From Anaerococcus vaginalis ATCC 51170 (GTDB taxonomy: Bacteria > Bacillota > Clostridia > Tissierellales > Peptoniphilaceae), in assembly GCF_000163295.1 (NCBI RefSeq), contig NZ_GG700527.1:1462500-1526499 (forward strand): 64,000 bases of DNA. The letters are read 5' to 3'. Each line of letters starts with the position of its first letter. The stretch's first letter is position 1. The translations under genes and the position numbers were made by a program. The notes below the pieces were generated by a model. The model did no database searches, was not told where the DNA came from, and saw only the letters and a list, made by a program, of their open reading frames with translations. This document shows, piece by piece, positions 1 through 64,000 of the stretch.

Positions 1-45
1 ATTAGTAAAATATTTTAATATTTCATAGTTTAATGGTCTTCTCAT
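1..45 (-). CDS. 5' end of an unidentified gene, cut by the window edge
   Basis: A new ATG overlaps the stop of the upstream transporter gene in a TAATG junction, and an AAGAGG ribosome-binding site lies about 9 bases before it. The frame stays open to the window edge and encodes MRRPLNYEILKYFTN. The coupling argues for a real gene translated together with the transporter. Fifteen residues are too few to assign a function. I infer only that it is the next gene of the same operon. Confidence 0.5.
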   Translation of the reverse strand, partial: MRRPLNYEILKYFTN

Positions 46-1139
46 TATTTGTTACCTCTTTTAAAATAATCAAGTGGATTTACACTCATTATAAATATTC
101 CTAATGCCATAAGAAGTGATCCTAACCATGCTATTGGCGCTATTTCATAACCTGGATTTTTCAAAATTATTCCAAGTATAATCCAACAGAAAAATGGACC
201 CCAGAAAGTATATGTTCCATTGCATGCCATACCTAAAGCTGCTCCGCACATTGAATTTCCTTTATACCAAAAGGCAAATGATATAAATGTAAAAAATCCA
301 CTAGCAAATAAAATTAAAATTGTTGGATCAGTAATAGCATTTATGAAAAGACCAGAAATAAGATGTATTCCGCTCCCTTCAATTATTCCAAAAACTGGTA
401 AAACTATTAATAGATTTGCTAATGATGATGTGGTTTGCCTAATAGCTATTCCTATTTCCGAATCAATCATTGAAGTTCCAAATCCAGCTATAACTCCTTC
501 AAGTCCCCATCCAAATGCTGCCACGATTGCAAGGATTATTCCTAAAACCATTCCATCTTTAACCTCTCCAGTAAGACTTGTCGCGCCTATTAAAAGAGAC
601 GAAGCTAAGCAAATAACAATTCCTAAAATTGTTCTTGCTGATAATTCTTGCTTTAAAATTATTCTTCCAAGAATTGCTCCAATAGCTACATTAAGACCCG
701 CTATAGGTATAACAACTGGTCCTCCCATTTGAACAGCAAGAATATATGTAACTCCTGCTATCGGCCCTCCGACTATAGCTGCAAATACCATTATCATTCC
801 TGGCTTTGTTTTTAAAGTCTTTATAAAATCTCCAAATTTTCCCTTGATAATTGAATTTGCTAAAGCCCAGATTGCTGATGTTAAATCGTTTATTCCTGTT
901 GCAAGTGTTCCAAGAATAAAAGCCAATGTAATATCTGAAAGTCCAGCTTCACCTGAATACCAAAACTTCCATATTCCATACACTGTGGCTGTAGTTACTA
1001 ATGCTGTGTAAAGTCCATAATATATACCAGATTGAATACCAATATTTAAACCCTTGCTAAAATACTTTTTATCAAGTTTTTTCTTAGTGGATTCAGCTTT
1101 ACTAACAGCATCTGAATAATTTTTTGTTTTTTCCACCAC
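45..1139 (-). CDS. EamA/DMT-family multi-spanning membrane transporter
   Basis: The 364-residue protein has about ten hydrophobic segments after a charged, Lys-rich N-terminus of about 40 residues. The segments fall in two similar halves, as in EamA drug/metabolite transporters. The motif GGPIAGVTYILAVQMGGPV and the small-residue-rich segment that follows resemble the first EamA repeat. Such proteins usually move small metabolites such as sugars, polyols or amino acids across the cytoplasmic membrane; the substrate cannot be read from the sequence. An AGAAGGAG site lies 7-8 bases before the ATG. Its stop overlaps the start of a further gene that runs off the window. Family assignment is good, substrate unknown. 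Confidence 0.75.
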   Translation of the reverse strand: MVEKTKNYSDAVSKAESTKKKLDKKYFSKGLNIGIQSGIYYGLYTALVTTATVYGIWKFWYSGEAGLSDITLAFILGTLATGINDLTSAIWALANSIIKGKFGDFIKTLKTKPGMIMVFAAIVGGPIAGVTYILAVQMGGPVVIPIAGLNVAIGAILGRIILKQELSARTILGIVICLASSLLIGATSLTGEVKDGMVLGIILAIVAAFGWGLEGVIAGFGTSMIDSEIGIAIRQTTSSLANLLIVLPVFGIIEGSGIHLISGLFINAITDPTILILFASGFFTFISFAFWYKGNSMCGAALGMACNGTYTFWGPFFCWIILGIILKNPGYEIAPIAWLGSLLMALGIFIMSVNPLDYFKRGNK

Positions 1140-1190
1140 TCTATCTCCTTCTTCATTAATTTAAAACATATAAATGTTTTCCTTGTTTAG

Positions 1191-1330
1191 ATATTAACAA
1201 TATACCTAACGTAAAAGTCAACTTTTTTTATAAAAACAACGTTTCCAATTGAAATTCTAGCTTTCTTTTGTCACATTTTTATATTTTTCTTTTCTTACAT
1301 TATCTTTAATCTTAACCTTAGCGTAAAACT
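1191..1330 (-). promoter_or_regulatory. Promoter with 19-bp spacer and a repeated TTTTACGYTA motif
   Basis: This covers the informative part of the 355-base gap before the EamA gene. A -35 TTGACT (1216-1221) and a -10 TAATAT (1191-1196) are separated by 19 bases, longer than the usual 17 and typical of MerR-controlled promoters. The spacer contains TTTACGTTAGGTA. A similar motif, TTTTACGCTAAGGT, occurs on the same strand about 110 bases upstream (near 1315-1328). I infer two binding sites for one regulator; no regulator gene is adjacent. The remainder of the gap is AT-rich with no gene seen. Confidence 0.35.
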
Positions 1331-1429
1331 TTTTGATTTTTTTTCTATATTTTTTATATATTTTAAATACTTATATATTTATAAATTGATTTTTTAATGT
1401 TTTTTGTGAAATCAATTAGATAAATAACT

Positions 1430-1459
1430 AAAAAATAGCAGAACATACCTATTCTGCTA
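1430..1459 (-). terminator. Rho-independent terminator after the Nudix gene
   Basis: TAGCAGAA and TTCTGCTA form an 8-bp stem (1436-1443 with 1452-1459), followed on the minus strand by a run of six T. It lies about 35 bases past the Nudix stop. Confidence 0.85.
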
Positions 1460-1494
1460 CCATTAGTATTTATATTTTTTAAGTTTTAAATTTA

Positions 1495-1953
1495 TTAATA
1501 ATAATCCTTTCTATCCTTATCCACATCCCAATAAATTTCTCTGTATTTTCCATCATAAATTTTTAAAATTTCTGGCATTGATTCGCTCATCTTATCCATT
1601 TTTTTAAATTCGTCGTAATCTTTCCAAAATAATTTTCCTTCCCTGTTATTTTCAATTAATTTTCCAGAAAATTCCTTTGTTTGGTATAAAAGTCCCACAT
1701 CTTTTTGAAATTCGCCTTCATCGTTTGTAAAAGCCCAAGTGATTATTCCAAGAAGTTCAGGATTTTTTATATCTAAGTTTGTTTCTTCTTTTGCCTCTCT
1801 TATTACAGAATTTTCAAAAGATTCGTTTTTTTCAACTTTTCCACCAGGAAAGGTAAGACCCTCCCAGCCGTATTTTTTCTTTTTATCTAAAACTAGAACC
1901 TTATTATTTTTTTCATCATAAATTTTTACCATATTCATAAGTACAATTTTCAT
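1495..1953 (-). CDS. Nudix hydrolase (8-oxo-dGTPase/MutT-like)
   Basis: The 152-residue protein carries a Nudix box, G(5)E(7)REAKEE, in GGKVEKNESFENSVIREAKE, with the glutamates that bind the catalytic metal. The family hydrolyses nucleoside diphosphates linked to another group, and many close members clean oxidised nucleotides; the exact substrate is not visible. I chose the ATG at 1953 (MKIVLMNMVKIYDE) because GGAG lies 8 bases before it; an upstream ATG adding six residues has no such site. The residue after the Nudix EE is Thr-Asn rather than the usual Gly. It lies just after the ileS terminator, so it probably has its own weak promoter or depends on read-through. Confidence 0.85.
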   Translation of the reverse strand: MKIVLMNMVKIYDEKNNKVLVLDKKKKYGWEGLTFPGGKVEKNESFENSVIREAKEETNLDIKNPELLGIITWAFTNDEGEFQKDVGLLYQTKEFSGKLIENNREGKLFWKDYDEFKKMDKMSESMPEILKIYDGKYREIYWDVDKDRKDYY

Positions 1954-1969
1954 ATATACTCCAATCCAC

Positions 1970-1999
1970 AAAAAAAGGAAGCAAGTTTCCCCACTTCCT
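1970..1999 (-). terminator. Rho-independent terminator of ileS
   Basis: AGGAAG (1976-1981) pairs with CTTCCT (1994-1999) and is followed on the minus strand by seven T. It starts 7 bases after the ileS stop and ends only 17 bases before the Nudix start. Confidence 0.9.
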
Positions 2000-2006
2000 C
2001 TTATAT

Positions 2007-5000
2007 TTATTTTCTTTCTAGTTCAATTTTTACACTTTTATCATTTAATTCGAATTCTTCTATATCAAGGTCTTTAACTTTCATTGTATCTGCTAAAGTT
2101 TCTTTTTTGATTTCTTCTTCAAATTCTTTTAAAGCATTTTTCAATTCATCATCTGCATTAAAGAAGATGTCAATCCTATCTGTAACTTCGTATCCATTTT
2201 CTTTTCTAAGATTTTGGATTTTTGATACAAATTCTCTTGCGTATCCTTCTTTTTTAAGATCTTCTGTGATTTCTGTATCCAAAACTACAAAGACATTTCC
2301 ATCCATCTCAACATCAAATCCTTCTTTTGCTTGGATTCTTACGTCAAGATAATCTTTTTCGACAGTGTATTTTTCTCCATTTATTTCGATTTCTTGTGGA
2401 GAATTTTCAACTTTTTCTACAAATTCTTTTGCATCAACGCTAGCCAAGAATTTTCCAAAGGCTCCCACGTTTTTAGCAAAAATTTGTCCAACTTTTCTGA
2501 AGTTTGGTTTTAAATAATAATCCATAAAGTCTGAAAGGTCATCTGCAAATTCAACTTCTTTAATATTTAATTCTTCTTTGATTAAACCTGTCAAATCACC
2601 GATTGTTTCTTTAAATGATCCATCTACAATTATTTTTTCTAGAGGTTGACGAACCTTGATTGATTCTTTTTCCCTTGATGCACGACCAAGAGTAACCATT
2701 TTTCTTACAAGGTCCATTTTATCTTCTAATTTTTCATCAATCAAATCTTCATTTACTTCATCAAGTTTTTCAACGTGAACTGAAAGTCCATCTGTTAAAT
2801 TTCTGTAGATTTCTTCTGAAATAAATGGAGCTATTGGAGCTGTCATTTTTGAAAGACTTAGCAAAACATCAAAGCATGTTTTGTAAACTGCTTTTTTGGA
2901 TTCTGTTAAATCTTCTCTCCAAAATCTCTTTCTATTTCTTCTTATATACCAATTTGATAAGTCTTCTACAACAAAATCATTTACCAAATGAACAACCTTG
3001 TTGTAGTCAAAAGATTCCATTTGTTCGTAATAAGCTTTTAATAGTGAATTTAATCTTGAATATAACCACTTGTCGATTTCTTCAAGCTCTACATTTTCAA
3101 AATTTTTGATCTCATCAAGTCCAATATTATCTGTATTTGCATAAAGAACAAAGAAATTATAAACATTTTCTATTGTCCTAAAGAAATTATTTTTAACTTC
3201 GATTAGTCCTTTTTCGTCAAATTTTGTTGGAACCCAACAAGGAGATACATATAAAGAATAAAATCTTACAGCATCTGCCCCATATTTATCAAATAATTCA
3301 AATGGATTTAGGGTATTTCCTTTTGATTTTGACATTTTTTGTCCATTTTTATCAACAACCAAGTCATTTACTAATACATTTTTGTATGGTGCTTTTCCTG
3401 TAATAATTGTTGAAATAGCCATGAGTGAATAGAACCATCCTCTTGTTTGGTCGATTCCTTCACAAATGAAATCTGCTGGGAAATAATTTTCAAAATCTTC
3501 TCCCTTTGCAAATGGATAATGTACTTGTGAAAATGGCATTGCTCCTGAGTCAAACCAAACGTCAATTACATCTGGAACCCTGTGCATTACTTTTCCACAT
3601 TCTGGACAAGTTAAAGTTACATCATCAACATAAGGTCTGTGAAGTTCTATATCTTCTGATATATCTTCTCTTGCTTTCTCAGCTAATTCTTTTCTTGAAC
3701 CGATTGATTCAACATGACCACAATCGTCACATCTCCAAAGATTTAGTGGAGTTCCCCAATATCTTGATCTTGAAATTGCCCAATCTTTTACATTTTCAAG
3801 CCAATTTCCAAATCTTTTATCCCCGATTGTTTGTGGATACCAATTAACTCCATTATTATTTTCAACCATTTTTTCGGAAAGTTTGCTCATTTCTATATAC
3901 CAAGATGGTTTTGCGTAATAAACAAGTGGAGTTTTACATCTCCAACAGTGAGGATAATTGTGTTCGATTGTTTGTTTTTTATAAACTTTTCCCTCATCTC
4001 TTAGATGAATGAAAATTTCTTCGTTTGTATCAAAAATAAATTTCCCCTTCCAAGGAGTTTCTGTAAAACATCCTTCAAGGTCAACTGGTTGAACGAATGG
4101 CAAATTATATTTTCTTCCAAGTTGGTAGTCATCTTCTCCAAAAGCTGGAGCTGTGTGAACAATTCCTGTTCCATCTTCTGCTGAAACATAATCAGCACAA
4201 GTTAAGAAAAATGCCTTGCCATCTGGCTTTACATAAGGAAGTAGTTGTTCATATTCAACATACTCAAGATCTTTTCCCTTCATCTCTTCAACAACTTCGT
4301 ATTCGTGATCTGCCATAACTTTTTCAAGCAAAGATTTTGCCAAATAATAATAGCAGCCATCAGTTTTATCATTTACCTTTACATAGTCAAGTTCTGGATG
4401 AACAGTTAAAGCAACGTTTGATGGAAGAGTCCATGGAGTTGTTGTCCAAGCTAGGAAATATTCATTGTCAGCTTCTTTTTTCTTAAATTTACAAATTAAA
4501 GTTATGGCCTTATCCATTTGATAGCCTTGAGCAACTTCGTGACTTGCAAGACCTGTACCACATCTTGGACAATATGGCATAACTTTTGCGCCTTCATAAA
4601 TTAATCCTTTTTTGAAAGCCTCATTTAATAGCCACCATTCAGTTTCTATATAATCATTGTCCAAAGTTATGTAAGGATTATCCATATCATAAAGAAAAGC
4701 CATTCTGTCTGACATATCTCTCCACATGTCTGAATATTTAAAAACTGAATCCTTACATTTTTGATTGAATTTTTCAACGCCGTATTTTTCTATTTGATCT
4801 TTTTCTGTAAAGCCTAATTCTTTTTCAACTTCAATTTCTACAGGAAGTCCGTGTGTATCCCATCCAGCTTTTTTCAAAACCTTAAAGCCCATCATATTTT
4901 TATATCTTGAAGTCATATCCTTCAAGGTTCTTGCTATAACGTGATGGATTCCTGGTTTTCCATTTGCTGTTGGAGGACCATCATAGATTATATATTCTTC

Positions 5001-5117
5001 AGCATCTTCTCTTGTTGTAAAAGTCTTATCCAACAGGTCTATATCAGCCCAGTATTTGGAAAGATCAAGTTCTCTTTGTTTAGTATTTTTTGTATCTAGT
5101 GATTTAAAACTTGCCAT
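2007..5117 (-). CDS. ileS: Isoleucyl-tRNA synthetase, IleS2/eukaryote-like type
   Basis: This class I synthetase charges tRNA-Ile in the cytoplasm. The active-site region reads GPPTANGKPGIHHV, the variant found in the eukaryote-like IleS2 group, with GIHH in place of HIGH. The second signature, KMSKSKGN, is intact. WDTHGLPVEIEVEKELG and the AWTTTPWTLPSN editing-domain motif are present, and CRCKTP, CDDCGH and CPECGK cysteine pairs lie in the middle. The start at 5117 (MASFKSLD) is preceded by AAAGGGA; upstream in-frame codons lie inside the leader. The gene has its own promoter, a T-box leader and a terminator, so it is a single-gene unit. IleS2-type enzymes are commonly insensitive to mupirocin; that trait is inferred here, not shown. 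Confidence 0.97.
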   Translation of the reverse strand: MASFKSLDTKNTKQRELDLSKYWADIDLLDKTFTTREDAEEYIIYDGPPTANGKPGIHHVIARTLKDMTSRYKNMMGFKVLKKAGWDTHGLPVEIEVEKELGFTEKDQIEKYGVEKFNQKCKDSVFKYSDMWRDMSDRMAFLYDMDNPYITLDNDYIETEWWLLNEAFKKGLIYEGAKVMPYCPRCGTGLASHEVAQGYQMDKAITLICKFKKKEADNEYFLAWTTTPWTLPSNVALTVHPELDYVKVNDKTDGCYYYLAKSLLEKVMADHEYEVVEEMKGKDLEYVEYEQLLPYVKPDGKAFFLTCADYVSAEDGTGIVHTAPAFGEDDYQLGRKYNLPFVQPVDLEGCFTETPWKGKFIFDTNEEIFIHLRDEGKVYKKQTIEHNYPHCWRCKTPLVYYAKPSWYIEMSKLSEKMVENNNGVNWYPQTIGDKRFGNWLENVKDWAISRSRYWGTPLNLWRCDDCGHVESIGSRKELAEKAREDISEDIELHRPYVDDVTLTCPECGKVMHRVPDVIDVWFDSGAMPFSQVHYPFAKGEDFENYFPADFICEGIDQTRGWFYSLMAISTIITGKAPYKNVLVNDLVVDKNGQKMSKSKGNTLNPFELFDKYGADAVRFYSLYVSPCWVPTKFDEKGLIEVKNNFFRTIENVYNFFVLYANTDNIGLDEIKNFENVELEEIDKWLYSRLNSLLKAYYEQMESFDYNKVVHLVNDFVVEDLSNWYIRRNRKRFWREDLTESKKAVYKTCFDVLLSLSKMTAPIAPFISEEIYRNLTDGLSVHVEKLDEVNEDLIDEKLEDKMDLVRKMVTLGRASREKESIKVRQPLEKIIVDGSFKETIGDLTGLIKEELNIKEVEFADDLSDFMDYYLKPNFRKVGQIFAKNVGAFGKFLASVDAKEFVEKVENSPQEIEINGEKYTVEKDYLDVRIQAKEGFDVEMDGNVFVVLDTEITEDLKKEGYAREFVSKIQNLRKENGYEVTDRIDIFFNADDELKNALKEFEEEIKKETLADTMKVKDLDIEEFELNDKSVKIELERK

Positions 5118-5156
5118 AATTCCCTTTCTTTCTAATTTCTTAAAATAAATTATAAT

Positions 5157-5355
5157 AAAAAAACGCCCCCAGAAGGGACGGTCCACCCAAAAATTGAGTA
5201 TGAAGTTAACGCCTATCTTACGTAATAAACTAATTTTTTCATTTATTAAGCTAAAAGATGATCTTCATAATAAAAAATTCATAGCCACTTTCACCTAAAG
5301 GCCTCTCTGTAAATTATTTTTTAAAACTACTCTTCTTTTAATTGCCTATATCTAC
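5157..5355 (-). promoter_or_regulatory. T-box riboswitch leader of ileS (isoleucine-specific)
   Basis: The leader carries the T-box core GGGTGGACCG (complement of 5179-5188). This is followed directly by a terminator hairpin, CGTCCC-TTCT-GGGGCG, and seven T ending at 5157. Upstream, GAAGATCATC fits a specifier loop (GAA bulge followed by the codon ATC at 5260-5262, an isoleucine codon), and GAGAGGC and GGTGAAAG stem I elements are present. T-boxes bind uncharged tRNA and allow read-through when the amino acid is scarce, so ileS should be induced by isoleucine starvation. The specifier position is read by eye; the identity agrees with the downstream gene. Confidence 0.9.
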
Positions 5356-5360
5356 TGACT

Positions 5361-5389
5361 AATTTACTATTTTTAAAGAAAAAAGTCAA
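5361..5389 (-). promoter_or_regulatory. sigmaA-type promoter of ileS
   Basis: TTGACT (-35, 5384-5389) and TAAATT (-10, 5361-5366) are separated by 17 bases. The predicted transcript start at about 5354 gives a T-box leader of about 200 bases before the terminator, a normal size. Confidence 0.8.
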
Positions 5390-5408
5390 ATTGCTTTTTA
5401 TTTAATAT

Positions 5409-5822
5409 TTATAAAACCATAAAAAGAGTTCCTGCTGTAATTAAAATACATCCAATAATAGATTTTGTAGAAAATTCTTCGCCCAAAAATAAAAATGCAA
5501 GAATCAAAGTTAAAACTACACTCATTTTATCAATTGGAACAACCTTTGAGGCGTTTCCATATTTTAAGGCTCCATAATAGCAAAGCCAACTAAGTCCAGT
5601 CGCAAGACCTGATAAAATTAAAAAAATCCAGGATTTTTTGCTAATATTATAAATTCCAGAAAATGAAGAAGTAATAAAAACCATGCCCCAACTCATTACT
5701 AAAACTACAAAAGTCCTAATCGCAGTTGCAAGATTTGAATTTACTCCTTCAATTCCAACTTTTGCCAAAATTGAAGTAAGGGCAGCAAAAATTGATGAAA
5801 AAATCGCAAGTAAAAGCCACAT
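5409..5822 (-). CDS. Half-size EamA (DMT) membrane transporter
   Basis: The 137-residue protein is one EamA repeat with four to five membrane helices: FSSIFAALTSILAKVGIEGVNS, a central helix, GLATGLSWLCYYGALKYGN, and a last helix ending GTLFMVL. Full EamA proteins have two such repeats, so this one probably works as a dimer. The residues ALKYGNASKVVPIDKMS are typical of the half-size subgroup. The substrate is unknown. It lies 10 bases after the AMMECR1 gene and both are read leftward, so they form a two-gene operon. Confidence 0.8.
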   Translation of the reverse strand: MWLLLAIFSSIFAALTSILAKVGIEGVNSNLATAIRTFVVLVMSWGMVFITSSFSGIYNISKKSWIFLILSGLATGLSWLCYYGALKYGNASKVVPIDKMSVVLTLILAFLFLGEEFSTKSIIGCILITAGTLFMVL

Positions 5823-5832
5823 AAAATCTCCT

Positions 5833-6324
5833 TTATTTATGAATTTTTAATCTAAATTTATCAATAGAAAAATTATCCCAGCTGTCAACATTTGAAATTT
5901 CTAGGGCTTTTTCTAGCATTTCTATATCAGAATTAAAGTCTTTTCTGTAAAAATAATAATTTTCTTCCATAAAAGAGAGCATTATCCCATCATAATCATT
6001 AAAATCTTCAATAAATCTAAGTTTTTCTACATCAAAATATTCAAAAACTTTTATCTCTAAGTCTTTTAAATTTTCTTTTGTAATTGGATTAAATTTTAAA
6101 TCAAAAAATCCTGCGTTTACTGCCTCATAAACTATATCAAGTCCTAAATTTTTTCTAGTTGGATAAATTGAACCAGAAATTCCTTTTAGCCTTCCATTAA
6201 TTTTTACTTCAATCCTAATTCCATTTGAATTTTTCTTAAATTTTTCGTCAAAATCTCTTAAATAAGTTTTGTTTTCTAAATAATATTCAATTGCATCATA
6301 AGCAAGTTTTACATAATCATCCAT
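5833..6324 (-). CDS. AMMECR1-domain protein
   Basis: The 163-residue protein aligns by eye with the AMMECR1 family. It starts with YVKLAYDAIEYYLEN, contains GRLKGISGSIYPTRKN, and continues with YEAVNAGFFDLKFNPITKENLKDLEI, which matches the family pattern of an A..AGF.D.RF.P...EL..LEI block. Most members have LRGCIGT at the first motif. Here it reads LKGISGS, so the conserved cysteine is missing. AMMECR1 proteins often occur with Memo and radical-SAM partners and their biochemical role is not established; neither partner is seen here. It shares a promoter region with the divergent oxidoreductase gene and is followed by the half-size EamA gene. Confidence 0.75.
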   Translation of the reverse strand: MDDYVKLAYDAIEYYLENKTYLRDFDEKFKKNSNGIRIEVKINGRLKGISGSIYPTRKNLGLDIVYEAVNAGFFDLKFNPITKENLKDLEIKVFEYFDVEKLRFIEDFNDYDGIMLSFMEENYYFYRKDFNSDIEMLEKALEISNVDSWDNFSIDKFRLKIHK

Positions 6325-6374
6325 TTTAAAATTCTTTCTTTGTTTTAATTTTCAATTTTTATTTCCTTTTGCAT

Positions 6375-6426
6375 TATTAATTTACCCAATTTATAGATAA
6401 ATTAATTGAAAATGGGTAAATTAATA
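6375..6426. promoter_or_regulatory. 14-bp perfect inverted repeat between divergent genes (operator candidate)
   Basis: TATTAATTTACCCA (6375-6388) and its exact reverse complement (6413-6426) flank 24 bases in the 149-base gap between the AMMECR1 gene and the oxidoreductase gene. It has no following T run in either direction and sits about 50 bases before both starts. I therefore read it as a regulator-binding site serving both genes rather than a terminator. The regulator is not identified. Confidence 0.5.
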
Positions 6427-6473
6427 GGAAGAGAAAAAATTTTAGTTAATAAATAAACAAAAGGAGAAAATAA

Positions 6474-7655
6474 ATGTACGATTATTTAATTGTTGGAAAT
6501 GGAATAGCAGGTCAAAAGGCCGCTGAAACTATTAGAAAAAAAGAAGAAAATTCTTCTATTATTATAATTTCAAAATCAGCAAAACACACTTATTGGAGAA
6601 CAAAGTTATCTGAGCTTATCGCAAAAGATTTTACAGATGATGAAATTTTGGTAAAAAAACCTGAATGGTACGAAAAAAATAATATAGAAGAAAAACTTGA
6701 ATGTGAAGTAGAAAAACTTGACCTTGAAAATAAAAAGGCAATTTTAAAAAATGGAGAAGAGATTGAATATAAAAAAGCCCTTATAGCAACAGGATCTCAT
6801 CCATTTGTGCCACCAATAAAAAATATTGACGCTGATGGAGTTTTTGCAATTAGAACAGTAGATGACTTAAATTCTTTCAAAAACCACATCAAGGAAAACA
6901 AGAAAGTTGTAGTAATTGGCGGAGGACTTTTGGGACTTGAAGCTGCTTTTTCTATAAAAAATACAGGTTATGAGGTCCTTGTTATAGAAACTTTTGACTA
7001 TATTTTGGGAAAACAACTTGATAATGAGCTTTCCAAAAAGTTAGAAAAAGAATTAAATGATGCAGGAATTAAAACTTCTACAGGAAAAAATACTGCAGAA
7101 ATTTTAGAAAAAGATGGCAAAGTTTGTGGAATAAAACTTGAAGATGGAGAAGAAATCGAAGCAAATACAATTTTGGTTCAAACAGGTGTAAGAAATAATT
7201 TAGATATTGCAGAAAAATCTGGACTTGAATTTGATCGTGGAATCCTTGTAGATGAAAACCTAAAAACAAGTGATGATAATGTCTATGCAGCAGGAGATTG
7301 TATGCAATTAGGAAAAGCTACAATCGGTCTTTGGACAGCCTCAATGGAAATGGGAGAAATTGCAGGAAGCAATATGACAGGAGATAATAAAACCTACCAA
7401 ACACCAAAACCATTTTCTTCCCTTCTTCTTGGAGATATAAAACTATTTTCAGCAGGCTTTAATTCAGGAGAGGAAATAGAAGAAATCAAAAAAGAAGACG
7501 GAGAAAAAGTCTACAAATTATTCAAAAAAGGCGAAGATTTTGTAGGAGGCATCCTCTACAAAGACATAAAATTCCAAAATGACGTTAAAAAAATAGTATT
7601 TGAAAAAGAAGATCCAAAAAATACAAAACTTGGAAAAGAAATTTTTGGGATGTAA
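6474..7655 (+). CDS. FAD/NAD(P)-dependent oxidoreductase (rubredoxin or nitrite reductase-like)
   Basis: The 393-residue protein has the two-dinucleotide-binding-domain fold. GNGIAGQKAAE near residue 8 binds FAD, GGGLLGLEAAF near residue 148 binds NAD(P)H, and DNVYAAGDC near residue 265 is the second FAD contact. IATGSHPFVPP is also typical. The closest recognisable relatives are NADH:rubredoxin oxidoreductases and the flavin domain of NAD(P)H-nitrite reductases, used by anaerobes for oxygen detoxification. No disulfide CxxxxC motif is present, which argues against dihydrolipoamide-type activity. AAAGGAG lies 7 bases before the ATG. It is a single-gene unit with its own terminator. The acceptor protein is unknown. 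Confidence 0.8.
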   Translation: MYDYLIVGNGIAGQKAAETIRKKEENSSIIIISKSAKHTYWRTKLSELIAKDFTDDEILVKKPEWYEKNNIEEKLECEVEKLDLENKKAILKNGEEIEYKKALIATGSHPFVPPIKNIDADGVFAIRTVDDLNSFKNHIKENKKVVVIGGGLLGLEAAFSIKNTGYEVLVIETFDYILGKQLDNELSKKLEKELNDAGIKTSTGKNTAEILEKDGKVCGIKLEDGEEIEANTILVQTGVRNNLDIAEKSGLEFDRGILVDENLKTSDDNVYAAGDCMQLGKATIGLWTASMEMGEIAGSNMTGDNKTYQTPKPFSSLLLGDIKLFSAGFNSGEEIEEIKKEDGEKVYKLFKKGEDFVGGILYKDIKFQNDVKKIVFEKEDPKNTKLGKEIFGM

Positions 7656-7660
7656 GAAAT

Positions 7661-7690
7661 AAGCTCTTGGCTAAACCAAGAGCTTTTTTA
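7661..7690 (+). terminator. Rho-independent terminator of the oxidoreductase gene
   Basis: AAGCTCTTGG and CCAAGAGCTT form a perfect 10-bp stem with loop CTAAA, followed by TTTTT. The hairpin overlaps the stop of the convergent esterase-like gene. Its T run is weaker on that strand, so it may act only partly in that direction. Confidence 0.9.
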
Positions 7691-8908
7691 ATCTTCAATA
7701 ATTTCAATCGGACTTGCTTCATATACAAAAATCATTGAATCAAAAATTTCTTTTGGAGAATTTTCTATTCTATATGAGTATGGGATAAATTTAATTATCG
7801 GAGTGTAGCCTTCGCCTAATGAACCCATTTTTATTTTTGAATCCAAGAGATTTTTACAATCTCCATCTTTTACTTTTGAAAAATCTAAATAATAAGAATT
7901 TTTATAATTTTTTGCATGATAGGCAAAAGGATCTGCTGATATAAATTTTTGTATTGTTCTTTGATTTTTTTGCATAGTTTTTATGTTTACATTTGTTTTA
8001 TAAAAATCTGTTCCTATTGTAAAATATGATTTTTTATATTTTTCCAATAAATTTTCTCCCATGTTTTTATACATCGGATCTTTTTTTCCAATATGGCCAT
8101 TGTGTCCTGCTATCATTGTTCTTGAATTTTTTTCATAATCTTTTATCCAAGAAATATTTTCTGCCATTTTTTTATCTCTGTATTCACTTGATTTTACATA
8201 ATCATCAACCATTTTATAATATGGAAAACTTGATATAATATTTTCTATAAGTCTTTTTTCTTTGGTATTTTTTTCAAGTTTTTCATTTAATTTTTTCAGA
8301 TTTTCTTCCAATATTTTCATTTTTGGATCTTTTATTGAAATTTTGTCTTCTTCTAAAATTTCCAGACTTTTTATATCAAAATCAATATTTTCTTTTTTTA
8401 CAAAATCTTTTAAAAGTTTTACGGAATTTTCTGGATTTTGCATATCAAAACCGTAAAAGGAAATTTTTTGGTCGTGATTTTGGTTGTATTTTTTTATCCA
8501 ATTTATTAGATCATTCATCTCATTTGTATGATAGATTGTAAAGGAGAAAATTTTTGATGGATTTTTTTGAAATTTTCCTGATTTTACATAAGAATCTATT
8601 TCCATTCCTTCTGAAAAATCACATTCCAAGGCAAAAGCCCTAACATTTGCATCTTTTACTAATTTTTTTAATAAGTCTAATTTTAATTCTTGAAATTCTT
8701 TGTTTCCATGTGTAGCCTCGCCAAGACCAATGATTTCTACTTGGTCATCAATCTTTATATCTTCTATTTTTTGAGCATATTTGCTCAAATCTGAAATTTC
8801 TTTTTTGGCTTTAAATTCCGGAATTTTTGTCCACAAAAATATAAACAAAAATCCTAATACTGAAATTGAAATTATTATATATAGAAGAATTTTAAATATT
8901 TTTTTCAT
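7688..8908 (-). CDS. Erythromycin-esterase-like membrane-anchored protein
   Basis: Residues 5-26 form one hydrophobic segment after KK, giving a signal anchor with the catalytic domain outside. The domain shows the Ere family motifs: GLGEATHG at 61-68 with E64 and H67, ECDFSEG near 95, FYGFDMQ in the middle and AGHNGHIGK near residue 270. These correspond to the catalytic His/Glu set of erythromycin esterases. Family members open macrolide rings, but many chromosomal ones have unknown substrates. GGAG lies inside the last codons of the permease gene and only two bases separate the permease stop from this ATG, so it is translated as the last member of the Bce-type operon. This suggests a role in antibiotic or peptide defence. 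The substrate is not shown. Confidence 0.75.
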   Translation of the reverse strand: MKKIFKILLYIIISISVLGFLFIFLWTKIPEFKAKKEISDLSKYAQKIEDIKIDDQVEIIGLGEATHGNKEFQELKLDLLKKLVKDANVRAFALECDFSEGMEIDSYVKSGKFQKNPSKIFSFTIYHTNEMNDLINWIKKYNQNHDQKISFYGFDMQNPENSVKLLKDFVKKENIDFDIKSLEILEEDKISIKDPKMKILEENLKKLNEKLEKNTKEKRLIENIISSFPYYKMVDDYVKSSEYRDKKMAENISWIKDYEKNSRTMIAGHNGHIGKKDPMYKNMGENLLEKYKKSYFTIGTDFYKTNVNIKTMQKNQRTIQKFISADPFAYHAKNYKNSYYLDFSKVKDGDCKNLLDSKIKMGSLGEGYTPIIKFIPYSYRIENSPKEIFDSMIFVYEASPIEIIED

Positions 8909-8910
8909 TT

Positions 8911-10902
8911 TTACTCCTTATTTAATTTTCCCATTTCAAAATATATTGGTAGGGTTATTCTAAATATCATTATATAAATTAATGAGAAAATTATTATACA
9001 AATCGCCTCTATTTCTATAAATCTTCTAAGCTCAAGCATGGCAAATAATTGTAGCATGCCAAAGGCAAGTTTTGATGCGATTAAAATATGGATTATTGAA
9101 ATTATTAGGGGTGCAAAAAATGTGAAATAGTTTTGTTTTTTGACTGATTTTTTTATTTCTTTTTTGCTCATTCCTACTTTTTGTAGAATCTTTATATTTC
9201 TTCCATCTTCAAGGCCTTCAGCGGCTTGTTTGTAATAAATTACAATTATGGTTGAGATTAAAAATACTAGGGCTAAAATAAGAACAACAATGTAGGCTCC
9301 CGTGTGAATTTTATCAAATTCCATCCTATTTTCTATGGAATTTTTAACTAAAATTTTATCTGTATCAGATATATTTTTATTTAATGTATTTGCCATCTCA
9401 TCAATATTTTTTTGATTTTTTTCTTTTAGGTCAAAATACGTTCCTGATACACTAGGGAAAGTCTTAATATTTTTGCCATCAGATATTTTTTTTGAAAATT
9501 CATCCATGTCATCTACTACAACTAGGATATTGTGAAAAAGACTTGTTGTAGGATCCATTAAGACATAGGAAATATTTTTTGCATTTTCTTTTACTTTCAA
9601 ATTTTGATTTTCTATAGAAATTTTTCCGTATTTTTTCGCTTTTGAATCAAAAACTATAGCCTCATCTTTTTTAAGAGAAATATTTGTCTTATTTGCTTTA
9701 TTAAATGATTTTATATCTGTTATGGAAATAATTTTAGTTTTTTCATCCATTATTGTTTTTCTTAAATCATCATCTTCTAGTATAGAAAATTTTCCAGGTG
9801 ATTGTTCACTAACTACAAGACCTTTTCTTCTAAATTCTCCAAGATTTTTTATTTTTTCTTTGTCTATATTTTTTTCAAGTAAATTTTTTGTATATTTTCC
9901 ACTTTCCTTATCATCTTCTTGGTATTGGATTAAAAAATCACTTGGAGCAATCCTATCTAATAAATCATTTTTCCCAACAAACATGGCACTTATTACCACA
10001 AAACTCAAAAGAAAAAGTGAAGAGATAATGGTAATTGATGAAAGAGCCATGGCAGATTCCTTGCTTCTTTTGATAAGTTCTCCGATAAAGGTCATATTTG
10101 TGCCCTTATAATAAATTTTTTTATTTTTTCTAAAAAGTTTTAAAATCCAAATCACAAGAGACCTAAAGAAAAAATATGTTCCAATTATTACTGCTATACT
10201 TGCTGGTAAAAATTTTGGAAGAGCTTGAAATATTCCCCCATCAATTGAAAGGGCTGTATAATAACCATAGCCAATTAAAATTATGGCTAAAATCATAGAA
10301 ATTACATTCGCTTTTGGCTCTTTTTCGCCTTTTTGGGAAAGTTTTGAAAGCTCAATCGGATTTGTTTTTCTAATTGAATTTAAGCTTATCAAAGTTATTA
10401 AAACAAAAATTATAGCAAAAATCATAAGTCCCAAAGCTAACTTGGAAAAATTTATAGAAAGTTTTATCTCCGTTTGAATTTTTAAAATTCTTGCCACTAA
10501 ATTTATAAAAAGAGGTCCCAAAAGAATTGTAAAAAATGTTCCAATTATTAAAGTTAAAATTCCAAGAATTAAATTTTCTATAATCAAAATTTTTCTCAAA
10601 GATTTTTTGTCCATTCCAAGTCCATACAAAAGTCCCAATTCCTTGTAGCGATTTTTGACAATGGTTTTTGCCATATAGACAAGAAAAATCAAAGAAAAAA
10701 TCGCCACAATCCATGAACCCATTTCCAAAAGAGTTTTTATGATTTCGCTTCCTCTAGTTTCTAAGATAAATTTTTCACTTTTTAAATCTATTAAAAGATT
10801 AAAAATGAAAAGCATAAAACTTGATGCCAAAATGTATGGAAAATACAAAAATTTATTATTTTTTATTCCCCTTGTAGCCATTTTAAAATTAAGCTTGTTC
10901 AA
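8911..10902 (-). CDS. BceB-type FtsX-domain ABC permease
   Basis: The protein of about 663 residues has roughly ten membrane helices. A large extracytoplasmic region of about 200 residues (from about 320 to 530) separates the seventh and eighth helices, which is the hallmark of BceB permeases that sense and remove peptide antibiotics. The N-terminus reads NFKMATRGIKNNKFLYFPY, typical of the family. The start is uncertain. A GTG at 10911 lies within the Shine-Dalgarno sequence GGAGGTGA, so I prefer the TTG at 10902, about 9 bases after it; an ATG at 10881 is also possible. The gene overlaps the ATPase gene, which implies coupling. Confidence 0.88.
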   Translation of the reverse strand: MNKLNFKMATRGIKNNKFLYFPYILASSFMLFIFNLLIDLKSEKFILETRGSEIIKTLLEMGSWIVAIFSLIFLVYMAKTIVKNRYKELGLLYGLGMDKKSLRKILIIENLILGILTLIIGTFFTILLGPLFINLVARILKIQTEIKLSINFSKLALGLMIFAIIFVLITLISLNSIRKTNPIELSKLSQKGEKEPKANVISMILAIILIGYGYYTALSIDGGIFQALPKFLPASIAVIIGTYFFFRSLVIWILKLFRKNKKIYYKGTNMTFIGELIKRSKESAMALSSITIISSLFLLSFVVISAMFVGKNDLLDRIAPSDFLIQYQEDDKESGKYTKNLLEKNIDKEKIKNLGEFRRKGLVVSEQSPGKFSILEDDDLRKTIMDEKTKIISITDIKSFNKANKTNISLKKDEAIVFDSKAKKYGKISIENQNLKVKENAKNISYVLMDPTTSLFHNILVVVDDMDEFSKKISDGKNIKTFPSVSGTYFDLKEKNQKNIDEMANTLNKNISDTDKILVKNSIENRMEFDKIHTGAYIVVLILALVFLISTIIVIYYKQAAEGLEDGRNIKILQKVGMSKKEIKKSVKKQNYFTFFAPLIISIIHILIASKLAFGMLQLFAMLELRRFIEIEAICIIIFSLIYIMIFRITLPIYFEMGKLNKE

Positions 10903-11662
10903 ATCCCTCACCTCCAGATAAAATCATCATTTGAGATTTGACCAATTTTTCATACATTTGGTCATTGGTCCTATCTCCCTTATAAAGGTCATAGAAAATT
11001 TTCCCATCTTTTATAAATAAAACCCTAGAGGCCCTTGCAGCAGCCATAGTTGAATGAGTTACCATAAGAATTGTTTGGCCTTTTTTGTTTATTTTTTCAA
11101 AAATATTTAAAAGCTCCATTGATGAATTTGAATCCAAAGCTCCTGTTGGCTCATCTGCCAGCAATATTTTTGGATTTGTAATAAGAGATCTTGCAACTGC
11201 AACTCTTTGTTTTTGTCCTCCGGAAATTTGATAGGGAAATTTGTCCAAAAGATTAGAAATTTTCAATGCCTTTGCAATAGGAGCTAATTTTTCTTCCATA
11301 ATTTTGTATTTTTCATTTGCTAAAACCAAAGGCAAAAATATATTGTCCCTGTTGTTTAAAGATGATAAAAGCGAAAAATCTTGGTAGACAAAGCCTAATT
11401 TTTCCCTCCTAAATTTCGCCCTTTCCTTGTCACTTTTATTTTTTGTATTTTCATTAGATAAAATCACATCTCCAGAAGTTTGTTTATCCAAAGTTGCAAT
11501 CAAATTTAAAAGAGTAGACTTCCCAGACCCACTCTCGACCATTATAGCAACAAATTCTCCTTCTTCAACCTCAAAATTTATATCTTTTAAGGCAACAACC
11601 TCTGTATTTTTATCTTCACTATTATAAACTTTTCTTAAATTTTTAACTTCTAATATATTCAT
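10889..11662 (-). CDS. BceA-type ABC transporter ATPase with altered Walker A
   Basis: The 257-residue ATPase belongs to the MacB/BceA group. It has QDF (Q-loop), ISGGQKQR (signature, 146-153), ILLADEPTGALD (Walker B and D-loop) and THST (H-loop). The Walker A reads MVESGSGKST, with V42 where nearly all relatives have Gly. The codon is GTC, one base from GGC, while K48 and the rest of the P-loop are intact. The partner is the overlapping permease. AGGAGG lies 6 bases before the ATG. The promoter region carries direct repeats that may be bound by the response regulator encoded upstream. Activity may be reduced by the V42 change; I cannot tell. Confidence 0.9.
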   Translation of the reverse strand: MNILEVKNLRKVYNSEDKNTEVVALKDINFEVEEGEFVAIMVESGSGKSTLLNLIATLDKQTSGDVILSNENTKNKSDKERAKFRREKLGFVYQDFSLLSSLNNRDNIFLPLVLANEKYKIMEEKLAPIAKALKISNLLDKFPYQISGGQKQRVAVARSLITNPKILLADEPTGALDSNSSMELLNIFEKINKKGQTILMVTHSTMAAARASRVLFIKDGKIFYDLYKGDRTNDQMYEKLVKSQMMILSGGEGFEQA

Positions 11663-11679
11663 ATAATCCTCCTAAGTCT

Positions 11680-11752
11680 ATATTACAAAAAATAAATGAA
11701 AAAATCCCTAATCTAAACTTACAATTTTTCTCCTAAACTTACATTTTGTAAG
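11680..11752 (-). promoter_or_regulatory. Activator-type promoter with two 11-bp direct repeats (BceR-like operator)
   Basis: On the minus strand TGTAAGTTTAG occurs twice (complements of 11713-11723 and 11733-11743) with a 20-bp period, and the distal copy extends into the palindrome CTTACAAAATGTAAG (11738-11752). The -10 candidate TAATAT lies at 11680-11685. At the -35 position there is only GGGATT, a poor match, with the proximal repeat just upstream. A weak -35 with tandem sites upstream is what a response-regulator-activated promoter looks like. The adjacent OmpR-type regulator is the natural candidate. Confidence 0.6.
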
Positions 11753-11755
11753 ATT

Positions 11756-11779
11756 AAAAAAAATCGGCAAATGCCGATT
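11756..11779 (-). terminator. Rho-independent terminator after the kinase gene
   Basis: AATCGGCA/TGCCGATT forms the stem at 11762-11779, partly within the kinase stop codon, followed on the minus strand by TTTTTT. It separates the regulator-kinase unit from the transporter unit. Confidence 0.88.
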
Positions 11780-12722
11780 AATTTTCTATAATATCAGATT
11801 TTTTAAGATTAATTGAAAATATAGTTCCATTTTTTTCTTTAGATTCGATTTTATAAGCATATCCAAGTTTTTTTAATATATCATTTACCAAAAAAAGTCC
11901 TATACCAGTTGAATTTGCATTTCTTTTATCACTATCTCCACTAAAACCAAATTTATTAATATTTTTCAAGTCACTAGCTTTTATACCAATTCCAGAATCT
12001 TCTATTTTTAAAATAAAATTGTGGTAGGAAATTTTAATAAAACCCCTATCTGTATATTTTATAGAATTAAACAAAACCTGTTCAATCACAAAACCAAGCC
12101 ATTTTGGATCTGAAATTGCATTTTCATCTTCTATATCAAGAATTAATTTTAAATTTTTATGGATGAAAAAACTCCTATATCTTTTTACAATATCTTTAAC
12201 AAGCCTTTCTATAGAAAAAGATTTGAAAGAATAATCAAGACTGTCTTGACCCAATTTTATAAAAGATAAAATCGATGCAATATAATCATCAATCCTTATT
12301 AGCTCTCTTTTTATATCATAATTTTCTTCCCTTTCACTAATCAAAGAAATACTTGAAAGAGGCGTTTTTATTTGATGGGTCCAAATTGTCAAAAGACTTT
12401 CCAAATCATTTTGCCTTAGTTTGCTAGAAATTCTAAGATCTTCTATCTCTTTATCCTTTCTTTCAAAAATTTCTTTCAAATGCCTTTCATAAAGATTTTT
12501 CTCAAAAAAAGAAAAAGAATTTTTCTCTAAACACTTTTTCGCCTTAAAAAATCTAAAAATTCCTATAAATAAAAATATAAAAAATAAAATTATAAGACAA
12601 TAGGAAAAAATCTTAAAATCTATAGGAAAGGCAAAAGAAAATATTAAAGATGAGATAAGAAAAATAAAAAAGGAGAAAATATAAGCCCTATTAATGCTAA
12701 AAAATAATTTTAAATTTTTCAT
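11778..12722 (-). CDS. BceS-type intramembrane-sensing histidine kinase
   Basis: The 314-residue kinase has two N-terminal membrane helices (about 11-31 and 38-58) with only a very short loop between them and no external sensor domain, as in BceS kinases that sense through their ABC transporter. The H box WTHQIKTPLSS places the phosphorylated histidine at H116. The ATPase domain follows with an N box near residue 210, DSGIGI, and a GIGLFLVND G2 box near the end. It overlaps the response regulator gene by four bases (ATGA), so the two are co-translated. Confidence 0.9.
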   Translation of the reverse strand: MKNLKLFFSINRAYIFSFFIFLISSLIFSFAFPIDFKIFSYCLIILFFIFLFIGIFRFFKAKKCLEKNSFSFFEKNLYERHLKEIFERKDKEIEDLRISSKLRQNDLESLLTIWTHQIKTPLSSISLISEREENYDIKRELIRIDDYIASILSFIKLGQDSLDYSFKSFSIERLVKDIVKRYRSFFIHKNLKLILDIEDENAISDPKWLGFVIEQVLFNSIKYTDRGFIKISYHNFILKIEDSGIGIKASDLKNINKFGFSGDSDKRNANSTGIGLFLVNDILKKLGYAYKIESKEKNGTIFSINLKKSDIIEN

Positions 12723-13387
12723 TTTATAAAATATCCCACTCCCTTTTTTGTTTGAATAAAATCATCTAAGCCCAGATTTTTTAATTTTTTCCTAAGTCTG
12801 TTGATGTTTACAGTCAAAGTATTATCATCAATAAAAGAATCAGTCGCCCAAAGCTTGTCCATAATAAGCTCTCTTGAAACAATTTTTTGTGAATTTTCCA
12901 TAAGAATTTCCAAAATCAAAAATTCATTTTTAGAAAGATTTATTTCTTTATCATTAATTTTTAAAATCATCTTATCCTTAATCAAAGAAATATTTTTATA
13001 AGAAAGGTCTAAATTTTTCCCAGAAAAATCATAAGTTCTTCTAAGAAGGGCCTTGATTTTCATATTTAAAACCTGCATAGAAAAAGGTTTAGAAATAAAA
13101 TCATCCGCCCCATAATTTATGGCATTAATTAAATTTATATCATCAGCCGCACTTGTTAGAAAAATTATAGGAAGATTTGAAATTTCTCTAATTTTCTCAC
13201 ACCAATAAAATCCATTTTCAAAAGGAAGTTTCAAATCCATCAAAACAAGCTTATAATCTCTTTTTTGAAATTCATCCAAAATATTAGAAAAATCATTTGG
13301 AACAAAACACTTATATCCCAAAAGCTCAAGCTGAAAAGAAAGCTCTTCACAAATTTTTTTATCATCCTCAACAATAAATATATCCAT
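12719..13387 (-). CDS. OmpR/BceR-type response regulator
   Basis: The 222-residue regulator has a receiver domain with acidic residues E7-D8-D9, the phospho-acceptor D51 in LVLMDLKLP, and the FISKPF lysine near residue 100. A winged-helix DNA-binding domain follows, ending in NINRLRKKL and TKKGVGYFI. It should be phosphorylated by the overlapping kinase and activate the downstream transporter operon. AAGGAG lies about 7 bases before the ATG. Its promoter carries none of the repeats found before the ATPase gene, so autoregulation is not evident. Confidence 0.93.
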   Translation of the reverse strand: MDIFIVEDDKKICEELSFQLELLGYKCFVPNDFSNILDEFQKRDYKLVLMDLKLPFENGFYWCEKIREISNLPIIFLTSAADDINLINAINYGADDFISKPFSMQVLNMKIKALLRRTYDFSGKNLDLSYKNISLIKDKMILKINDKEINLSKNEFLILEILMENSQKIVSRELIMDKLWATDSFIDDNTLTVNINRLRKKLKNLGLDDFIQTKKGVGYFIK

Positions 13388-13404
13388 AATAACTCCTTAA
13401 AATT

Positions 13405-13433
13405 ATTATAATAGATTTTTTAGTTTTTGAAAA
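13405..13433 (-). promoter_or_regulatory. Promoter of the regulator-kinase unit
   Basis: A consensus -10 TATAAT (13405-13410) and a weak -35 TTTTCA (13428-13433) are 17 bases apart. The transcript start would lie just before the response regulator gene. Confidence 0.6.
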
Positions 13434-13440
13434 TTTTCAC

Positions 13441-13464
13441 AAAAAAAGAAGCCTTTCGGCTTCT
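13441..13464 (-). terminator. Rho-independent terminator after the CobW gene
   Basis: AGAAGCC-GAAA-GGCTTCT forms a 7-bp stem with a GAAA loop, overlapping the TAG stop of the CobW-family gene, followed by seven T on the minus strand. Confidence 0.92.
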
Positions 13465-14350
13465 AATTTTTCTTTTTAAAAAGTATATCAAAGGATTTTT
13501 CTTCTAGATTTTCTCCAATAAATATCAAAGAATTTGTAAAAGATTCTCCTTGGTATTTTTCTACTGAAAATTTATTATCGACAACATCTACCTTTACCTT
13601 TTTATCTTCTACATTTACAAGACCCTTTGCCCTAATTAGTTTTCCAAACCTATTTTGACAAACTGCATTAAAATTTGTCCCAAGTTCATTGAAATCTTTG
13701 AAAACTACATTTTCATATGCCAAATTGTCAAGGTGCAAATGTTTATAGTCCCCTCTTATTAGAGATTCTTTGTCATATTCCCCGATAAGAGAGTCCCATT
13801 CTTTTTTATCAAAATCATTATAGTGGGTGGTAAAAACTTTTGCTTTTGTTAAGTCTTCAAGTTTTTTTGCTTCTTTTTCGATTTTTTCTGTACTTATATT
13901 TTCAGTTTTTGATAATAGTATATAGGATGAATTTTGGATTTGATCTAGGAAAAGTTCTTTATATTCTCCCATAATCTTATCTATACTGTAATAGTCAACT
14001 ATGGCTATTGGTTTTAAAATTTTAATTTTTTCATATTCAATTGGACTAATATTTTCAATTATTTTAGAAAGATAGCCCAAACCTGTTGGCTCTATTATCA
14101 AATATTCTGGATTTATTGTATTTTCTATGCTCATAACTGTCGTTGCAAAATCTTTTTGTTTTGAACAACAAATGCAGCCTTCTTCCAAGGATAAAATTTC
14201 TTTACCTGTATTTTTTAATAAGTCTTTATCTACATTTGCCTTGGCATAATCATTTTCTAAAATTACTACATCATCCAATTTTTTTGACAATTTTTCTATA
14301 AAGGTTGTTTTTCCACTTCCCAAAAATCCTGATACTATTATTATTTTCAT
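13463..14350 (-). CDS. CobW/COG0523 G3E GTPase, putative metallochaperone
   Basis: The 295-residue protein has the P-loop GFLGSGKTT at residues 8-16, the family metal motif GCICC near residue 58, the Walker B-like IIEPTGLG, and LLSKTEN in place of the NKxD guanine motif. The C-terminal domain is short compared with larger CobW proteins and lacks a His-rich tail. COG0523 proteins load or traffic metals such as zinc, cobalt or iron into client enzymes. The gene starts immediately after the stop of the zinc alcohol dehydrogenase (TAG directly followed by ATG), so co-translation is expected and that enzyme is the obvious client. This pairing is inference from context. Confidence 0.85.
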   Translation of the reverse strand: MKIIIVSGFLGSGKTTFIEKLSKKLDDVVILENDYAKANVDKDLLKNTGKEILSLEEGCICCSKQKDFATTVMSIENTINPEYLIIEPTGLGYLSKIIENISPIEYEKIKILKPIAIVDYYSIDKIMGEYKELFLDQIQNSSYILLSKTENISTEKIEKEAKKLEDLTKAKVFTTHYNDFDKKEWDSLIGEYDKESLIRGDYKHLHLDNLAYENVVFKDFNELGTNFNAVCQNRFGKLIRAKGLVNVEDKKVKVDVVDNKFSVEKYQGESFTNSLIFIGENLEEKSFDILFKKKN

Positions 14351-15427
14351 CTAATCTTCCATTAAATCTTCTGCTACAATTACAACTGGTTTAATTAAAT
14401 CTTTTGGTTTATCTTTCATTAAGTATAATGCTTTTTCAACATTTTCAAATCCATTGAATTTATGAGTAACAAGTTTTGAAAGATCTAATTTTCCACAAGA
14501 AACAAGTTTAGCAAGTTTTTCCATTCTGAGTCTTCCACCTGGTGTTAGACCTCCATTAATTGCCTTGTGGCCCATTCCAACTCCCCATTCAACTCTAGGA
14601 ATTTTGATATATTCTCCACCATCTAGGTAGTTTACGTTACCAATTTTTGCACCTGGTTTCATAGCTTTGATTGCTTCTTCAAAAGTATCAACTGTTCCAC
14701 CAGCAATTATAACTCTATCAACTCCCTTACCATTTGTAAGTTCTAGAACTTGTTCAGAAATTGATCCGTCTTTGTAAGAAATTATATCTGTTGCTCCATA
14801 GAATTTAGCAGCTTCAACGCAATTTGGACGAGTTCCTACTGCATAAATTCTACTTGCTCCTCTTAGGTTAGCTCCTGCAACTGACATTAATCCAACTGGT
14901 CCAATTCCTACTACCAAAACTTCATCTCCAAATTGAACATCAGCTTGTTCAACTCCGTGGAATCCTGTTGTAACCATGTCTGATAACATTGGAGCTAAAA
15001 CTGGATCTACTCCTTCAGGAATCAAAGCAAGGTTAGCATCAGCATCATTTACATGGAAAATTTCTCCAAATACACCGTCTTTAAAATTTGAGAATTTCCA
15101 TCCAGCAAGCATTCCACCTGAATGCATTGGAAATCCTGCTTGACTTTCAAGAGATGACCAATCTGGAGTAATAGCTGGAACTAAAACCCTATCTCCTGGT
15201 TTAAAATCTTTAACTAATTCTCCAACTTTTACAATTTCTCCTGCAGCCTCATGGCCCAAAATCATATCGTGTCTATCTCCGATAGCTCCTTCCCAAACTG
15301 TGTGAATATCTGAGCTACATGGAGCCAAAGCTATTGGTTTAACAAGCGCATCTAATGGTCCCATTTCTGGTTCCGGTTTTTCAATCCAACCTGTCTTACC
15401 AATTCCTAACATTGCAAACCCTTTCAT
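14351..15427 (-). CDS. NADP-type zinc secondary alcohol dehydrogenase (TbADH/SADH-like)
   Basis: The 358-residue enzyme closely resembles the secondary alcohol dehydrogenases of Thermoanaerobacter and Clostridium. It starts MKGFAML, and C37, H59 and D150 match the catalytic zinc ligands at the same numbers. GIGPVGLMSVAGA is the Rossmann loop and GTRPNC follows where NADP-specific members have GSRP. The four-cysteine structural zinc lobe is absent, as usual in this group. It interconverts ketones and secondary alcohols. The ATG at 15427 follows AAGGAGG; a start 21 residues upstream would place a Lys-rich extension over the ribosome-binding site. It has a good promoter and is coupled to the CobW-type gene. 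Confidence 0.95.
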   Translation of the reverse strand: MKGFAMLGIGKTGWIEKPEPEMGPLDALVKPIALAPCSSDIHTVWEGAIGDRHDMILGHEAAGEIVKVGELVKDFKPGDRVLVPAITPDWSSLESQAGFPMHSGGMLAGWKFSNFKDGVFGEIFHVNDADANLALIPEGVDPVLAPMLSDMVTTGFHGVEQADVQFGDEVLVVGIGPVGLMSVAGANLRGASRIYAVGTRPNCVEAAKFYGATDIISYKDGSISEQVLELTNGKGVDRVIIAGGTVDTFEEAIKAMKPGAKIGNVNYLDGGEYIKIPRVEWGVGMGHKAINGGLTPGGRLRMEKLAKLVSCGKLDLSKLVTHKFNGFENVEKALYLMKDKPKDLIKPVVIVAEDLMED

Positions 15428-15471
15428 AGAGTCCTCCTTATTTTTTATTTTATGTTTTTTTTTACAATTTA

Positions 15472-15500
15472 ATTTTAATTTATCTTTCAATACTTGTCAA
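15472..15500 (-). promoter_or_regulatory. Promoter of the secondary alcohol dehydrogenase gene
   Basis: TTGACA (15495-15500) and TAAAAT (15472-15477) are 17 bases apart, a near-consensus sigmaA promoter. The rest of this 275-base gap is AT-rich, and I see no clear operator in it. Confidence 0.75.
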
Positions 15501-15669
15501 TCATTTATCATTTTATTTTTCTATTTTAAATTTTGATGAAAACCATAACTTTAAACTAATGTAGAATGCTATCATAATAAAATTAAATTTTCACAAATCA
15601 AATTTTTATTTTTAACTTTCAAATTATTTAAAAATTTTTCCTAGAAAAAAATTGCGGATTAAAAAAAGC

Positions 15670-15701
15670 AAAAAAATAAGACTGCGTTTGCAGTCTTATT
15701 T
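15670..15701 (-). terminator. Rho-independent terminator of the ilvA-murE operon
   Basis: AATAAGACTGC and GCAGTCTTATT form a perfect 11-bp stem around a four-base loop, followed by a T run on the minus strand. It lies 2 bases after the stop of the SAF-domain oxidoreductase gene. Confidence 0.93.
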
Positions 15702-15702
15702 T

Positions 15703-16995
15703 CTACAATTTCATTGAATTTTGTCTTCTTCTTAATTTTGTTATTGTTGCTTCTTCGTCAAGTTCTATCATTGATAAATCTATTACTGTATCTTTTGGAA
15801 TGTCTACTATGGCTTTTGTTTTTTCTGTGATTAGGGCGATTGGAAGTAGATCTTCTTTTATTGATCTTGTGTGGTCGGTTAATTTTCCAAATACCTTATC
15901 TGATCCTATTCCCTCTAAATATTCTCCCTTTTTTATATCTCTTTTTGCAACTGAAACTGTATCAGCAACTTGTCCATGAAGTGGAGCTATTGTTGGCTCA
16001 TTTTCTAAAACTGCATTGTAGATTGTAATTGGCGTTTCAAGACTTGTTAAGTGATATGGTCTAAATAATAAATAATTTGGACCATCGCCAAAGCCTAAAA
16101 ATTTCATCAAATCTCTTACTTCTTTTTTGTCGCTTGTTACAATTAGAAATACTCCTGGTGCCATGCCTGGAGAAAATTCTACCGTTTTGTAAGATGATAA
16201 AACTCCACCGTCTTCTTTTAATTTAAAATCTTCTACGGCTGTTTCTGGGCTTGTAGCAATTCCATGACAGCCAAATGTATCTGGCAAAAATCCAAGGCAG
16301 TTGCAAACTGAATTTAATTCTATCATTGTGTTTGTTCCATCGACAAAACTTGTAAGCATTCTTGGAGAAAGTCCTTTTTTTTCTGCTTGGTCTTTTAAAA
16401 TTTCTGCATTTGCATAGTTATCTAATGGATTATTTTTTCCTTTTGCCGCAACCAAAATTTCTAGTCCTATTCCATAAGCAAAATCGCAAAGATCTATTAT
16501 TGATCCTGGCTCATCTCCTGCAATTCCTGTATAAACAACTCCAGCTTTTTTTGCCATATCGTAAAGAATTGGTCCAACAACTGCATCACATTCTACATTG
16601 AGTGTAATAAAATGCTTATGATATTGAATTGATTTTGCTGCAAGTTCCGCTCCAAATGGCGGATTTCCTGTTGCATCTATTACGGCTGTAATTTGTAAAA
16701 GTTTGTAAGCAAGTCTATAATTTGAACTTACTACAACAAAACCCTTGTTCAAAGCCTCATAGGCTTCGTCATAAGAATCTGTATTTATAATTTTATCTTC
16801 AGAAATTCCTGAATCAATTAGGGCAATTTTTGCTTTTTGTGGTGTGTGTTCTATTACAAGAGAAACTTCTATTGCATCAATATCTCCCAATTGATTAATT
16901 AAGCTTGCTCCCATTTTTCCACAACCAATTATCGCCAAAGAAATTCTTTCTCCATTGTGTTTTAATTCTTTTAGCTTTCTATTTATCTTAAACAT
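15703..16995 (-). CDS. Homoserine-dehydrogenase-like oxidoreductase with SAF domain (COG4091)
   Basis: The 430-residue protein starts with a Rossmann fold (LAIIGCGKMGASL, near residue 20), continues with VIDATGNPPFGAELAAK and a substrate domain containing NSVCNCLGFLPD and HGIATSPE, and ends in a SAF-type domain (from about residue 345: VSVAKRDIKKGEYLEGIG). This architecture is that of COG4091, annotated as predicted homoserine dehydrogenase-like but known mainly from sugar-acid or polyol pathways. The reaction here is not established. It overlaps the HI0933-type gene by eight bases and is the last gene of the operon. No aspartate kinase or sugar-acid gene is nearby. Confidence 0.75.
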   Translation of the reverse strand: MFKINRKLKELKHNGERISLAIIGCGKMGASLINQLGDIDAIEVSLVIEHTPQKAKIALIDSGISEDKIINTDSYDEAYEALNKGFVVVSSNYRLAYKLLQITAVIDATGNPPFGAELAAKSIQYHKHFITLNVECDAVVGPILYDMAKKAGVVYTGIAGDEPGSIIDLCDFAYGIGLEILVAAKGKNNPLDNYANAEILKDQAEKKGLSPRMLTSFVDGTNTMIELNSVCNCLGFLPDTFGCHGIATSPETAVEDFKLKEDGGVLSSYKTVEFSPGMAPGVFLIVTSDKKEVRDLMKFLGFGDGPNYLLFRPYHLTSLETPITIYNAVLENEPTIAPLHGQVADTVSVAKRDIKKGEYLEGIGSDKVFGKLTDHTRSIKEDLLPIALITEKTKAIVDIPKDTVIDLSMIELDEEATITKLRRRQNSMKL

Positions 16996-18190
16996 TTAAT
17001 CTCCTTATATCCTCTGAGGCAGTTTTTGCTGATGAGAAGGCCCATTGAATATTATATCCACCGCAATCTCCAGCAACATCCATAACCTCTCCTATAAAAT
17101 AACAATCCTTAATTTTTAAAGATTTCATGGTTTTTTTGTCGATTTCCTTACAAGATACTCCTCCCAAAGTCACTTGGGCGTTGTTCTTGTCATTTATATC
17201 CATAATATCAAAAGAAAGATTTTTCAAAATATTTACAAGTTTTTCCAAATCCTTTCTTGAAATATTTTTTTTACCAGGATTTATTTTAATCCTTTTAAGT
17301 ATATCAATTATGAGTTTTTTATCTAAATTCCCAATTAATAATTCTTCAATACTTCTTTGAGGAAATCTCTTTGACTTTTCTTCTAATTTCTTTAAAAGTC
17401 CATCTTTTTTATACTCTGGATAAAAGTCAATGTCAAGACTAACTTTTTTACCATCTTTTAAGAAAAGAGAAATTAAATTTGAAAGATCCAAAATCGCAGT
17501 TCCTGTAAGGCCATAGTTTTGAAAAATCACATCATCAGTTGATGATTTTATAAATTTTCCATCTACTTTCAGGCTTGCTTTTGCATTTACCTTAACACCC
17601 TTAGCTTTTTTGGACAAGGGATTTTTCGCCTTAAAATTTGTTATTCCAAAAGTCATCTCTTCTACTTTTGTATGTTTTTCTAAAATTTTAAAGATAGATC
17701 CGTCTGAGCCAGAATTTTTTAAAGTCTTTCCACCAGATGCAATCACAAGAATGTCGTACTTGTATTTATTTTTTTCTGTTATGATTAATTTCTTGTCAAA
17801 ATCAATGTCCAAAACTTTTTGGTCAAAAATAAATTTTGCGTTTTCTTTTGCCTTCATCATAAGAGCATCTTTTACACTTTGTGAGCTCATTGTTTTTGGA
17901 TAGCATCTTCCTGATGGCAAATTTGTCCATTCTATGCCCAAATATTCAAAATATTCTAATAAGTCTTTGTTGGAAAAATTATCCAAGGAATAATTTACAA
18001 AATCTTTTTCTTGTGAATAAAAATTTTCATAGGAAAGCTTTAAATTTGTAAAATTACACCTGCCGTTTCCTGTTGCAAGGAGTTTTCTTCCACTGTCTTT
18101 ATTTGAATCTAAAACTGTTATATTTTTATTATCTAAAAAAGAGCAGAAGGCAAGCGAACTTACCCCTGCTCCTATTACAAAAATTCTCAT
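16988..18190 (-). CDS. HI0933/BaiN-family flavoprotein
   Basis: The 400-residue protein opens with IGAGVSSLAFC (FAD-binding) and contains the family signature GRKLLATGNGRCNFTN, then YPKTMSSQSVKDAL and VIASGG. The end, GDCGGYNIQWAFSSAKTA, is the conserved C-terminal FAD contact. The family is widespread in Firmicutes and named after H. influenzae HI0933; BaiN of bile-acid degraders is a member, but the general physiological role is unknown. The start overlaps murE by four bases (ATGA), giving translational coupling. Confidence 0.85.
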   Translation of the reverse strand: MRIFVIGAGVSSLAFCSFLDNKNITVLDSNKDSGRKLLATGNGRCNFTNLKLSYENFYSQEKDFVNYSLDNFSNKDLLEYFEYLGIEWTNLPSGRCYPKTMSSQSVKDALMMKAKENAKFIFDQKVLDIDFDKKLIITEKNKYKYDILVIASGGKTLKNSGSDGSIFKILEKHTKVEEMTFGITNFKAKNPLSKKAKGVKVNAKASLKVDGKFIKSSTDDVIFQNYGLTGTAILDLSNLISLFLKDGKKVSLDIDFYPEYKKDGLLKKLEEKSKRFPQRSIEELLIGNLDKKLIIDILKRIKINPGKKNISRKDLEKLVNILKNLSFDIMDINDKNNAQVTLGGVSCKEIDKKTMKSLKIKDCYFIGEVMDVAGDCGGYNIQWAFSSAKTASEDIRRLNV

Positions 18191-19617
18191 AATTCTTCTA
18201 GAACTTCCCTTATGGTTTCTTTTTCGTTGTAGTAGGTTTTAATATTTGCTTTTAATTTTAAGAAATCTTCTTCGCCTTTGCCAAGCATAAAAACAAAATC
18301 TCCTTTTTTTGCATGACTTATAGCATACTTTATAGCTTCTTTTCGATTTCTTATAATAATGCACTCCCCATTATTTTCTTCGACTCCTTCTTTAATTTGA
18401 TTTGAAATATTTTCAAAGGTATCAAATTTTGGATCATCGGTTGTTATTACAGAAAATATATCATATTTTGCAGATATTCTACCAAGACCTCTTCTAATAT
18501 CAGGAGTCCTATCTCCACTTATTCCATACACTGCAAATTTTTTTCTATCTTTTGGCAAATCTTTATAAAGACTTTCAAAAGATGTTGTTGTGTGGGCAAA
18601 ATCTACTACTATATTTATTCCAAGGTCATTTTCTATAAATTCAAATCTTGATTTTACACCTTTAAATCCTTCCAAGGCTTTGGAAATTTCTTCCAATTTA
18701 AAACCAAGGTCATTTGCAATTGCTATAGCACAAAGAGAGTTGTAAATGTCATACATTCCAAATCTTTTTAGGTGAAATTTAACACCATTTACAAAAAATT
18801 CAAGTCCCATATCTACTCTTTTTATATTCTCAGCTTTGTAATTTGAATCTTCATTTATAGAAATTGTAAGGGCATCTTTGAAAATTTCTTTAGCTTTTTT
18901 CCCATAATCGTCATCTAAATTTACGACTTGTTTTTTGGAATGATTTAATAAAATCATTTTTGCCTTGAAATAGTTATCCATAGTTTTATGGTAGTCCATA
19001 TGTTCTGGAGATAAATTTGTGAAAACTCCATACTCATAAGCTATTCCATAATTTCTTTTTAGGCACAAACCATGAGATGATGTTTCCATAACTACATTTT
19101 TAATTCCATCTTTTTTGGCTTCATTTAAAATATAGTTTATATCTGTAATTTCTGGTGTCGTATGCTCAGTTGGTAAAGTTTTGCCGTTAAAAAAAGCTCC
19201 ATCTGTACCAATATTTGCACAAGTCTCTCCCAGTTTGTTCAAAAGAAATGAAACAATATTTGCAGTTGTAGTTTTTCCATTTGTTCCTGTAACTCCAATC
19301 ATTCTTAATGATTTTGATGGAAAATCTGATAAGAAATTTGAAATTTTTGCAAGAGCTAATCTTGCATCTTCAACTTTTATATAATTTATTTCATTTTTAA
19401 ATTCTACGTCATCATTTGTATAGACTATAGTTGATGCTCCATTTTCTAGGGCATTTTCTATATAACTATGTCCATCGAATTCAAATCCTCTTATCGCTAC
19501 AAATATAAAATCTTTTTTTATTTCTTTTGAATTTGAAGAAACTCCTACAATTTCTTTATCATTTTGAATATTTTTGGAAATATAGGAAATTTCTTTTAGT
19601 ATCTTTTCTATTTTCAT
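18187..19617 (-). CDS. murE: UDP-MurNAc-tripeptide ligase MurE
   Basis: The 476-residue Mur ligase adds the third amino acid of the peptidoglycan stem in the cytoplasm. It shows GVTGTNGKTTTAN (ATP loop, near residue 108), TTPEI, ETSSHGL and FTNLSPEHMDYHKTMDNY. The C-terminal amino-acid-selecting loop reads TTDDPKFD, not the DNPR motif of meso-diaminopimelate enzymes. I therefore infer that L-lysine or L-ornithine is added, as in many Gram-positive cocci. It follows ilvA with no gap and overlaps the HI0933-type gene. Its placement outside the main division and wall cluster is common in clostridial relatives. Confidence 0.93.
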   Translation of the reverse strand: MKIEKILKEISYISKNIQNDKEIVGVSSNSKEIKKDFIFVAIRGFEFDGHSYIENALENGASTIVYTNDDVEFKNEINYIKVEDARLALAKISNFLSDFPSKSLRMIGVTGTNGKTTTANIVSFLLNKLGETCANIGTDGAFFNGKTLPTEHTTPEITDINYILNEAKKDGIKNVVMETSSHGLCLKRNYGIAYEYGVFTNLSPEHMDYHKTMDNYFKAKMILLNHSKKQVVNLDDDYGKKAKEIFKDALTISINEDSNYKAENIKRVDMGLEFFVNGVKFHLKRFGMYDIYNSLCAIAIANDLGFKLEEISKALEGFKGVKSRFEFIENDLGINIVVDFAHTTTSFESLYKDLPKDRKKFAVYGISGDRTPDIRRGLGRISAKYDIFSVITTDDPKFDTFENISNQIKEGVEENNGECIIIRNRKEAIKYAISHAKKGDFVFMLGKGEEDFLKLKANIKTYYNEKETIREVLEEL

Positions 19618-20802
19618 TTAATGAATATTGTATCCTTTCTCAGTAAGTAATTCTTTAATCTTCCTGATGTGGTCTTTTCCATTTGTTTCAAGGGTTATTT
19701 CAACTTGGATATTTTTATATCTGCTAGTTGCTGCAAGGCTATCGTGAAGTACCTCAACAATATTTGCTTTTGTGTAAGCTATAACATCAAGAAGATCTCT
19801 AAGCTTTCCAGGTGCATTTTGAAGTTCAACAGTAAATCTTGCGATTCTTCCGTCTTCATAAAGTCCCTTGTGAATTAGTTGAGAAATAAATGACATATCA
19901 ATATTTCCACCACTGATTACGCAAACAACATTTTTATTTTTGCAACCAAGTTTTTTACTTGCAGCAAGACTTAATGCTCCTGAAGGCTCTGCTACTAGTT
20001 TATGTTTTTCCATCAAAGTAGTCAAGGCTACCATGATTTCTTCTTCTGTTACAGAAATATATTCATCAACATTTTCTTTGCAAATTTCGTAAGTAATATC
20101 TCCAACTCTTGCAACAGCAGTTCCATCTGCGATTGTATCAGCAGAATCTAATGTAATTGGTCCACCTTTTTCCATAGCAGCTTGCATTGATGCAGCATTT
20201 GCTGGTTCTACACCAACTATTTTAATTTCTGGTTTCATTTCTTTTGCACATTTTGCAATACCAGAAACAAGTCCACCGCCACCGATTGGTACTAATATGT
20301 AGTCAGCTTCTTGTAAACTTTCTAAAATTTCAAGAGCGATTGTTCCTTGTCCTTCAATTACATCTTCATCATCGTATGGAGGAATAAAAGTATAGCCTTT
20401 TTCTTTTGCAAGCTCTTGAGCGTATTTATTTGTTTCATCAAAAGTTTGTCCGTGAAGATCAACTTCAGCTCCATATTTTAAAGTTCCATCAACTTTAATC
20501 ATCGGAGTTGTTTCTGGCATACAAACAATTGCCTTTATGCCTTGATGATTTGCAGAAAATGCTACACCTTGGGCGTGGTTTCCAGCTGATGCGGTTACGA
20601 TTCCAACGGATTTTGATTCTTCATCCATTTTTGAAATCTTGTTATAAGCTCCCCTCAATTTAAAAGAACCAGTTTTTTGTAAATTTTCTGGTTTAATGTA
20701 CACATTGTTTTTTGATAAATCTGAAAAAATTTCAGAATAAAACATGTGGGTTGGGTTAATAGCTTCGTCTACTCTTTTTTTTGCACTTTTAAAATCAAAC
20801 AT
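19618..20802 (-). CDS. ilvA: Threonine ammonia-lyase with ACT domain
   Basis: The 394-residue fold-II PLP enzyme converts threonine to 2-oxobutanoate and ammonia. SFKLRGAYNK near residue 47 carries the PLP lysine, GGGGLVSG near residue 175 is the phosphate loop, and a 65-residue ACT domain (from about 325) follows. The length and single short ACT domain fit the catabolic/biosynthetic short form (TdcB/IlvA-like). It is the first gene of an operon with murE. A TATAAT lies at 20824-20829, but only a poor -35 is seen. Confidence 0.9.
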   Translation of the reverse strand: MFDFKSAKKRVDEAINPTHMFYSEIFSDLSKNNVYIKPENLQKTGSFKLRGAYNKISKMDEESKSVGIVTASAGNHAQGVAFSANHQGIKAIVCMPETTPMIKVDGTLKYGAEVDLHGQTFDETNKYAQELAKEKGYTFIPPYDDEDVIEGQGTIALEILESLQEADYILVPIGGGGLVSGIAKCAKEMKPEIKIVGVEPANAASMQAAMEKGGPITLDSADTIADGTAVARVGDITYEICKENVDEYISVTEEEIMVALTTLMEKHKLVAEPSGALSLAASKKLGCKNKNVVCVISGGNIDMSFISQLIHKGLYEDGRIARFTVELQNAPGKLRDLLDVIAYTKANIVEVLHDSLAATSRYKNIQVEITLETNGKDHIRKIKELLTEKGYNIH

Positions 20803-21027
20803 AAAATGCCTCCTTTTGCTTAAATTATATCACAAGCAAAATAAAATAAGAATGTTTTTCTATAAAATAAATCGAAAATTTTGACAAATAAAATCAATAT
20901 TGAATTTTCAAGCTTAGTCTTACTTATTTTTTATTTATTTCTAATCTTTTTATAGAAAAAATATTAAAAAACGTTTTTATTTATTTTCAAAAAATTTATT
21001 TTCTAATATTTTGAAAATAATTTTTTT

Positions 21028-21083
21028 TGAAAGTACTTTCATCGTTTTATGAATTTTATCAATTTTTTTTGAAACAAAGTTCA
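21028..21083 (+). promoter_or_regulatory. Two RpiR-type operator candidates before the PTS gene
   Basis: TGAAAGTACTTTCA (21028-21041) is a perfect 14-bp palindrome. A degenerate copy, TGAAACAAAGTTCA, lies at 21070-21083. Their centres are 42 bases apart, four helical turns, so both would face the same side of the DNA. The second lies just upstream of the -35 hexamer. RpiR-type regulators typically bind TGAAA...TTTCA sites and such a regulator is encoded in this operon. The rest of the 353-base gap is AT-rich and carries the ilvA promoter on the other strand. Confidence 0.55.
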
Positions 21084-21097
21084 TTTTTTTGCTTATA

Positions 21098-21126
21098 TTG
21101 AAAACATTTTTTTCTTCTTATATAAT
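21098..21126 (+). promoter_or_regulatory. Promoter of the PTS-rpiR operon
   Basis: TTGAAA (21098-21103) and a perfect TATAAT (21121-21126) are 17 bases apart. The ribosome-binding site AAGGAGG follows about 20 bases later. Confidence 0.88.
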
Positions 21127-21155
21127 TGAATAAAGTAATTAGTTAAGGAGGACTT

Positions 21156-22661
21156 ATGTTTAAGTATTTACAAAAAGTCGGCAAGGCTTTTATGCTACCG
21201 ATAGCGTTGTTGCCTGCCGCAGGTTTACTTTTAGGAATTGGTGGTGCTTTTTCATCACAAGCTACAATTGATGCCTATCCTTTTTTAGCAAATAGTGTTT
21301 TACAAACTATTTTTAAGGTTATGGCTGGTGCTGGAAATATAATTTTTGCAAATCTTGCCATGCTTTTGTGTATTGGTATTATGGTTGGTCTTGCAAACAG
21401 GGAAAAAGGAGTTGCAGCTCTTGCTGGTGCCGTTGGATTTTTGGTAATGAATGCAACTATATCAACCCTTCTTTCAATTTTTAATCCTGACGGAGATCCA
21501 ATTGATACTGGTGTTGTTGGTGCTTTGGTTATTGGTCTTATCGCTGTTTATCTTCACAATAATTATTACAATATTCAATTGCCACAAGTTCTAGGATTTT
21601 TTGGTGGTTCAAGATTTGTTCCTATAGTTACATCTTTTGTTGCAATTATTGTCGGAGTATTTTTCTTTATAGTTTGGCCACCTTTCCAACACTTATTAAT
21701 TTCTGCTGGAAAATCAATTGCAAAACTTGGCGTTTTTGGAACATTTTTATACGGAATGCTAATGAGATTATCTGGAGCTGTTGGTCTTCATCACATGATT
21801 TATCCAATGTTTTGGTATACAGAACTTGGTGGTGTTGAAATGGTTGCTGGAGAGCAAATTGTTGGTGCTCAAAAAATATTTTTTGCTCAATTAGCTGATC
21901 CAAATCACGTTGGATTATTTACTGAAGGTACAAGATTTTTTGCAGGAAGATTTTCAACAATGATGTTTGGTTTGCCTGCAGCTGCTCTTGCTATGTATAA
22001 GAACGCAAAAGAAGAAAACAAGAAAAAATTAAAGGGATTATTTTTGGGAGTTGCTTTAACTTCATTTATTACAGGAATTACGGAGCCTCTTGAATATATG
22101 TTCCTTTTCGTTCAACCACTTTTATATGTTTTCCATTCATTCTTGGATGGTTTATCATTCTTGATTGCTGATTTATTAAATATAAATATTGGAAATACAT
22201 TTTCTGGTGGAGTAATTGACTTTATTTTATTTGGTGTACTTCAAGGAAATGAAAAGACTCACTGGTTATTAGAAATTCCATTTGGATTAATCTGGGCAGC
22301 TCTTTACTATTTCTCATTCTCTTTCTTAATAAAGAAATTTAATATAATGACACCAGGAAGAGGCAATGATGAAATAGCTGATGAAAAAGAAGTTAAAAAA
22401 GATTCTAATTCAAATCTTCACGAAGAAGCTCTTGTTATTTTGGATGCACTTGGTGGAAGTGAAAATATAATTGATGTTGACGCTTGTATTACAAGATTAA
22501 GAGTAAATTTAAAAGATCCAAAAATTGTTGATAAAAATATTTTAAAACAAACAGGGGCAACAGGAGTTCTTGACGTGCCAGGAGGAGTTCAAGTAATCTA
22601 TGGAGCAAAGGCAGTCTTATACAAAAATGAAATTAATGATATACTTGGAGTAGTAGATTAG
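21156..22661 (+). CDS. PTS EIICB permease, glucose/maltose/GlcNAc superfamily
   Basis: The 501-residue protein takes up and phosphorylates a sugar. The EIIC domain (about 1-395) has around ten membrane segments, with PIALLPAAGLLLGIG at the start and the substrate motif GITEPLEY near residue 310. The EIIB domain follows (about 425-501), with the phosphorylated cysteine C444 in VDACITRLRVNL. No EIIA domain is attached or adjacent, so a separate EIIA must serve it. RpiR control and the C-B order resemble MalX/GlvC-type alpha-glucoside systems, but no phospho-glucosidase gene is present, so the sugar remains open. Start chosen from AAGGAGG. Confidence 0.92.
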   Translation: MFKYLQKVGKAFMLPIALLPAAGLLLGIGGAFSSQATIDAYPFLANSVLQTIFKVMAGAGNIIFANLAMLLCIGIMVGLANREKGVAALAGAVGFLVMNATISTLLSIFNPDGDPIDTGVVGALVIGLIAVYLHNNYYNIQLPQVLGFFGGSRFVPIVTSFVAIIVGVFFFIVWPPFQHLLISAGKSIAKLGVFGTFLYGMLMRLSGAVGLHHMIYPMFWYTELGGVEMVAGEQIVGAQKIFFAQLADPNHVGLFTEGTRFFAGRFSTMMFGLPAAALAMYKNAKEENKKKLKGLFLGVALTSFITGITEPLEYMFLFVQPLLYVFHSFLDGLSFLIADLLNINIGNTFSGGVIDFILFGVLQGNEKTHWLLEIPFGLIWAALYYFSFSFLIKKFNIMTPGRGNDEIADEKEVKKDSNSNLHEEALVILDALGGSENIIDVDACITRLRVNLKDPKIVDKNILKQTGATGVLDVPGGVQVIYGAKAVLYKNEINDILGVVD

Positions 22662-22685
22662 AAGATTTCAATAAAAGAGGTAGCC

Positions 22686-23504
22686 ATGATAAAAAATTCC
22701 GCCATTGTTGCTATAGTTGATAGTTATGATAAATTTACAGAAGTTGAAAAACTAATTGCCGATTATTTTATAAAAAATAAACACAAAGAAGATTTTTCAA
22801 TAAAAAATATCAAAAACAAACTCCACGTTTCCGAATCATCCATAACAAGATTTTCACAAAAATGTGGTTTCAAGGGATATAGAGAATTTATTTACAGGTA
22901 TGAAGAAGGATTTTTAAAAGGAATTTCCAAATCTTCATTTAATGTAGAAGAAGTTTTAAACACTTACGGAAGAATTTTAAATATGTTTCCATCCCTTATC
23001 GACAACGAACAAATTGATAGAATAGCAGATTTGATTATAAAATCAAAATCAGTATTGTTTGTGGGAATAGGAAGTTCGGGACTTGTAGCAAGAGAAATGC
23101 AATCAAGACTTACAAGGCTTGGAATTTTAGTAATGGCAATAGATTATCAAGATGAAATGAGAATGAGGGCAGTTTTTCAAAAAGAAAATTCTCTGCTTAT
23201 TGGCATAAGCCTTTCAGCCAACAAAGAATCCGTTCTTTTCGCCCTAAAACAAGCCAAAGAAAATGGTGCAAAAACAATTCTTGTTACATCAAATTCAAAA
23301 GATAAATTTTCATTTGTGGACGAAAAAGTAATTATCCCAACAATAGAAGATTTGAGAGGTGGAAATATAATCTCCCCGCAATTTCCAGTTCTAGTCTTTA
23401 TGGATTTTTGCTACAATAAAATCATAAAAAATAATCTAGAAGATGATTACAGAAAACTTCTCCACAAAAAAACAATAGATGCCTTAGAAGAAGACAAAAA
23501 GTGA
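22686..23504 (+). CDS. RpiR/MurR-family transcriptional regulator with SIS domain
   Basis: The 272-residue regulator has the RpiR N-terminal helix-turn-helix (about 1-77, including VSESSITRFSQKCGFKGYREF) and a SIS sugar-phosphate-binding domain (about 110-240, with VGIGSSGLVAREM and GISLSANKESVL). It begins 24 bases after the PTS gene and shares its promoter and terminator. I infer that it senses the sugar phosphate made by the permease and binds the TGAAA/TTTCA palindromes upstream. Confidence 0.92.
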   Translation: MIKNSAIVAIVDSYDKFTEVEKLIADYFIKNKHKEDFSIKNIKNKLHVSESSITRFSQKCGFKGYREFIYRYEEGFLKGISKSSFNVEEVLNTYGRILNMFPSLIDNEQIDRIADLIIKSKSVLFVGIGSSGLVAREMQSRLTRLGILVMAIDYQDEMRMRAVFQKENSLLIGISLSANKESVLFALKQAKENGAKTILVTSNSKDKFSFVDEKVIIPTIEDLRGGNIISPQFPVLVFMDFCYNKIIKNNLEDDYRKLLHKKTIDALEEDKK

Positions 23505-23525
23505 GCTATAAGCTCACTTTTTTTG
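23496..23525 (+). terminator. Rho-independent terminator of the PTS-rpiR operon
   Basis: AGTGAGCT-ATA-AGCTCACT forms a perfect 8-bp stem overlapping the rpiR stop codon, followed by TTTTTTT. Confidence 0.93.
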
Positions 23526-23540
23526 TGGAATAAATTGCTG

Positions 23541-23616
23541 ATAGTATTTAGATAAAGCTATTAATATTGGTAAATCAAGTAAGCTAATACTATAATTTAA
23601 TTGTCTAGCCTTACTT
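23541..23616. other. Overlapping inverted repeats between two convergent terminators
   Basis: ATAGTATTTAG (23541-23551) can pair with CTAATACTAT (23584-23593) with one bulge. AAGTAAGCTA (23577-23586) can pair with TAGCCTTACTT (23606-23616) with one bulge. The two hairpins share bases and exclude each other. The segment lies after the terminators of both flanking genes, so it is not part of either. It may be a small RNA or a decayed repeat; no coding frame is convincing. Confidence 0.25.
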
Positions 23617-23649
23617 ACTTAAATCCATCTAATAATTATCTCAAACAAA

Positions 23650-23703
23650 ATAAAACCCATCCGACCAAAGAGAAATCTCAAAAGGTCAAAGATGGGTTTT
23701 TGT
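23650..23703 (-). terminator. Terminator hairpin of the glutaredoxin gene
   Basis: AAAACCCATC (about 23652-23661) pairs with GATGGGTTTT (23691-23700), with inner GACC/GGTC pairing and a T-rich flank on both strands. It lies directly past the glutaredoxin stop and could act in both directions. Confidence 0.7.
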
Positions 23704-23704
23704 T

Positions 23705-23935
23705 TTATAATCCTAATTTTTCATCTACTACTTCTTTATTAAAGCCTACAATATCTTCTCCGTCAATATTTATAACTGGAACTCCTCTGTGGCCATTTTC
23801 TACTAGATAGTCGATTGCGCTTCTATCTTCGTCTACGTTTTTTTCTTCAAAATCTATATTATTTTCTTTTAAATAATTTTTTGCTGCCTTGCAATGTGGG
23901 CAAGTGTTTGATGTGTAAATTGTTACTTTTTTCAT
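23705..23935 (-). CDS. Glutaredoxin-like thiol-disulfide protein (NrdH type)
   Basis: The 76-residue thioredoxin-fold protein has the redox motif CPHC at residues 12-15, the cis-proline loop GVPVI near residue 52 and the GF motif near residue 63. This size and pattern fit NrdH/YruB-like glutaredoxins, reduced by thioredoxin reductase, which supply electrons to ribonucleotide reductase or other reductases. No nrd genes are adjacent. GGAG lies 6-7 bases before the ATG. Confidence 0.88.
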   Translation of the reverse strand: MKKVTIYTSNTCPHCKAAKNYLKENNIDFEEKNVDEDRSAIDYLVENGHRGVPVINIDGEDIVGFNKEVVDEKLGL

Positions 23936-23980
23936 ATTTTCTCCAATCTTTTTTTATAAATCTTTTTTTCTAATACGATT

Positions 23981-24008
23981 ATTATACTCAAATGATAATC
24001 TCTTTCAA
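23981..24008 (-). promoter_or_regulatory. Promoter of the glutaredoxin gene
   Basis: TTGAAA (24003-24008) and TATAAT (23981-23986) are 16 bases apart. The promoter directly follows the rsmA stop, so the glutaredoxin gene is separately transcribed. Confidence 0.75.
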
Positions 24009-24009
24009 T

Positions 24010-24858
24010 CTACCCTTTTATTTTTTCAAATTCATTGGCTATTTTTATAAAATCGTCAAGAGAAAGATTTTCTGCTCTGAGATTTTCTTTTAGAGATAAA
24101 TTTTCTAAAATTTCTTTTAAATTTTCTTTTTCTATCACACTTGATAGGGAATTTAATATGGTTTTTCTTCTTTTATTAAATCCTGCTCTTACTACATTAA
24201 ATAGGGTATTTGTATTAACATTTTCGTCATACAATCTCAAATTTAATTTTAAAACTTGGGAATCTATTTTTGGTTGGGGCATAAAAACTGATTTTGGAAC
24301 TTTAAATTGCCCAATAATCTCAGCATAATATTTTATAAAAACTGAAAGTGATGAATAATCCTTGCTTTTTTCATCCGCCTTCATCCTATCTGCCACTTCT
24401 TTTTGAACCATAATTGTCATGTCCTTGCAGGAAAGGTCTTCTTCAAATAATTTTTCTATTATTGGGGTTGTTATATAGTATGGCAAATTTGAAACGACTT
24501 TGAAATCTTCGCCATCAAATTTTTCTTTGGCAATTTTTTTAAGGTCAGTTTTTAAAATATCTGCATTTATTATTTCTACATTTGAAAATTCGCCAAGATT
24601 GTCATTTAAAATTGGAATAAGAGTCTTATCTATTTCTATTACAACAAGTTTTTTGCAAGTTTTTGCCATCTCTTGGCTGATTGTTCCAATTCCCGGCCCA
24701 ATTTCTAGGATATTTTCGCCTTTAACTTCTGATAAATCTATAATTTTATCTACAAAGTTTTTATCTACCAAAAAATTTTGTCCCAAAGATTTGCTAAATT
24801 TAAAACCGTAAAGGTCTTGAATTGTTTTTATTGTTTTTGGTGAATATAATTTTTTCAT
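24010..24858 (-). CDS. rsmA: 16S rRNA dimethyladenosine transferase
   Basis: RsmA (KsgA) dimethylates A1518 and A1519 of 16S rRNA. The 282-residue protein shows SLGQNFLVDKN near residue 22, the SAM-binding ILEIGPGIGTISQEM, NADILK, and the catalytic SNLPYYITTPI near residue 123. The C-terminal domain is complete, with FNKRRKTILNSL. It overlaps the RNase M5 gene by four bases and ends the metG-tatD-rnmV-rsmA operon, an order well conserved in Firmicutes. Confidence 0.96.
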   Translation of the reverse strand: MKKLYSPKTIKTIQDLYGFKFSKSLGQNFLVDKNFVDKIIDLSEVKGENILEIGPGIGTISQEMAKTCKKLVVIEIDKTLIPILNDNLGEFSNVEIINADILKTDLKKIAKEKFDGEDFKVVSNLPYYITTPIIEKLFEEDLSCKDMTIMVQKEVADRMKADEKSKDYSSLSVFIKYYAEIIGQFKVPKSVFMPQPKIDSQVLKLNLRLYDENVNTNTLFNVVRAGFNKRRKTILNSLSSVIEKENLKEILENLSLKENLRAENLSLDDFIKIANEFEKIKG

Positions 24859-25385
24859 AATTTTTCAACCGCACTTTCAAATTCTTCTCGACTTATGCCA
24901 AAGGAATTTAGTTTTGATAAAAGTTGCTTGGAATTAAAATATCCTATGGATAGAATATCGCCAAGTTTTTCCCTTCTGTTTCTGCTGTCGTTTGTAAGGG
25001 TTAGATTATTGTCCAAAAGGTCTTTCATGGTAAATTCTTCTCTTTTTTGACAAGTTGAGGCATGGGCGTTTTTGAGTGCCTCAATTATATCTTCTTTTGA
25101 GGCGTTTTCTACTCCCAAATCTCCCTTTTTGATTGCTTTTTTCCTGTCAAGATAAGCGTGCTTAGCGTTTGGAATTTCTTTGGAAATTTTTGCCCTGATT
25201 TTTTTTCCTGCAAAATCTGGATCAGTAAAAATTATTATCCCACATCTTTTGTCAATTTCTTTTAATTTTTCAATCAAATCTTTGCCAAAAGCAAGGCCAT
25301 TTGTTGCTATAAGCTCGCAATCGACTGCTGATTTTATATTACTTATATCATCTTTTCCTTCAACTACTATTGTTTCTTTTATCAT
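24855..25385 (-). CDS. rnmV: Ribonuclease M5 (5S rRNA maturase)
   Basis: The 176-residue protein starts with the Toprim domain: EGKDDISNIK near residue 9 supplies the catalytic glutamate, and FTDPDFAGKKIR the DxD pair. The C-terminal region carries KREEFTMKDL and GISREEF. RNase M5 trims 5S rRNA precursors. Its place between tatD and rsmA is the standard Firmicute order. Confidence 0.93.
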   Translation of the reverse strand: MIKETIVVEGKDDISNIKSAVDCELIATNGLAFGKDLIEKLKEIDKRCGIIIFTDPDFAGKKIRAKISKEIPNAKHAYLDRKKAIKKGDLGVENASKEDIIEALKNAHASTCQKREEFTMKDLLDNNLTLTNDSRNRREKLGDILSIGYFNSKQLLSKLNSFGISREEFESAVEKL

Positions 25386-25390
25386 ATTAC

Positions 25391-26155
25391 CTACTTTATA
25401 TTAAAAAATTCCATGGCATTTTTGCTTGTTCTTTTTGCAAGTTTTGATAATTTCATCCCACGAAGATTTGCAATTTCTCTTGCAACTTCCACGATTTTTC
25501 TTGGATCATTTCTCATCCCCCTGTAAGGTTCTGGAGAAAGATATGGACAGTCTGTTTCAAGCATGAGCTTATCCAAATCTACATTTATGGCTGCATTTTT
25601 TTCATTGTCAGCGTTTTTGTAAGTTACAACTCCCCCGATTGAAATATAATATCCCCTTTTCATACATTCCATAAGATGGATATATGAATAAGAAAAACAG
25701 TGAATTTGAACTTTTAAATCTGAATAATCTTTTAAAATTTCCAAACAATCATCAATTGAATCTCTGGAATGAATTACGACTGGAAGCTTTAATTTTTTTG
25801 CAAGGTCTAATTGTTTGATAAAAATTTCTTTTTGCTCATCCTTATTGTCATCTTGCCAATAATAATCAAGTCCAATTTCTCCAATTGCTACAACTTTTGG
25901 ATTTTTTGCTAAATCTTCTAATTTTTCTATAGAAGAATCATCAAATGATTCTATATTTTCTGGATGAAATCCAACTTGGGCATACAAATTATCGTATTTT
26001 TCTGCAAGTTTTACAGTTTCATAAGAATTTTCTAAGTCGCAAGCTGGCATTATGACAGAATTTACAGCAAAATTAGACAGATCCTTTATAAGAAAAGATC
26101 TGTCCTCATTAAAATCATCACTCGTTAAATGGGCGTGTGAATCTATTAATTTCAT
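25391..26155 (-). CDS. tatD: TatD-family metal-dependent deoxyribonuclease
   Basis: The 254-residue TIM-barrel hydrolase has the metal-binding DSHAHL at residues 4-9, GEIGLDYYW near residue 92, VIHSRD near 127, HCFS near 152, and ETDCPYLSPEPYRG near 204. It overlaps metG by one base (TAATG). The family is a magnesium-dependent 3'-5' nuclease. Confidence 0.93.
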   Translation of the reverse strand: MKLIDSHAHLTSDDFNEDRSFLIKDLSNFAVNSVIMPACDLENSYETVKLAEKYDNLYAQVGFHPENIESFDDSSIEKLEDLAKNPKVVAIGEIGLDYYWQDDNKDEQKEIFIKQLDLAKKLKLPVVIHSRDSIDDCLEILKDYSDLKVQIHCFSYSYIHLMECMKRGYYISIGGVVTYKNADNEKNAAINVDLDKLMLETDCPYLSPEPYRGMRNDPRKIVEVAREIANLRGMKLSKLAKRTSKNAMEFFNIK

Positions 26156-28095
26156 TAAGAAATCACCGTACCTGGTTTGCAGTCTTTGATTGTTGTAAGT
26201 AAAACTGCATCATCTCCTGCAGCAAGAAGCATTCCTTCTGATAAAATCCCTCTCATTTTTACAGGTTTTAGGTTTTTGATTACAGCAATATTTTTGCCAA
26301 GTAATTCTTCTTTTTTGTAGAATTCTTTTATACTTGAAACAATTGTTCTTGTTTCGCTTCCAATATCAACTTTAAAAACAAGAAGTCTATCGGCATCTGG
26401 ATGGTCGTTTACTTCCAAAATTTTTCCAACAACAAGGTCAAGTTTGTCAAAATCATCAATTTTAATTTGTGGTTTTGATTGGATTTCCTCTTCTTTTTCT
26501 TCTTCCTTTTTAACTCCAAGTCTTTTCTCAACAAGTTCATTATTTAAAGCATGAAGTTTTTCAAGTTCTTTTTCTGTATCAAGTCTGTTAAATAAATTTT
26601 CGCCTTTACTAACTTTAGTTCCTTCTTTAATCAAACCAAATTTATGAGCAGATTCAAAACCTTGATTTTCTACTCCCAATTGTCTTAAAATTTCTTCTGT
26701 TGTATTTCTCATAACAGGCCCAAGCATTTGGGCAATAATTCTTAAAGATTCAGCAAGATTGTATAAAACTGTATTTAATCTGTCATAATTTTCTTCACGT
26801 CCCAAAATCCATGGCTCAGTTTGGTCAACATACTTATTTGATCTTCTTACAAGATTCCACAAACATTCCAAAGCCTCATTAAACTTAAATTCATCCATTA
26901 ATTTTGTAAAATCTTCATAAGTTTTTTCAGCCAAGGCAATCAATTCGCCATCAATTTCATCTTCTTCCAAGCCTTTTTTAATAATTCCATCATTGTATTT
27001 TGAAATCATTGAAACAGTTCTTGAAAGTAAATTTCCCAAATCATTTACAAGGTCAGAATTGTACCTATCCATAAATTTCTTTGAAAGGAAGTTTCCATCA
27101 GCTCCAAAATTAAATTCACGAAGTAGGAAATATTTCAAAGAATCTGTTCCATACAACTCTACAAGTGGCTCTGGATACATAATATTTCCCTTAGATTTAC
27201 TCATCTTGTCATTGTCAAACAAAATCCAACCATGAGCAAAAACTTTTTTTGGAAGTGGAATATCTAAAGCCATCAAAAGTGCTGGCCAAATTATTGTATG
27301 AAATCTTACAATATCTTTTCCAATTAAATGAACACCAGCCGGCCAATATTTATTGAATTTTTCCATATCATAACCATAGCCAATAGCTGTTAAATAACAA
27401 GATAAGGCGTCAATCCAAACATAAACAACGTGTTCATTGTCAAAAGGAACATCAACACCCCAATCAAAAGTATTTCTAGATACAGAAAGATCTTCAAGAC
27501 CTTTGTCAATAAAATTATTTAACATTTCATTTTGCCTAAATTTTGGCTCAAGAAATTCTGGATGGTCTTTGAAAAGTTCCTTTAATTTATCAGTATAATT
27601 TGAAAGTCTAAAAAAATATGATTCTTCTTTACGATGATTAACTCCTCTGCCACAATCAGGACAATTTCCATCATCAAGTTGGCTTTCAGTAAAATAAGAT
27701 TCACAAGATTCGCAATAATATCCGTCATAATGACCCTTGTAAATATCTCCCTTATCATACAAATATTGGAAAATATTTTTTACATTTTCTTCATGTTTTG
27801 GATCGGTTGACCTAATAAATGAATCATAATCAATATCAAGTTTTTTAAGCAAAACTTTTGTTTCTCCTGCAATTCTATCAACAAATTCTTGAGGCTTAGA
27901 TCCATGAGAAAGAGCTGCATTCATTATTTTTTGACCGTGTTCGTCAGTTCCAGTTGTAAGATAAGCATCAAATCCCCTGAGTGCCTTATATCTTTTCAAA
28001 ACATCAGCAATAACTGAAGTATAAACATTACCAATATGAAGGTTGCTATTTGGATAATATATTGGCGTTGTTATATAATAAGCATTTTTATCCAT
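26155..28095 (-). CDS. metG: Methionyl-tRNA synthetase with C-terminal tRNA-binding domain
   Basis: The 646-residue enzyme charges tRNA-Met. TTPIYYPNSNLHIGN contains the HIGH motif, CESCESYF and CPDCGRG form the zinc knuckle near residues 125-150, and KMSKSKGN is present near residue 297. After an acidic linker (about 515-535), a C-terminal OB-fold tRNA-binding domain (about 540-646, KLDLVVGKILEV..HPDADRLLVFKVDIG) promotes dimerisation. It is the first gene of the tatD-rnmV-rsmA operon. AAAAGGAG lies 7 bases before the ATG. Confidence 0.96.
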   Translation of the reverse strand: MDKNAYYITTPIYYPNSNLHIGNVYTSVIADVLKRYKALRGFDAYLTTGTDEHGQKIMNAALSHGSKPQEFVDRIAGETKVLLKKLDIDYDSFIRSTDPKHEENVKNIFQYLYDKGDIYKGHYDGYYCESCESYFTESQLDDGNCPDCGRGVNHRKEESYFFRLSNYTDKLKELFKDHPEFLEPKFRQNEMLNNFIDKGLEDLSVSRNTFDWGVDVPFDNEHVVYVWIDALSCYLTAIGYGYDMEKFNKYWPAGVHLIGKDIVRFHTIIWPALLMALDIPLPKKVFAHGWILFDNDKMSKSKGNIMYPEPLVELYGTDSLKYFLLREFNFGADGNFLSKKFMDRYNSDLVNDLGNLLSRTVSMISKYNDGIIKKGLEEDEIDGELIALAEKTYEDFTKLMDEFKFNEALECLWNLVRRSNKYVDQTEPWILGREENYDRLNTVLYNLAESLRIIAQMLGPVMRNTTEEILRQLGVENQGFESAHKFGLIKEGTKVSKGENLFNRLDTEKELEKLHALNNELVEKRLGVKKEEEKEEEIQSKPQIKIDDFDKLDLVVGKILEVNDHPDADRLLVFKVDIGSETRTIVSSIKEFYKKEELLGKNIAVIKNLKPVKMRGILSEGMLLAAGDDAVLLTTIKDCKPGTVIS

Positions 28096-28148
28096 AAATT
28101 CTCCTTTTTAAAATTAATAAAACTAAATTTCTTTTTATATATACCTAT

Positions 28149-28177
28149 ATTATAGCGTTTTTGTCCATTTTTTCCAA
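28149..28177 (-). promoter_or_regulatory. Promoter of the metG operon
   Basis: TTGGAA (28172-28177) and TATAAT (28149-28154) are 17 bases apart. No T-box or SAM riboswitch is seen between it and metG. The rest of this 319-base gap up to the molbindin terminator is very AT-rich and holds no gene I can support. Confidence 0.7.
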
Positions 28178-28325
28178 TTTAAAATATATAAGAAAAAATC
28201 GGAAAAATATAAAACAGAATTTAAAATTAAAATTGTAAAAAATATTTATAAGAAAAAATAAACTTTAAAAATTAGAAAAAAATTTATTGGATTCAATAAA
28301 AAATTATGAAATAAAAAAACAGCAC

Positions 28326-28397
28326 AAAAAAACAGAGTAAGCTTTAATGCCTACTCTGGTTTTAGATCAAACTTGGTTTTTTTGCGAACCAAATTTG
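28326..28397 (-). terminator. Two hairpins after the molbindin gene, the second an intrinsic terminator
   Basis: The distal hairpin has stem CAGAGTA/TACTCTG (28333-28339 with 28352-28358) followed by TTTTTTT on the minus strand, a good terminator. A proximal hairpin, CAAATTTGGTT/AACCAAGTTTG (28368-28397), lies between it and the stop and has one G-U or C-A pair depending on the strand. Confidence 0.8.
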
Positions 28398-28414
28398 TCC
28401 TTATTTATTATTTA

Positions 28415-28624
28415 TTAGTCAACAGCTACCATAACGTTGCTTGCTTTAATTACTGCATAAGCTTCTTTGCCTTCTTCAAGACCAAGTTCTTTGATAGCGT
28501 TGTTTGTAATAGATGATGTGATTATAGTTCCGTTTCCTATATCGATTTTAACAATTCCATTAACTGCACCTTCAACAACTTCTACTACTTTTCCTTTGAT
28601 TGTATTTCTAGCTGAAATTTTCAT
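28415..28624 (-). CDS. mop: Molbindin (TOBE-domain molybdate-binding protein)
   Basis: The 69-residue protein is one TOBE/Mop domain: MKISARNTIKGKVVEVVEGAVNG, then IVKIDIGNGTIITSSITNNAIKELGL, then a tail with AVIKASNVMVAVD. Molbindins bind molybdate or tungstate oxyanions as hexamers and act in storage or homeostasis. AAGGAG precedes the ATG. No molybdate ABC transporter is adjacent. Confidence 0.92.
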   Translation of the reverse strand: MKISARNTIKGKVVEVVEGAVNGIVKIDIGNGTIITSSITNNAIKELGLEEGKEAYAVIKASNVMVAVD

Positions 28625-28710
28625 AATTTACTCCTTAAATTTTTATTTTCCTAATTATTATACCCCAAATTTTCTGATACAAATTTTTTTAATAGTACCT
28701 TGCTTGATTT

Positions 28711-29976
28711 TTATTTTATTGTAACTTTGTGGAAGGTTTTTTTGCCTTTTTTTACAATTATTTTCCCATCTTCAAACAAGTCTTCGTTTATTTCAAATCT
28801 TGGGTCAGTTATTTTTTCATCATTTATGCTTACTCCACCACCCTTTACTGAATCTCTTGCTTGAGAATTTGATTTAGTTAAACCTAACTTTGTAAGTAGG
28901 GTTAATATTCCCATTGGTAATTCTTCTTTTTCAATTTCAGTTGTTGGCATTGCTGATTCGTCTCCAGCACCTGAAAATAATGCTTTTGAAGCTTCTAGGG
29001 CTTCTTTTGCTTTTTCTTCGCCGTGAATTAATTTTGTAATTTCATAAGCCAAAACTTCTTTTGCATGATTAATTTCTTTTGCATCTTTGCCCTTTCCTAA
29101 TTTTCTACATTCAGCAGTTGGAAGGAAAGTTAGCATTAAAAGGAATTTCTCTACGTCTCTGTCGTCAACATTTCTCATGTATTGGAAAAGCTCATAAGCT
29201 GAAGTTTTTTCTTCATCAAGCCAAACAGCTCCCTTTTGACTTTTGCCCATTTTTACGCCATCAGCAGTTGTAAGTAATTTGAAAGTCATTCCATAAACTT
29301 TTGCATCTTCCTTTTTCCTAATCAAGTCATAACCACCGATTATATTTGACCATTGGTCTGAGCCACCAATTTCCAAAGTACAATTGTGTCTTCTATATAG
29401 TTCTAGAAAATCGTAAGATTGCAAAAGCATATATGAAAATTCAAAAAATGTAAGCCCCTTGTCCATCCTATTTTTGTAGGCGTCTTTTTTTAGCATTTCA
29501 TTTACAAGGAAATTTGATCCAACATCTCTTAGAAAATCTATAAAAGGAAGATTTAAAAGCCAATTTGCATTATTTTCAATTATAGCCTTGTCCCCAGAAT
29601 CTTCTCCCTCATTTTCAAATTCCAAAAATCTTTGAAATTGTTTATAAAAACAATTAGCATTATGATTGATTTTTTCCTTTGTCATAACCATTCTCATATC
29701 ACTTCTTCCAGAAGGATCCCCAATCATTGTAGTTCCTCCACCAAGAAGAGCGATTGGTCTGTGGCCATAATTTTGCATTCTCATCATAACCATAATTTGG
29801 ATAAGATGACCTACTGTCAAAGAATCAGCAGTTGCATCAAAGCCACAATAAAAGGTCAATTTTTCATTTTTTAATTTTTCAGCCAACTCTTCTTCATCAG
29901 TTGCAGCCTCAAAATATCCACGATCTTTTAATTCATCAAATACATTATCGTATTCTTTTTCGTATTGAAATTTCAT
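28711..29976 (-). CDS. tyrS: Tyrosyl-tRNA synthetase
   Basis: The 421-residue class I enzyme charges tRNA-Tyr. DATADSLTVGHL holds the HIGH-type motif near residue 47, GGSDQW the tyrosine and ATP contacts, and KMGKSQKGAVWL the KMSKS motif near residue 230. An S4-like RNA-binding domain forms the C-terminus (about 355-421). The start at 29976 (MKFQYEKEYD) has AAAGGAG 7 bases upstream; the in-frame sequence further upstream is T-box leader. Expression should respond to tyrosine through that leader. Confidence 0.95.
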   Translation of the reverse strand: MKFQYEKEYDNVFDELKDRGYFEAATDEEELAEKLKNEKLTFYCGFDATADSLTVGHLIQIMVMMRMQNYGHRPIALLGGGTTMIGDPSGRSDMRMVMTKEKINHNANCFYKQFQRFLEFENEGEDSGDKAIIENNANWLLNLPFIDFLRDVGSNFLVNEMLKKDAYKNRMDKGLTFFEFSYMLLQSYDFLELYRRHNCTLEIGGSDQWSNIIGGYDLIRKKEDAKVYGMTFKLLTTADGVKMGKSQKGAVWLDEEKTSAYELFQYMRNVDDRDVEKFLLMLTFLPTAECRKLGKGKDAKEINHAKEVLAYEITKLIHGEEKAKEALEASKALFSGAGDESAMPTTEIEKEELPMGILTLLTKLGLTKSNSQARDSVKGGGVSINDEKITDPRFEINEDLFEDGKIIVKKGKKTFHKVTIK

Positions 29977-30001
29977 TTTTTTCTCCTTTATTTTTAAGTA
30001 C

Positions 30002-30161
30002 AAAAAAAGAGTATAAGAAGGCATCTTGATGCGGTACCACTTCTTTTTATACTCCACGCTTCCACTAAGTAGAAAGCCAACTTTGGACAAAGAATTTTGT
30101 AATTTCAAAAAAATTATCCCAAATTTTTCCTACTGTAAATCCTATAAGTCCTATTTACTTA
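30002..30161 (-). promoter_or_regulatory. Compact T-box riboswitch of tyrS
   Basis: The T-box AAGTGGTACCGC (complement around 30031-30042) lies within a terminator hairpin built from GAGTAT...ATACTC and GCATC/GATGC, followed by seven T at 30002-30008. Upstream, GGAC and GTCC can close stem I, and GAAATTACAAA offers the tyrosine codon TAC after a GAA bulge. From the predicted start to the terminator the leader is only about 160 bases, shorter than the ileS one. Uncharged tRNA-Tyr should prevent termination. Confidence 0.85.
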
Positions 30162-30167
30162 AAATTA

Positions 30168-30195
30168 ATTATACAATATTGCTTGATTTTTTCAA
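30168..30195 (-). promoter_or_regulatory. Promoter of tyrS
   Basis: TTGAAA (30190-30195) and TATAAT (30168-30173) are 16 bases apart, just after the stop of the upstream gene of unknown function. Confidence 0.75.
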
Positions 30196-30209
30196 ATTTT
30201 TCAAAAAAA

Positions 30210-30626
30210 TTATAATCTATGCCAAGATTTTTCCTTTAAATTCTCAAAATTTTTCCTATTATCAACATCCATTTTCCCATCAAAATCAATCTCATAAGAA
30301 ATATTTTTGCCCAAATGAGGAAATTTTATAAAAGCTTTTCTAGAGTCTTCAACGATTTCAAAAACTTCAATTTCATCCCAAGGCATAAGAATAAAATCGC
30401 CCTTAGCAGAATTTGAAACTTCCTTTTCATAAATCCCCTTTTCATTAAAATACAAAAGAAAAGTCCTTGAAGAATCTACTGTGCTATACATATTACTAAA
30501 AAGTAATTTCAAAAATCCCTTGCCAGTTGAATTATGTTTAGTAGCAAATAAATACGAATCAGTATTTTTGAATTTTTCATTTATTTTTTCCCTAAATTCA
30601 TTCACATCATTAAATAAAAATCCCAT
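30210..30626 (-). CDS. Protein of unknown function paired with an XRE regulator
   Basis: I do not recognise this 138-residue protein. It has no signal peptide or membrane segment. It is rich in charged and aromatic residues and appears as alternating short beta strands (TFLLYFNEKGIYEKEV, ILMPWDEIEVFEIVE, AFIKFPHLGKNISYEIDF), a pattern that could form a PH-like barrel; this is only an impression. It lies 9 bases after the small XRE gene with its own AAGGAG site, so the two are an operon. It may be an effector or partner of the regulator. Confidence 0.65.
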   Translation of the reverse strand: MGFLFNDVNEFREKINEKFKNTDSYLFATKHNSTGKGFLKLLFSNMYSTVDSSRTFLLYFNEKGIYEKEVSNSAKGDFILMPWDEIEVFEIVEDSRKAFIKFPHLGKNISYEIDFDGKMDVDNRKNFENLKEKSWHRL

Positions 30627-30635
30627 TTTCTCTCC

Positions 30636-30839
30636 TTATTTAAAAATAAAAACCTCTTTGATGTCCTTATCCAAAACCTTGCAAATTTTGTAGGCAGTTT
30701 CAAGACTTGGACTTATAGTATTATTTTCATAAGCCATAATCGACCTTCTTTTAAGCCCAACAAGTTTTGCCAATTTATGCTGAGAAAGATTTTTCTCTTT
30801 CCTAAATTCCCTAATCCTATTTTCAATCTCAACTTCCAT
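30636..30839 (-). CDS. Small XRE-family (YozG-like) DNA-binding regulator
   Basis: The 67-residue protein is little more than a helix-turn-helix: NRIREFRKEKNLSQHKLAKLVGLKRRSIMAYENN, followed by SPSLETAYKICKVLDKDIKEVF, typical of compact XRE regulators. The start at 30839 (MEVEIENRIRE) is the natural one; the open frame extends 77 residues further but that part looks non-coding and covers the promoter repeats. Two identical 16-bp repeats lie just upstream and suggest autoregulation. Confidence 0.85.
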   Translation of the reverse strand: MEVEIENRIREFRKEKNLSQHKLAKLVGLKRRSIMAYENNTISPSLETAYKICKVLDKDIKEVFIFK

Positions 30840-30852
30840 ATCAAAATCCTTG

Positions 30853-30891
30853 GTTACATTTATAGTACATTTTTTGTTACATTTATAGTAC
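30853..30891 (-). repeat. Two identical 16-bp direct repeats before the XRE gene (operator candidate)
   Basis: GTTACATTTATAGTAC occurs at 30853-30868 and 30876-30891, both perfect, with a 23-bp period. They begin 14 bases upstream of the XRE start codon, in the place of its promoter or leader. On the coding strand each holds a -10-like TACTAT. A tandem operator for the XRE protein is the simplest reading. Confidence 0.6.
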
Positions 30892-30988
30892 CATAATAAT
30901 GAATTTTTGTAAAATTTAAAAAAATATAATTTTAATAGGTAAAAAACTTTTAATTCATTGATAAAGTAAAATAAAAATCCAAAAAAAC

Positions 30989-31044
30989 AAAAGAGATCTC
31001 TCCACGCACTCCACTTCGTTTCGTTTGGTTGAGAGATCTCTTTT
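30989..31044. repeat. Palindromic element, 14-bp arms AAAAGAGATCTCTC
   Basis: AAAAGAGATCTCTC (30989-31002) and its exact complement (31031-31044) enclose 28 bases including CACTTCGTTTCGTTTGG. Each arm contains the self-complementary GAGATCTC. It resembles the dispersed GAGATC...CTTCG...GATCTC intergenic palindromes seen in many Firmicute genomes. It lies in a 337-base gap between two leftward genes, too far from either to be a simple terminator. No gene is seen in the gap. Confidence 0.5.
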
Positions 31045-31107
31045 ATTAATTTTATCCTACTATTTACCAAAATCTTTAGAAAAAAATTCCCAGCTCAAAA
31101 CTAAAAA

Positions 31108-31139
31108 AAATAAAAACAGGAACTTTCGCTCCTGTTTTT
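31108..31139 (-). terminator. Rho-independent terminator of the Fe-alcohol dehydrogenase gene
   Basis: AAAAACAGGAGCGAAAGTTCCTGTTTTT on the minus strand folds into a stem with GCGAAAG loop sequence. It is followed by a T-rich tract and lies about 38 bases after the stop. Confidence 0.85.
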
Positions 31140-31176
31140 GCTAATCGATTTATATTTTTTTGTAATTATTTTTAAC

Positions 31177-32331
31177 TTAAAAATCTATTTTTTTGCCGTA
31201 ATATGCAGCTTCGTAGATTTTCTTAATATCTTCTGGAGAAGTTTCTCTTGGGTTTGTAAGTGTACATGCGTCTTTGAATGCATTTTCACTCATTTTATCC
31301 AAAACTTCTAAGAATTTATCTTCTTCTATTACAGTATTTTTACCGTCTTTAATGTTTGCAGTAAGTCCTACTGATTCATTTAATTTTCTAATTTCTTCTG
31401 CAATATCATCAATTCCTAGAATTTTTTCTAGCTCATCATATCTATCTGTTGATTTTCTATTGTAATCAATGATGTATGGAAGCATAATTGCATTTGCTTC
31501 TCCGTGTGTTAAGTGGAAAATTCCTCCGATTTTGTGAGCCATTGAGTGAACTATTCCAAGTGAAGCATTTGAAAATGCCATTCCTGCAAGTGTTGATGCA
31601 TCGTGCATTTTTTCTCTTGCATCTATATCTTCGCCATTGTCATAAGCTTTTTTAAGATTTCCAAAAACAAGCTCGATTGCTCTAATTGCAAGTGGAGATG
31701 TGTAATCATCTGCTGCTGTTGAAACGAAAGCCTCAACTGCGTGAGTCATAACATCCATACCTGTTTGAGCTGTAATTAATGGTGGCATTTTGCTTGCAAT
31801 AACTGGATCACAAATTGCTACATCTGGAACGAAATCTGGATGTACCAATGGATATTTAATTTCTTTTTCTGTATCAGTAATTACAGAAAATGCTGTTATT
31901 TCTGAAGCAGTTCCTGATGTTGATGGAATACAAGCCATTTTTGCCTTTGTTCTAAGTGGTGGATTGTCAAAAGCTGCCAATTTTTCAAAACTATAACCAG
32001 GATGTTCATAGAAAATCCACATAGCCTTTGCAGCATCCATTGCAGAACCTCCACCAATTGGAATTATCCAATCAGGACCAAATTCTTCCATTTTCTTGCC
32101 ACCTTCAAGACAAGTTTTTACAGAAGGATCAGGTTCAACACCATCAAGAATCATAACTTCCATACCAGCTTCTTCCAAATATTTTTTAGCTTGATCCAAA
32201 AAGCCAAATTTTTTCATAGAATGTCCACCAGTAACAAGAACAGCTTTCTTGCCCTCTAAATTTTTTAAATATTCAAGACTGTCCACACCGTGAACAATAG
32301 TTCTAGGAACTTGAAATGTTGTAATAGCCAT
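31177..32331 (-). CDS. Iron-containing alcohol dehydrogenase (group III)
   Basis: The 384-residue protein has the dinucleotide loop GGGSAMDAAKAM near residue 97, STSGTASEITAFSVI, and the iron-binding set in the second half: DVMTHAVEAF, HSMAHKIGGIFHLTHGEANA, and the preceding Asp. It matches butanol/1,3-propanediol dehydrogenase-type enzymes that reduce aldehydes with NADH during fermentation. AAGGAG lies 6-7 bases before the ATG. It has one of the strongest promoters in the window and a Rex-like palindrome upstream, fitting control by the NADH/NAD ratio. The preferred aldehyde is unknown. Confidence 0.92.
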   Translation of the reverse strand: MAITTFQVPRTIVHGVDSLEYLKNLEGKKAVLVTGGHSMKKFGFLDQAKKYLEEAGMEVMILDGVEPDPSVKTCLEGGKKMEEFGPDWIIPIGGGSAMDAAKAMWIFYEHPGYSFEKLAAFDNPPLRTKAKMACIPSTSGTASEITAFSVITDTEKEIKYPLVHPDFVPDVAICDPVIASKMPPLITAQTGMDVMTHAVEAFVSTAADDYTSPLAIRAIELVFGNLKKAYDNGEDIDAREKMHDASTLAGMAFSNASLGIVHSMAHKIGGIFHLTHGEANAIMLPYIIDYNRKSTDRYDELEKILGIDDIAEEIRKLNESVGLTANIKDGKNTVIEEDKFLEVLDKMSENAFKDACTLTNPRETSPEDIKKIYEAAYYGKKIDF

Positions 32332-32376
32332 AATTTTCTCCTTATAAATTTTCTTTGTTAATCTTTTATCACTACC

Positions 32377-32404
32377 ATTATATGAGATTGTCCACCAATG
32401 TCAA
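32377..32404 (-). promoter_or_regulatory. Consensus promoter of the Fe-alcohol dehydrogenase gene
   Basis: A perfect -35 TTGACA (32399-32404) and a perfect -10 TATAAT (32377-32382) are 16 bases apart. High expression is expected unless repressed. Confidence 0.88.
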
Positions 32405-32412
32405 CATTATTT

Positions 32413-32448
32413 TTATCTAACAGATAATTTTTGTTATATGAATAACAT
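32413..32448. promoter_or_regulatory. Rex-like operator and a second palindrome before the Fe-alcohol dehydrogenase promoter
   Basis: TTGTTATATGAATAACAT (32431-32448) contains TGTTAT-N4-ATAACA and differs from the clostridial Rex consensus TTGTTAA-N4-TTAACAA at only four of 14 positions or fewer. A second perfect dyad, TTATCT-AAC-AGATAA, lies at 32413-32427. Both sit upstream of the -35. The first is about 27 bases beyond it, farther than most repressor sites. The rest of the 500-base gap (32449-32688) is AT-rich with no gene seen. Confidence 0.45.
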
Positions 32449-32688
32449 TATTAAAATTTATCATAATTTATTATTTAATGTAATTAAATTTTTCGAATTA
32501 TTATCTACTAATTAATACAATTTGGTTTAATTAAATTAATTTTTATTTGAAAAACTATTTACTTTTTATTTTGCAAAATATTTTTTCTAGCCTAAGCAAT
32601 TTTTCGTCAAAATAAATTTTTAATTACCTTCTCTAGCATCTTTTATATTTGGGGATTTTTCTTTTTTATGTCTTCTTTTATAAATTTT

Positions 32689-32731
32689 AAAAAAAATACC
32701 CTCCTTACTGGTTTGTCCAGTAAAGAGGGTA
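32689..32731 (-). terminator. Terminator of the lrgA-to-fixX operon
   Basis: TACCCTCTTTACTGG and CCAGTAAGGAGGGTA form a 15-bp stem with a GU-type mismatch, followed by eight T on the minus strand. It lies about 100 bases past the fixX stop. Confidence 0.92.
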
Positions 32732-32831
32732 CATATCAGATTTTTTACAATGCTGTTTTTTATTTCTAGTCTTATATCGAATTTTATGATTAGTGGATTA
32801 ATTATTCTAATTTTTTCTTATTTTCTTATGT

Positions 32832-33116
32832 TTAGCCTTGTCTAAAAGTTACTCCTACTTCTCCTTGTGGATGTTTCCAATCTTTTACAATTTTTCCATG
32901 TGATAGGATTCTACATGTTCCACATTCTAAGCATCCAAGGTGACTGAAACCAAAAACTCCATCTACATAGGTGTAGCAACCTGCTGGACATGCCATTAAA
33001 AGTTTATTTATTTCTTCTTCATCTTTGTAGTCTGTATCTACATCGATGTGTGAATTATGCTCATCTGTATGGTATATATCAAGACCTAATTTATCTTCTA
33101 TGCTCATTCTTTTCAT
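32832..33116 (-). CDS. fixX: FixX-like ferredoxin
   Basis: The 94-residue protein has CPAGCYTY near residue 43 and CLECGTCR near residue 61, the 4Fe-4S cysteine pattern of FixX ferredoxins, and ends in a YG.GV-like segment (GEVGVTFRQG). FixX partners FixC in carrying electrons from an electron-transfer flavoprotein to quinone. The ATG follows the fixC stop directly and GGAGG lies 8 bases before it, so the two are coupled. It is the last gene of the eleven-gene operon. Confidence 0.93.
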   Translation of the reverse strand: MKRMSIEDKLGLDIYHTDEHNSHIDVDTDYKDEEEINKLLMACPAGCYTYVDGVFGFSHLGCLECGTCRILSHGKIVKDWKHPQGEVGVTFRQG

Positions 33117-34409
33117 TTATAGTGCCTCCATTACTGCGGAAATAAAGTTTGATAATTGTGTTGCGCTCATTCTACTTGCAAGGTCGTTTACTGTTCCCAT
33201 TATAAATCCTTTGGAATCTTCGCCATTTACTTTGAAAGCTCTTTCTGCTACATCGTTAATAATTTCTGGGAAGTCTTTAAAAATTTCTCTTCTGCTTAAT
33301 ATTGTTGGGAATGCCTTGAAAGTATTTAAATCTTTCATTATGAAGCTGTCTTCTAAAAGTTTTTTATAAATTGATAAGCTTTCTTTACTGTAATCTTCTT
33401 TTTCTTTGCTAGCTATTATTGATAGTGCTGCAAGTCTACCACTTTCAATTGCAAAATCCATTCCTCTTACTGTATAACCTAGGTTTACGCAAAAACCTGC
33501 TGCATCTCCTACTACAAGGAAACCATCTCCATATAATTCTGGAATCATATGAATGCCTTCTTCTGGAACAAGGTGTGCTGAATATTCTATTGTTTTTCCA
33601 CCTTTTATAAATGGTGCTACATTATCGTGTTCTTTGAATCTTTCTAACAAATCGTTTATTTTTGTATTTGCATAACCTATATCTGATAATGTTGCAACTA
33701 CTCCGATAGATATGGAATCTTTATTTGTATAAATAAAGCCTCCTCCAAATCCTCCTATGGTTGGATCGCCACATGAAAGCCAGCTCATACCTTCATCGCT
33801 TTCTAGATTAAATCTTTCATTGATTATTTCTTCTGATAATTCAATAACTTCTTTAGCTCCAACTGCTACTTGATGAGGTTCTAGTTCTTTTTTTATTCCT
33901 AATTGTTGAGAAAGTAATGAGTTTACTCCATCAGCTATTATTACTACATCAGCAAATACTTCTTCTCCTGTAGCATCAATACCTACTACTTTTCCATCTT
34001 CTACAAGTAATTTTTCTACTAAAACTCCACTTATTATTGAAACTCCTGCTTCTTCTGCTTTATCTGCTAGGTATTGGTCAAACTTACTATGTAATACTAC
34101 ATAGGATGAATCTTTATCTTTGCCAAGAGCTTTTGATGAAAATCCTATATCAAAAGATGATTTTTCACTCATCATTGATATTTTTTCTTTTACTACTTTT
34201 CTTTCTATCGGAGCTTCTTCGGCAAAATTTGGTATTATTTTTTCTAAACTATGACCATATAACCTGCCTCCTGTCACATTTTTTGCTCCACAATAGTCTC
34301 CTCTTTCAACCAACATAACTTCTAAATCATTTTCTGCTAAAACTATAGCTGCAGATAATCCTGCAACACCGCCTCCTACAATTATAACATCAAATTTATC
34401 TTCACTCAT
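33117..34409 (-). CDS. fixC: FixC-like flavoprotein:quinone oxidoreductase
   Basis: The protein of about 430 residues has VIIVGGGVAGLSAA at the start (FAD), GAKNVTGGRLYG, and GDAAGFCVNLGYTVRGMDFAIESG near residue 310, all characteristic of FixC/ETF-quinone oxidoreductases. It should accept electrons and pass them to a membrane quinone together with FixX. Normally it works with the flavoprotein FixAB, which is not encoded here. The same flavoprotein superfamily includes geranylgeranyl reductases that saturate isoprenoid tails, a possible alternative next to quinone-tail genes. The start at 34409 (MSEDKFDVIIVGGG) has GGGGGA upstream; an in-frame extension of 17 residues overlaps the previous gene. 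Confidence 0.9.
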   Translation of the reverse strand: MSEDKFDVIIVGGGVAGLSAAIVLAENDLEVMLVERGDYCGAKNVTGGRLYGHSLEKIIPNFAEEAPIERKVVKEKISMMSEKSSFDIGFSSKALGKDKDSSYVVLHSKFDQYLADKAEEAGVSIISGVLVEKLLVEDGKVVGIDATGEEVFADVVIIADGVNSLLSQQLGIKKELEPHQVAVGAKEVIELSEEIINERFNLESDEGMSWLSCGDPTIGGFGGGFIYTNKDSISIGVVATLSDIGYANTKINDLLERFKEHDNVAPFIKGGKTIEYSAHLVPEEGIHMIPELYGDGFLVVGDAAGFCVNLGYTVRGMDFAIESGRLAALSIIASKEKEDYSKESLSIYKKLLEDSFIMKDLNTFKAFPTILSRREIFKDFPEIINDVAERAFKVNGEDSKGFIMGTVNDLASRMSATQLSNFISAVMEAL

Positions 34410-34429
34410 TGTTTCCCCCGTGTGTTGAA

Positions 34430-35113
34430 TTATAATTTTTGCCCTTTGATCATTACGCAAGCTCCAAAGAGCATTTTTTTTACTTCAATATTCTCAACTC
34501 CAAATCTTTCACAGATTTTTATTATTTCATTTGGACTGATAAAATTCTTCGTTGATTCATATAGCCACATATAATCTTTATATCTTTTAATACCTCCACC
34601 AAGGACTGGCATTAGATATTTAAAAAATAATTTATAAAATGGTTTTATAATTTTATTTTCTACTGGAAAGGAATCTAATATATATATTCCTTTCTTTCCT
34701 ACTCTAACCATTTCGTTTATTACTTTTTCATAATCATCTGTATTTCTTAAACCAAAAGATATCGTTACATAATCAAATGTTGAATTTTCGTATGGAATAT
34801 TTTTTGCATCTGCCTTTAATAAAGTTATGTTATTTATTTTTTTTGATTTTTCTTTTGATATCCTAAGCATATTTTCTGAAAAATCTACACCAACAACTTT
34901 TGCATCACTTTTTTCAGCTATTTCTATTGCTATATCTCCTGTTCCACAGCAAACATCCAATACTTTTTCATCATTTTTGATATTTTTTAAAATATCCTTT
35001 ACTAATGTTTCTTTCCAACTTTTTTGTAATCCTAGGCTTATCCTATCATTAGCCTTGTCATAATATGGCGAAATTTTTTGAAATATTTCATAAACTTTTT
35101 TGCTTTTCTCCAT
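34430..35113 (-). CDS. menG: UbiE/MenG-type quinone methyltransferase
   Basis: The 227-residue SAM-dependent methyltransferase has the UbiE signatures: F..I.P.YD..N..IS.G....W near the N-terminus, VLDVCCGTGDIAIEIA (SAM motif I), VGVDFSENML, and YVTISFGLRNTDD. UbiE/MenG proteins methylate the quinone ring as the last step of menaquinone synthesis. The adjoining MenA-type gene agrees with that. One base separates it from the prenyltransferase gene. No genes for head-group synthesis are in the window. Confidence 0.92.
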   Translation of the reverse strand: MEKSKKVYEIFQKISPYYDKANDRISLGLQKSWKETLVKDILKNIKNDEKVLDVCCGTGDIAIEIAEKSDAKVVGVDFSENMLRISKEKSKKINNITLLKADAKNIPYENSTFDYVTISFGLRNTDDYEKVINEMVRVGKKGIYILDSFPVENKIIKPFYKLFFKYLMPVLGGGIKRYKDYMWLYESTKNFISPNEIIKICERFGVENIEVKKMLFGACVMIKGQKL

Positions 35114-35114
35114 A

Positions 35115-36035
35115 TTATTCTCCTATTAAACTTATGGCTATTATTACTAAATAACTGAAATTTAATAAAATATTTGTAAGCCCTATATCCATCATTTGCC
35201 TAACTCTATCTTGAGGAAGTAGGCTTGCTGTAAAAATTCTAAATATAAATTTTCTTTTTAAAAAGAATATGATTAAATCTATGATTAAAGCTTTATACCC
35301 TCCAAAATAAAGGACTAGATAGGATTGTGATATAAACCACACTATAATTAATATTTTATATAAAATTCTAATATTTTTCCTACCCATAACAACAGCAAGT
35401 GTATTTCTATTTGCTTTTTTATCTTTCTCTATATCACTTGAATTGTTGCTCATCATAATTAATGAAATCCCTATTATAAAAGGCATTGCATATCCCATAA
35501 TTGTAAAATCAATTTTTTCTGAAATCACGCTAAATACACCGATAGGTATTAATCCTCCCATTACTATTCCACTAAATACTTCTCCTACTGGAAGATATGA
35601 AATAGGGAAAGGTCCCATTGAATAATTTAAAACCGTTATTACTCCGATTATCCCTATGATGATACTTTTATAATTTATACTTTCTAAAGTTAAAAGTCCA
35701 AACACAATTCCAATCGTTAGAAAAAATAGCCCTAAATTTCTAACGTTTTCTGGTCTAATACAATTATAGAACATAATATTATCAGATTCTTTTAAGTTAT
35801 CTTCCTTACTATCTACTCCATTTATGAAATCACTATAATCGTTTATAGTATTTACGGATGATTGTAGGAAAACACACGATAAAACCAAACCCAAAGACCT
35901 TAATAAACTTATGGAATATCCTGATTTTATCAGCATCAAAATCCCAAAAATCGAAGGAATAATAGATGCTACAAATGATTTTGGATTTGCAAAATTAATT
36001 ATGTTTTTTAATGTCATCTTTTGATAAGTTTTCAT
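35115..36035 (-). CDS. menA: MenA-type UbiA-family prenyltransferase
   Basis: The 306-residue integral membrane enzyme has about nine helices and the two Asp-rich, magnesium-binding motifs of UbiA proteins: NDYSDFINGVD near residue 65 and SSDIEKDKKANRNTLA near residue 198. The NDxxDxxxGxD form and the ASIIPSIFG segment resemble 1,4-dihydroxy-2-naphthoate prenyltransferase (MenA) more than ubiquinone UbiA. It would attach a polyprenyl chain to a quinone head group. Its start overlaps the stop of the polyprenyl diphosphate synthase by one base. The aromatic acceptor is inferred. Confidence 0.87.
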   Translation of the reverse strand: MKTYQKMTLKNIINFANPKSFVASIIPSIFGILMLIKSGYSISLLRSLGLVLSCVFLQSSVNTINDYSDFINGVDSKEDNLKESDNIMFYNCIRPENVRNLGLFFLTIGIVFGLLTLESINYKSIIIGIIGVITVLNYSMGPFPISYLPVGEVFSGIVMGGLIPIGVFSVISEKIDFTIMGYAMPFIIGISLIMMSNNSSDIEKDKKANRNTLAVVMGRKNIRILYKILIIVWFISQSYLVLYFGGYKALIIDLIIFFLKRKFIFRIFTASLLPQDRVRQMMDIGLTNILLNFSYLVIIAISLIGE

Positions 36036-37036
36036 TAGTTCTTCTCTATCTTATCTAAAATCTTATATAAGTAATCAGATTCTCTAATTGGAAGACTTGC
36101 TAGTATCAACCTATTTTTATCGGCAAACTCCTTGATTTTTTTTGAACTTAAAATACAAGCTTTTGATTCTATGAGTAATTGCCTTAATGTAAGTAATTCG
36201 TCATAATTAAGACTTACTTCTTTGTTTTTATTGAGCAGCTTATATATTTCATCTCCATACTTGTCATCATTCATGCTGGATAATAAAGGATATGTGTATA
36301 CTCCTTCTTTTACATCAACAAACTCTCCTTTTCCTGTTTCATCTTTACTTGAGAATAAATCTAAAATGTCATCTTTCAATTGAAACATCAAGCCTAAGTT
36401 TTTTCCAAATTCAACCATTTTATTAATATCAATTTGATTGAATCCAGCATTTTTCGCTCCAAAATAACAAACTGTTTTAAAAAATGAAGCAGTTTTTCCG
36501 CAAATATTTTCAAAATATTCTTTTTCACTAATATCTAGTCTGTATTTTATTAGATTTTGACCAACTTCACCATTGCACATATCTCTAATAGTGTCAGATA
36601 TTATAGAAATTTCTTCGACAAGTCCTTTTTTTGCCAAGTAACTAAATACTTTAGATATCATATAGTCGCCTGCAAATACGGCTACATCTTTGCCATATTT
36701 TGATTGGATTGACCTATGTGATCTTCTAATTAGCGAATCGTCTATTATATCATCATGAATAAGTGATGCAAGATGAGTTATTTCTACTGCAGCGCATTGA
36801 CTAATTATTTTATCTGAAATTTGGTTTTCTCCCATCAGGCTTATATAAATCAAAAGCTTTGTTCTAATCATCTTTCCGCTAGAAATCAAAGTATTCTCAA
36901 TAATATTATAGAGCTTTTGGCTTTGCTTGTAATCTCCTAAGATTTCTCTCATTTCTACAAGTGTTTTATCAATTAAATAATCTATAATAGTTTGCTTTGA
37001 TTCTTTTGCTAAACATTCACTTATTGCAAAATTCAT
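36035..37036 (-). CDS. Polyprenyl diphosphate synthase (long-chain)
   Basis: The 333-residue trans-isoprenyl synthase has the first Asp-rich motif in LIHDDIIDDSLIRR near residue 93 and the second in QLKDDILDLFSSKDETGKG near residue 220. GKMIRTKLL and CNGEVGQNL fit the long-chain group (hepta- to decaprenyl). It supplies the side chain for the MenA-type enzyme encoded next. It overlaps that gene by one base and follows the LutB-LutA fusion gene by two bases. The product chain length cannot be read reliably. Confidence 0.93.
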   Translation of the reverse strand: MNFAISECLAKESKQTIIDYLIDKTLVEMREILGDYKQSQKLYNIIENTLISSGKMIRTKLLIYISLMGENQISDKIISQCAAVEITHLASLIHDDIIDDSLIRRSHRSIQSKYGKDVAVFAGDYMISKVFSYLAKKGLVEEISIISDTIRDMCNGEVGQNLIKYRLDISEKEYFENICGKTASFFKTVCYFGAKNAGFNQIDINKMVEFGKNLGLMFQLKDDILDLFSSKDETGKGEFVDVKEGVYTYPLLSSMNDDKYGDEIYKLLNKNKEVSLNYDELLTLRQLLIESKACILSSKKIKEFADKNRLILASLPIRESDYLYKILDKIEKN

Positions 37037-37038
37037 TT

Positions 37039-39198
37039 TTAGATTAATCCTCTCTTTTCAGATATTATTTCTGAAGTGTGTTTTACCTTAATATCAAGAC
37101 CTTCTGCTTCAAGTCCTCCTCTAATTTGCATCATACAACCTGGACAATCCACAGCAACCACATCTGCTCCAGAATTTTTGATATTTTCTATTTTGTTTTT
37201 TAATATTTTTGATGAAATATCTGGATATAAAACATTATAAGATCCTGCAAATCCACAGCAGTTATCGCTATCTTCCATCTCAACAAATTCTACGCCTTCT
37301 GTATTTTTAAGTAAATCTCTAGGTTCTTCATAAACTCCCAAAGTTCTCTTTAAATGGCATGAATCATGGTAAGTAACTTTTACTTCTTTTCCATCTACTG
37401 CATTTACTTTGTCATCTTTTTCATGGAATAATTTACAAAAATCTACGCATTTTTCTCCCAAAACTTTTGCTCTTTCATACATTTCACTTCCTTGTTCAAA
37501 GAAATCTTTGTAAGATTGAAGTTGATGAGTACATGATGGGCAAGCAAGAAGAATATAATCGTATTTCTCTGCATCCATGGCTTTTATATTTATTTCCGCT
37601 TCTTTTCTAGCATTTTCAACATCACCCATATTGCTTGCAGGACAACCACAACAAGCTTGACCTAGAGGAAACTCTACTTTGTATCCTATTGAGTTCATAT
37701 TTTTAATCAAAGATTTAGCTGTATCAACATATACAAAATCAAGTAAACAACCAGCAAATAAAGCCACTGTTCCTTTTTGATTTTCTACATTTTGTTCAAT
37801 TTCATCAAAAATATCTCTAAGTGGAACTTTTGCTATTGATGGTAGAACTTTTCCTCCAGTCATTCCTGATACGAAATCTGGAAGATGTCTAATCATTGTG
37901 TCGCCCTTAGTAAATGGCTCTTGAGCAATAGATGCAATTCTTAATAATGAATGGAAAAGTTTCCTATCTGTTACTGCATCTAATGCAAATTTCTTTATTG
38001 GATCTGGATTTTCCTTAACGTGTTCTTCTCTAACTTTCATTATCATTTCAGCTATCGGAAGTCCACCACCACAAACTTCATTACATCTACCACATTGTAG
38101 ACATACACTTTCTATTTCATTTGCTCTATCTTTATCAATTAAGAAGTGAGTTAAAAGTGTTCCTATTCCTCCAGTATAAACATTGGAACCATATACGTGT
38201 CCTCCTACTAAAGCAAAGGCTGGACATACATCAAGACAAGCTCCGCATCTAATACAGTTAAATATTTCTCTATAACCCTCTTGAGCCAATATTTCTCTTC
38301 TGCCTGGATCATCTATAATCAAACAATAGAATCCTTTTTCTTCTTTTGTATCACTTTCTTTGTCAGTAGTTACTTCACAAGCACCTGTATACAATGATAA
38401 GTAAGCTGTAATTCTTTGTGCAGTACCATTACGAGGGAGAGCTTTAAAAATCCATCTAGCATCAGAAATTGAATTTACAAATTTTTCTATTCCAAATATA
38501 TACAAATGATTTTTTGGAAGGGTTCCTACCATTCTACCATTACCTTCATTTGTCATTGTAAATACTGTTCCAGTTTCAGCAACTGCAACATTTGCTCCTG
38601 AAACTCCTAAATCTGCATTTTTAAACTTATCTCTCATAACTCTTCTTGAAGTTTTTACTTCTTCAGATATTATAGGTTCGTGTTTAGTTTTAGTGTATTC
38701 TGAAAAATAGTCTGCAACTTGTTCCTTATTTAAATGCAAGGCTGGCATAACCATATGTACTGGGCTATTTCCTTCAAGTGAAATAATAAATTCTCCCAAA
38801 TCAGTTTCTTGGCAATCTACACCATTATCTTTTAGTATCTTATTAAAATGAATTTCTTCAGAACACATTGATTTAGATTTTACGGCTGTTTTTATGTCTT
38901 TTTCTTTTAAAAAGTTTTCAACCCATTTTGCAGCTTCTTCTTTGTTTTTTACTACAACAACGTGTCCGCCTCTTGCCTCGCAATTCTTTTTGAATTCACT
39001 TATCATTTCATCAACGTGCTCAGCAGCAAATGTTTTTACTCTTTTTATAGCTTGTTGAGTTTCTTTAAAATCAATTCCTTGATAAGAATTTAGTCTTCTT
39101 TTTGGATAAGTCTTACAAAAATTTCCGAGGGTTCTACCTAAAGTTGCATTGTCTAACGCATCTTTTATCTCTTCTTTTAAACTAATATTATCAACCAT
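37039..39198 (-). CDS. LutB-LutA fusion: LUD, 2x[4Fe-4S] and CCG-domain lactate-oxidising subunit
   Basis: The 719-residue protein combines two subunits that are separate in Bacillus LutABC. Residues about 1-300 form the LutB LUD domain (LGVSGANVAVAETGTVFT). Two ferredoxin motifs follow, CIRCGACLDVCP and CLQCGRCNEVC (about 317-385). From about 470 to the end lies the LutA-type double CCG domain (GQACCGCPASNMGD with CPSC; DNCCGFAGSYNV with CPGC). The same fused form occurs in the lactate locus of Desulfovibrio. It should oxidise L-lactate or a related 2-hydroxyacid together with LutC and hand electrons to a carrier. Quinone-tail genes begin two bases downstream, which supports a quinone acceptor. 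Confidence 0.9.
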   Translation of the reverse strand: MVDNISLKEEIKDALDNATLGRTLGNFCKTYPKRRLNSYQGIDFKETQQAIKRVKTFAAEHVDEMISEFKKNCEARGGHVVVVKNKEEAAKWVENFLKEKDIKTAVKSKSMCSEEIHFNKILKDNGVDCQETDLGEFIISLEGNSPVHMVMPALHLNKEQVADYFSEYTKTKHEPIISEEVKTSRRVMRDKFKNADLGVSGANVAVAETGTVFTMTNEGNGRMVGTLPKNHLYIFGIEKFVNSISDARWIFKALPRNGTAQRITAYLSLYTGACEVTTDKESDTKEEKGFYCLIIDDPGRREILAQEGYREIFNCIRCGACLDVCPAFALVGGHVYGSNVYTGGIGTLLTHFLIDKDRANEIESVCLQCGRCNEVCGGGLPIAEMIMKVREEHVKENPDPIKKFALDAVTDRKLFHSLLRIASIAQEPFTKGDTMIRHLPDFVSGMTGGKVLPSIAKVPLRDIFDEIEQNVENQKGTVALFAGCLLDFVYVDTAKSLIKNMNSIGYKVEFPLGQACCGCPASNMGDVENARKEAEINIKAMDAEKYDYILLACPSCTHQLQSYKDFFEQGSEMYERAKVLGEKCVDFCKLFHEKDDKVNAVDGKEVKVTYHDSCHLKRTLGVYEEPRDLLKNTEGVEFVEMEDSDNCCGFAGSYNVLYPDISSKILKNKIENIKNSGADVVAVDCPGCMMQIRGGLEAEGLDIKVKHTSEIISEKRGLI

Positions 39199-39224
39199 AT
39201 TAATCTCCTCTTATAATCTTAAAC

Positions 39225-39776
39225 CTATAGATCTGTAACTATCACTATACTCATTTGCAAAGGACCATGAACACCAACCGTACTTACGCACTCTATATCT
39301 GCTGTCCTTGAAGGGCCTGTTATAAAACCTACATATTTTGGGAAAGGTTTTAATTCGGATAGTTTGTCAAACATATCATCATAACTTTCCACAATTGTTG
39401 AGCCTTTAACTATTCCTATATAATAATCTGGCATAATAGCCATAAGCCTAGCATCTACTTCATCACTTGCTTGTACAACAGAACCAAGCTCAGCCACTCC
39501 ATAAGCAACTTCTGTTATTCCGCCTTTAGCTGTTTCGCTGTTTAGTCTAATATGATCAGTATAAACTGTAATATCATTTTTTCTAAAAGCTTCAACTACT
39601 CCTGCTTCTTTTGCAAGCTCTGTTTCCAACATACAAGTTGATTCTATTCCATTGTCTTTATAAATATTTACAAGTGTCTCTGCTAAATCATTCTTACTTG
39701 TTTTATAACAAGTACCATTAACACTTTCTAAATTTTTTGCAAAAGTGTCAAATAATTCTATTTTATTTTCTATCAT
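39225..39776 (-). CDS. lutC: LutC-like LUD-domain subunit
   Basis: The 183-residue protein is a stand-alone LUD domain. GITEVAYGVAELGSVVQ near residue 88 and the end GFITGPSRTADIECVSTVGVHGP are the conserved LutC/YkgG signatures. It is a subunit of the lactate-utilisation complex with the fused iron-sulfur protein encoded 26 bases downstream. Its own catalytic contribution is not settled in the family. Confidence 0.92.
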   Translation of the reverse strand: MIENKIELFDTFAKNLESVNGTCYKTSKNDLAETLVNIYKDNGIESTCMLETELAKEAGVVEAFRKNDITVYTDHIRLNSETAKGGITEVAYGVAELGSVVQASDEVDARLMAIMPDYYIGIVKGSTIVESYDDMFDKLSELKPFPKYVGFITGPSRTADIECVSTVGVHGPLQMSIVIVTDL

Positions 39777-39808
39777 TTACGACCTCTCATTTTTTATTTT
39801 TACATATT

Positions 39809-40972
39809 CTAGTCATAATCCATTACAACTCTAAGCTTGGTATCTTGCAAAGAAAATGAGCTTATTTTCCTTGAAGATATATTATCTGCCAACTTAAATC
39901 TTCTTTTATAATTTAAGTAAGAAACTTCTAAATCATTTCCTATTTTTCTAACTTCTACCTCCTCTTCTTTAGCATATTTCAAATCTATTACAATAATCTT
40001 ACTAGCTTTTTCTTCTATGATATAAAACGCTTTATCATTAACGAAAATATCTTCTAGTTTAAGATTTTTAAATATCTTATCATGCAACTTGTTTAAGGCT
40101 TTTAACCCGATAACTTCATAATCTTGTAAGTGAATCTTAAAAACTTTTTTTTCTTTAAAAAATTCTTCTATTTTTATAATATTTGTTTTATCTTCATCTA
40201 ATAGATTTCCATAAGAAGATTGTTGAATTTCTTCTGGATATATCATATTAATAAACACGCAATCCGATAAAAATCCATACATATTTATAAGGCTATAAGA
40301 TCTAAAAGTTTCATTTGCTATAACTTTATTTGCCTTGCTTATAAATCTGATTGTTGTTATATTTGGATTTTGTAATATACGTTCAAGTTCGTATAATTTT
40401 TTTGATAAACTTATAAACTCATCAAATACAATATCTTTTGGTTTTTTAACGTCTGTTCTTTTTTCAATAAAGCTTCCAAAAATACTATTAAACTTCTTAA
40501 CTAATGGTACTAATGAATCCGACAAATTATTAAACTTTTCTCCAGTCGATAGCAGGGATATTGTTTCACCACTAGGCCCACAATCAACAATTAAAACATC
40601 AAACTTTCCTTCTTTATAAATTTCTAAAATTTTAAGTAGAGAAAATACATCATCAAATCCAGGAAGAAGTGACAACTCATCTAGCTGTATTTCTGTTGTT
40701 ACACTTTCTTTTACAAGCTCTCTCATATAAGAGCTTATATTTCCCCACGCTTTTTTACTTTCTTTGATGGGATTAATCTCAAGTCCGTAAAGATTATTTG
40801 CTATCTGCTTGGGACTATCATTTAATTTTTCTTCAAACAAATCACTTAAACTATGAGCAAGATCACTACTTATAACTAAAGTTTTATATCTTTTGGAAAT
40901 ATTTATAGCTGTTAGCGCTGAAATTGTAGTTTTTCCAACTCCACCCTTGCCAGTATTTATAATAATTCTCAT
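39809..40972 (-). CDS. ArsA/Get3-type ATPase, second of a tandem pair
   Basis: The 387-residue protein has the deviant P-loop NTGKGGVGKTT at residues 6-16, switch I LSSDLAHSLSDLF near residue 36, and DCGPSGETISLL near residue 118 where arsenite ATPases have DTAPTGHT. A C-terminal domain of about 90 residues ends SRKISSFSLQDTKLRVVMDYD. It lacks the three arsenite-binding cysteines of ArsA and the CxxC of Get3, and has no membrane segment. No arsB, arsC or arsR gene is nearby, so arsenic resistance is unlikely. It overlaps the first ATPase gene by four bases, pointing to a heterodimer. The function is unknown. Confidence 0.8.
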   Translation of the reverse strand: MRIIINTGKGGVGKTTISALTAINISKRYKTLVISSDLAHSLSDLFEEKLNDSPKQIANNLYGLEINPIKESKKAWGNISSYMRELVKESVTTEIQLDELSLLPGFDDVFSLLKILEIYKEGKFDVLIVDCGPSGETISLLSTGEKFNNLSDSLVPLVKKFNSIFGSFIEKRTDVKKPKDIVFDEFISLSKKLYELERILQNPNITTIRFISKANKVIANETFRSYSLINMYGFLSDCVFINMIYPEEIQQSSYGNLLDEDKTNIIKIEEFFKEKKVFKIHLQDYEVIGLKALNKLHDKIFKNLKLEDIFVNDKAFYIIEEKASKIIVIDLKYAKEEEVEVRKIGNDLEVSYLNYKRRFKLADNISSRKISSFSLQDTKLRVVMDYD

Positions 40973-42144
40973 ATCTTATCCTGTTTTACTTTTAAATATA
41001 TATAAAGCTCATCGTTATTGCGGACACATTTGTGAATATAAGAATCAAACAAAATATTGGGCAAGCTAATAATTCTTTTCATATCATCCACTCTAATATT
41101 TATATCTGTCCCTTTTTTATAGACATCATAATCATGAATTTTTGAAATATTTATCCTCAATATATATCCATCATTGATTTTTTCATAACTATAATTTTCA
41201 CAAATAGGTTTTATATCTAAAATTGAACCTTTAAAAGATAATTCCTCTGCAAATTTTTCTATATCCTCTAGGTTTATTAAATCTTTTTTCATCAATTTTA
41301 TTTTATATACTGGCATATTATAAAAACAATCTTCAATCTCTTTTAAGTGCTTTGACTGTATTTCTATTCTCTTTCTTACAAAATCACTCTTATCGTCATC
41401 AAAAAGTCTATTAACAAAAAATCCATCTACATTATAATCAAAAAGATTTAGGTAAGATAAATCTCTTTTACTTTCTTCTAAAACCATCTTCTCAGCCAAT
41501 CCAACCAATCTAACCGTTGAAATCCTACTATCTTTTAAAATTTCCTCTAATTTTATAAGCCTTTTATAAATAATTTCAATTTCATCCAAAGATTGATTAT
41601 CTGGCAAGTTGATTTTATATTTGTATTTAGATACAGGCCTTAAAGTTCTAATTATTCCCTTACCTATTCCAAAAAATTTCTCCAAATACCACGAAAGCAT
41701 TTCTGGTATTTTTAGATAAGCAAATGTAGATGCTGATGCTGGACAGTCCACTATTATATTTTCAAAATCAAACTGTTCGTATATATCCAATATTTTAAGC
41801 AATGACAATATATTAGCAATAAATGGCATATCAACACTTGAATTATAAGATACTTTTGAAAAATCTATTTTTCTAAACCTATCTGCAAGACCAGCCTTTA
41901 TATCAGGAAATCTTTCCTCTAAAATTTTTGAGCTATCAATTTCAACAACAGACAAATTCTCACAGACTTTAGTAATCTCTCTGCCTATTTTTATTCCAAA
42001 AACATCTGATAAACTATGAGCTTGGTCTATACTGATTAAAATTGTATTTATATTTTTTTTTGCAGAAATAATAGCAGTAGCGCTTGATATAGTAGACTTG
42101 CCAACACCGCCTTTTCCTGTGTACATAAAAATTTTTTTATTCAT
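40969..42144 (-). CDS. ArsA/Get3-type ATPase, first of a tandem pair, degenerate signature
   Basis: The 391-residue protein has YTGKGGVGKST at residues 7-17 and ISIDQAHSLSDVFG near residue 38. The nucleotide-contact motif reads DCPASASTFAYL, further from the family DTAPTGHT than in its neighbour. The C-terminal half has a basic segment (FGIGKGIIRTLRP) and a small all-beta-looking tail. It lacks arsenite-ligand cysteines and a CxxC. Tandem ArsA paralogues may replace the two halves of classical ArsA. It follows lrgB by 23 bases. The client is unknown; chaperoning or energising the membrane or Fe-S partners of this operon is speculation. Confidence 0.8.
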   Translation of the reverse strand: MNKKIFMYTGKGGVGKSTISSATAIISAKKNINTILISIDQAHSLSDVFGIKIGREITKVCENLSVVEIDSSKILEERFPDIKAGLADRFRKIDFSKVSYNSSVDMPFIANILSLLKILDIYEQFDFENIIVDCPASASTFAYLKIPEMLSWYLEKFFGIGKGIIRTLRPVSKYKYKINLPDNQSLDEIEIIYKRLIKLEEILKDSRISTVRLVGLAEKMVLEESKRDLSYLNLFDYNVDGFFVNRLFDDDKSDFVRKRIEIQSKHLKEIEDCFYNMPVYKIKLMKKDLINLEDIEKFAEELSFKGSILDIKPICENYSYEKINDGYILRINISKIHDYDVYKKGTDINIRVDDMKRIISLPNILFDSYIHKCVRNNDELYIYLKVKQDKI

Positions 42145-42167
42145 TTAATTTCAAAATTCAAAAAAAT

Positions 42168-42911
42168 CTAACTTATAAAAAGCATTACAAAAAGTGGCAT
42201 CAAAATAACTGTACAAATACCAGCTATAGCAATAGATAATCCACTCATAGCTCCTTCAACTTCTCCCATTTCTATAGCTTTTGATGTTCCCATTGCGTGG
42301 CTTGCCGTACCGATACCAATACCAATAGCTACAGAATCTTTTACTCTCATGATTTTCATAACTGTAGGTGCAAATATAGCTCCAACAGTTCCTCTAAGTA
42401 TAACTGTTATTGCAGTAATTGCTGCATAAGTCTTAATGGTCACTTCATCCGCCCCAAATTTACCGATATATTCCTCAGTCAACGATTTTGCAATAGGAGT
42501 AGTTACTGATTGAGGCATCATTGACAAAGTCAAATTCTTATCAAATTTAAAAATATTTGATAGGAAATAAGCAGACAAAATAGCAACAATAGACCCTACT
42601 ATTACCCCTATTAAAATAGGAACAAGATTTGCCTTTAATCTATCTATATTTCTATACAAACTTACAACTAAAGCGACAGTAATTGGTGCTATCATAAATG
42701 ATATGTACTTTCCACCCTTATTAAAATTATCATAACTAATACCAGTAATTTTCAAAAAAGCTATACAAAATATTATAGCAAGCAATAACGGATTAAAAAA
42801 CGCTATTTTAGTTTTTTTACTAACCATCATTCCTATTCTAAACATAACTATGCTCAAAACAATTCCAAAAAAATCATTATCAGCTATATAAGTATTCAAA
42901 AATTCGCTCAT
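42168..42911 (-). CDS. lrgB: LrgB/PftB-type membrane carrier subunit
   Basis: The 247-residue protein has about seven to eight helices and the family segments PLLLAIIFCIAFL, MIAPITVALVVSLY and SMMPQSVTTPIAKSL, and ends GTASHAMGTSKAIEMGEVEGAMSGLS, the most conserved LrgB region. LrgAB was named as a holin-antiholin pair, but the Bacillus PftAB and streptococcal LrgAB proteins transport pyruvate. Sitting first in an operon for lactate oxidation, this pair most likely carries pyruvate, lactate or a related acid. The transport role is inferred. Confidence 0.88.
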   Translation of the reverse strand: MSEFLNTYIADNDFFGIVLSIVMFRIGMMVSKKTKIAFFNPLLLAIIFCIAFLKITGISYDNFNKGGKYISFMIAPITVALVVSLYRNIDRLKANLVPILIGVIVGSIVAILSAYFLSNIFKFDKNLTLSMMPQSVTTPIAKSLTEEYIGKFGADEVTIKTYAAITAITVILRGTVGAIFAPTVMKIMRVKDSVAIGIGIGTASHAMGTSKAIEMGEVEGAMSGLSIAIAGICTVILMPLFVMLFIS

Positions 42912-42912
42912 A

Positions 42913-43260
42913 TTACTTCCTCACTTTTTGTACTATTTCTACAATTTTAGCAGTTATTGCCATAGTTATTAAGCAAGATATAGTCATAACCACAAGTATT
43001 TGTATTGCATTATCTTTAATTACATCAAATTGCACCATAAGACCAACACCAAGAGGAGTAAAAGTAAAAGCTAGAATAGAAGTTAGAAAATCTGATGTTT
43101 CTCCAACATCCTCAACCTTTACAATCTTAAATAGCAAAGCAACAAACAAAAAAATCATACCAAAAACTGGTTCAGGTATTGGTAGCCCAGTTAATTTCTT
43201 AGCTACAAAGCCTAGTAGCAAGAAAAAAATCAAATAACAAAATTCTTTAACATATTTCAT
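42913..43260 (-). CDS. lrgA: LrgA/PftA-type small membrane subunit
   Basis: The 115-residue protein has four membrane helices with GLPIPEPVFGMIFLFVALL and FTPLGVGLMVQFDVIKDN, both typical of LrgA/CidA. It pairs with LrgB, encoded one base downstream. A GGAG site lies about 6 bases before the ATG. It is the first gene after the operon promoter, with an untranslated leader of roughly 185 bases. Confidence 0.88.
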   Translation of the reverse strand: MKYVKEFCYLIFFLLLGFVAKKLTGLPIPEPVFGMIFLFVALLFKIVKVEDVGETSDFLTSILAFTFTPLGVGLMVQFDVIKDNAIQILVVMTISCLITMAITAKIVEIVQKVRK

Positions 43261-43450
43261 AAAATCTCCTAAAAATACATTTTTCTTTTAAAAGCCCTAT
43301 AAACTCTAAGCACAAATATATAAACTAAATATATATTTTTTTACTACCAAATATCTTTTTAAACTCCCACTTCCTTCCATAAACAACAGCTAAAACTATT
43401 GTTTAATATAAAAAAATAGCTTATGTGTAATTTGTCGCAAAAATATTAAA

Positions 43451-43479
43451 ATTATAGGATCCATATAATTTCACCGCAA
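43451..43479 (-). promoter_or_regulatory. Promoter of the eleven-gene lrgA-to-fixX operon
   Basis: TTGCGG (43474-43479) and a perfect TATAAT (43451-43456) are 17 bases apart. A weaker alternative, TTGCGA with TATTTT, lies about 40 bases downstream. The spacer includes GGATCC within a near-palindrome (ATTATAGGATCCATATAAT). The leader has a possible hairpin (AAACAA/TTGTTT) but nothing I recognise as a riboswitch. Confidence 0.65.
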
Positions 43480-44038
43480 CAAAAATAAAATTAAAAAAAT
43501 CCAAACTCTTGATGTCGATTTCTTAGGTATTTAACCAATATTAAACTGTTTGGGTTTATAATAAATAATAATATAAATTAAGGACAAGAAAAATAATCAA
43601 ATAAAAATATACTTATCAAAATTAACAAACAAAACGTGTAAATGCTAACATTAATCAATAAAAAATTTAATATGTAATAGTAATGCTAAAATTATATTCA
43701 ATTATTTTCTATCCAGAAATATGTTTTTTTAAAGTATATCATAATTTTCTAAAAAAGAAAATGTTTTTTTAGCTTCAATACAGATTTGTTTTTTAAAATA
43801 ATTATAAAAAAATATAACAAGTAATTACAATATTTCTTATCAATAAAACAAGAAAATTATTAGCCAAATACAAACGCCAATTTGTTTCATTTAACATTGC
43901 ATAAACACTTTTGATATATTATTTCACAATTTAAAAATATTCCATTAATCATTTTAAATTTTTAATACAAAATATTGAGCATTAAAATTTAAAATTATAT
44001 CATAAATTCAAAACACTTTAAAAATTAATAAATTAATC
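43480..44038. other. Gene-free AT-rich spacer
   Basis: Together with the leader this forms an 847-base gap between the lrgA operon and the lipoprotein gene. It is extremely AT-rich with many homopolymer tracts. I found no convincing frame, tRNA, repeat or terminator in it. It could contain a small RNA or remote regulatory sites, but nothing specific supports that. Confidence 0.5.
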
Positions 44039-44082
44039 AAAAAAATACCCCCTTTGCAGATTTAATCTACAAAGAGAGTATT
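44039..44082 (-). terminator. Terminator of the cpsC-cpsD-lipoprotein unit
   Basis: AATACTCTCTTTG and TGCAAAGGGGGTATT pair on the minus strand with U-G wobbles and are followed by seven T. The C-A mismatches on the opposite strand show that it works leftward only. Confidence 0.85.
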
Positions 44083-44107
44083 TATAAATCTTAATTTAAA
44101 ACACTAT

Positions 44108-44560
44108 TTACTTCTCATTTTTCAAAGCATTTCTTCTAACATAACCAATATTTCCATTAAAAGAAATTTTAGACCATTTTTGTCCATCAACTTTTACGTT
44201 TTTGATTAAATTTACCTTTGAATTCTTTGGGATTTTTTCTATAATATTATCTTCATCTTCAAAAGGTTCTTTTCTAAAATCAGTTTTTGATGATATTACA
44301 AATTCTTTTCCTATTCCTAAATTGCTATCTTCTTTTTCTTTTATATCTTCAGTACTTGATAGCTCATTTGCACTTTTTTTAATCAATTTTGTTAATTTTT
44401 CAAGTTCTTCATCTTCATCATCTGAATAATCATAAGAAAAATCACTATCAAAAATTGTATCTACATCTACATTTTTACTTTGATAATTTTCTTTTTCTTC
44501 TTTACATGAACTCAAACTAATTAGAAGAACAAGAAGACATATAATTTTTTTGATTTTCAT
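44108..44560 (-). CDS. Lipoprotein with a C-terminal SH3-like domain
   Basis: The 150-residue protein starts MKIKKIICLLVLLISLSSC, a lipoprotein signal with lipobox LSSC and the lipidated Cys at residue 19. A very acidic, Asp/Glu-rich region follows (DYSDDEDEELE), then a C-terminal bacterial SH3-like domain (about 85-145: TDFRKEPFEDEDNIIEKIPKNS, KWSKISFNGNIGYV) of the kind that binds cell wall. The ATG at 44560 has GGAGG five bases before it; the upstream TTG extension overlaps that site. It ends the cpsC-cpsD unit, so a role at the cell surface in capsule attachment or sensing is plausible but unproven. Confidence 0.82.
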   Translation of the reverse strand: MKIKKIICLLVLLISLSSCKEEKENYQSKNVDVDTIFDSDFSYDYSDDEDEELEKLTKLIKKSANELSSTEDIKEKEDSNLGIGKEFVISSKTDFRKEPFEDEDNIIEKIPKNSKVNLIKNVKVDGQKWSKISFNGNIGYVRRNALKNEK

Positions 44561-44605
44561 CTTTTCCTCCAAAGTTTCTAATAGCTATTTTTCTATAAAT
44601 AAAAA

Positions 44606-45268
44606 CTATTTATTAAGATAGCTCTTATATAGATTTTTATCTACCTGCGCATGGGTCATCAATAAACCTATTATATTTGCATCAACTTCTTGTAAATTTT
44701 TAATTGCCTTGTCAAGGTCTTCTTTTTTTGTATCATTGTATTTTACTGCCACAATAATACCATCACAATAAGTTGAAATTATTGAGCCATCTGCCAATAA
44801 ATCAACTGGAGGTACATTTATAAATATATAATCAAATTCTTTTGATAAATTTTCTATCAATACTTTTATTTTTTTTGAATCTAGTATTTGAGTTGGATTT
44901 GTTGGTCTTTGACCTGCCAATAAAATAAATAAATTTTCTTCTGTTTTATCTTTTAACAATAATTTTTCAACATCAATTTCATCATTAAAATAATCTGTTA
45001 GCCCAAAATTTTTATCAGCTTTTATAATATTTCCTAATTTTGGCATTCTCAAATCAAAATCTAAAATAGCAACTTTTAGACAATCTTTGGCAAAAGTTTT
45101 AGCAAGATCATATAAAATTTCAATATTTTCCTCATTTGGATTTGAAGACGTCATGCCAATAACCTTACATTTGCTATAATTCTTGTTATATTTTATAGCA
45201 GTTTTTATAGAATATATAGACTCATCATATAAAGATGAATTATTTAAATATCCATTATTTTCTATCAT
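44606..45268 (-). CDS. CpsD/BY-kinase-like protein with a destroyed Walker A
   Basis: The 220-residue protein aligns with capsular tyrosine kinases (CpsD/CapB). The Walker A' ILDFDLRMP (D70, D72), NFGLTDYF and LLAGQRPTNPTQILDS are well kept. The Walker A, which should read near SxxPGEGKST, is SSNPNEENIE, without the lysine, both glycines or the hydroxyl residue. The Walker B Asp is also replaced (FINVPP for IDTPP). The Tyr-rich tail is reduced to two tyrosines (LYKSY). ATP-dependent kinase activity is therefore unlikely. It probably acts as a structural or regulatory partner of CpsC, encoded one base upstream. Confidence 0.85.
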   Translation of the reverse strand: MIENNGYLNNSSLYDESIYSIKTAIKYNKNYSKCKVIGMTSSNPNEENIEILYDLAKTFAKDCLKVAILDFDLRMPKLGNIIKADKNFGLTDYFNDEIDVEKLLLKDKTEENLFILLAGQRPTNPTQILDSKKIKVLIENLSKEFDYIFINVPPVDLLADGSIISTYCDGIIVAVKYNDTKKEDLDKAIKNLQEVDANIIGLLMTHAQVDKNLYKSYLNK

Positions 45269-45269
45269 A

Positions 45270-45908
45270 TTATTCTCCTTTTGCCTTATCTGGAATTATT
45301 CCTATCAAAGGAATATCATAATATTCTTTAATTTCATCAGCACTTTTGATTCTTGTATTAGTTAGTTCTTTTACTAATAATATTAAAGTTCCTATTAGAA
45401 ATCCTAACACAAATCCTATTGCACCATTTTTCTTTGAATTTTGATTTATATTCTTTTTAGGCAGTCTAGCTTTATCTACGATTATAACTCTGTTTTTATT
45501 AAGTTTTCCTATCGCACTTTTTAGTTCTATAGCTGTTTGGTTTGCAATATCCGTAGCTCTTTTTGGTATAGTATCTTTAACCACTATGTTAATCATTCTA
45601 GTGTTAGATATCGGCTCAACTGTAACTTTATTAGTAAATTCCTCGTAAGACATCTCTAACCCTAATTTATTTTTTACTTTTGATACCAATAAATTAGATT
45701 TTGAAAGATTTGCATAAGTAGCATTAATACTATCATTCGATGATTTTTCTGTCATTATAATCGTTGATGTTTCATAAGTAGGAACTGCTGAAACTTTACT
45801 TATTGTGAAAAATCCTGCTCCTAACACTATGGCTACAGATAAAATTATATGTATATTACATATAAAAGTTTTCAAAACTCTTATTATGTCTAACTCATTA
45901 TCATTCAT
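45270..45908 (-). CDS. CpsC/Wzz-type polysaccharide co-polymerase
   Basis: The 212-residue protein has two membrane helices (about 17-37 and 165-185) around an extracellular domain, with the Pro-containing segment before the second helix (KARLPKKNINQN). The cytoplasmic tail ends ADEIKEYYDIPLIGIIPD. This is the CpsC/CapA architecture that sets chain length and activates the cognate CpsD-type kinase. Here the partner appears to be catalytically dead, so the pair may work without phosphorylation. It is the first gene of its unit. Confidence 0.9.
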   Translation of the reverse strand: MNDNELDIIRVLKTFICNIHIILSVAIVLGAGFFTISKVSAVPTYETSTIIMTEKSSNDSINATYANLSKSNLLVSKVKNKLGLEMSYEEFTNKVTVEPISNTRMINIVVKDTIPKRATDIANQTAIELKSAIGKLNKNRVIIVDKARLPKKNINQNSKKNGAIGFVLGFLIGTLILLVKELTNTRIKSADEIKEYYDIPLIGIIPDKAKGE

Positions 45909-46058
45909 CCAATTTCTCCTTTTAATCTAAAATATAATAATTTCAAGAATTTTAAATTCTAGCTATCTTATAGTTTATAATAATTTTAACTTAATATCAA
46001 TACTTCCAGATTATTATATACTTAAATATAGAAACCAAATAAATTAACCCATAAATAT

Positions 46059-46151
46059 TTGTTATTTAAAATTGCTTATAATCTTGTTTTCTATAAATTT
46101 ATTTTATGATTGTTATTTATAATTGACTTATTCCCACGCTTTTGTTATTAT
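46059..46151 (+). promoter_or_regulatory. Promoter and 16-bp direct repeats before the HTH-dehydrogenase gene
   Basis: A promoter TTGACT (46123-46128)-17-TATTAT (46146-46151) precedes the gene. TTGTTATTTAWAATTG occurs at 46059-46074 and 46110-46125 with one mismatch. The copies are 51 bases apart, about five helical turns, and the second overlaps the -35. This arrangement fits a repressor binding two sites. The fused XRE domain of the downstream enzyme is the nearest candidate protein. The gap also holds the divergent cpsC promoter. Confidence 0.5.
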
Positions 46152-46186
46152 TAATTAAAAGTTATAATAATGATTTGGAGAAAAAA

Positions 46187-47659
46187 ATGAAAAAACTATC
46201 AATAGAGAAATTGTCAAAAACCGTTTCTGATAAAAGAAAAGAAAAAAATTTAACACAAAAAAAATTAGAAGAAATAACTGGTATAAACAGGACTATGATT
46301 AGCAAATTAGAATCTCAAAACTATATTCCATCAATAGAACAGCTTGAGTCTTTATCAGATACTTTAGAATTTGAAATTACAGATTTATTTCAAGATGATA
46401 AAAACAAAGTAAACAAAAAAATTTCTAATAAAAAATACAATATAGCTGTTGCCGGCACGGGATATGTTGGTCTTTCTATTGCAACTTTGTTGTCTCAACA
46501 CAACCATGTTACTGCTGTTGATATTATTAAAGAGAAAGTTGATTTAATTAATGAGAGGAAATCTCCTATCCAAGATGAATATATTGAAAAATATCTTGAG
46601 GAAAAAGACCTTGATTTGACTGCTACTCTTGATGGTGAGGCTGCTTATAGGAATGCTGATTTTGTTGTTATTGCTGCTCCTACTAATTATGATTCTAAGA
46701 AGAACTTTTTTGATTGTTCTGCTGTTGAATCTGTTATCGAATTGGTTTTGAAGGTTAATCCTTCAGCTACTATGATTATAAAATCAACTATTCCTGTAGG
46801 ATACACTAAATCTGTTAGGGAAAAATATAATACTAAAAATATAATTTTTAGTCCGGAATTTTTAAGAGAATCCAAAGCCTTATATGATAATCTTTATCCT
46901 TCAAGGATCATAGTTTCTTGTGATGATGAAAGTCGTGAAAAGGCTGAAATTTTTGCTCATCTTTTACAAGAGGGTGCAATTAAGGAAGATATTGATACTT
47001 TGTTTATGGGCTTTACTGAGGCTGAGGCTGTAAAACTTTTCGCTAATACTTATCTTGCTCTTAGGGTTTCTTATTTTAATGAGCTTGATACTTATGCTGA
47101 AAGCAAAGATTTAAATACCGAAGAAATTATTAATGGTGTTTGTCTTGATCCAAGAATTGGTTCTCATTACAACAACCCTTCTTTTGGTTATGGTGGCTAC
47201 TGTCTTCCAAAAGATACCAAACAATTATTAGCAAATTTTGATAAGGTTCCTCAAAATATGATTTCTGCTATTGTTGATTCTAATAGGACTAGAAAAGATT
47301 TTATTGCTGATCAAGTTTTGGGAAAAGCTGGTGCCTATGTTTCAAATAGCAAATGGGATCCAGAAAAAGAAAGTGAAAAAGTTATTGGTGTATATAGACT
47401 TACTATGAAATCAAATTCTGATAATTTCCGCCAATCATCGATCCAAGGTGTTATGAAAAGAATTAAGGCAAAGGGAGCAAAGGTAGTTATATATGAACCA
47501 ACTCTTAAAAACGGAGAAACTTTTTACGGTTCAGAAGTAGTAAATAACTTAAAGAAATTTAAAAAAATGAGTCAAGCAATTATTGCAAACAGATATGATT
47601 CTTGTCTTGATGATGTAATTGATAAAGTTTATACTAGAGATATTTTTAAAAGAGATTAA
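46187..47659 (+). CDS. XRE DNA-binding domain fused to a UDP-sugar 6-dehydrogenase
   Basis: The 490-residue protein has two parts. Residues 8-68 form an XRE helix-turn-helix ([22 protein letters not shown], then [22 protein letters not shown]-like helices). After a short Lys-rich linker, residues 84-490 are a complete nucleotide-sugar dehydrogenase: GTGYVG (90-95), KSTIPVGYT (199-207), the catalytic lysine in [12 protein letters not shown] (K283), and the catalytic cysteine C339 in GGYCLPKD. It should oxidise UDP-glucose (or UDP-HexNAc) to the uronic acid. The next gene, a UDP-glucuronate epimerase, favours UDP-glucose. GGAG lies 6-7 bases before the ATG. Whether the XRE part binds DNA is untested. 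Confidence 0.9.
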
Positions 47660-47668
47660 GGTAAAAAA

Positions 47669-48754
47669 ATGAATAATATAGATTTAAAAAATAAAACAGT
47701 TTTTGTTACAGGTTCTGCAGGTTTTATCGGATCAAACCTTGTACTTGAATTATTAAAAACTCAATCACCAATAAATATTATTGGGATTGATAATATGAAT
47801 GATTATTATGATGTGAATATTAAAAAATGGAGACTTGAAGAAATTGAAAAATGTCTAAAAGAAAATCCAAATTCTTCTTACAAATTTTATCAAGAAGATA
47901 TTTCAAATAAAGAGATTATTGATAAAATATTTGAAGAGCACAAACCAGATGTAGTTGTAAATTTGGGTGCTCAAGCTGGAGTAAGATATTCAATTTCAAA
48001 TCCAGATGCTTACATTTCTTCAAATATGATTGGATTTTATAATATTTTGGAAGCTTGTCGTCATTCTTATGACAATGGTTCAAAAGGAGTTGAACATCTT
48101 GTCTATGCTTCTTCATCATCAGTTTATGGTTCAAACAAAAAAGTTCCATATAGCACTGATGATAAGGTAGACAATCCTGTATCCTTATATGCTGCAACAA
48201 AAAAATCTAATGAACTTATGGCTCATGCCTATAGTAAACTATATAATATCCCATCAACTGGCTTAAGATTTTTTACAGTTTATGGACCAGCAGGAAGACC
48301 TGATATGGCATATTTTGGTTTTACAAACAAACTTTTAAATGACCAAACAATAGAAATATTTAATTACGGAAATTGTAAAAGAGACTTTACCTATATTGAT
48401 GACATTGTTGAAGGTGTAAAAAGAGTAATACAAAAAGCACCAGAAAGAAAAAACGGGGAAGATGGACTGCCAATTCCACCATACAAAGTTTACAATATTG
48501 GAAACAACAACCCAGAAAATTTATTAGATTTTGTAACAATACTCCAAGAAGAATTAATAAGGGCAAAAGTATTACCAGAAGATTACGATTTCGAATCCCA
48601 TAAAAAATTAGTCCCAATGCAAGCAGGAGATGTCCCAATAACCTACGCCGACACCAAACCATTAGAAAAAGATTTTGGCTTCAAACCAGACACTAGCCTA
48701 AGAGATGGTATCAGAAAATTTGCTGAATGGTATAAAGAATTTTATAAGATATAA
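47669..48754 (+). CDS. UDP-glucuronate 4-epimerase-like SDR
   Basis: The 361-residue extended SDR has VTGSAGFIGSNLVLELL (NAD-binding), GAQAGVRYSISNPDAYISSN, and YAATKKSNE with the catalytic Tyr-Lys pair. GLRFFTVYGPAGRPDMAYF is the signature of UDP-glucuronate epimerases (CapI/GlaE type). It would convert UDP-glucuronate to UDP-galacturonate. It lies 9 bases after the HTH-dehydrogenase gene, which supplies its substrate, and the two form a rightward operon. Confidence 0.9.
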   Translation: MNNIDLKNKTVFVTGSAGFIGSNLVLELLKTQSPINIIGIDNMNDYYDVNIKKWRLEEIEKCLKENPNSSYKFYQEDISNKEIIDKIFEEHKPDVVVNLGAQAGVRYSISNPDAYISSNMIGFYNILEACRHSYDNGSKGVEHLVYASSSSVYGSNKKVPYSTDDKVDNPVSLYAATKKSNELMAHAYSKLYNIPSTGLRFFTVYGPAGRPDMAYFGFTNKLLNDQTIEIFNYGNCKRDFTYIDDIVEGVKRVIQKAPERKNGEDGLPIPPYKVYNIGNNNPENLLDFVTILQEELIRAKVLPEDYDFESHKKLVPMQAGDVPITYADTKPLEKDFGFKPDTSLRDGIRKFAEWYKEFYKI

Positions 48755-48763
48755 ATTTCTTTG

Positions 48764-48814
48764 AAAAAAAGCTAATTATATAGTAATTTAAATTATTATA
48801 TAATTAGCTTTTTT
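48764..48814. terminator. Bidirectional terminator between the convergent capsule operons
   Basis: AAGCTAATTATATA and TATAATTAGCTT form a long AT-rich stem, with A7 on the left and T6 on the right. It can stop both the rightward epimerase transcript and the leftward acetyltransferase transcript. Confidence 0.85.
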
Positions 48815-48826
48815 ATTTTTTGAAAT

Positions 48827-49366
48827 TTATTTACAAGTATCATTATATTTATTATTAATATAATCTTTAGTTGCATTTTCTTTTGGGATAATTTTCCCAG
48901 GATTTCCTATTACTATAGAGTGGTCTGGTACGTCAAAATTTACAAATGAGTTTGCAGAAATTAATACATCATTACCTATACGAACATTCCCAACTATTGT
49001 CGAATTTATTCCAATCCATACTTCATTACCTATTGAAGGAGTTCCTTTTTTCTTTCCTCTATTTTCTTGTCCTATTGTAACTCCTTTATGTATATTACAA
49101 TTTTCACCAATAATAGATTCAGGATTTATTGTAATCGCAAAAGGATGTCCTATATATAAACCCTTACCAATCTTAGAATTAACAGACAATTCTACAAAAT
49201 TTTTCTTTCTATTTAAAACAAATAAAACTTTATAGAAAATTTTTAATAGATGATTATTTGAATCTTGATATTTTCTAAACCATTTTTGAAATTTAGGAAT
49301 TTTTTTATAATCTCCACCATATCTACATAAATCTGCCTTTAATTTACTTTTACAATTTTCACGCAT
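48827..49366 (-). CDS. Hexapeptide-repeat O-acetyltransferase (CysE-like)
   Basis: The 179-residue protein has an alpha-helical N-terminus of about 70 residues and a left-handed beta-helix (IGKGLYIGHPFAITINPESIIGENCNIHKGVTIGQ, GNEVWIGINSTIVGNVRIGNDVLISANSFV) with the catalytic histidine in NIHKGVTIG. It resembles serine acetyltransferases, but capsule loci use such proteins to O-acetylate sugars, the likely role here. It is the last gene of the leftward capsule run. Confidence 0.85.
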   Translation of the reverse strand: MRENCKSKLKADLCRYGGDYKKIPKFQKWFRKYQDSNNHLLKIFYKVLFVLNRKKNFVELSVNSKIGKGLYIGHPFAITINPESIIGENCNIHKGVTIGQENRGKKKGTPSIGNEVWIGINSTIVGNVRIGNDVLISANSFVNFDVPDHSIVIGNPGKIIPKENATKDYINNKYNDTCK

Positions 49367-49380
49367 TATTATTCCCTTAA

Positions 49381-50874
49381 CTAATATCTTTTTAATTTTT
49401 TTAATATAACAGTAATATATTTCTTATAAAATATTGCATTAATTATTCCCATAAACACTAGAGAAATAATACTAACTTTTATTGAATATAAAATCCAAGA
49501 AATCCATGTAATCTCATTTATAGTGGAAAATTTAGCAATAATAACAAAAAATAAAACAGTAATTCCATCAACCAATAATTGTTTTATGAAATATTTTATA
49601 GGCCAACGTATTAAATTTTTAGAATCATATATTGCCATCCATATTGTTTGATAAAACATAGCCAATAGCGTTCCTATCGCAACACCAGCTAAGCCTAAAA
49701 TATTTACAAATAAAATTGATATTACAATATTTATTATAGCTGCAATTATATAATTATTTTGCGTTTGTTTGTAGTGACCGCCAGCTAAAATCAATATATT
49801 ATATGGTAGACGTAAACAGTGACCTGCATTTGCTGCTACTATTAAAACTGCAAATAATGGTTGAATATAATTTGCATCATGTATTCCTGATGTATAAACT
49901 TCTACAAATGGAATTATTAAAATAGCTGTAACTCCAAAAATAAAAGTTGTTCCAGTATGAATACTCCATTCAACCCAACCAAAAAATTTTCTTAATCTAT
50001 CAATTTCTTCTCTAGCTAAAAGCTCACCCATCAATGATTGAATTCCATTTGTCATTGACATAAGAAGTTTTTTTACTCCCATAACAACCATATTATATAC
50101 AGAATAAACCGAAACAATTTCAAGTCCCATAAATACTGTAAGTACAATATTATCAGTACCATCTAATACAACCGCTGAAATGTGTTGAGCTATTCCATTC
50201 CATTTTTGTTTTATTGGTTCCTCATCGTATTTTATATTCCAATTTATTTTATAATTTTTCTTTACATAAAGCGAAAGAATTAGTGGTCTGGCTAAATATA
50301 TTAATGATGTAGTTAGTTTTACTATGTGAATTGATGCTCCTAATTTTATTAGAATAAAGCAAGCTATAGTATTTAATATTAATGTTATTGTTTGAATATT
50401 GTAAGAAAAATATCCCCTTTGGTTTGCTGTTATAAGTAAACTATTGACAATTCCAAAATAGTATTGAGCAAAAGAGCTTATACTTATGACTAGAATCATT
50501 ATAGCAGTATACAAAAATCCAAAATTTGTTTTTGCTATTAACGGATAAATCCCCATCAAAATCACAACGTAAACCAAAAGTATTGTAGCAAGTCTTGAGA
50601 AAAACTTCTGACCAGAAACCATAACTCTGCTTATTTGATTATAATCATTTTCCGCTAAAGGCTTATATAATGATGATTGAATTACAGCTCCAACTCCAAG
50701 TTCCAAGAATGATATAATCGCTAAAAATTGCATTATTGAATTTATTAAACCGTTGACTTCAGAACCGTATGATTTTAATATAAGTCTAGGAACAATAAAG
50801 CCACATACAATTGTAGTTAACTGAAATATTAGCGATGAACTTGTGTTAAGAGCTAATAGCTTTTTTCTATTCAT
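49381..50874 (-). CDS. Wzx-type polysaccharide flippase
   Basis: The protein of about 497 residues has 12 or more membrane helices and the MATE/PST fold. NTSSSLIFQLTTIVCGFIVPRLIL begins the first helix, GSEVNGLINSIMQFL follows, and LELGVGAVIQSSLYKPL is typical of Gram-positive Wzx flippases. It moves lipid-linked repeat units across the membrane. The start at 50874 (MNRKKLLALN) has GGAG 8 bases upstream; a longer frame would overlap the previous gene. Confidence 0.88.
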   Translation of the reverse strand: MNRKKLLALNTSSSLIFQLTTIVCGFIVPRLILKSYGSEVNGLINSIMQFLAIISFLELGVGAVIQSSLYKPLAENDYNQISRVMVSGQKFFSRLATILLVYVVILMGIYPLIAKTNFGFLYTAIMILVISISSFAQYYFGIVNSLLITANQRGYFSYNIQTITLILNTIACFILIKLGASIHIVKLTTSLIYLARPLILSLYVKKNYKINWNIKYDEEPIKQKWNGIAQHISAVVLDGTDNIVLTVFMGLEIVSVYSVYNMVVMGVKKLLMSMTNGIQSLMGELLAREEIDRLRKFFGWVEWSIHTGTTFIFGVTAILIIPFVEVYTSGIHDANYIQPLFAVLIVAANAGHCLRLPYNILILAGGHYKQTQNNYIIAAIINIVISILFVNILGLAGVAIGTLLAMFYQTIWMAIYDSKNLIRWPIKYFIKQLLVDGITVLFFVIIAKFSTINEITWISWILYSIKVSIISLVFMGIINAIFYKKYITVILKKLKRY

Positions 50875-50876
50875 TA

Positions 50877-51815
50877 TTAGTCTCCGTTGCTTAGCATTTT
50901 TTTCGGTAATTTTATCCAACTACCTAATTTATAATCCCATTCAAGAGGCTCAATTTTATCAAAACCTCCACCATCAAAAAATGTCAACTCCCCAAAATAA
51001 ATTTTATTATTGCTTATATATAAATCTACTCTTACCTCTGGCATTCCTTCAGATAAAATCTCCGCAATTTTAATCATTTCTTGAAATTTTTGTGGCTTTT
51101 GAGGTTTATTTAAAGCATTAGGCATTCCAAATCTTAAGTCTACCCATTCAAAATTCATATCAAAAAAATCTCCAGTTGTTTCTTTATCAGAATTTCTATC
51201 TTGATAAATTCCAACAATCTTAGGCTTTCCATCAAAGCAATAAAATTTATAATCTCTTAAATTTTTTCCCGTTTCATCTGTCATATATTTTTCGCAAATT
51301 ATTTTTCTTGAAACATTTTTGTAAGGCCATTCTCTCCCATTAAGATAATAATTCTGAGCTAACCCACTTTTTAATTCATTTTTTACTTTTTTTATGTCAA
51401 TTTTACTTTTATCTGTACATATACACATTCCTAGACCAGAGTTGTGATTACACTTTAGAACAAATTTATTTGGCAAAGAATCAAAATCAATTTCTTCTGG
51501 ATCATCCCATACTCCTAATAAAGGAATTAAATAGTCCTCTCCGATTTTTTCAGATATATATTCTCTAACTTTATATTTATCTACTAATTTTGTATATAAT
51601 GGATTCCTATCATATAGTTTTAACCATTGTAATTTTTCGTTAAAAGATTTTGGATTTTCTAAATTTAAAGGATAATCCATAGTAGCTTTAAACATTTTTT
51701 CTATAAACTTTTTATCGTCCATATTATTATACAAGCCAAGTTTTGAATTTACTCTCAATCTATATTCTTGATTTGATATATATTTATTAGCCTTTTTAAT
51801 AATATTATTTACCAT
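50877..51815 (-). CDS. TupA-like ATP-grasp capsule protein
   Basis: The 312-residue protein matches the TupA-like ATP-grasp family: NPKSFNEKLQWLKLYDRNPLYTKLVDKY, then KFVLKCNHNSGLG, RDYKFYCFDGKP, and EVRVDLYISNNKIYFGELTFF with DGG near the end. Members occur in capsule and teichuronopeptide clusters, where they are thought to join amino acids to polysaccharide carboxyls or to act as transferases. The lysine, Asp and Glu positions expected for ATP binding appear intact. It is encoded next to the flippase. Confidence 0.85.
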   Translation of the reverse strand: MVNNIIKKANKYISNQEYRLRVNSKLGLYNNMDDKKFIEKMFKATMDYPLNLENPKSFNEKLQWLKLYDRNPLYTKLVDKYKVREYISEKIGEDYLIPLLGVWDDPEEIDFDSLPNKFVLKCNHNSGLGMCICTDKSKIDIKKVKNELKSGLAQNYYLNGREWPYKNVSRKIICEKYMTDETGKNLRDYKFYCFDGKPKIVGIYQDRNSDKETTGDFFDMNFEWVDLRFGMPNALNKPQKPQKFQEMIKIAEILSEGMPEVRVDLYISNNKIYFGELTFFDGGGFDKIEPLEWDYKLGSWIKLPKKMLSNGD

Positions 51816-51849
51816 TTTATCATAATTGTATTTTTGTACAATTTCCTTT

Positions 51850-52929
51850 CTAATTATTTATCACTTGTTCAAAATACTCTTGCCATTGTTTAAATATATT
51901 ATTTGGCTTAAATATTTCAGATTTTTCTTTTGCATTTTTCCTTATTTCATTCGAAAATTCATTATCTTCTAATAATAAAAGAATATTTTTTGCTAACTCT
52001 TTTTCATTATTTACAGGAACCAAAATTCCATCTACTCCATGATTTATAATAGCCTTAGGACCACCACACGGACAATCCGTAGATATGCATGGAACACCAG
52101 CTGCCATAGCTTCTAGAAGAGTATTAGGCATCCCCTCATAATCTGAAGATAAGATAAACATCTTTGCTTTTGATAAAACCTTTGGAATATTATCCGTTAA
52201 ACCCATAAGTAATATTCTATCTTCAAGTCCTTTTTTATTTATCTCATTTTTTAATTTTTCTTTCAGTTCTCCATCTCCATAGATCAATAATTTCTCATCT
52301 GGATATTTTTCATTTACTTTTGCAAATGCATTAATTAACATCATTTGATTTTTTTGATGACTTAGTCTTCCTATTGAAACTATATATTTGGGATCATATA
52401 TATTTACATCAAAAAATTTCTCATCAACTTGATTGAATATTATTTTAGATTTACCCTGTAATTTGATCGGGAAATATTTTTTAGCATCTTCAGTTTGGAA
52501 AACACATCCATCAGCTTTAGGAAGTATATATTTTGATATTAATTTCCCCGTAATTCCTGGATACTCTTTGCTTGGATCATTTCTAATAGAGATTATATTT
52601 TTAACATCTAATTTTCTAGAAGCAAGCAAAGCCCTTACAACTGGCTCTCTCATAAATGAAACAACTAAGTCAGGTTTCTTCATGCAAATTATCTTTTTTA
52701 ATTGTCTAATAATATTTATATTTTTAAAAATCTTATTTTTTGAAGATTTTTTATAGTCTTCTAAGCAAATTCTTTTTACATTTGAATTTGTCTTATATTC
52801 TTTTTCAACTTTATAAGAAGTTACTAAAATAATTGTATTATTTTCATCTGCAAATTGATTTGCTAAATTTGTTACAACTCTCTCAGCTCCACCTTTTCCT
52901 AATGTATTTATATAAAATAAAATTTTCAT
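51850..52929 (-). CDS. GT4-family glycosyltransferase
   Basis: The 359-residue enzyme has the GT-B fold: NTLGKGGAERVVTNLA at the start, SIGRLSHQKNQMMLINAF in the middle and SSDYEGMPNTLLEAMAAGVPCISTDCPCGGP, with the donor-binding E..P..L.EAMA.G motif. Such proteins add one sugar to the lipid-linked repeat. The donor and acceptor cannot be told. CPCGGP and the stretch that follows resemble the galactosaminyl/amylovoran transferase subgroup. Confidence 0.9.
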   Translation of the reverse strand: MKILFYINTLGKGGAERVVTNLANQFADENNTIILVTSYKVEKEYKTNSNVKRICLEDYKKSSKNKIFKNINIIRQLKKIICMKKPDLVVSFMREPVVRALLASRKLDVKNIISIRNDPSKEYPGITGKLISKYILPKADGCVFQTEDAKKYFPIKLQGKSKIIFNQVDEKFFDVNIYDPKYIVSIGRLSHQKNQMMLINAFAKVNEKYPDEKLLIYGDGELKEKLKNEINKKGLEDRILLMGLTDNIPKVLSKAKMFILSSDYEGMPNTLLEAMAAGVPCISTDCPCGGPKAIINHGVDGILVPVNNEKELAKNILLLLEDNEFSNEIRKNAKEKSEIFKPNNIFKQWQEYFEQVINN

Positions 52930-52952
52930 TAATATCTCCTATTAAAATATAA

Positions 52953-54011
52953 TTAAGTTAGAAATGATTCAAAAGGTACTATTTGACAACCATCAGTTAC
53001 TAATCCATATATATATAATGCTGAAAATATTAATGCAAAAATAAATATATAAAATTTCCTATACTTAGATTCATAAGTAATATTAGGTATTGAAAGAGTA
53101 TATATTAGTTCAAAATATCTTGTAACTCTCGCAAATAACGAAAAACTTATTGCACCAATTTGAAGATATATCGCTCCAAATGATCCTTCATAATCTTTAA
53201 CTTCGTTATTTAATTTTTTACGATTCATTATTATTCTTAAAATAAAAGATATTATAATATAAAAAAATAGTAATTTATATCCCTGACCAGAAACCGATGT
53301 ATTAGAGTAATCATTCGAATAGAATTTATACAGATGCGGGATTATATACATAGCACCTAAAATAGATAACATTAGAAACAAATTTTTTTTAATCAATAAC
53401 ACTCTGCTATCATTCCCCTTAATAATTAGATAAGATAATAAGAAAAATATAGCCGTTTTATGAAACGTAACAGCAAGTAATATTAATAAAAGACTAACTA
53501 ATTTTTTGTTTTTCTTAATAAAATCAAAACTTAAAAAGCAAATAGAGCACGCTATAGCTTGCCTTAAAATGCATAAATTAGTTCCTAAAAATCCAAGACC
53601 TAAATATACTAAAAAACTAAGTGAAAAGCATTTGGATCTTTTATATATAATGTAAGAAAAAATTCCATAACTAATTATAAATACAATATTTTCAAATATT
53701 CTAAAATTACTTGTAAATAATCTAATAAATTTATTTAAAAGAACGTAGCCAATATCATATTTAAAATTAAATATAAAAAAACTAATGCTTTTACTTGGAT
53801 AAAACTTCAAAAAATAATATCTATAGTTATCTACATCAACGCCTAAATGTTGATTTCTCATAAGCCCAATCATAAGTATAGATATAAAACATAAGAAAAA
53901 ACTAATTTTTCCCGTATTCAATTTGTATTTTGAAATTTTTAAAGACGAAAATGATGCCTCTAAAAACACATTTAGTAGTATAAAAGCTAATAAAAATATA
54001 TAAATTGTCAA
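52953..54011 (-). CDS. EpsG/Wzy-type polysaccharide polymerase
   Basis: The 352-residue integral membrane protein has about ten helices. GVDVDNYRYYF near residue 57 and LRQAIACSICFLSFDFIKKNKK near residue 150 match EpsG-family polymerases (a D...Y...F motif and an LRQ..A motif); a helix with AVTFHKTAIFFLLSY follows. It would link repeat units outside the membrane after the flippase. It is the most AT-rich gene of the region and is typical of variable capsule genes. Confidence 0.85.
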   Translation of the reverse strand: MTIYIFLLAFILLNVFLEASFSSLKISKYKLNTGKISFFLCFISILMIGLMRNQHLGVDVDNYRYYFLKFYPSKSISFFIFNFKYDIGYVLLNKFIRLFTSNFRIFENIVFIISYGIFSYIIYKRSKCFSLSFLVYLGLGFLGTNLCILRQAIACSICFLSFDFIKKNKKLVSLLLILLAVTFHKTAIFFLLSYLIIKGNDSRVLLIKKNLFLMLSILGAMYIIPHLYKFYSNDYSNTSVSGQGYKLLFFYIIISFILRIIMNRKKLNNEVKDYEGSFGAIYLQIGAISFSLFARVTRYFELIYTLSIPNITYESKYRKFYIFIFALIFSALYIYGLVTDGCQIVPFESFLT

Positions 54012-54106
54012 AAAATTCCCTTTCTTAAACTAATTCGTTATCAAAACCTATATAGATGATTGACTCGCTTAAAACAAAATTTAAAGCAGCACATCTATTA
54101 ATTTAA

Positions 54107-55207
54107 CTAAGAAGCTAAATTCTTGTAAAATTCTAATAACCATCTAGTTGTATCTCTTATATCAAAACCTTTTGATCTAACAATTTCCGACGCTTCTTTT
54201 AGTCTATTTTTTTTCATATTTAATATATAATTTACCCATACACCTTCTCCTTGATTTATAGGCAAATATTTAAGATTTGGTAATAATTTTACTTCCTCTG
54301 TTACAGATTCTGATAAAATACATGGTAAACCTGAAGCCTCAGCTTCCACAACAGCAACTGGTAATCCTTCCCAAAATGACGGGAAGAGAAAGACATCTAC
54401 CGCTTGTAGAATGTTATCAACATCTTCTCTTGAACCCATCATATATACTTTCCCTTTCAAGTTCAAATCTTTAATTTTTGTATTTATTTCTTCTTTCAAC
54501 TCTCCATCTCCAATAATTAATAAAATAGATTTTGAGTTTTTTTCCAAAATTCCTTTAAAAACTTTTAATAAAAAAATATGATTTTTAGGACTAGATAACC
54601 TCCCAACATGAGCAAATACCAAATTATTTTCAATATTTAAAGCATTTCTATATTTAGTTCTTATTTTTTCATTATATTTATATTTATTAACGTCAATAGA
54701 ATTTTTTACTAAAAAATAATTATCTTCTTTTATTTTTTCCGTTCCATATAACCATTTTCCTGAAGATTCAGAACATGCAAACAAATAATCAGCCTGTTTC
54801 ACTAAAGGTTTTTGTAGTATATTTTTAATAATAGCCTTAAATCCTTTTCCATTTGAAGTACTATGGCTATGTATAATTGTTTTTAAATGATATTTTTTAG
54901 CTATAGGAAAAAACACACTTGCATAACTCCTAATGTGGGAATGAATAATTCTATATTCTGGATGAGCGTCAAAAAAACTTTTCCAAGTATTTCTATAACT
55001 TAAAATATTATATACTTTAAACTTAGGGAACACGTATATTTTCCCACCCATACTCTCTATTTCTTCTCTATAATCATTTTGCGAATCACTATGAATAATA
55101 AAATCAAATTGAACTTCACTTTTGTCTATATATCTATAAAAATTCATTACCATAGTTTCAGCTCCGCCTCTGTTTAATCCACCTAATACATGTAATACTC
55201 TTATCAT
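54107..55207 (-). CDS. GT4-family glycosyltransferase (EpsF-like)
   Basis: The 366-residue GT-B enzyme opens with HVLGGLNRGGAETMVMNFYR, continues with HSHIRSYASVFFPIAKK and CSESSGKWLYG, and has HVGRLSSPKNHIFLLKVF and FPSFWEGLPVAVVEAEASGLPCILS in the donor half. The pattern fits EpsF-like transferases of Gram-positive exopolysaccharide loci. It follows the neighbouring glycosyltransferase gene by 13 bases. A 95-base spacer without features separates it from the polymerase gene. Confidence 0.9.
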   Translation of the reverse strand: MIRVLHVLGGLNRGGAETMVMNFYRYIDKSEVQFDFIIHSDSQNDYREEIESMGGKIYVFPKFKVYNILSYRNTWKSFFDAHPEYRIIHSHIRSYASVFFPIAKKYHLKTIIHSHSTSNGKGFKAIIKNILQKPLVKQADYLFACSESSGKWLYGTEKIKEDNYFLVKNSIDVNKYKYNEKIRTKYRNALNIENNLVFAHVGRLSSPKNHIFLLKVFKGILEKNSKSILLIIGDGELKEEINTKIKDLNLKGKVYMMGSREDVDNILQAVDVFLFPSFWEGLPVAVVEAEASGLPCILSESVTEEVKLLPNLKYLPINQGEGVWVNYILNMKKNRLKEASEIVRSKGFDIRDTTRWLLEFYKNLAS

Positions 55208-55220
55208 TGTTCTCCTTAAG

Positions 55221-56330
55221 TTATTTAAGTCTATTTATTATATTCTCATTAATTTTAAAAACATCAAAATTATCTTCAGCAAACTTTCTAGACTCTTGTG
55301 CCATATTTTCTGTTTCTTTAGGATGTTCAATCATCCAAATCATTTTTTCTGCTAAAGCTTTAATGTCTTTCTTCTCAACAACAAAACCATTTACACCATT
55401 TTTTACGGTTTCTTTGCATCCTGGTGTATTAAACGTTATAACAGGTCTGCCACTTGCTAAAGCCTGTAACACTGATCTTGGAACACCTTCTGGATAATAT
55501 GAAGGATATATAAAAAATCTAGATTTTGCCATCCATTTTGACACATCTCTTGTTTCTCCATGATAAATTACAGTATTTTCATCTTCAGCTTTTTTTAAAA
55601 TGTCATTTAAACTTGATTTTTCCACTGCATTATCTAATGGTCCAACAACATCAAAAACAGCTGTCGGATATTTTTTTTTCACGATTTTTGCAGCATAAAT
55701 ATATTCCTTAAGCCCCTTAGATTCTGTTATTCTTGATAAAAATAAGAATGAATTTTCATTTACAAGATCTAATTTTTTAAATTTTTCTAGATTAACACCA
55801 GAGCCACCCGTCAAAAAAACCTTAGATGTATTTTTAACTAAACCTTTATCTATAAATTCTTTTCTATCATCATTATTCTGAAAGCATATAAAATCCGCTA
55901 ATCTATATGATAATTTAAGCATAGGAAGTGATATTGCTCTGACTAAATCCCATTTTAGACCTTTTAATATAAAAAGATTACCTCTTCCATTGACAACACA
56001 CATTATTTTTTTTACTCCGGCTATTTTGGCTCCTAGAATCATTGATATGTGGTTTTTTATACCGTATATAATAACGTAATCTATATTCTCTTTTTTCAAT
56101 TTATTTTTTATATTCAATAATGATTTTAATTCTATAAAAGGATTTGTATTATTTCTATTAGCATCTATAAATATTAATTTAGCATTGAGTTCGTTATAAC
56201 ATTTGTTAATTATTCCATCATTAATTAGCCCTAGATATACGTCATAACCTTTTTTATTTAAATTATCTACTAATTCTTCCCTATCAAATCCTTTAGAGCT
56301 AAATCCATTACACATTATTGCAACTTTCAT
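55221..56330 (-). CDS. GT4-family glycosyltransferase
   Basis: The 369-residue protein has the GT-B donor half with FLSRITESKGLKEYIYAAKIVKKKYP and YYPEGVPRSVLQALASGRPVITFNTPGCKETV, a form (SYYREG.PR..LEA) characteristic of transferases such as WbpT/PglA-like galactosaminyl- or galacturonosyl-transferases. Because the locus also makes UDP-galacturonate, a uronic-acid donor is plausible but not shown. Confidence 0.88.
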   Translation of the reverse strand: MKVAIMCNGFSSKGFDREELVDNLNKKGYDVYLGLINDGIINKCYNELNAKLIFIDANRNNTNPFIELKSLLNIKNKLKKENIDYVIIYGIKNHISMILGAKIAGVKKIMCVVNGRGNLFILKGLKWDLVRAISLPMLKLSYRLADFICFQNNDDRKEFIDKGLVKNTSKVFLTGGSGVNLEKFKKLDLVNENSFLFLSRITESKGLKEYIYAAKIVKKKYPTAVFDVVGPLDNAVEKSSLNDILKKAEDENTVIYHGETRDVSKWMAKSRFFIYPSYYPEGVPRSVLQALASGRPVITFNTPGCKETVKNGVNGFVVEKKDIKALAEKMIWMIEHPKETENMAQESRKFAEDNFDVFKINENIINRLK

Positions 56331-56367
56331 TATTAAAACTCCATTTAAATATTATAAACTTTAAATC

Positions 56368-57567
56368 CTAATAAAGATCTATTTTTATAAGACTTAAAGC
56401 CTTAATAACAGTTGAAATAGCTCCTTTACAATCATCTGCCTGTCCAATGACAAATCCTACTCTATCTGAACTACTTTTAATACCATTAATAATATGATCT
56501 TTACCGTGAATTATTGATATTTGAATTATTCCAGGCAATTTACTTGCTTCTTCCACCCCTCTTATAGACTTAATTCTCCCATGACTTTGATCGAAATATC
56601 TTATTGCTGATGCTTTATCGTATTTTATTCTTATATCTGGTTTTTCTCCCAAAGCAATTTTTATGCAACTTTCAACCATATCAACCCCTGTAGACAAAGG
56701 AGTTAAATGTGTTGTTATGTTATCTCCCCCAAGCCTTGCTCCAATTTCTACAATTTTTGGACCATTTTGAGTGATTTTGATTTCTGTATGTGAAGGACCA
56801 CTTATTATACCTATAGCTTTGTTTGCAGCAATTGTTATTTCTTTTATTTTATCTTTTATACTATCTGGTAGCTGGCTAGGTTGAGAGTGTCCCATTTCTA
56901 CAAAATATGGAGCACCCGTTGTTATTTTGTCAGTAATTTGAATTATATTACATTTCCCATCTACACTGATTGTCTCTACACTTACTTCTGGTCCTTCCAT
57001 AAATTCTTCAACCATTACAATCTTATTTCTAGAATTATTTTTACTATAATTATAAGCTATATTTATAGTTTTCTCGTTAAAATCAGGTAGTAATACAATA
57101 CCTCGACTCCCAGAATTATCAGCTGGTTTTAAAATACATTTGTAACCTTTATCCTTAATTTTATTAACCGCTTTTATACATTTATCTAGACTATCAACTT
57201 TATAAAATAAAGGCACGGGCACGCCAAAGCTTTTTAAAGATTCACGCATTTTTGATTTGTTTGTTGCTTTTATAGCCGTATCTAAATCAACACCAACTAA
57301 CCCTAATTTCTTTGAAACTTTTGCAACAGTCATTATTGGCATATCACTAGCAAGAGTCATTATCGCATCTATATTATGTTTTTTTGCAGCACTCATTACA
57401 GATTCAATATCTATAGTACTAATAATTTCTTTTTTTACATCTGGTATTTTAAATCCAAGTGCATTTGAATCTATATCAACCGCAATGACTTCAAGCCCCA
57501 TATCTATAGCTTTTTCTATAGCAGGAACTTGTAAAATACTTGCGCCTAATATCATTATTTTTTTCAT
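56368..57567 (-). CDS. ATP-grasp ligase of a capsule cluster
   Basis: The 399-residue protein has an N-terminal Rossmann-like pre-ATP domain (IMILGASILQVPAIEKAID), then the ATP-grasp core: CILKPADNSGSRGIVLL (ATP lysine, Gly loop), MVEEFMEGPEVSVETIS, and IKITQNGPKIVEIGARLGGDNI (metal-binding Glu/Asn). The C-terminal domain is complete. It resembles carboxylate-amine ligases of the PurK/biotin carboxylase type. In capsule loci such ligases form amides on uronic acids or amino acids. Together with the UDP-galacturonate genes this suggests an amidated uronic acid; the substrates are inferred. Confidence 0.85.
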   Translation of the reverse strand: MKKIMILGASILQVPAIEKAIDMGLEVIAVDIDSNALGFKIPDVKKEIISTIDIESVMSAAKKHNIDAIMTLASDMPIMTVAKVSKKLGLVGVDLDTAIKATNKSKMRESLKSFGVPVPLFYKVDSLDKCIKAVNKIKDKGYKCILKPADNSGSRGIVLLPDFNEKTINIAYNYSKNNSRNKIVMVEEFMEGPEVSVETISVDGKCNIIQITDKITTGAPYFVEMGHSQPSQLPDSIKDKIKEITIAANKAIGIISGPSHTEIKITQNGPKIVEIGARLGGDNITTHLTPLSTGVDMVESCIKIALGEKPDIRIKYDKASAIRYFDQSHGRIKSIRGVEEASKLPGIIQISIIHGKDHIINGIKSSSDRVGFVIGQADDCKGAISTVIKALSLIKIDLY

Positions 57568-57596
57568 TTATATATGTACTCCAATAATTTATTATT

Positions 57597-58241
57597 TTAA
57601 ACAAAAGTATCTTTGCTTTCCTCATAATTTCTATTTATATTCTTACGCATAATTATTGTATTTATTGTCATAAATATTATCTTCAAGTCAAAAAAAAGTG
57701 ATAAGTGTTTCACGTAATAAACATCATTTTCCAATTTTTCTTTTGTTAAAACAGAATTTCTGTTAATAGCCTGATTATAACCAGTTATACCTGGGCGCAC
57801 CGTAAGAATAATTTTCTCTTCGTCCGTATATTTATCTAAGTACATTGGTGTATCAGGTCTTGGACCAATAAAACTCATATCTCCTTTTAAAACATTTATG
57901 ATTTGTGGAAGTTCATCAATACTTGTTTTTCTTGCAAATTTACCAAATTTTGTCACTCTAGGATCATCATCTCCATTAAATGTCGAACCATCTTCTAACC
58001 TTATATCTGGAGCATTTTCTTTCATAGAACGCAACTTATACATCTTAAATGGGATTCCAAAAAGTCCAGTTCTCTCCGCTTTATAAAATAAGGGTCCACC
58101 ATCTTCAATTTTTATAAATATATATGAAATTATAACAATTAAGATAACTGGTATCATCAATATTAAAGATAGCAAAATATCAAAGGTTCTTTTTGTAACC
58201 CTAAAAACTAAGCTCCCTGATAATTTAGTTTTACTTGACAT
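57597..58241 (-). CDS. Initiating sugar-phosphate transferase (PglC/WcaJ type)
   Basis: The 214-residue monotopic phosphoglycosyl transferase has a basic start and one hydrophobic hairpin helix (LLSLILMIPVILIVIISYIF). The catalytic region follows: GPLFYKAERTG, FKMYKLRSM, RKTSIDELPQIINVLKGDMSFIGPRPDTP, and RPGITGYNQ. It transfers a sugar phosphate to undecaprenyl phosphate, starting the repeat unit. The small, catalytic-domain-only form and the PglF and DegT genes nearby favour a 4-amino-4,6-dideoxy sugar such as bacillosamine. It overlaps the SDR gene by 11 bases. Confidence 0.92.
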   Translation of the reverse strand: MSSKTKLSGSLVFRVTKRTFDILLSLILMIPVILIVIISYIFIKIEDGGPLFYKAERTGLFGIPFKMYKLRSMKENAPDIRLEDGSTFNGDDDPRVTKFGKFARKTSIDELPQIINVLKGDMSFIGPRPDTPMYLDKYTDEEKIILTVRPGITGYNQAINRNSVLTKEKLENDVYYVKHLSLFFDLKIIFMTINTIIMRKNINRNYEESKDTFV

Positions 58242-59241
58242 ATTTAAAAAGCTCCTGATATTTATTATTGTCTAAATCCTTCTTATAATCTTGCATCATC
58301 AATTTAAAATCAGAATATTTAGGAACATATCCAAAATCATTCTTAGCCTTTTCCATTGAAAACATATAAGATTTAGTATTATTATTTATTTCTGGTTTAT
58401 AAGTTATTTTAGATTTTCTTTCTGGACTTGGAGCCCAGATTTCTGCTATTATTTCTGCTTGTTCTTGTAGAGTAACCCCACGACCTGATGTCATATTATA
58501 AAGTCCTCTAGTTTTATCACTTTTTACAGCAAGATAAAATGCATGTGCAACATCTTTTACATAAGCTATATCTCTACTTAAATTTTTGTCTCCAAAAATA
58601 CAAATATCTTTTCCTTTTTTTGCGTTATCAATAAAAATTTTAAGTCCAGATTTTTTTAATTTCCCATTTATATAAAGAGAATCATGAGGTCCAACACCAT
58701 ACACTGGCGGAAATCTAAACCAGGCATTTTTCATTCCATGTTGTTCATTATAGTATTTCATTGTATCATTTGCTGCATTCTTAGAAAAAATATATACTGC
58801 ATGATCTCCTTCATATATGAAATCACGTGGTTCTTCTTCTGTTATTGCTTTTTTTCCCCAAGCACCCCTTACATCAGCGTAAGAACAAGTTGATATAACT
58901 CTATTTATATTATTTTTTCTACAATATTCAAGAACGTTTATAGTTCCTATAGTATTTACTTCAAAATAATCTGCTGCATTTTCTTCATTCTCTAAATCTA
59001 CATTAGAGTTTGCTGGCAACAATCCACTTAGAAGAATCACTCCATCAACATTTTCTTTAGGAAGTAAATCAAAATCTTTTTTATTTACCAAATCTAGGTT
59101 TATATAATCTACACCTAGTTTATCATAATGCTCTTTAAATTTATTATTTCTTCCTGTTACAATTATTTCACAACCTTGTTTTAAAAATTCTTCGACTGTA
59201 TAAACACCTATAAAACTTGATGCTCCTATTATAATATACAT
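58231..59241 (-). CDS. Extended SDR sugar epimerase/reductase
   Basis: The 336-residue SDR has the short NAD loop GASSFIGVYTVEEFL at the very start and ISTCSYADVRG. The Tyr-Lys pair lies in AVYIFSKNAAND and RFPPVYGVGPHD follows. GRGVTLQEQAEIIAEIWAP is in the C-terminal substrate domain. It belongs to the GalE-like SDRs but not to the glucuronate epimerases. Reduction of a 4-keto sugar or a second epimerisation are both possible. It is coupled to the initiating transferase gene by overlap. Confidence 0.8.
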   Translation of the reverse strand: MYIIIGASSFIGVYTVEEFLKQGCEIIVTGRNNKFKEHYDKLGVDYINLDLVNKKDFDLLPKENVDGVILLSGLLPANSNVDLENEENAADYFEVNTIGTINVLEYCRKNNINRVISTCSYADVRGAWGKKAITEEEPRDFIYEGDHAVYIFSKNAANDTMKYYNEQHGMKNAWFRFPPVYGVGPHDSLYINGKLKKSGLKIFIDNAKKGKDICIFGDKNLSRDIAYVKDVAHAFYLAVKSDKTRGLYNMTSGRGVTLQEQAEIIAEIWAPSPERKSKITYKPEINNNTKSYMFSMEKAKNDFGYVPKYSDFKLMMQDYKKDLDNNKYQELFKYVK

Positions 59242-59272
59242 TATTAAACCTCTCTTTTAAATCATTTATAAT

Positions 59273-60490
59273 TTATAAACTACTATTTTCAATAACATAT
59301 CTATAATTTTCAATTATATAATCAACTTCCTCATCAGTAAGTTTTGTGTGAAGAGGTAGTGTTATTTCATTTTTGTAATGATTGTAGGCGTTTGGATAAT
59401 CTTTTATATCAAATCCTAAATTTTTGTATGCTGTTAATAGTGGAAGTGGCTTGTAGTGAACATTGCACGCTATTCCTTTTTCTGCCATTTCTTCTATTAT
59501 TTTATTTCTTTGTTCTGTATCTATTCCTGGAACTTGTGTTATATAAAGATGTCCTGATGATTTGTGATTTTGGTCAAAGTGGTTTAGGCTTTTTATTCCT
59601 AACGGTCTAAAGGCTTTGTCGTATTTTTCTATTATTTCTTTTCTTCTTTTTAAAAGTAATGGATATCTTTTTACTTGGGCAAGTCCTATTCCTGCTAATA
59701 CGTCTGTCATATTGCATTTGTACCAAGGTCCTACTATATCATATTCCCATGATCCAAGCTTTGTTTTGCTTAGGGCATCTTTTGATTGACCATGAAGGGA
59801 TAATAATTGATATTTTTTGTAGAGTTTTTCGTTGTCTATTCCTTCTTTGTCTTTCCATGTTGCATATCCACCTTCTGCTGTTGTGAAATTTTTTACTGCA
59901 TGGAAGGAAAAATTTGAAAAATCTGCTACTGATCCTACTTTTTTTTCTTTATACTCTGCTCCCAAAGCATGAGCTGCATCTGACATTACTATTATTCTGT
60001 TGTAGGCTTTTTGAATTTCGTTGTTTGCCTTAAATAAATTTTTCTTTTCTTCTACAATTTCAAATATTTTATCGTAATCGCAAGGCACGCCTGCCAAATC
60101 TATAGGAATTATTACTTTTGTTTTTTCGTTTATGGCATCTTTTAATTTTTCGTAGTCCATTTCTAAATTTTCTTTTTGGGTATCTACTAAAACTAATTTT
60201 GCTCCAACGTGGTCTACTACTGAGGCTGTTGCTGTATATGTGTAGGCGCTTGTTATCACTTCATCGCCTTCTCCTACTCCCAAAGCTCTAAGAGTCATTT
60301 CTGCCGCTGCTGTTTGAGAATTTAAACAAACTCCTATATTTGTTCCTGTAAATTCTAGCAAATCTTTTTCTAATTTTTTTGTTTTTGGTCCTGTTGTTAT
60401 CCAACCAGATTTTAAAGCATCTATTACTTCATTAATTTCTTCTTCGCTAATGTCTGGTGGTGAGAATGGTATGTTCATTTTTTTTGTCAT
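59273..60490 (-). CDS. DegT/DnrJ/EryC1 sugar aminotransferase (PglE-like)
   Basis: The 405-residue PLP enzyme has IPFSPPDISEEEINEV at the start, GWITTGPKTKKLE, SAYTYTATASVVDHVGA, SDAAHALGAEYK, and the PLP lysine in SFHAVKNFTTAEGG. It aminates the 4-keto sugar made by the PglF-type dehydratase, giving a 4-amino-4,6-dideoxy-HexNAc. Its start overlaps the stop of that dehydratase gene. A second ATG five codons later is an alternative start. Confidence 0.9.
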   Translation of the reverse strand: MTKKMNIPFSPPDISEEEINEVIDALKSGWITTGPKTKKLEKDLLEFTGTNIGVCLNSQTAAAEMTLRALGVGEGDEVITSAYTYTATASVVDHVGAKLVLVDTQKENLEMDYEKLKDAINEKTKVIIPIDLAGVPCDYDKIFEIVEEKKNLFKANNEIQKAYNRIIVMSDAAHALGAEYKEKKVGSVADFSNFSFHAVKNFTTAEGGYATWKDKEGIDNEKLYKKYQLLSLHGQSKDALSKTKLGSWEYDIVGPWYKCNMTDVLAGIGLAQVKRYPLLLKRRKEIIEKYDKAFRPLGIKSLNHFDQNHKSSGHLYITQVPGIDTEQRNKIIEEMAEKGIACNVHYKPLPLLTAYKNLGFDIKDYPNAYNHYKNEITLPLHTKLTDEEVDYIIENYRYVIENSSL

Positions 60491-62451
60491 TATTTATTAC
60501 CCTTTCCTATAAACGTACTTATTAAAGTATTTATCGTAACAACTATGTCTAATTCGTCTATGTTTTCTTGGTTTATTACTTTGTCTAGTTTTTGGAAAAA
60601 TTCTTCTCTTGAAAATTCTAATGGTCTCCCTACGGATATTCCTTCTACTTTTGTATCTGATAGGAGCTCTTCGTCCATTAGTCTTTCTTCGTATAGTTTT
60701 TCTCCTGGTCTTAGTCCTGTGTATACTATTGGCATATCTATGTCTGGCTTGTAGCCTGATAGTTTTATTAATTGTCTTGCCAAGTAATCTATTTTTACTG
60801 GCTCTCCCATATCTAGTACAAATATTTCTCCGCCTTGTGCCATTGAGCCTGCTTGTAATACTAATTTTACTGCTTCTTTTATGGTCATAAAGTAACGGAT
60901 TATTTCTGGGTGGGTTACTGTTACTGGTCCACCTGATGCTATTTGTTCTTTGAAAAGTGGAATTACTGATCCATTTGAGCCTAGTACGTTTCCAAATCTT
61001 ACTGCTACGAATTCGGTTTTTGGATTTTTTTCTTGTAAGTAATCTTTTGGATTTATTGTTATTATCCTATCTCCATCGTTGATTGTTACTTTTGCTAGTT
61101 TTTCGTATTCTTTGTTTTGTCTTATATCATTTATTCCTTGGATTATTTTCTCGCATACTCTTTTTGTTGCTCCCATTACTGATGTTGGGTTTACTGCTTT
61201 GTCGGTTGATATTAGTACAAATCTTTTTGCATCGTAGATTAATGAAAGTAGGGCTACTATGTAGGTTCCTCTTACGTTATTTTTTATTGCTTCTACTGGA
61301 CTTGTTTCCATTAATGGAACATGTTTGTGAGCTGCTGCGTGAAAAATTATTTCTGGTTTGTAGGTTTCGAATACTTTTTTTACTCTTGCATAGTCTCTTA
61401 CTGAACCAATTAAGGTGATGAATTTTAAATCTTTATTATTTCTTTTTAGCTCTTGTTCAATTTCGTAGGCATTGTTTTCATAAATATCAAATATTATCAA
61501 AAATTTTGGTCCGTATTGAGCGATTTGTCTACAAAGCTCTGATCCAATTGAACCTCCACCGCCTGTTACCAAGACTACTTTGTCGTTTAGGTAATCAAAA
61601 GTTTCGTTTGAAAATATTTTTACTGGATCTCTTCCTAATAAATCTTCTATTTGGACATCTTTCATTCCAGACATGGAAATACTTCCTGAAACTAATTGGT
61701 AAATTCCTGGTAGGACTTTCACCTCACAATTTGTTTCATTGCATATTTGTAGGATTTCTCTTTTTTGATTTTCTTGGGCTGATGGTAGGGCTACTAGTAT
61801 TAGATCTATATCTTCTTTGTTTACAAGCTCTTTTATTGAATCTCTACCACCATAAATTATTGTTCCGTCTATATATTGACCTTTTTTTTCTGGATTATCG
61901 TCAATAAAAGCAACTACTTTTATGCTTGTATTCTCTTGTCTGTTTGATTTGTTTATATCTTCTTTTATTGTCTGCCCAGCTGATCCTGCTCCAATTATTA
62001 TTGCTTTTTTGAATTCTGGATTTTTGTCTAATAGATTATATTTTCCTTGTATAAACATTTTGTTGGCAAATCTTATTCCTACTGTAAAAGTATATTGAAT
62101 CAAAAATCCATATACGAAATATGACAATGGCATCCTTTGAAACAGAATTGAAATACCAAAAATATGAACTAATAATGATAAAGCTACTGCTTGAGTTATT
62201 TTTATTAATTCAGTATATGATGCATATTCCAAAATTATTCTATATAGCTTGAAAGCTGAATATATAGCAATTGTTATAACTGTATTTATAAGAGCATAGT
62301 TTTCAAAAGCTTTTAAATATATCCTTGGTATTTGAATTAAACTTCCATCAAACCTTAAAAATAAAGCTAAAAAATATGCTAAGTTAATGATTATAATATC
62401 AAAAACTAAGAGTATATATGTTTTTTTATTTATTATTTTTTTAGTATCCAT
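60490..62451 (-). CDS. PglF/CapD-type UDP-HexNAc 4,6-dehydratase
   Basis: The protein of about 653 residues has four N-terminal membrane helices (about 8-125), then a CoA-binding-like Rossmann domain (KAIIIGAGSAGQTIKEDINKS), then the SDR catalytic domain: VLVTGGGGSIGSELCRQIAQY, HAAAHKHVPLMETSP, and STDKAVNPTSVMGATKR. The last motif carries Met in place of the usual SDR tyrosine, as in PglF. RFGNVLGSNGSVIPLF and VYTGLRPGEKLYEE follow. I place the start at 62451 (MDTKKII) because AAAGGA precedes it; ATGs at 62517 and 62529 are possible but lie at the edge of a hairpin. Confidence 0.9.
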   Translation of the reverse strand: MDTKKIINKKTYILLVFDIIIINLAYFLALFLRFDGSLIQIPRIYLKAFENYALINTVITIAIYSAFKLYRIILEYASYTELIKITQAVALSLLVHIFGISILFQRMPLSYFVYGFLIQYTFTVGIRFANKMFIQGKYNLLDKNPEFKKAIIIGAGSAGQTIKEDINKSNRQENTSIKVVAFIDDNPEKKGQYIDGTIIYGGRDSIKELVNKEDIDLILVALPSAQENQKREILQICNETNCEVKVLPGIYQLVSGSISMSGMKDVQIEDLLGRDPVKIFSNETFDYLNDKVVLVTGGGGSIGSELCRQIAQYGPKFLIIFDIYENNAYEIEQELKRNNKDLKFITLIGSVRDYARVKKVFETYKPEIIFHAAAHKHVPLMETSPVEAIKNNVRGTYIVALLSLIYDAKRFVLISTDKAVNPTSVMGATKRVCEKIIQGINDIRQNKEYEKLAKVTINDGDRIITINPKDYLQEKNPKTEFVAVRFGNVLGSNGSVIPLFKEQIASGGPVTVTHPEIIRYFMTIKEAVKLVLQAGSMAQGGEIFVLDMGEPVKIDYLARQLIKLSGYKPDIDMPIVYTGLRPGEKLYEERLMDEELLSDTKVEGISVGRPLEFSREEFFQKLDKVINQENIDELDIVVTINTLISTFIGKGNK

Positions 62452-62517
62452 TTTCATTCCTTTTATAGCTCTTCTTTTTTTACTTTTTAAATTTTCTTTA
62501 TTTATATAAATACTCAT

Positions 62518-62584
62518 AGGGTAAGACATCTCCGCTTACAATTTTTACTAAGAAAAAGATCTCAAGCACTGTATACCTTACCCT
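62518..62584 (-). promoter_or_regulatory. Long-range hairpin between the LCP gene and the dehydratase gene
   Basis: AGGGTAAG and CTTACCCT form a perfect 8-bp closing stem around 51 bases that include GTGCTTGAGATC and GTAAGCGGAG. No T run follows, so it is not an intrinsic terminator. A Shine-Dalgarno-like GGAG lies inside the hairpin just before an ATG, so the fold could hide an alternative dehydratase start, or it could be a recognition element for processive antitermination in the long capsule operon. I do not recognise the RNA family. Confidence 0.4.
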
Positions 62585-62598
62585 TTTAATTAAAATAT

Positions 62599-64000
62599 TT
62601 ATTTATCTGTTTTATTATTTTTCAAAATCCCATCATGAACTTGGTCAATAGATTCTTCATCCGCTCTCATCATGTATAAATTACTTCCTGGCATTAGGTA
62701 TGATGGTAGACCTGGTTCGCTTGTTCCTGTTACTGCTTGACTTTTTATTTTCCAGTCCTTTGCGTCATCTATTTGACCATTTACTAATTCTATCATTTTA
62801 TCATAAGGCATATTTGTATTTACTGAATCAAGTGCAACTTCTGCTATCGAATTGAAATTCAAAAGTGTTTCAGTTGATAATAATTTTTTTATTATACCTG
62901 TCATTACTCTCACTTGATTTTTTCCTCTATCAAAATCGCCTTCTGCAAGGTGGTATCTTTCTCTTGAATATGCCAAAGCCATATCTCCATCCATGTGAAT
63001 TGTACCTTGTGGGAAATATTTGCCACCATTGGTTTCAAAAGCAACAGGATTTTCGACATCTACTCCACCCAATAAATCTATAAGTTGTATAAGAGTTGTG
63101 AAATTTACTTTTGCATAATAGTCTATATTTATATCAAGGAAATTTTCCAAAGTTTTTATAGATGTGTCTACTCCAAATAAGCCTGCGTGAGTTAATTTGT
63201 CATTTGCATAATCTCCCATTCCAGCTATATTTACATAAGTATCTCTTGGAATTGTTGTTATTAAAATTTTTCCTTTTTTAGGATTTACACTTACTATCAA
63301 ATTCACGTCAGATCTTGATACAGTTGCAAGATCTCCATAAGTGTCTATTCCTGAAATATATACATTAAAACTTTGATCTTTTTCAACTTCATTGTTTTGA
63401 TTTAGCTTTTGATCTCCCTTAACAGAATAAGATTTTAAAACTCTAGTTTTTTGGCTAAATCCTTCAATATTATCATCTAACATTTCTCTAAAGCCTTCAT
63501 TTAATAAAACAGCTTGAACATTTCCATTAATTAAGCTGTTACCTAAAGTTAAATAATCTCCCAAATCCTCAACATTTAAATCATCGCCATTTTCTTTTTT
63601 GAATTTTTTTAAAGCTTGTTTAACATTTTCTTTGTCCACTTGCTTAGCTATGGCAACCTGATTTTCATTCAAATCATCCAATGTTTCAATTGGAGATTCT
63701 TTCAAAACAACAAAAGACATTTTTGTTTTGATTACTTCTTTTTTGTCATTTATTTTTTGAACAGTTTGTATCGAAGTACTTGCGTAAGAAATAAATAAGC
63801 CTTCCACTGCACTTACAAACAAAAGTACAATTATAAAAAAGGCTTTAATCGGCTTGCCAGCCTTTTTTCTTTTGAAAATCAATAAAGAAAATCCAAAAAT
63901 AAGTAAAAATATAAGTCCCAAAACTATAAACCTATATTTCACTGGCAAAATGCTATATTTATTTAAAAAATAAAAAAATATTATGTACACAATAGTTGAT
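62599..64000 (-). CDS. LytR-CpsA-Psr (LCP) glycopolymer ligase, N-terminus cut by the window edge
   Basis: The frame is open to the window edge; a GTG at 63990 is in frame but probably internal. At least two, likely three, membrane helices precede an accessory extracellular domain (about 95-205), then the LCP catalytic domain: SRSDVNLIVSVNPKKGKILITTIPRDTYV (conserved Asp and Arg), KLTHAG, LGGVDVENPVAF, and YSRERY..GDFDRGKNQ. This three-helix plus accessory-domain form is CpsA type. LCP enzymes attach capsule or teichoic-acid chains from undecaprenyl carriers to peptidoglycan. It lies at the head of the leftward capsule run. Confidence 0.92.
   Translation of the reverse strand, partial: STIVYIIFFYFLNKYSILPVKYRFIVLGLIFLLIFGFSLLIFKRKKAGKPIKAFFIIVLLFVSAVEGLFISYASTSIQTVQKINDKKEVIKTKMSFVVLKESPIETLDDLNENQVAIAKQVDKENVKQALKKFKKENGDDLNVEDLGDYLTLGNSLINGNVQAVLLNEGFREMLDDNIEGFSQKTRVLKSYSVKGDQKLNQNNEVEKDQSFNVYISGIDTYGDLATVSRSDVNLIVSVNPKKGKILITTIPRDTYVNIAGMGDYANDKLTHAGLFGVDTSIKTLENFLDINIDYYAKVNFTTLIQLIDLLGGVDVENPVAFETNGGKYFPQGTIHMDGDMALAYSRERYHLAEGDFDRGKNQVRVMTGIIKKLLSTETLLNFNSIAEVALDSVNTNMPYDKMIELVNGQIDDAKDWKIKSQAVTGTSEPGLPSYLMPGSNLYMMRADEESIDQVHDGILKNNKTDK

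Follow-up and report, generated by a model that had tools for sequence, protein, structure and literature searches.

The locus described here raises the question of why an anaerobe should gather genes for hydroxyacid oxidation, for part of quinone synthesis, for FixCX and for two ATPases in one run. It lies in a window, by which we mean the whole analysed stretch of 64,000 nucleotides, from Anaerococcus vaginalis ATCC 51170. The original prediction described eleven genes in one direction, and all 11 ORFs are indeed present, co-directional on the minus strand from 32832 to 43260 and members of the families named for them, as listed here in the order of transcription.

42913..43260, minus strand: LrgA-type membrane protein, 115 aa (LrgA-type models at E 1e-14 to 1e-17, below curated cut-offs)
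42168..42911, minus strand: LrgB-type membrane protein, 247 aa (PF04172 226 bits, over cut-off)
40969..42144, minus strand: ATPase 1 (Ars1), 391 aa (PF02374, PF17886; TIGR00345 over cut-off; AlphaFold model and Foldseek)
39809..40972, minus strand: ATPase 2 (Ars2), Ars1 paralogue, 387 aa (PF02374, PF17886; TIGR00345 over cut-off; tree)
39225..39776, minus strand: LutC/LldG-type small subunit of L-lactate dehydrogenase, LUD domain, 183 aa (PF02589)
37039..39198, minus strand: LdhH/LldH (LutB-LutA fusion), 719 aa (NF045670 991 bits, cut-off 800; Pfam)
36035..37036, minus strand: polyprenyl diphosphate synthase (PPS), 333 aa (PF00348 over cut-off; long-chain models below cut-offs)
35115..36035, minus strand: MenA-type DHNA prenyltransferase (UbiA family), 306 aa (PF01040 over cut-off)
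34430..35113, minus strand: MenG/UbiE methyltransferase, 227 aa (TIGR01934 227 bits, cut-off 158)
33117..34409, minus strand: FixC, ETF:quinone oxidoreductase-type flavoprotein, 430 aa (NF007450 470 bits, cut-off 466; 7koe_C 272 bits)
32832..33116, minus strand: FixX ferredoxin-like subunit, 94 aa (7koe_D E 1.4e-14; NF011993 below cut-off)
32696..32732, minus strand: strong intrinsic terminator 3' of fixX (16 pairs and a T run)

The genes are tightly packed, with gaps of 1 (lrgA/lrgB), 23 (lrgB/ATPase1), 32 (ATPase2/lutC), 26 (lutC/ldhH), 2 (ldhH/PPS), 1 (menA/menG), 20 (menG/fixC) and 0 bases (fixC/fixX), while ATPase1/ATPase2 overlap by 4 bases and PPS/menA by 1 base. The coordinates thus bear out the predicted gap range of 0-32 bases but give two overlaps rather than three; the menG/fixC gap of 20 assumes that fixC starts at the ATG at 34409, which is preceded by a GGGGG stretch, and a third overlap arises only with the alternative upstream TTG at 34460. 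The one strong terminator expected downstream was recovered, although the scan as a whole gave two matches against 3.1 in shuffled sequences, a count not above chance, the second match being weak and inside fixC. The predicted upstream promoter candidate (43451-43479) fared worse, as the 68 promoter-like sites detected equal the chance level (67.4 expected in shuffles) and this site is absent from the 60 strongest of them. Promoter evidence for the operon was dropped on this ground.

We propose, at a probability of roughly 0.58, that the locus passes electrons from lactate to menaquinone, from there through FixCX to EtfAB and on to crotonyl-CoA (or NAD), and that a Get3-type heterodimer serves this system. 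Judged from its genes and their conserved linkage, the operon would be a membrane electron wire for lactate. Entry would be provided by LrgA and LrgB, likely a pyruvate/lactate carrier (a transport role of LrgAB is cited in PMC12630350; this and the other papers given here by accession are cited from excerpts), which would import lactate or pyruvate. A family named as lactate permease from one tested member (PF02652 and TIGR00795 over cut-off) was also found in 7 of 33 module loci defined by ORFs. By their sequences, LutC and LdhH are both subunits of a quinone-type L-lactate dehydrogenase of the LldG/LldH type: LdhH joins a LUD domain, a 4Fe-4S dicluster and two CCG domains, with its iron-sulfur pattern in 34 of 36 sequences, and the small LUD subunit is encoded separately next to it (PF02589, the 183-aa neighbour). 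The assignment of the lut genes to hydroxyacid oxidation is refined to the two-subunit form, which would oxidise L-lactate and reduce menaquinone. The same two-subunit LUD/Fe-S/CCG architecture is found in LldG-LldH of Desulfovibrio vulgaris (DVU3032-33), where an lldG-lldH mutant grew more slowly on L-lactate; in this sulfate reducer, however, the excerpt places the pair in the luo operon, where its companions are pta and ack rather than quinone or Fix genes (PMC4481167).

The middle of the operon had been read as making the tail and the methyl group of a quinone. PPS, MenA and MenG are indeed encoded, but the ring precursor probably comes from outside, with DHNA the likely compound, since neither MenD nor MqnA exceeded its family cut-off in any of the 20 carrier genomes searched (0/20 each; controls 7/14 and 4/14, respectively). 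Complete de novo menaquinone synthesis was rejected for the same reason within the upstream search, which covered menD and mqnA. Weaker, sub-cut-off menD matches in 15 of the 20 genomes may represent related thiamine-diphosphate enzymes. The best NCBIfam models of the polyprenyl synthase are of the long-chain type and those of MenA are DHNA polyprenyltransferases, all scoring below their cut-offs; two DDxxD motifs are present in 37/37 synthase sequences and the NDxxD pattern in 38/39 MenA sequences. Menaquinone would accordingly be completed from a scavenged precursor, most probably DHNA, with the synthase supplying the tail, MenA joining tail and ring, and MenG adding the methyl group. Menaquinone-precursor-dependent gut bacteria (Prevotella menA/ubiE) likewise encode late steps or none and take a ring made by neighbours, but in the excerpted account they are linked to anaerobic respiratory reductases, whereas here the late steps share an operon with a lactate dehydrogenase and FixCX (PMC5738691).

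Where the electrons leave is the point on which the readings diverge. FixC and FixX are adjacent and homologous to Thermotoga maritima EtfABCX. FixX gave no match in a Pfam search; a cysteine pattern that we wrote for it was found in 19/32 sequences. It requires an extra cysteine that is absent from two of seven sequences compared, all of which share the single cysteine of 'ACPA' and the three of 'GCLECGTC'. EtfAB is not in the operon; the only copy in the genome is encoded with Bcd, some 1.27 Mb from it on this contig. Cytochrome bd had no match in 20 of 20 carrier genomes searched (control, matches in 10/14), and quinol oxidation by this enzyme was rejected accordingly. Because of this and of the single EtfAB encoded with Bcd, it is more likely that FixCX drains quinol into EtfAB than that it feeds the quinone, so that the direction of flow in the original prediction was probably reversed. 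FixCX would then re-oxidise menaquinol and hand the electrons through EtfAB to butyryl-CoA dehydrogenase and crotonyl-CoA, or alternatively EtfAB would confurcate them with electrons from reduced ferredoxin onto NAD. The potentials given for lactate, menaquinone and crotonyl-CoA are -190, -74 and -10 mV (excerpts of PMC12630350 and PMC10734219). At L035, L045, L048 and L091 the module has Bcd as a neighbour, either alone or accompanied by Etf. No match to ETF was obtained in one of the carrier genomes, the MAG of L064.

It is possible, though unlikely, that FixCX works in the opposite direction, with EtfABCX bifurcating electrons from NADH to ferredoxin and menaquinone, lactate also reducing menaquinone, and a flavinylated extracytosolic system, a fumarate reductase or some other reductase taking electrons from the quinol. 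The closest match of FixC is T. maritima EtfABCX, which catalyses this NADH-dependent bifurcation according to the excerpt of PMC10734219, and a coupling of lactate to EtfABCX and menaquinone has been proposed for Moorella (PMC12051018). EtfB of the window genome retains the bifurcating-type glycine (AIDGDTAQVG aligns with 4kpu, the G being counted as Gly123); G009, G029 and L048 share the motif, and a search for it in L035, whose EtfB is distant, gave no match. This reading needs another quinol sink. In the window genome, several FMN_bind domains are combined in one protein of some 1,485 residues, which could be such a sink, so that an extracellular outlet stays in contention there, and long FAD_binding_2 flavoproteins were found in 7 of 10 genomes searched. 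Lactiplantibacillus plantarum, unable to make quinones, transfers electrons to the outside of the cell with quinones that it takes up (PMC10746273, in excerpt). On the other hand, in 7 of the 20 carrier genomes FMN_bind gave one match only, similar in size to RnfG; the window genome, A. obesiensis and A. tetradius, the other three of the 10, had no long FAD_binding_2 match; and no such sink was recognised among the recurring neighbour families (read by eye, with one run against models). Loss of every alternative quinol outlet was established in none of the carrier genomes examined.

The EtfABCX/FixABCX systems of T. maritima (7KOE) and Moorella share with the operon homologous FixC and FixX and the menaquinone partner, but EtfAB is not co-encoded in the window operon and the Moorella LDH is NAD-dependent (excerpt of PMC12051018). 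The lct cluster of Fusobacterium nucleatum (Ldh-EtfAB-Bcd-LrgAB) differs from the operon in composition, and its flavin D-LDH meets a canonical ETF directly (excerpt of PMC12630350), whereas the window encodes the iron-sulfur L-LDH type, with a quinone and FixCX interposed, and the EtfB of the window genome has the bifurcating-type glycine. Elsewhere in the window genome there is a look-alike of lct, in which Bcd-EtfBA is divergent from a GlcD-type dehydrogenase-LrgAB.

The two ATPases had been labelled ArsA-type, which is right for the ArsA/Get3 fold family; within it they are Get3-like. Both are single-domain proteins with a C-terminal alpha-crystallin domain (PF17886 over cut-off in both) and score 197 and 188 bits against the Get3 model TIGR00345 (cut-off 135). 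An arsenite pump was rejected, as they are single-domain and reach only 62 and 79 bits with TIGR04291 (cut-off 650); a separate ArsA-type locus with a 590-aa protein lies elsewhere in the genome. The AlphaFold model of Ars1, the only one of the two modelled, has 3zq6 as its top Foldseek match, with 8egk and 8elf among the matches. In a tree, Ars1 and Ars2 form two paralogous clades; the GKGGVGK loop is intact in 24/24 Ars1 and, allowing V or T, in 23/23 Ars2. CxxC, the zinc-binding site of Get3, occurs in 0/24 Ars1 and 0/23 Ars2. By crude hydropathy no operon protein has an evident single C-terminal membrane helix (FixC has one hydrophobic segment), so no tail-anchored client was seen inside the operon; clients may lie elsewhere. 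We surmise that the pair forms a heterodimer which may act in assembly or membrane loading of the system. Get3d likewise joins the Get3 fold to a C-terminal alpha-crystallin domain, but is described in the excerpt as linked to photosynthesis and as having an incomplete active site, unlike Ars1 and Ars2 with their intact loop and two clades (PMC10248533).

That Get3 has been reported as a chaperone under oxidative stress (a title cited in PMC10248533), and that in F. nucleatum an oxidative-stress regulator controls the lactate/Etf/Bcd/LrgAB cluster (PMC12630350, in excerpt), would suit a role in redox balance or oxygen defence instead of lactate catabolism, in which lactate electrons and FixCX keep a small antioxidant quinol pool reduced. 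We consider this quite improbable, as the module holds a complete lactate entry, some genomes have lactate permease, Bcd and Etf nearby, and the ATPases are devoid of CxxC.

The original prediction further united hydroxyacid oxidation, partial quinone synthesis and FixCX in a single module, a view upheld by the survey of other genomes. The core LutC-LdhH-PPS-MenA-MenG-FixC-FixX recurs in the same order in Lachnospiraceae, Megasphaera, Pseudoramibacter and others, and the ATPase pair, lutBA, menA and fixCX occur together repeatedly, which clearly contradicts the notion that they are never found together elsewhere. The named-genome scan was seeded with MenA and used the best 80 of 158 relatives, so that variants may be missed and LdhH loci lacking quinone genes fall outside the sample; among these 80 loci, LdhH was present at 38 by tblastn, of which 29 have the full seven-gene core. 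Of the other nine, seven are truncated at contig ends; L032, likewise truncated, and L056 have no polyprenyl synthase. The remaining 42 of the best 80, many from Coriobacteriia, have no LdhH match in the flanking DNA available. An ORF-based count gave 33 module loci instead of 38, a shortfall probably due to longer antisense ORFs hiding some genes; among the largest neighbour families in that count, several resemble ORFs of this kind. Core genes are co-directional in 36/36 loci measured (38 minus L042 and L069, with partial LdhH), and 184 of 197 gaps are of at most 100 bases. Of 21 well-flanked loci, 17 have the ATPase pair next to the core, arranged in one of three ways, and the other four, all Megasphaera, lack it there. 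Some Megasphaera loci have other FAD-dependent oxidoreductases nearby.

Within the family, LdhH, MenA and the ATPase pair are all carried by an identical set of 6 of 130 genomes. At class level, LdhH at E <= 1e-80 singled out the window genome among 391, whereas the MenA profile at E <= 1e-20 detected 54 of 391; within this sample the module is therefore a rarity, and MenA often occurs where LdhH does not. Several carrier genomes are MAGs, where absences may reflect incompleteness. Where LdhH is compared with the quinone genes, the distance correlations between module proteins are only 0.35 to 0.42, low enough to allow for an exchange of parts; such correlations, computed with no non-module control, show co-inheritance at most. 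The scattered distribution fits the label 'transferable' given to the module. Chance adjacency of unrelated short operons, for which one could cite the uninformative promoter scan and the fact that LrgAB adjoin the core only in the five Anaerococcus-lineage loci of the named-genome scan, is already contradicted by a core order repeated across several families and an ATPase pair that accompanies it in three arrangements. The component parts are known already, and we found no description of the assembled module in the literature.

As a tentative and rather doubtful extension, we speculate that the module could be a portable, community-dependent lactate-to-butyrate wire, in which a neighbour's DHNA becomes menaquinone used solely as a lipid shuttle between an Fe-S lactate dehydrogenase and EtfAB/Bcd in anaerobes without cytochrome bd, and in which a dedicated heterodimeric Get3 pair loads the quinone or quinone enzymes onto the membrane. 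If so, quinones would be in use outside any respiratory chain, and a bacterial Get3 would be dedicated to a single pathway. With a Get3-type pair assigned to a known set of genes, the function of bacterial Get3 proteins becomes testable. Under our proposal, a range of host-associated anaerobes (carriers include Anaerococcus, several Megasphaera, Frisingicoccus and other Lachnospiraceae) are predicted to need a quinone precursor from other microbes in order to use lactate. Some Anaerococcus and M. hutchinsoni inhabit the vagina. Were the prediction true, vitamin K cross-feeding would be tied to lactate removal and butyrate output.

The family assignments that the original prediction made for eleven genes on the minus strand at 32832-43260 of the window (lrgA, lrgB, two ATPases, a lutC-like gene, ldhH, a polyprenyl synthase gene, menA, menG, fixC and fixX) were borne out by Pfam, NCBIfam and PDB sequence searches. 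LdhH (NF045670, 991 vs. a cut-off of 800 bits), MenG (TIGR01934), FixC (NF007450, 470 vs. 466 bits) and both ATPases, here termed Ars1 and Ars2 (TIGR00345), exceeded curated NCBIfam cut-offs. For MenA, LrgA, FixX and the polyprenyl synthase, the nearest NCBIfam models were matched with scores below their cut-offs; the Pfam cut-offs were exceeded for UbiA, the polyprenyl synthase and LrgB. The strong terminator predicted downstream was recovered once, after fixX, at 32696-32732, while only two of the three supposed overlaps exist in the reading frames (ATPase/ATPase, 4 bases; polyprenyl synthase/menA, 1 base), and the promoter scan performed at chance level, so that the proposed promoter was not upheld. 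Judging from the gene spacing, the operon genes are likely co-transcribed. Immediately past the terminator lies a gene (window, 31177-32331) that by eye is alcohol dehydrogenase-like and of the iron-containing type.

MenA, LdhH and a high-similarity ATPase 1 were found in the identical six of 130 family genomes, all from one genus that contributes at least 29 genomes to the sample; G036 is of the same species as the window genome. In nine more family genomes, the ATPase 1 search gave nothing beyond weak matches, to open frames of 580-672 residues. Five of the six genus carriers, the window genome included, keep all eleven genes in order. The sixth, a MAG (L017/L045), carries lutC-ldhH-polyprenyl synthase-menA-menG-fixC-fixX-lrgA-lrgB, followed by genes reading as bcd-etfB-etfA-crotonase-3-hydroxybutyryl-CoA dehydrogenase (by eye; EtfA/EtfB also by PF01012), and its ATPase pair sits on another contig, near the contig start, which may reflect the divergent gene order known from E. 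yurii. The flanks of loci L014 and L016 carry genes other than those at the window, and the chromosomal sites of the module therefore differ.

Beyond the genus, the genome_contigs collection was surveyed with a MenA-alignment seed, and the best 80 of 158 relatives were kept. LdhH accompanies MenA in 38 of these 80 loci, from Anaerococcus, [Eubacterium] yurii, Frisingicoccus and other Lachnospiraceae, Megasphaera, Pseudoramibacter, Oscillospiraceae and Clostridiaceae records. The genome search proposed with the original prediction thus shows the lut, quinone and fixCX core recurring in several families. The seven-gene core (lutC to fixX) is complete in 29 of the 38 loci, with the polyprenyl synthase third in 26; in L034, L044 and L055 this gene lies about 2 kb past fixX, indicating that the module tolerates internal rearrangement. 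Contig ends interrupt seven of the nine incomplete cores, and the polyprenyl synthase is missing from the other two, L056 and L032, of which L032 is in addition truncated at fixX. Core genes are co-directional in all 36 loci measured, and 184 of their 197 intergenic gaps are no longer than 100 bases. No LdhH was detected in the DNA available around MenA in 42 of the best 80 loci, many of them from Coriobacteriia with MenA alone. Slackia, Adlercreutzia and other Eggerthellaceae often have a MenA relative of this kind, unaccompanied by LdhH (L046-L098, Coriobacteriia among them).

Lactate is well supported as the substrate by sequence comparison. The LutC/LdhH pair shares its architecture with LldG/LldH of D. 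vulgaris, whose deletion slowed growth on L-lactate (PMC4481167), and the L-stereochemistry would follow by homology. Seven of 33 ORF-defined module loci encode a transporter family whose one tested member is a lactate permease according to family models; in the Anaerococcus module, LrgAB takes the carrier position. In Megasphaera (L026, L028, L036, L041, L051), the genes recurring upstream of the module include, by eye, FAD-dependent oxidoreductases and one for a small protein rich in cysteine, possibly a nearby glycerol-3-phosphate or other electron input.

MenA acts on DHNA. Twenty carrier genomes, several of them MAGs, were searched (six of the genus and 14 reached through loci of the wider survey, out of 38 loci), in parallel with 14 control genomes. 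MenD exceeded the cut-off in no carrier (weaker matches in 15), compared with seven controls, and MqnA likewise in none (one weak match), compared with four; the quinone ring is thus probably acquired from outside. In some gut bacteria, DHNA or menaquinone act as growth factors (PMC5738691). Cytochrome bd was not detected in any of the 20 carriers at E <= 0.001, compared with 10 of the 14 controls.

The 1.89-Mb window genome (G000), in which the window spans C6:1462500-1526499, encodes one EtfAB, located in the following cluster:

L107:3984-12771 (G000:C6, ~220.0-228.8 kb): Bcd-EtfB-EtfA-butyryl-CoA:acetate CoA-transferase homologue-3-hydroxyacyl-CoA dehydrogenase, divergent from a GlcD-type dehydrogenase and a second LrgAB

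The best model for the CoA transferase is butyryl-CoA:acetate CoA-transferase (641 bits vs. a cut-off of 675). This cluster resembles the lactate/butyrate cluster of F. nucleatum, in which D-lactate electrons reach crotonyl-CoA via ETF (PMC12630350). Bcd also flanks the module itself in L035, L045, L048 and L091, with or without Etf. Against an EtfAB outlet, one carrier MAG gave no ETF match. With potentials of -190 mV for lactate, -10 mV for crotonyl-CoA (PMC12630350) and -74 mV for menaquinone (PMC10734219), every step would run downhill. FixC scores 272 bits to T. maritima EtfABCX vs. 105 bits to ETF-QO, and the glycine of bifurcating ETFs is present in the EtfB sequences of the window genome and of G009, G029 and L048; in L035, whose EtfB is distant, the motif was not detected. 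FixCX-EtfAB may thus pass electrons directly to Bcd or, alternatively, confurcate to NAD; forward bifurcation by EtfAB-FixCX is possible as well.

Drainage of quinol through a sink other than EtfAB remains an alternative. In the window genome, several FMN_bind domains occur in one large protein of some 1,485 residues (L128:5739-10196; G000:C6, ~1640.7-1645.2 kb), part of whose gene reads as N. It adjoins a 228-residue membrane-type protein without family matches, and the two are a candidate flavinylated extracytosolic electron-transfer system. However, seven of 20 carriers have one FMN_bind match of about RnfG size, so carriers of the module do not generally have such a system. Long FAD_binding_2 matches occur in seven of ten genomes searched but are absent in three, and the FAD-dependent oxidoreductases seen by eye upstream of some Megasphaera loci would be a further option.

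Where the flanks extend for 4 kb or more on both sides (21 loci), the ATPase pair adjoins the core in 17; the four without it are all Megasphaera. Its position varies (upstream, downstream or divergent), and that the pair is rearranged yet still accompanies the core speaks for a connection in function. Ars1 and Ars2 both belong by sequence match to Get3/ArsA and alpha-crystallin-tail families, and a Get3 fold is predicted for Ars1 (pLDDT 79). The P-loop is intact in all 24 Ars1 and 23 Ars2 sequences, none of which contains CxxC. Each protein forms a single, fully supported clade in a tree carrying a long-branch warning, the genes overlap by 4 bases in 16 of 22 pairs, and distance correlations, calculated without a control gene, are 0.94 between Ars1 and Ars2 and 0.82 to 0.84 between each and MenA. 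Together, these data fit a heterodimer that is passed on along with the module. Crude hydropathy revealed no obvious tail-anchored client among the operon proteins. As Get3d possesses a hydrophobic chamber and phospholipid-sized molecules copurify with it (PMC10248533), the pair could conceivably carry a lipid or quinone, though this is only conjecture. The same genome has a distinct arsenic-type locus elsewhere (L108:2321-4869), in which ArsR-like and ArsD-like genes (by eye) precede one for an ArsA-type protein of 590 aa.

In the accessible text of the open-licence papers searched, we found parts of the module and no description of it assembled; a term search in the available text of a 2022 survey of gut-bacterial lactate genes (PMC8914356) returned no words beginning with quinone or lutB. 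As far as this literature extends, the module comprises known enzymes forming a conserved circuit for which we found no description, and the Get3 pair is its strange part.
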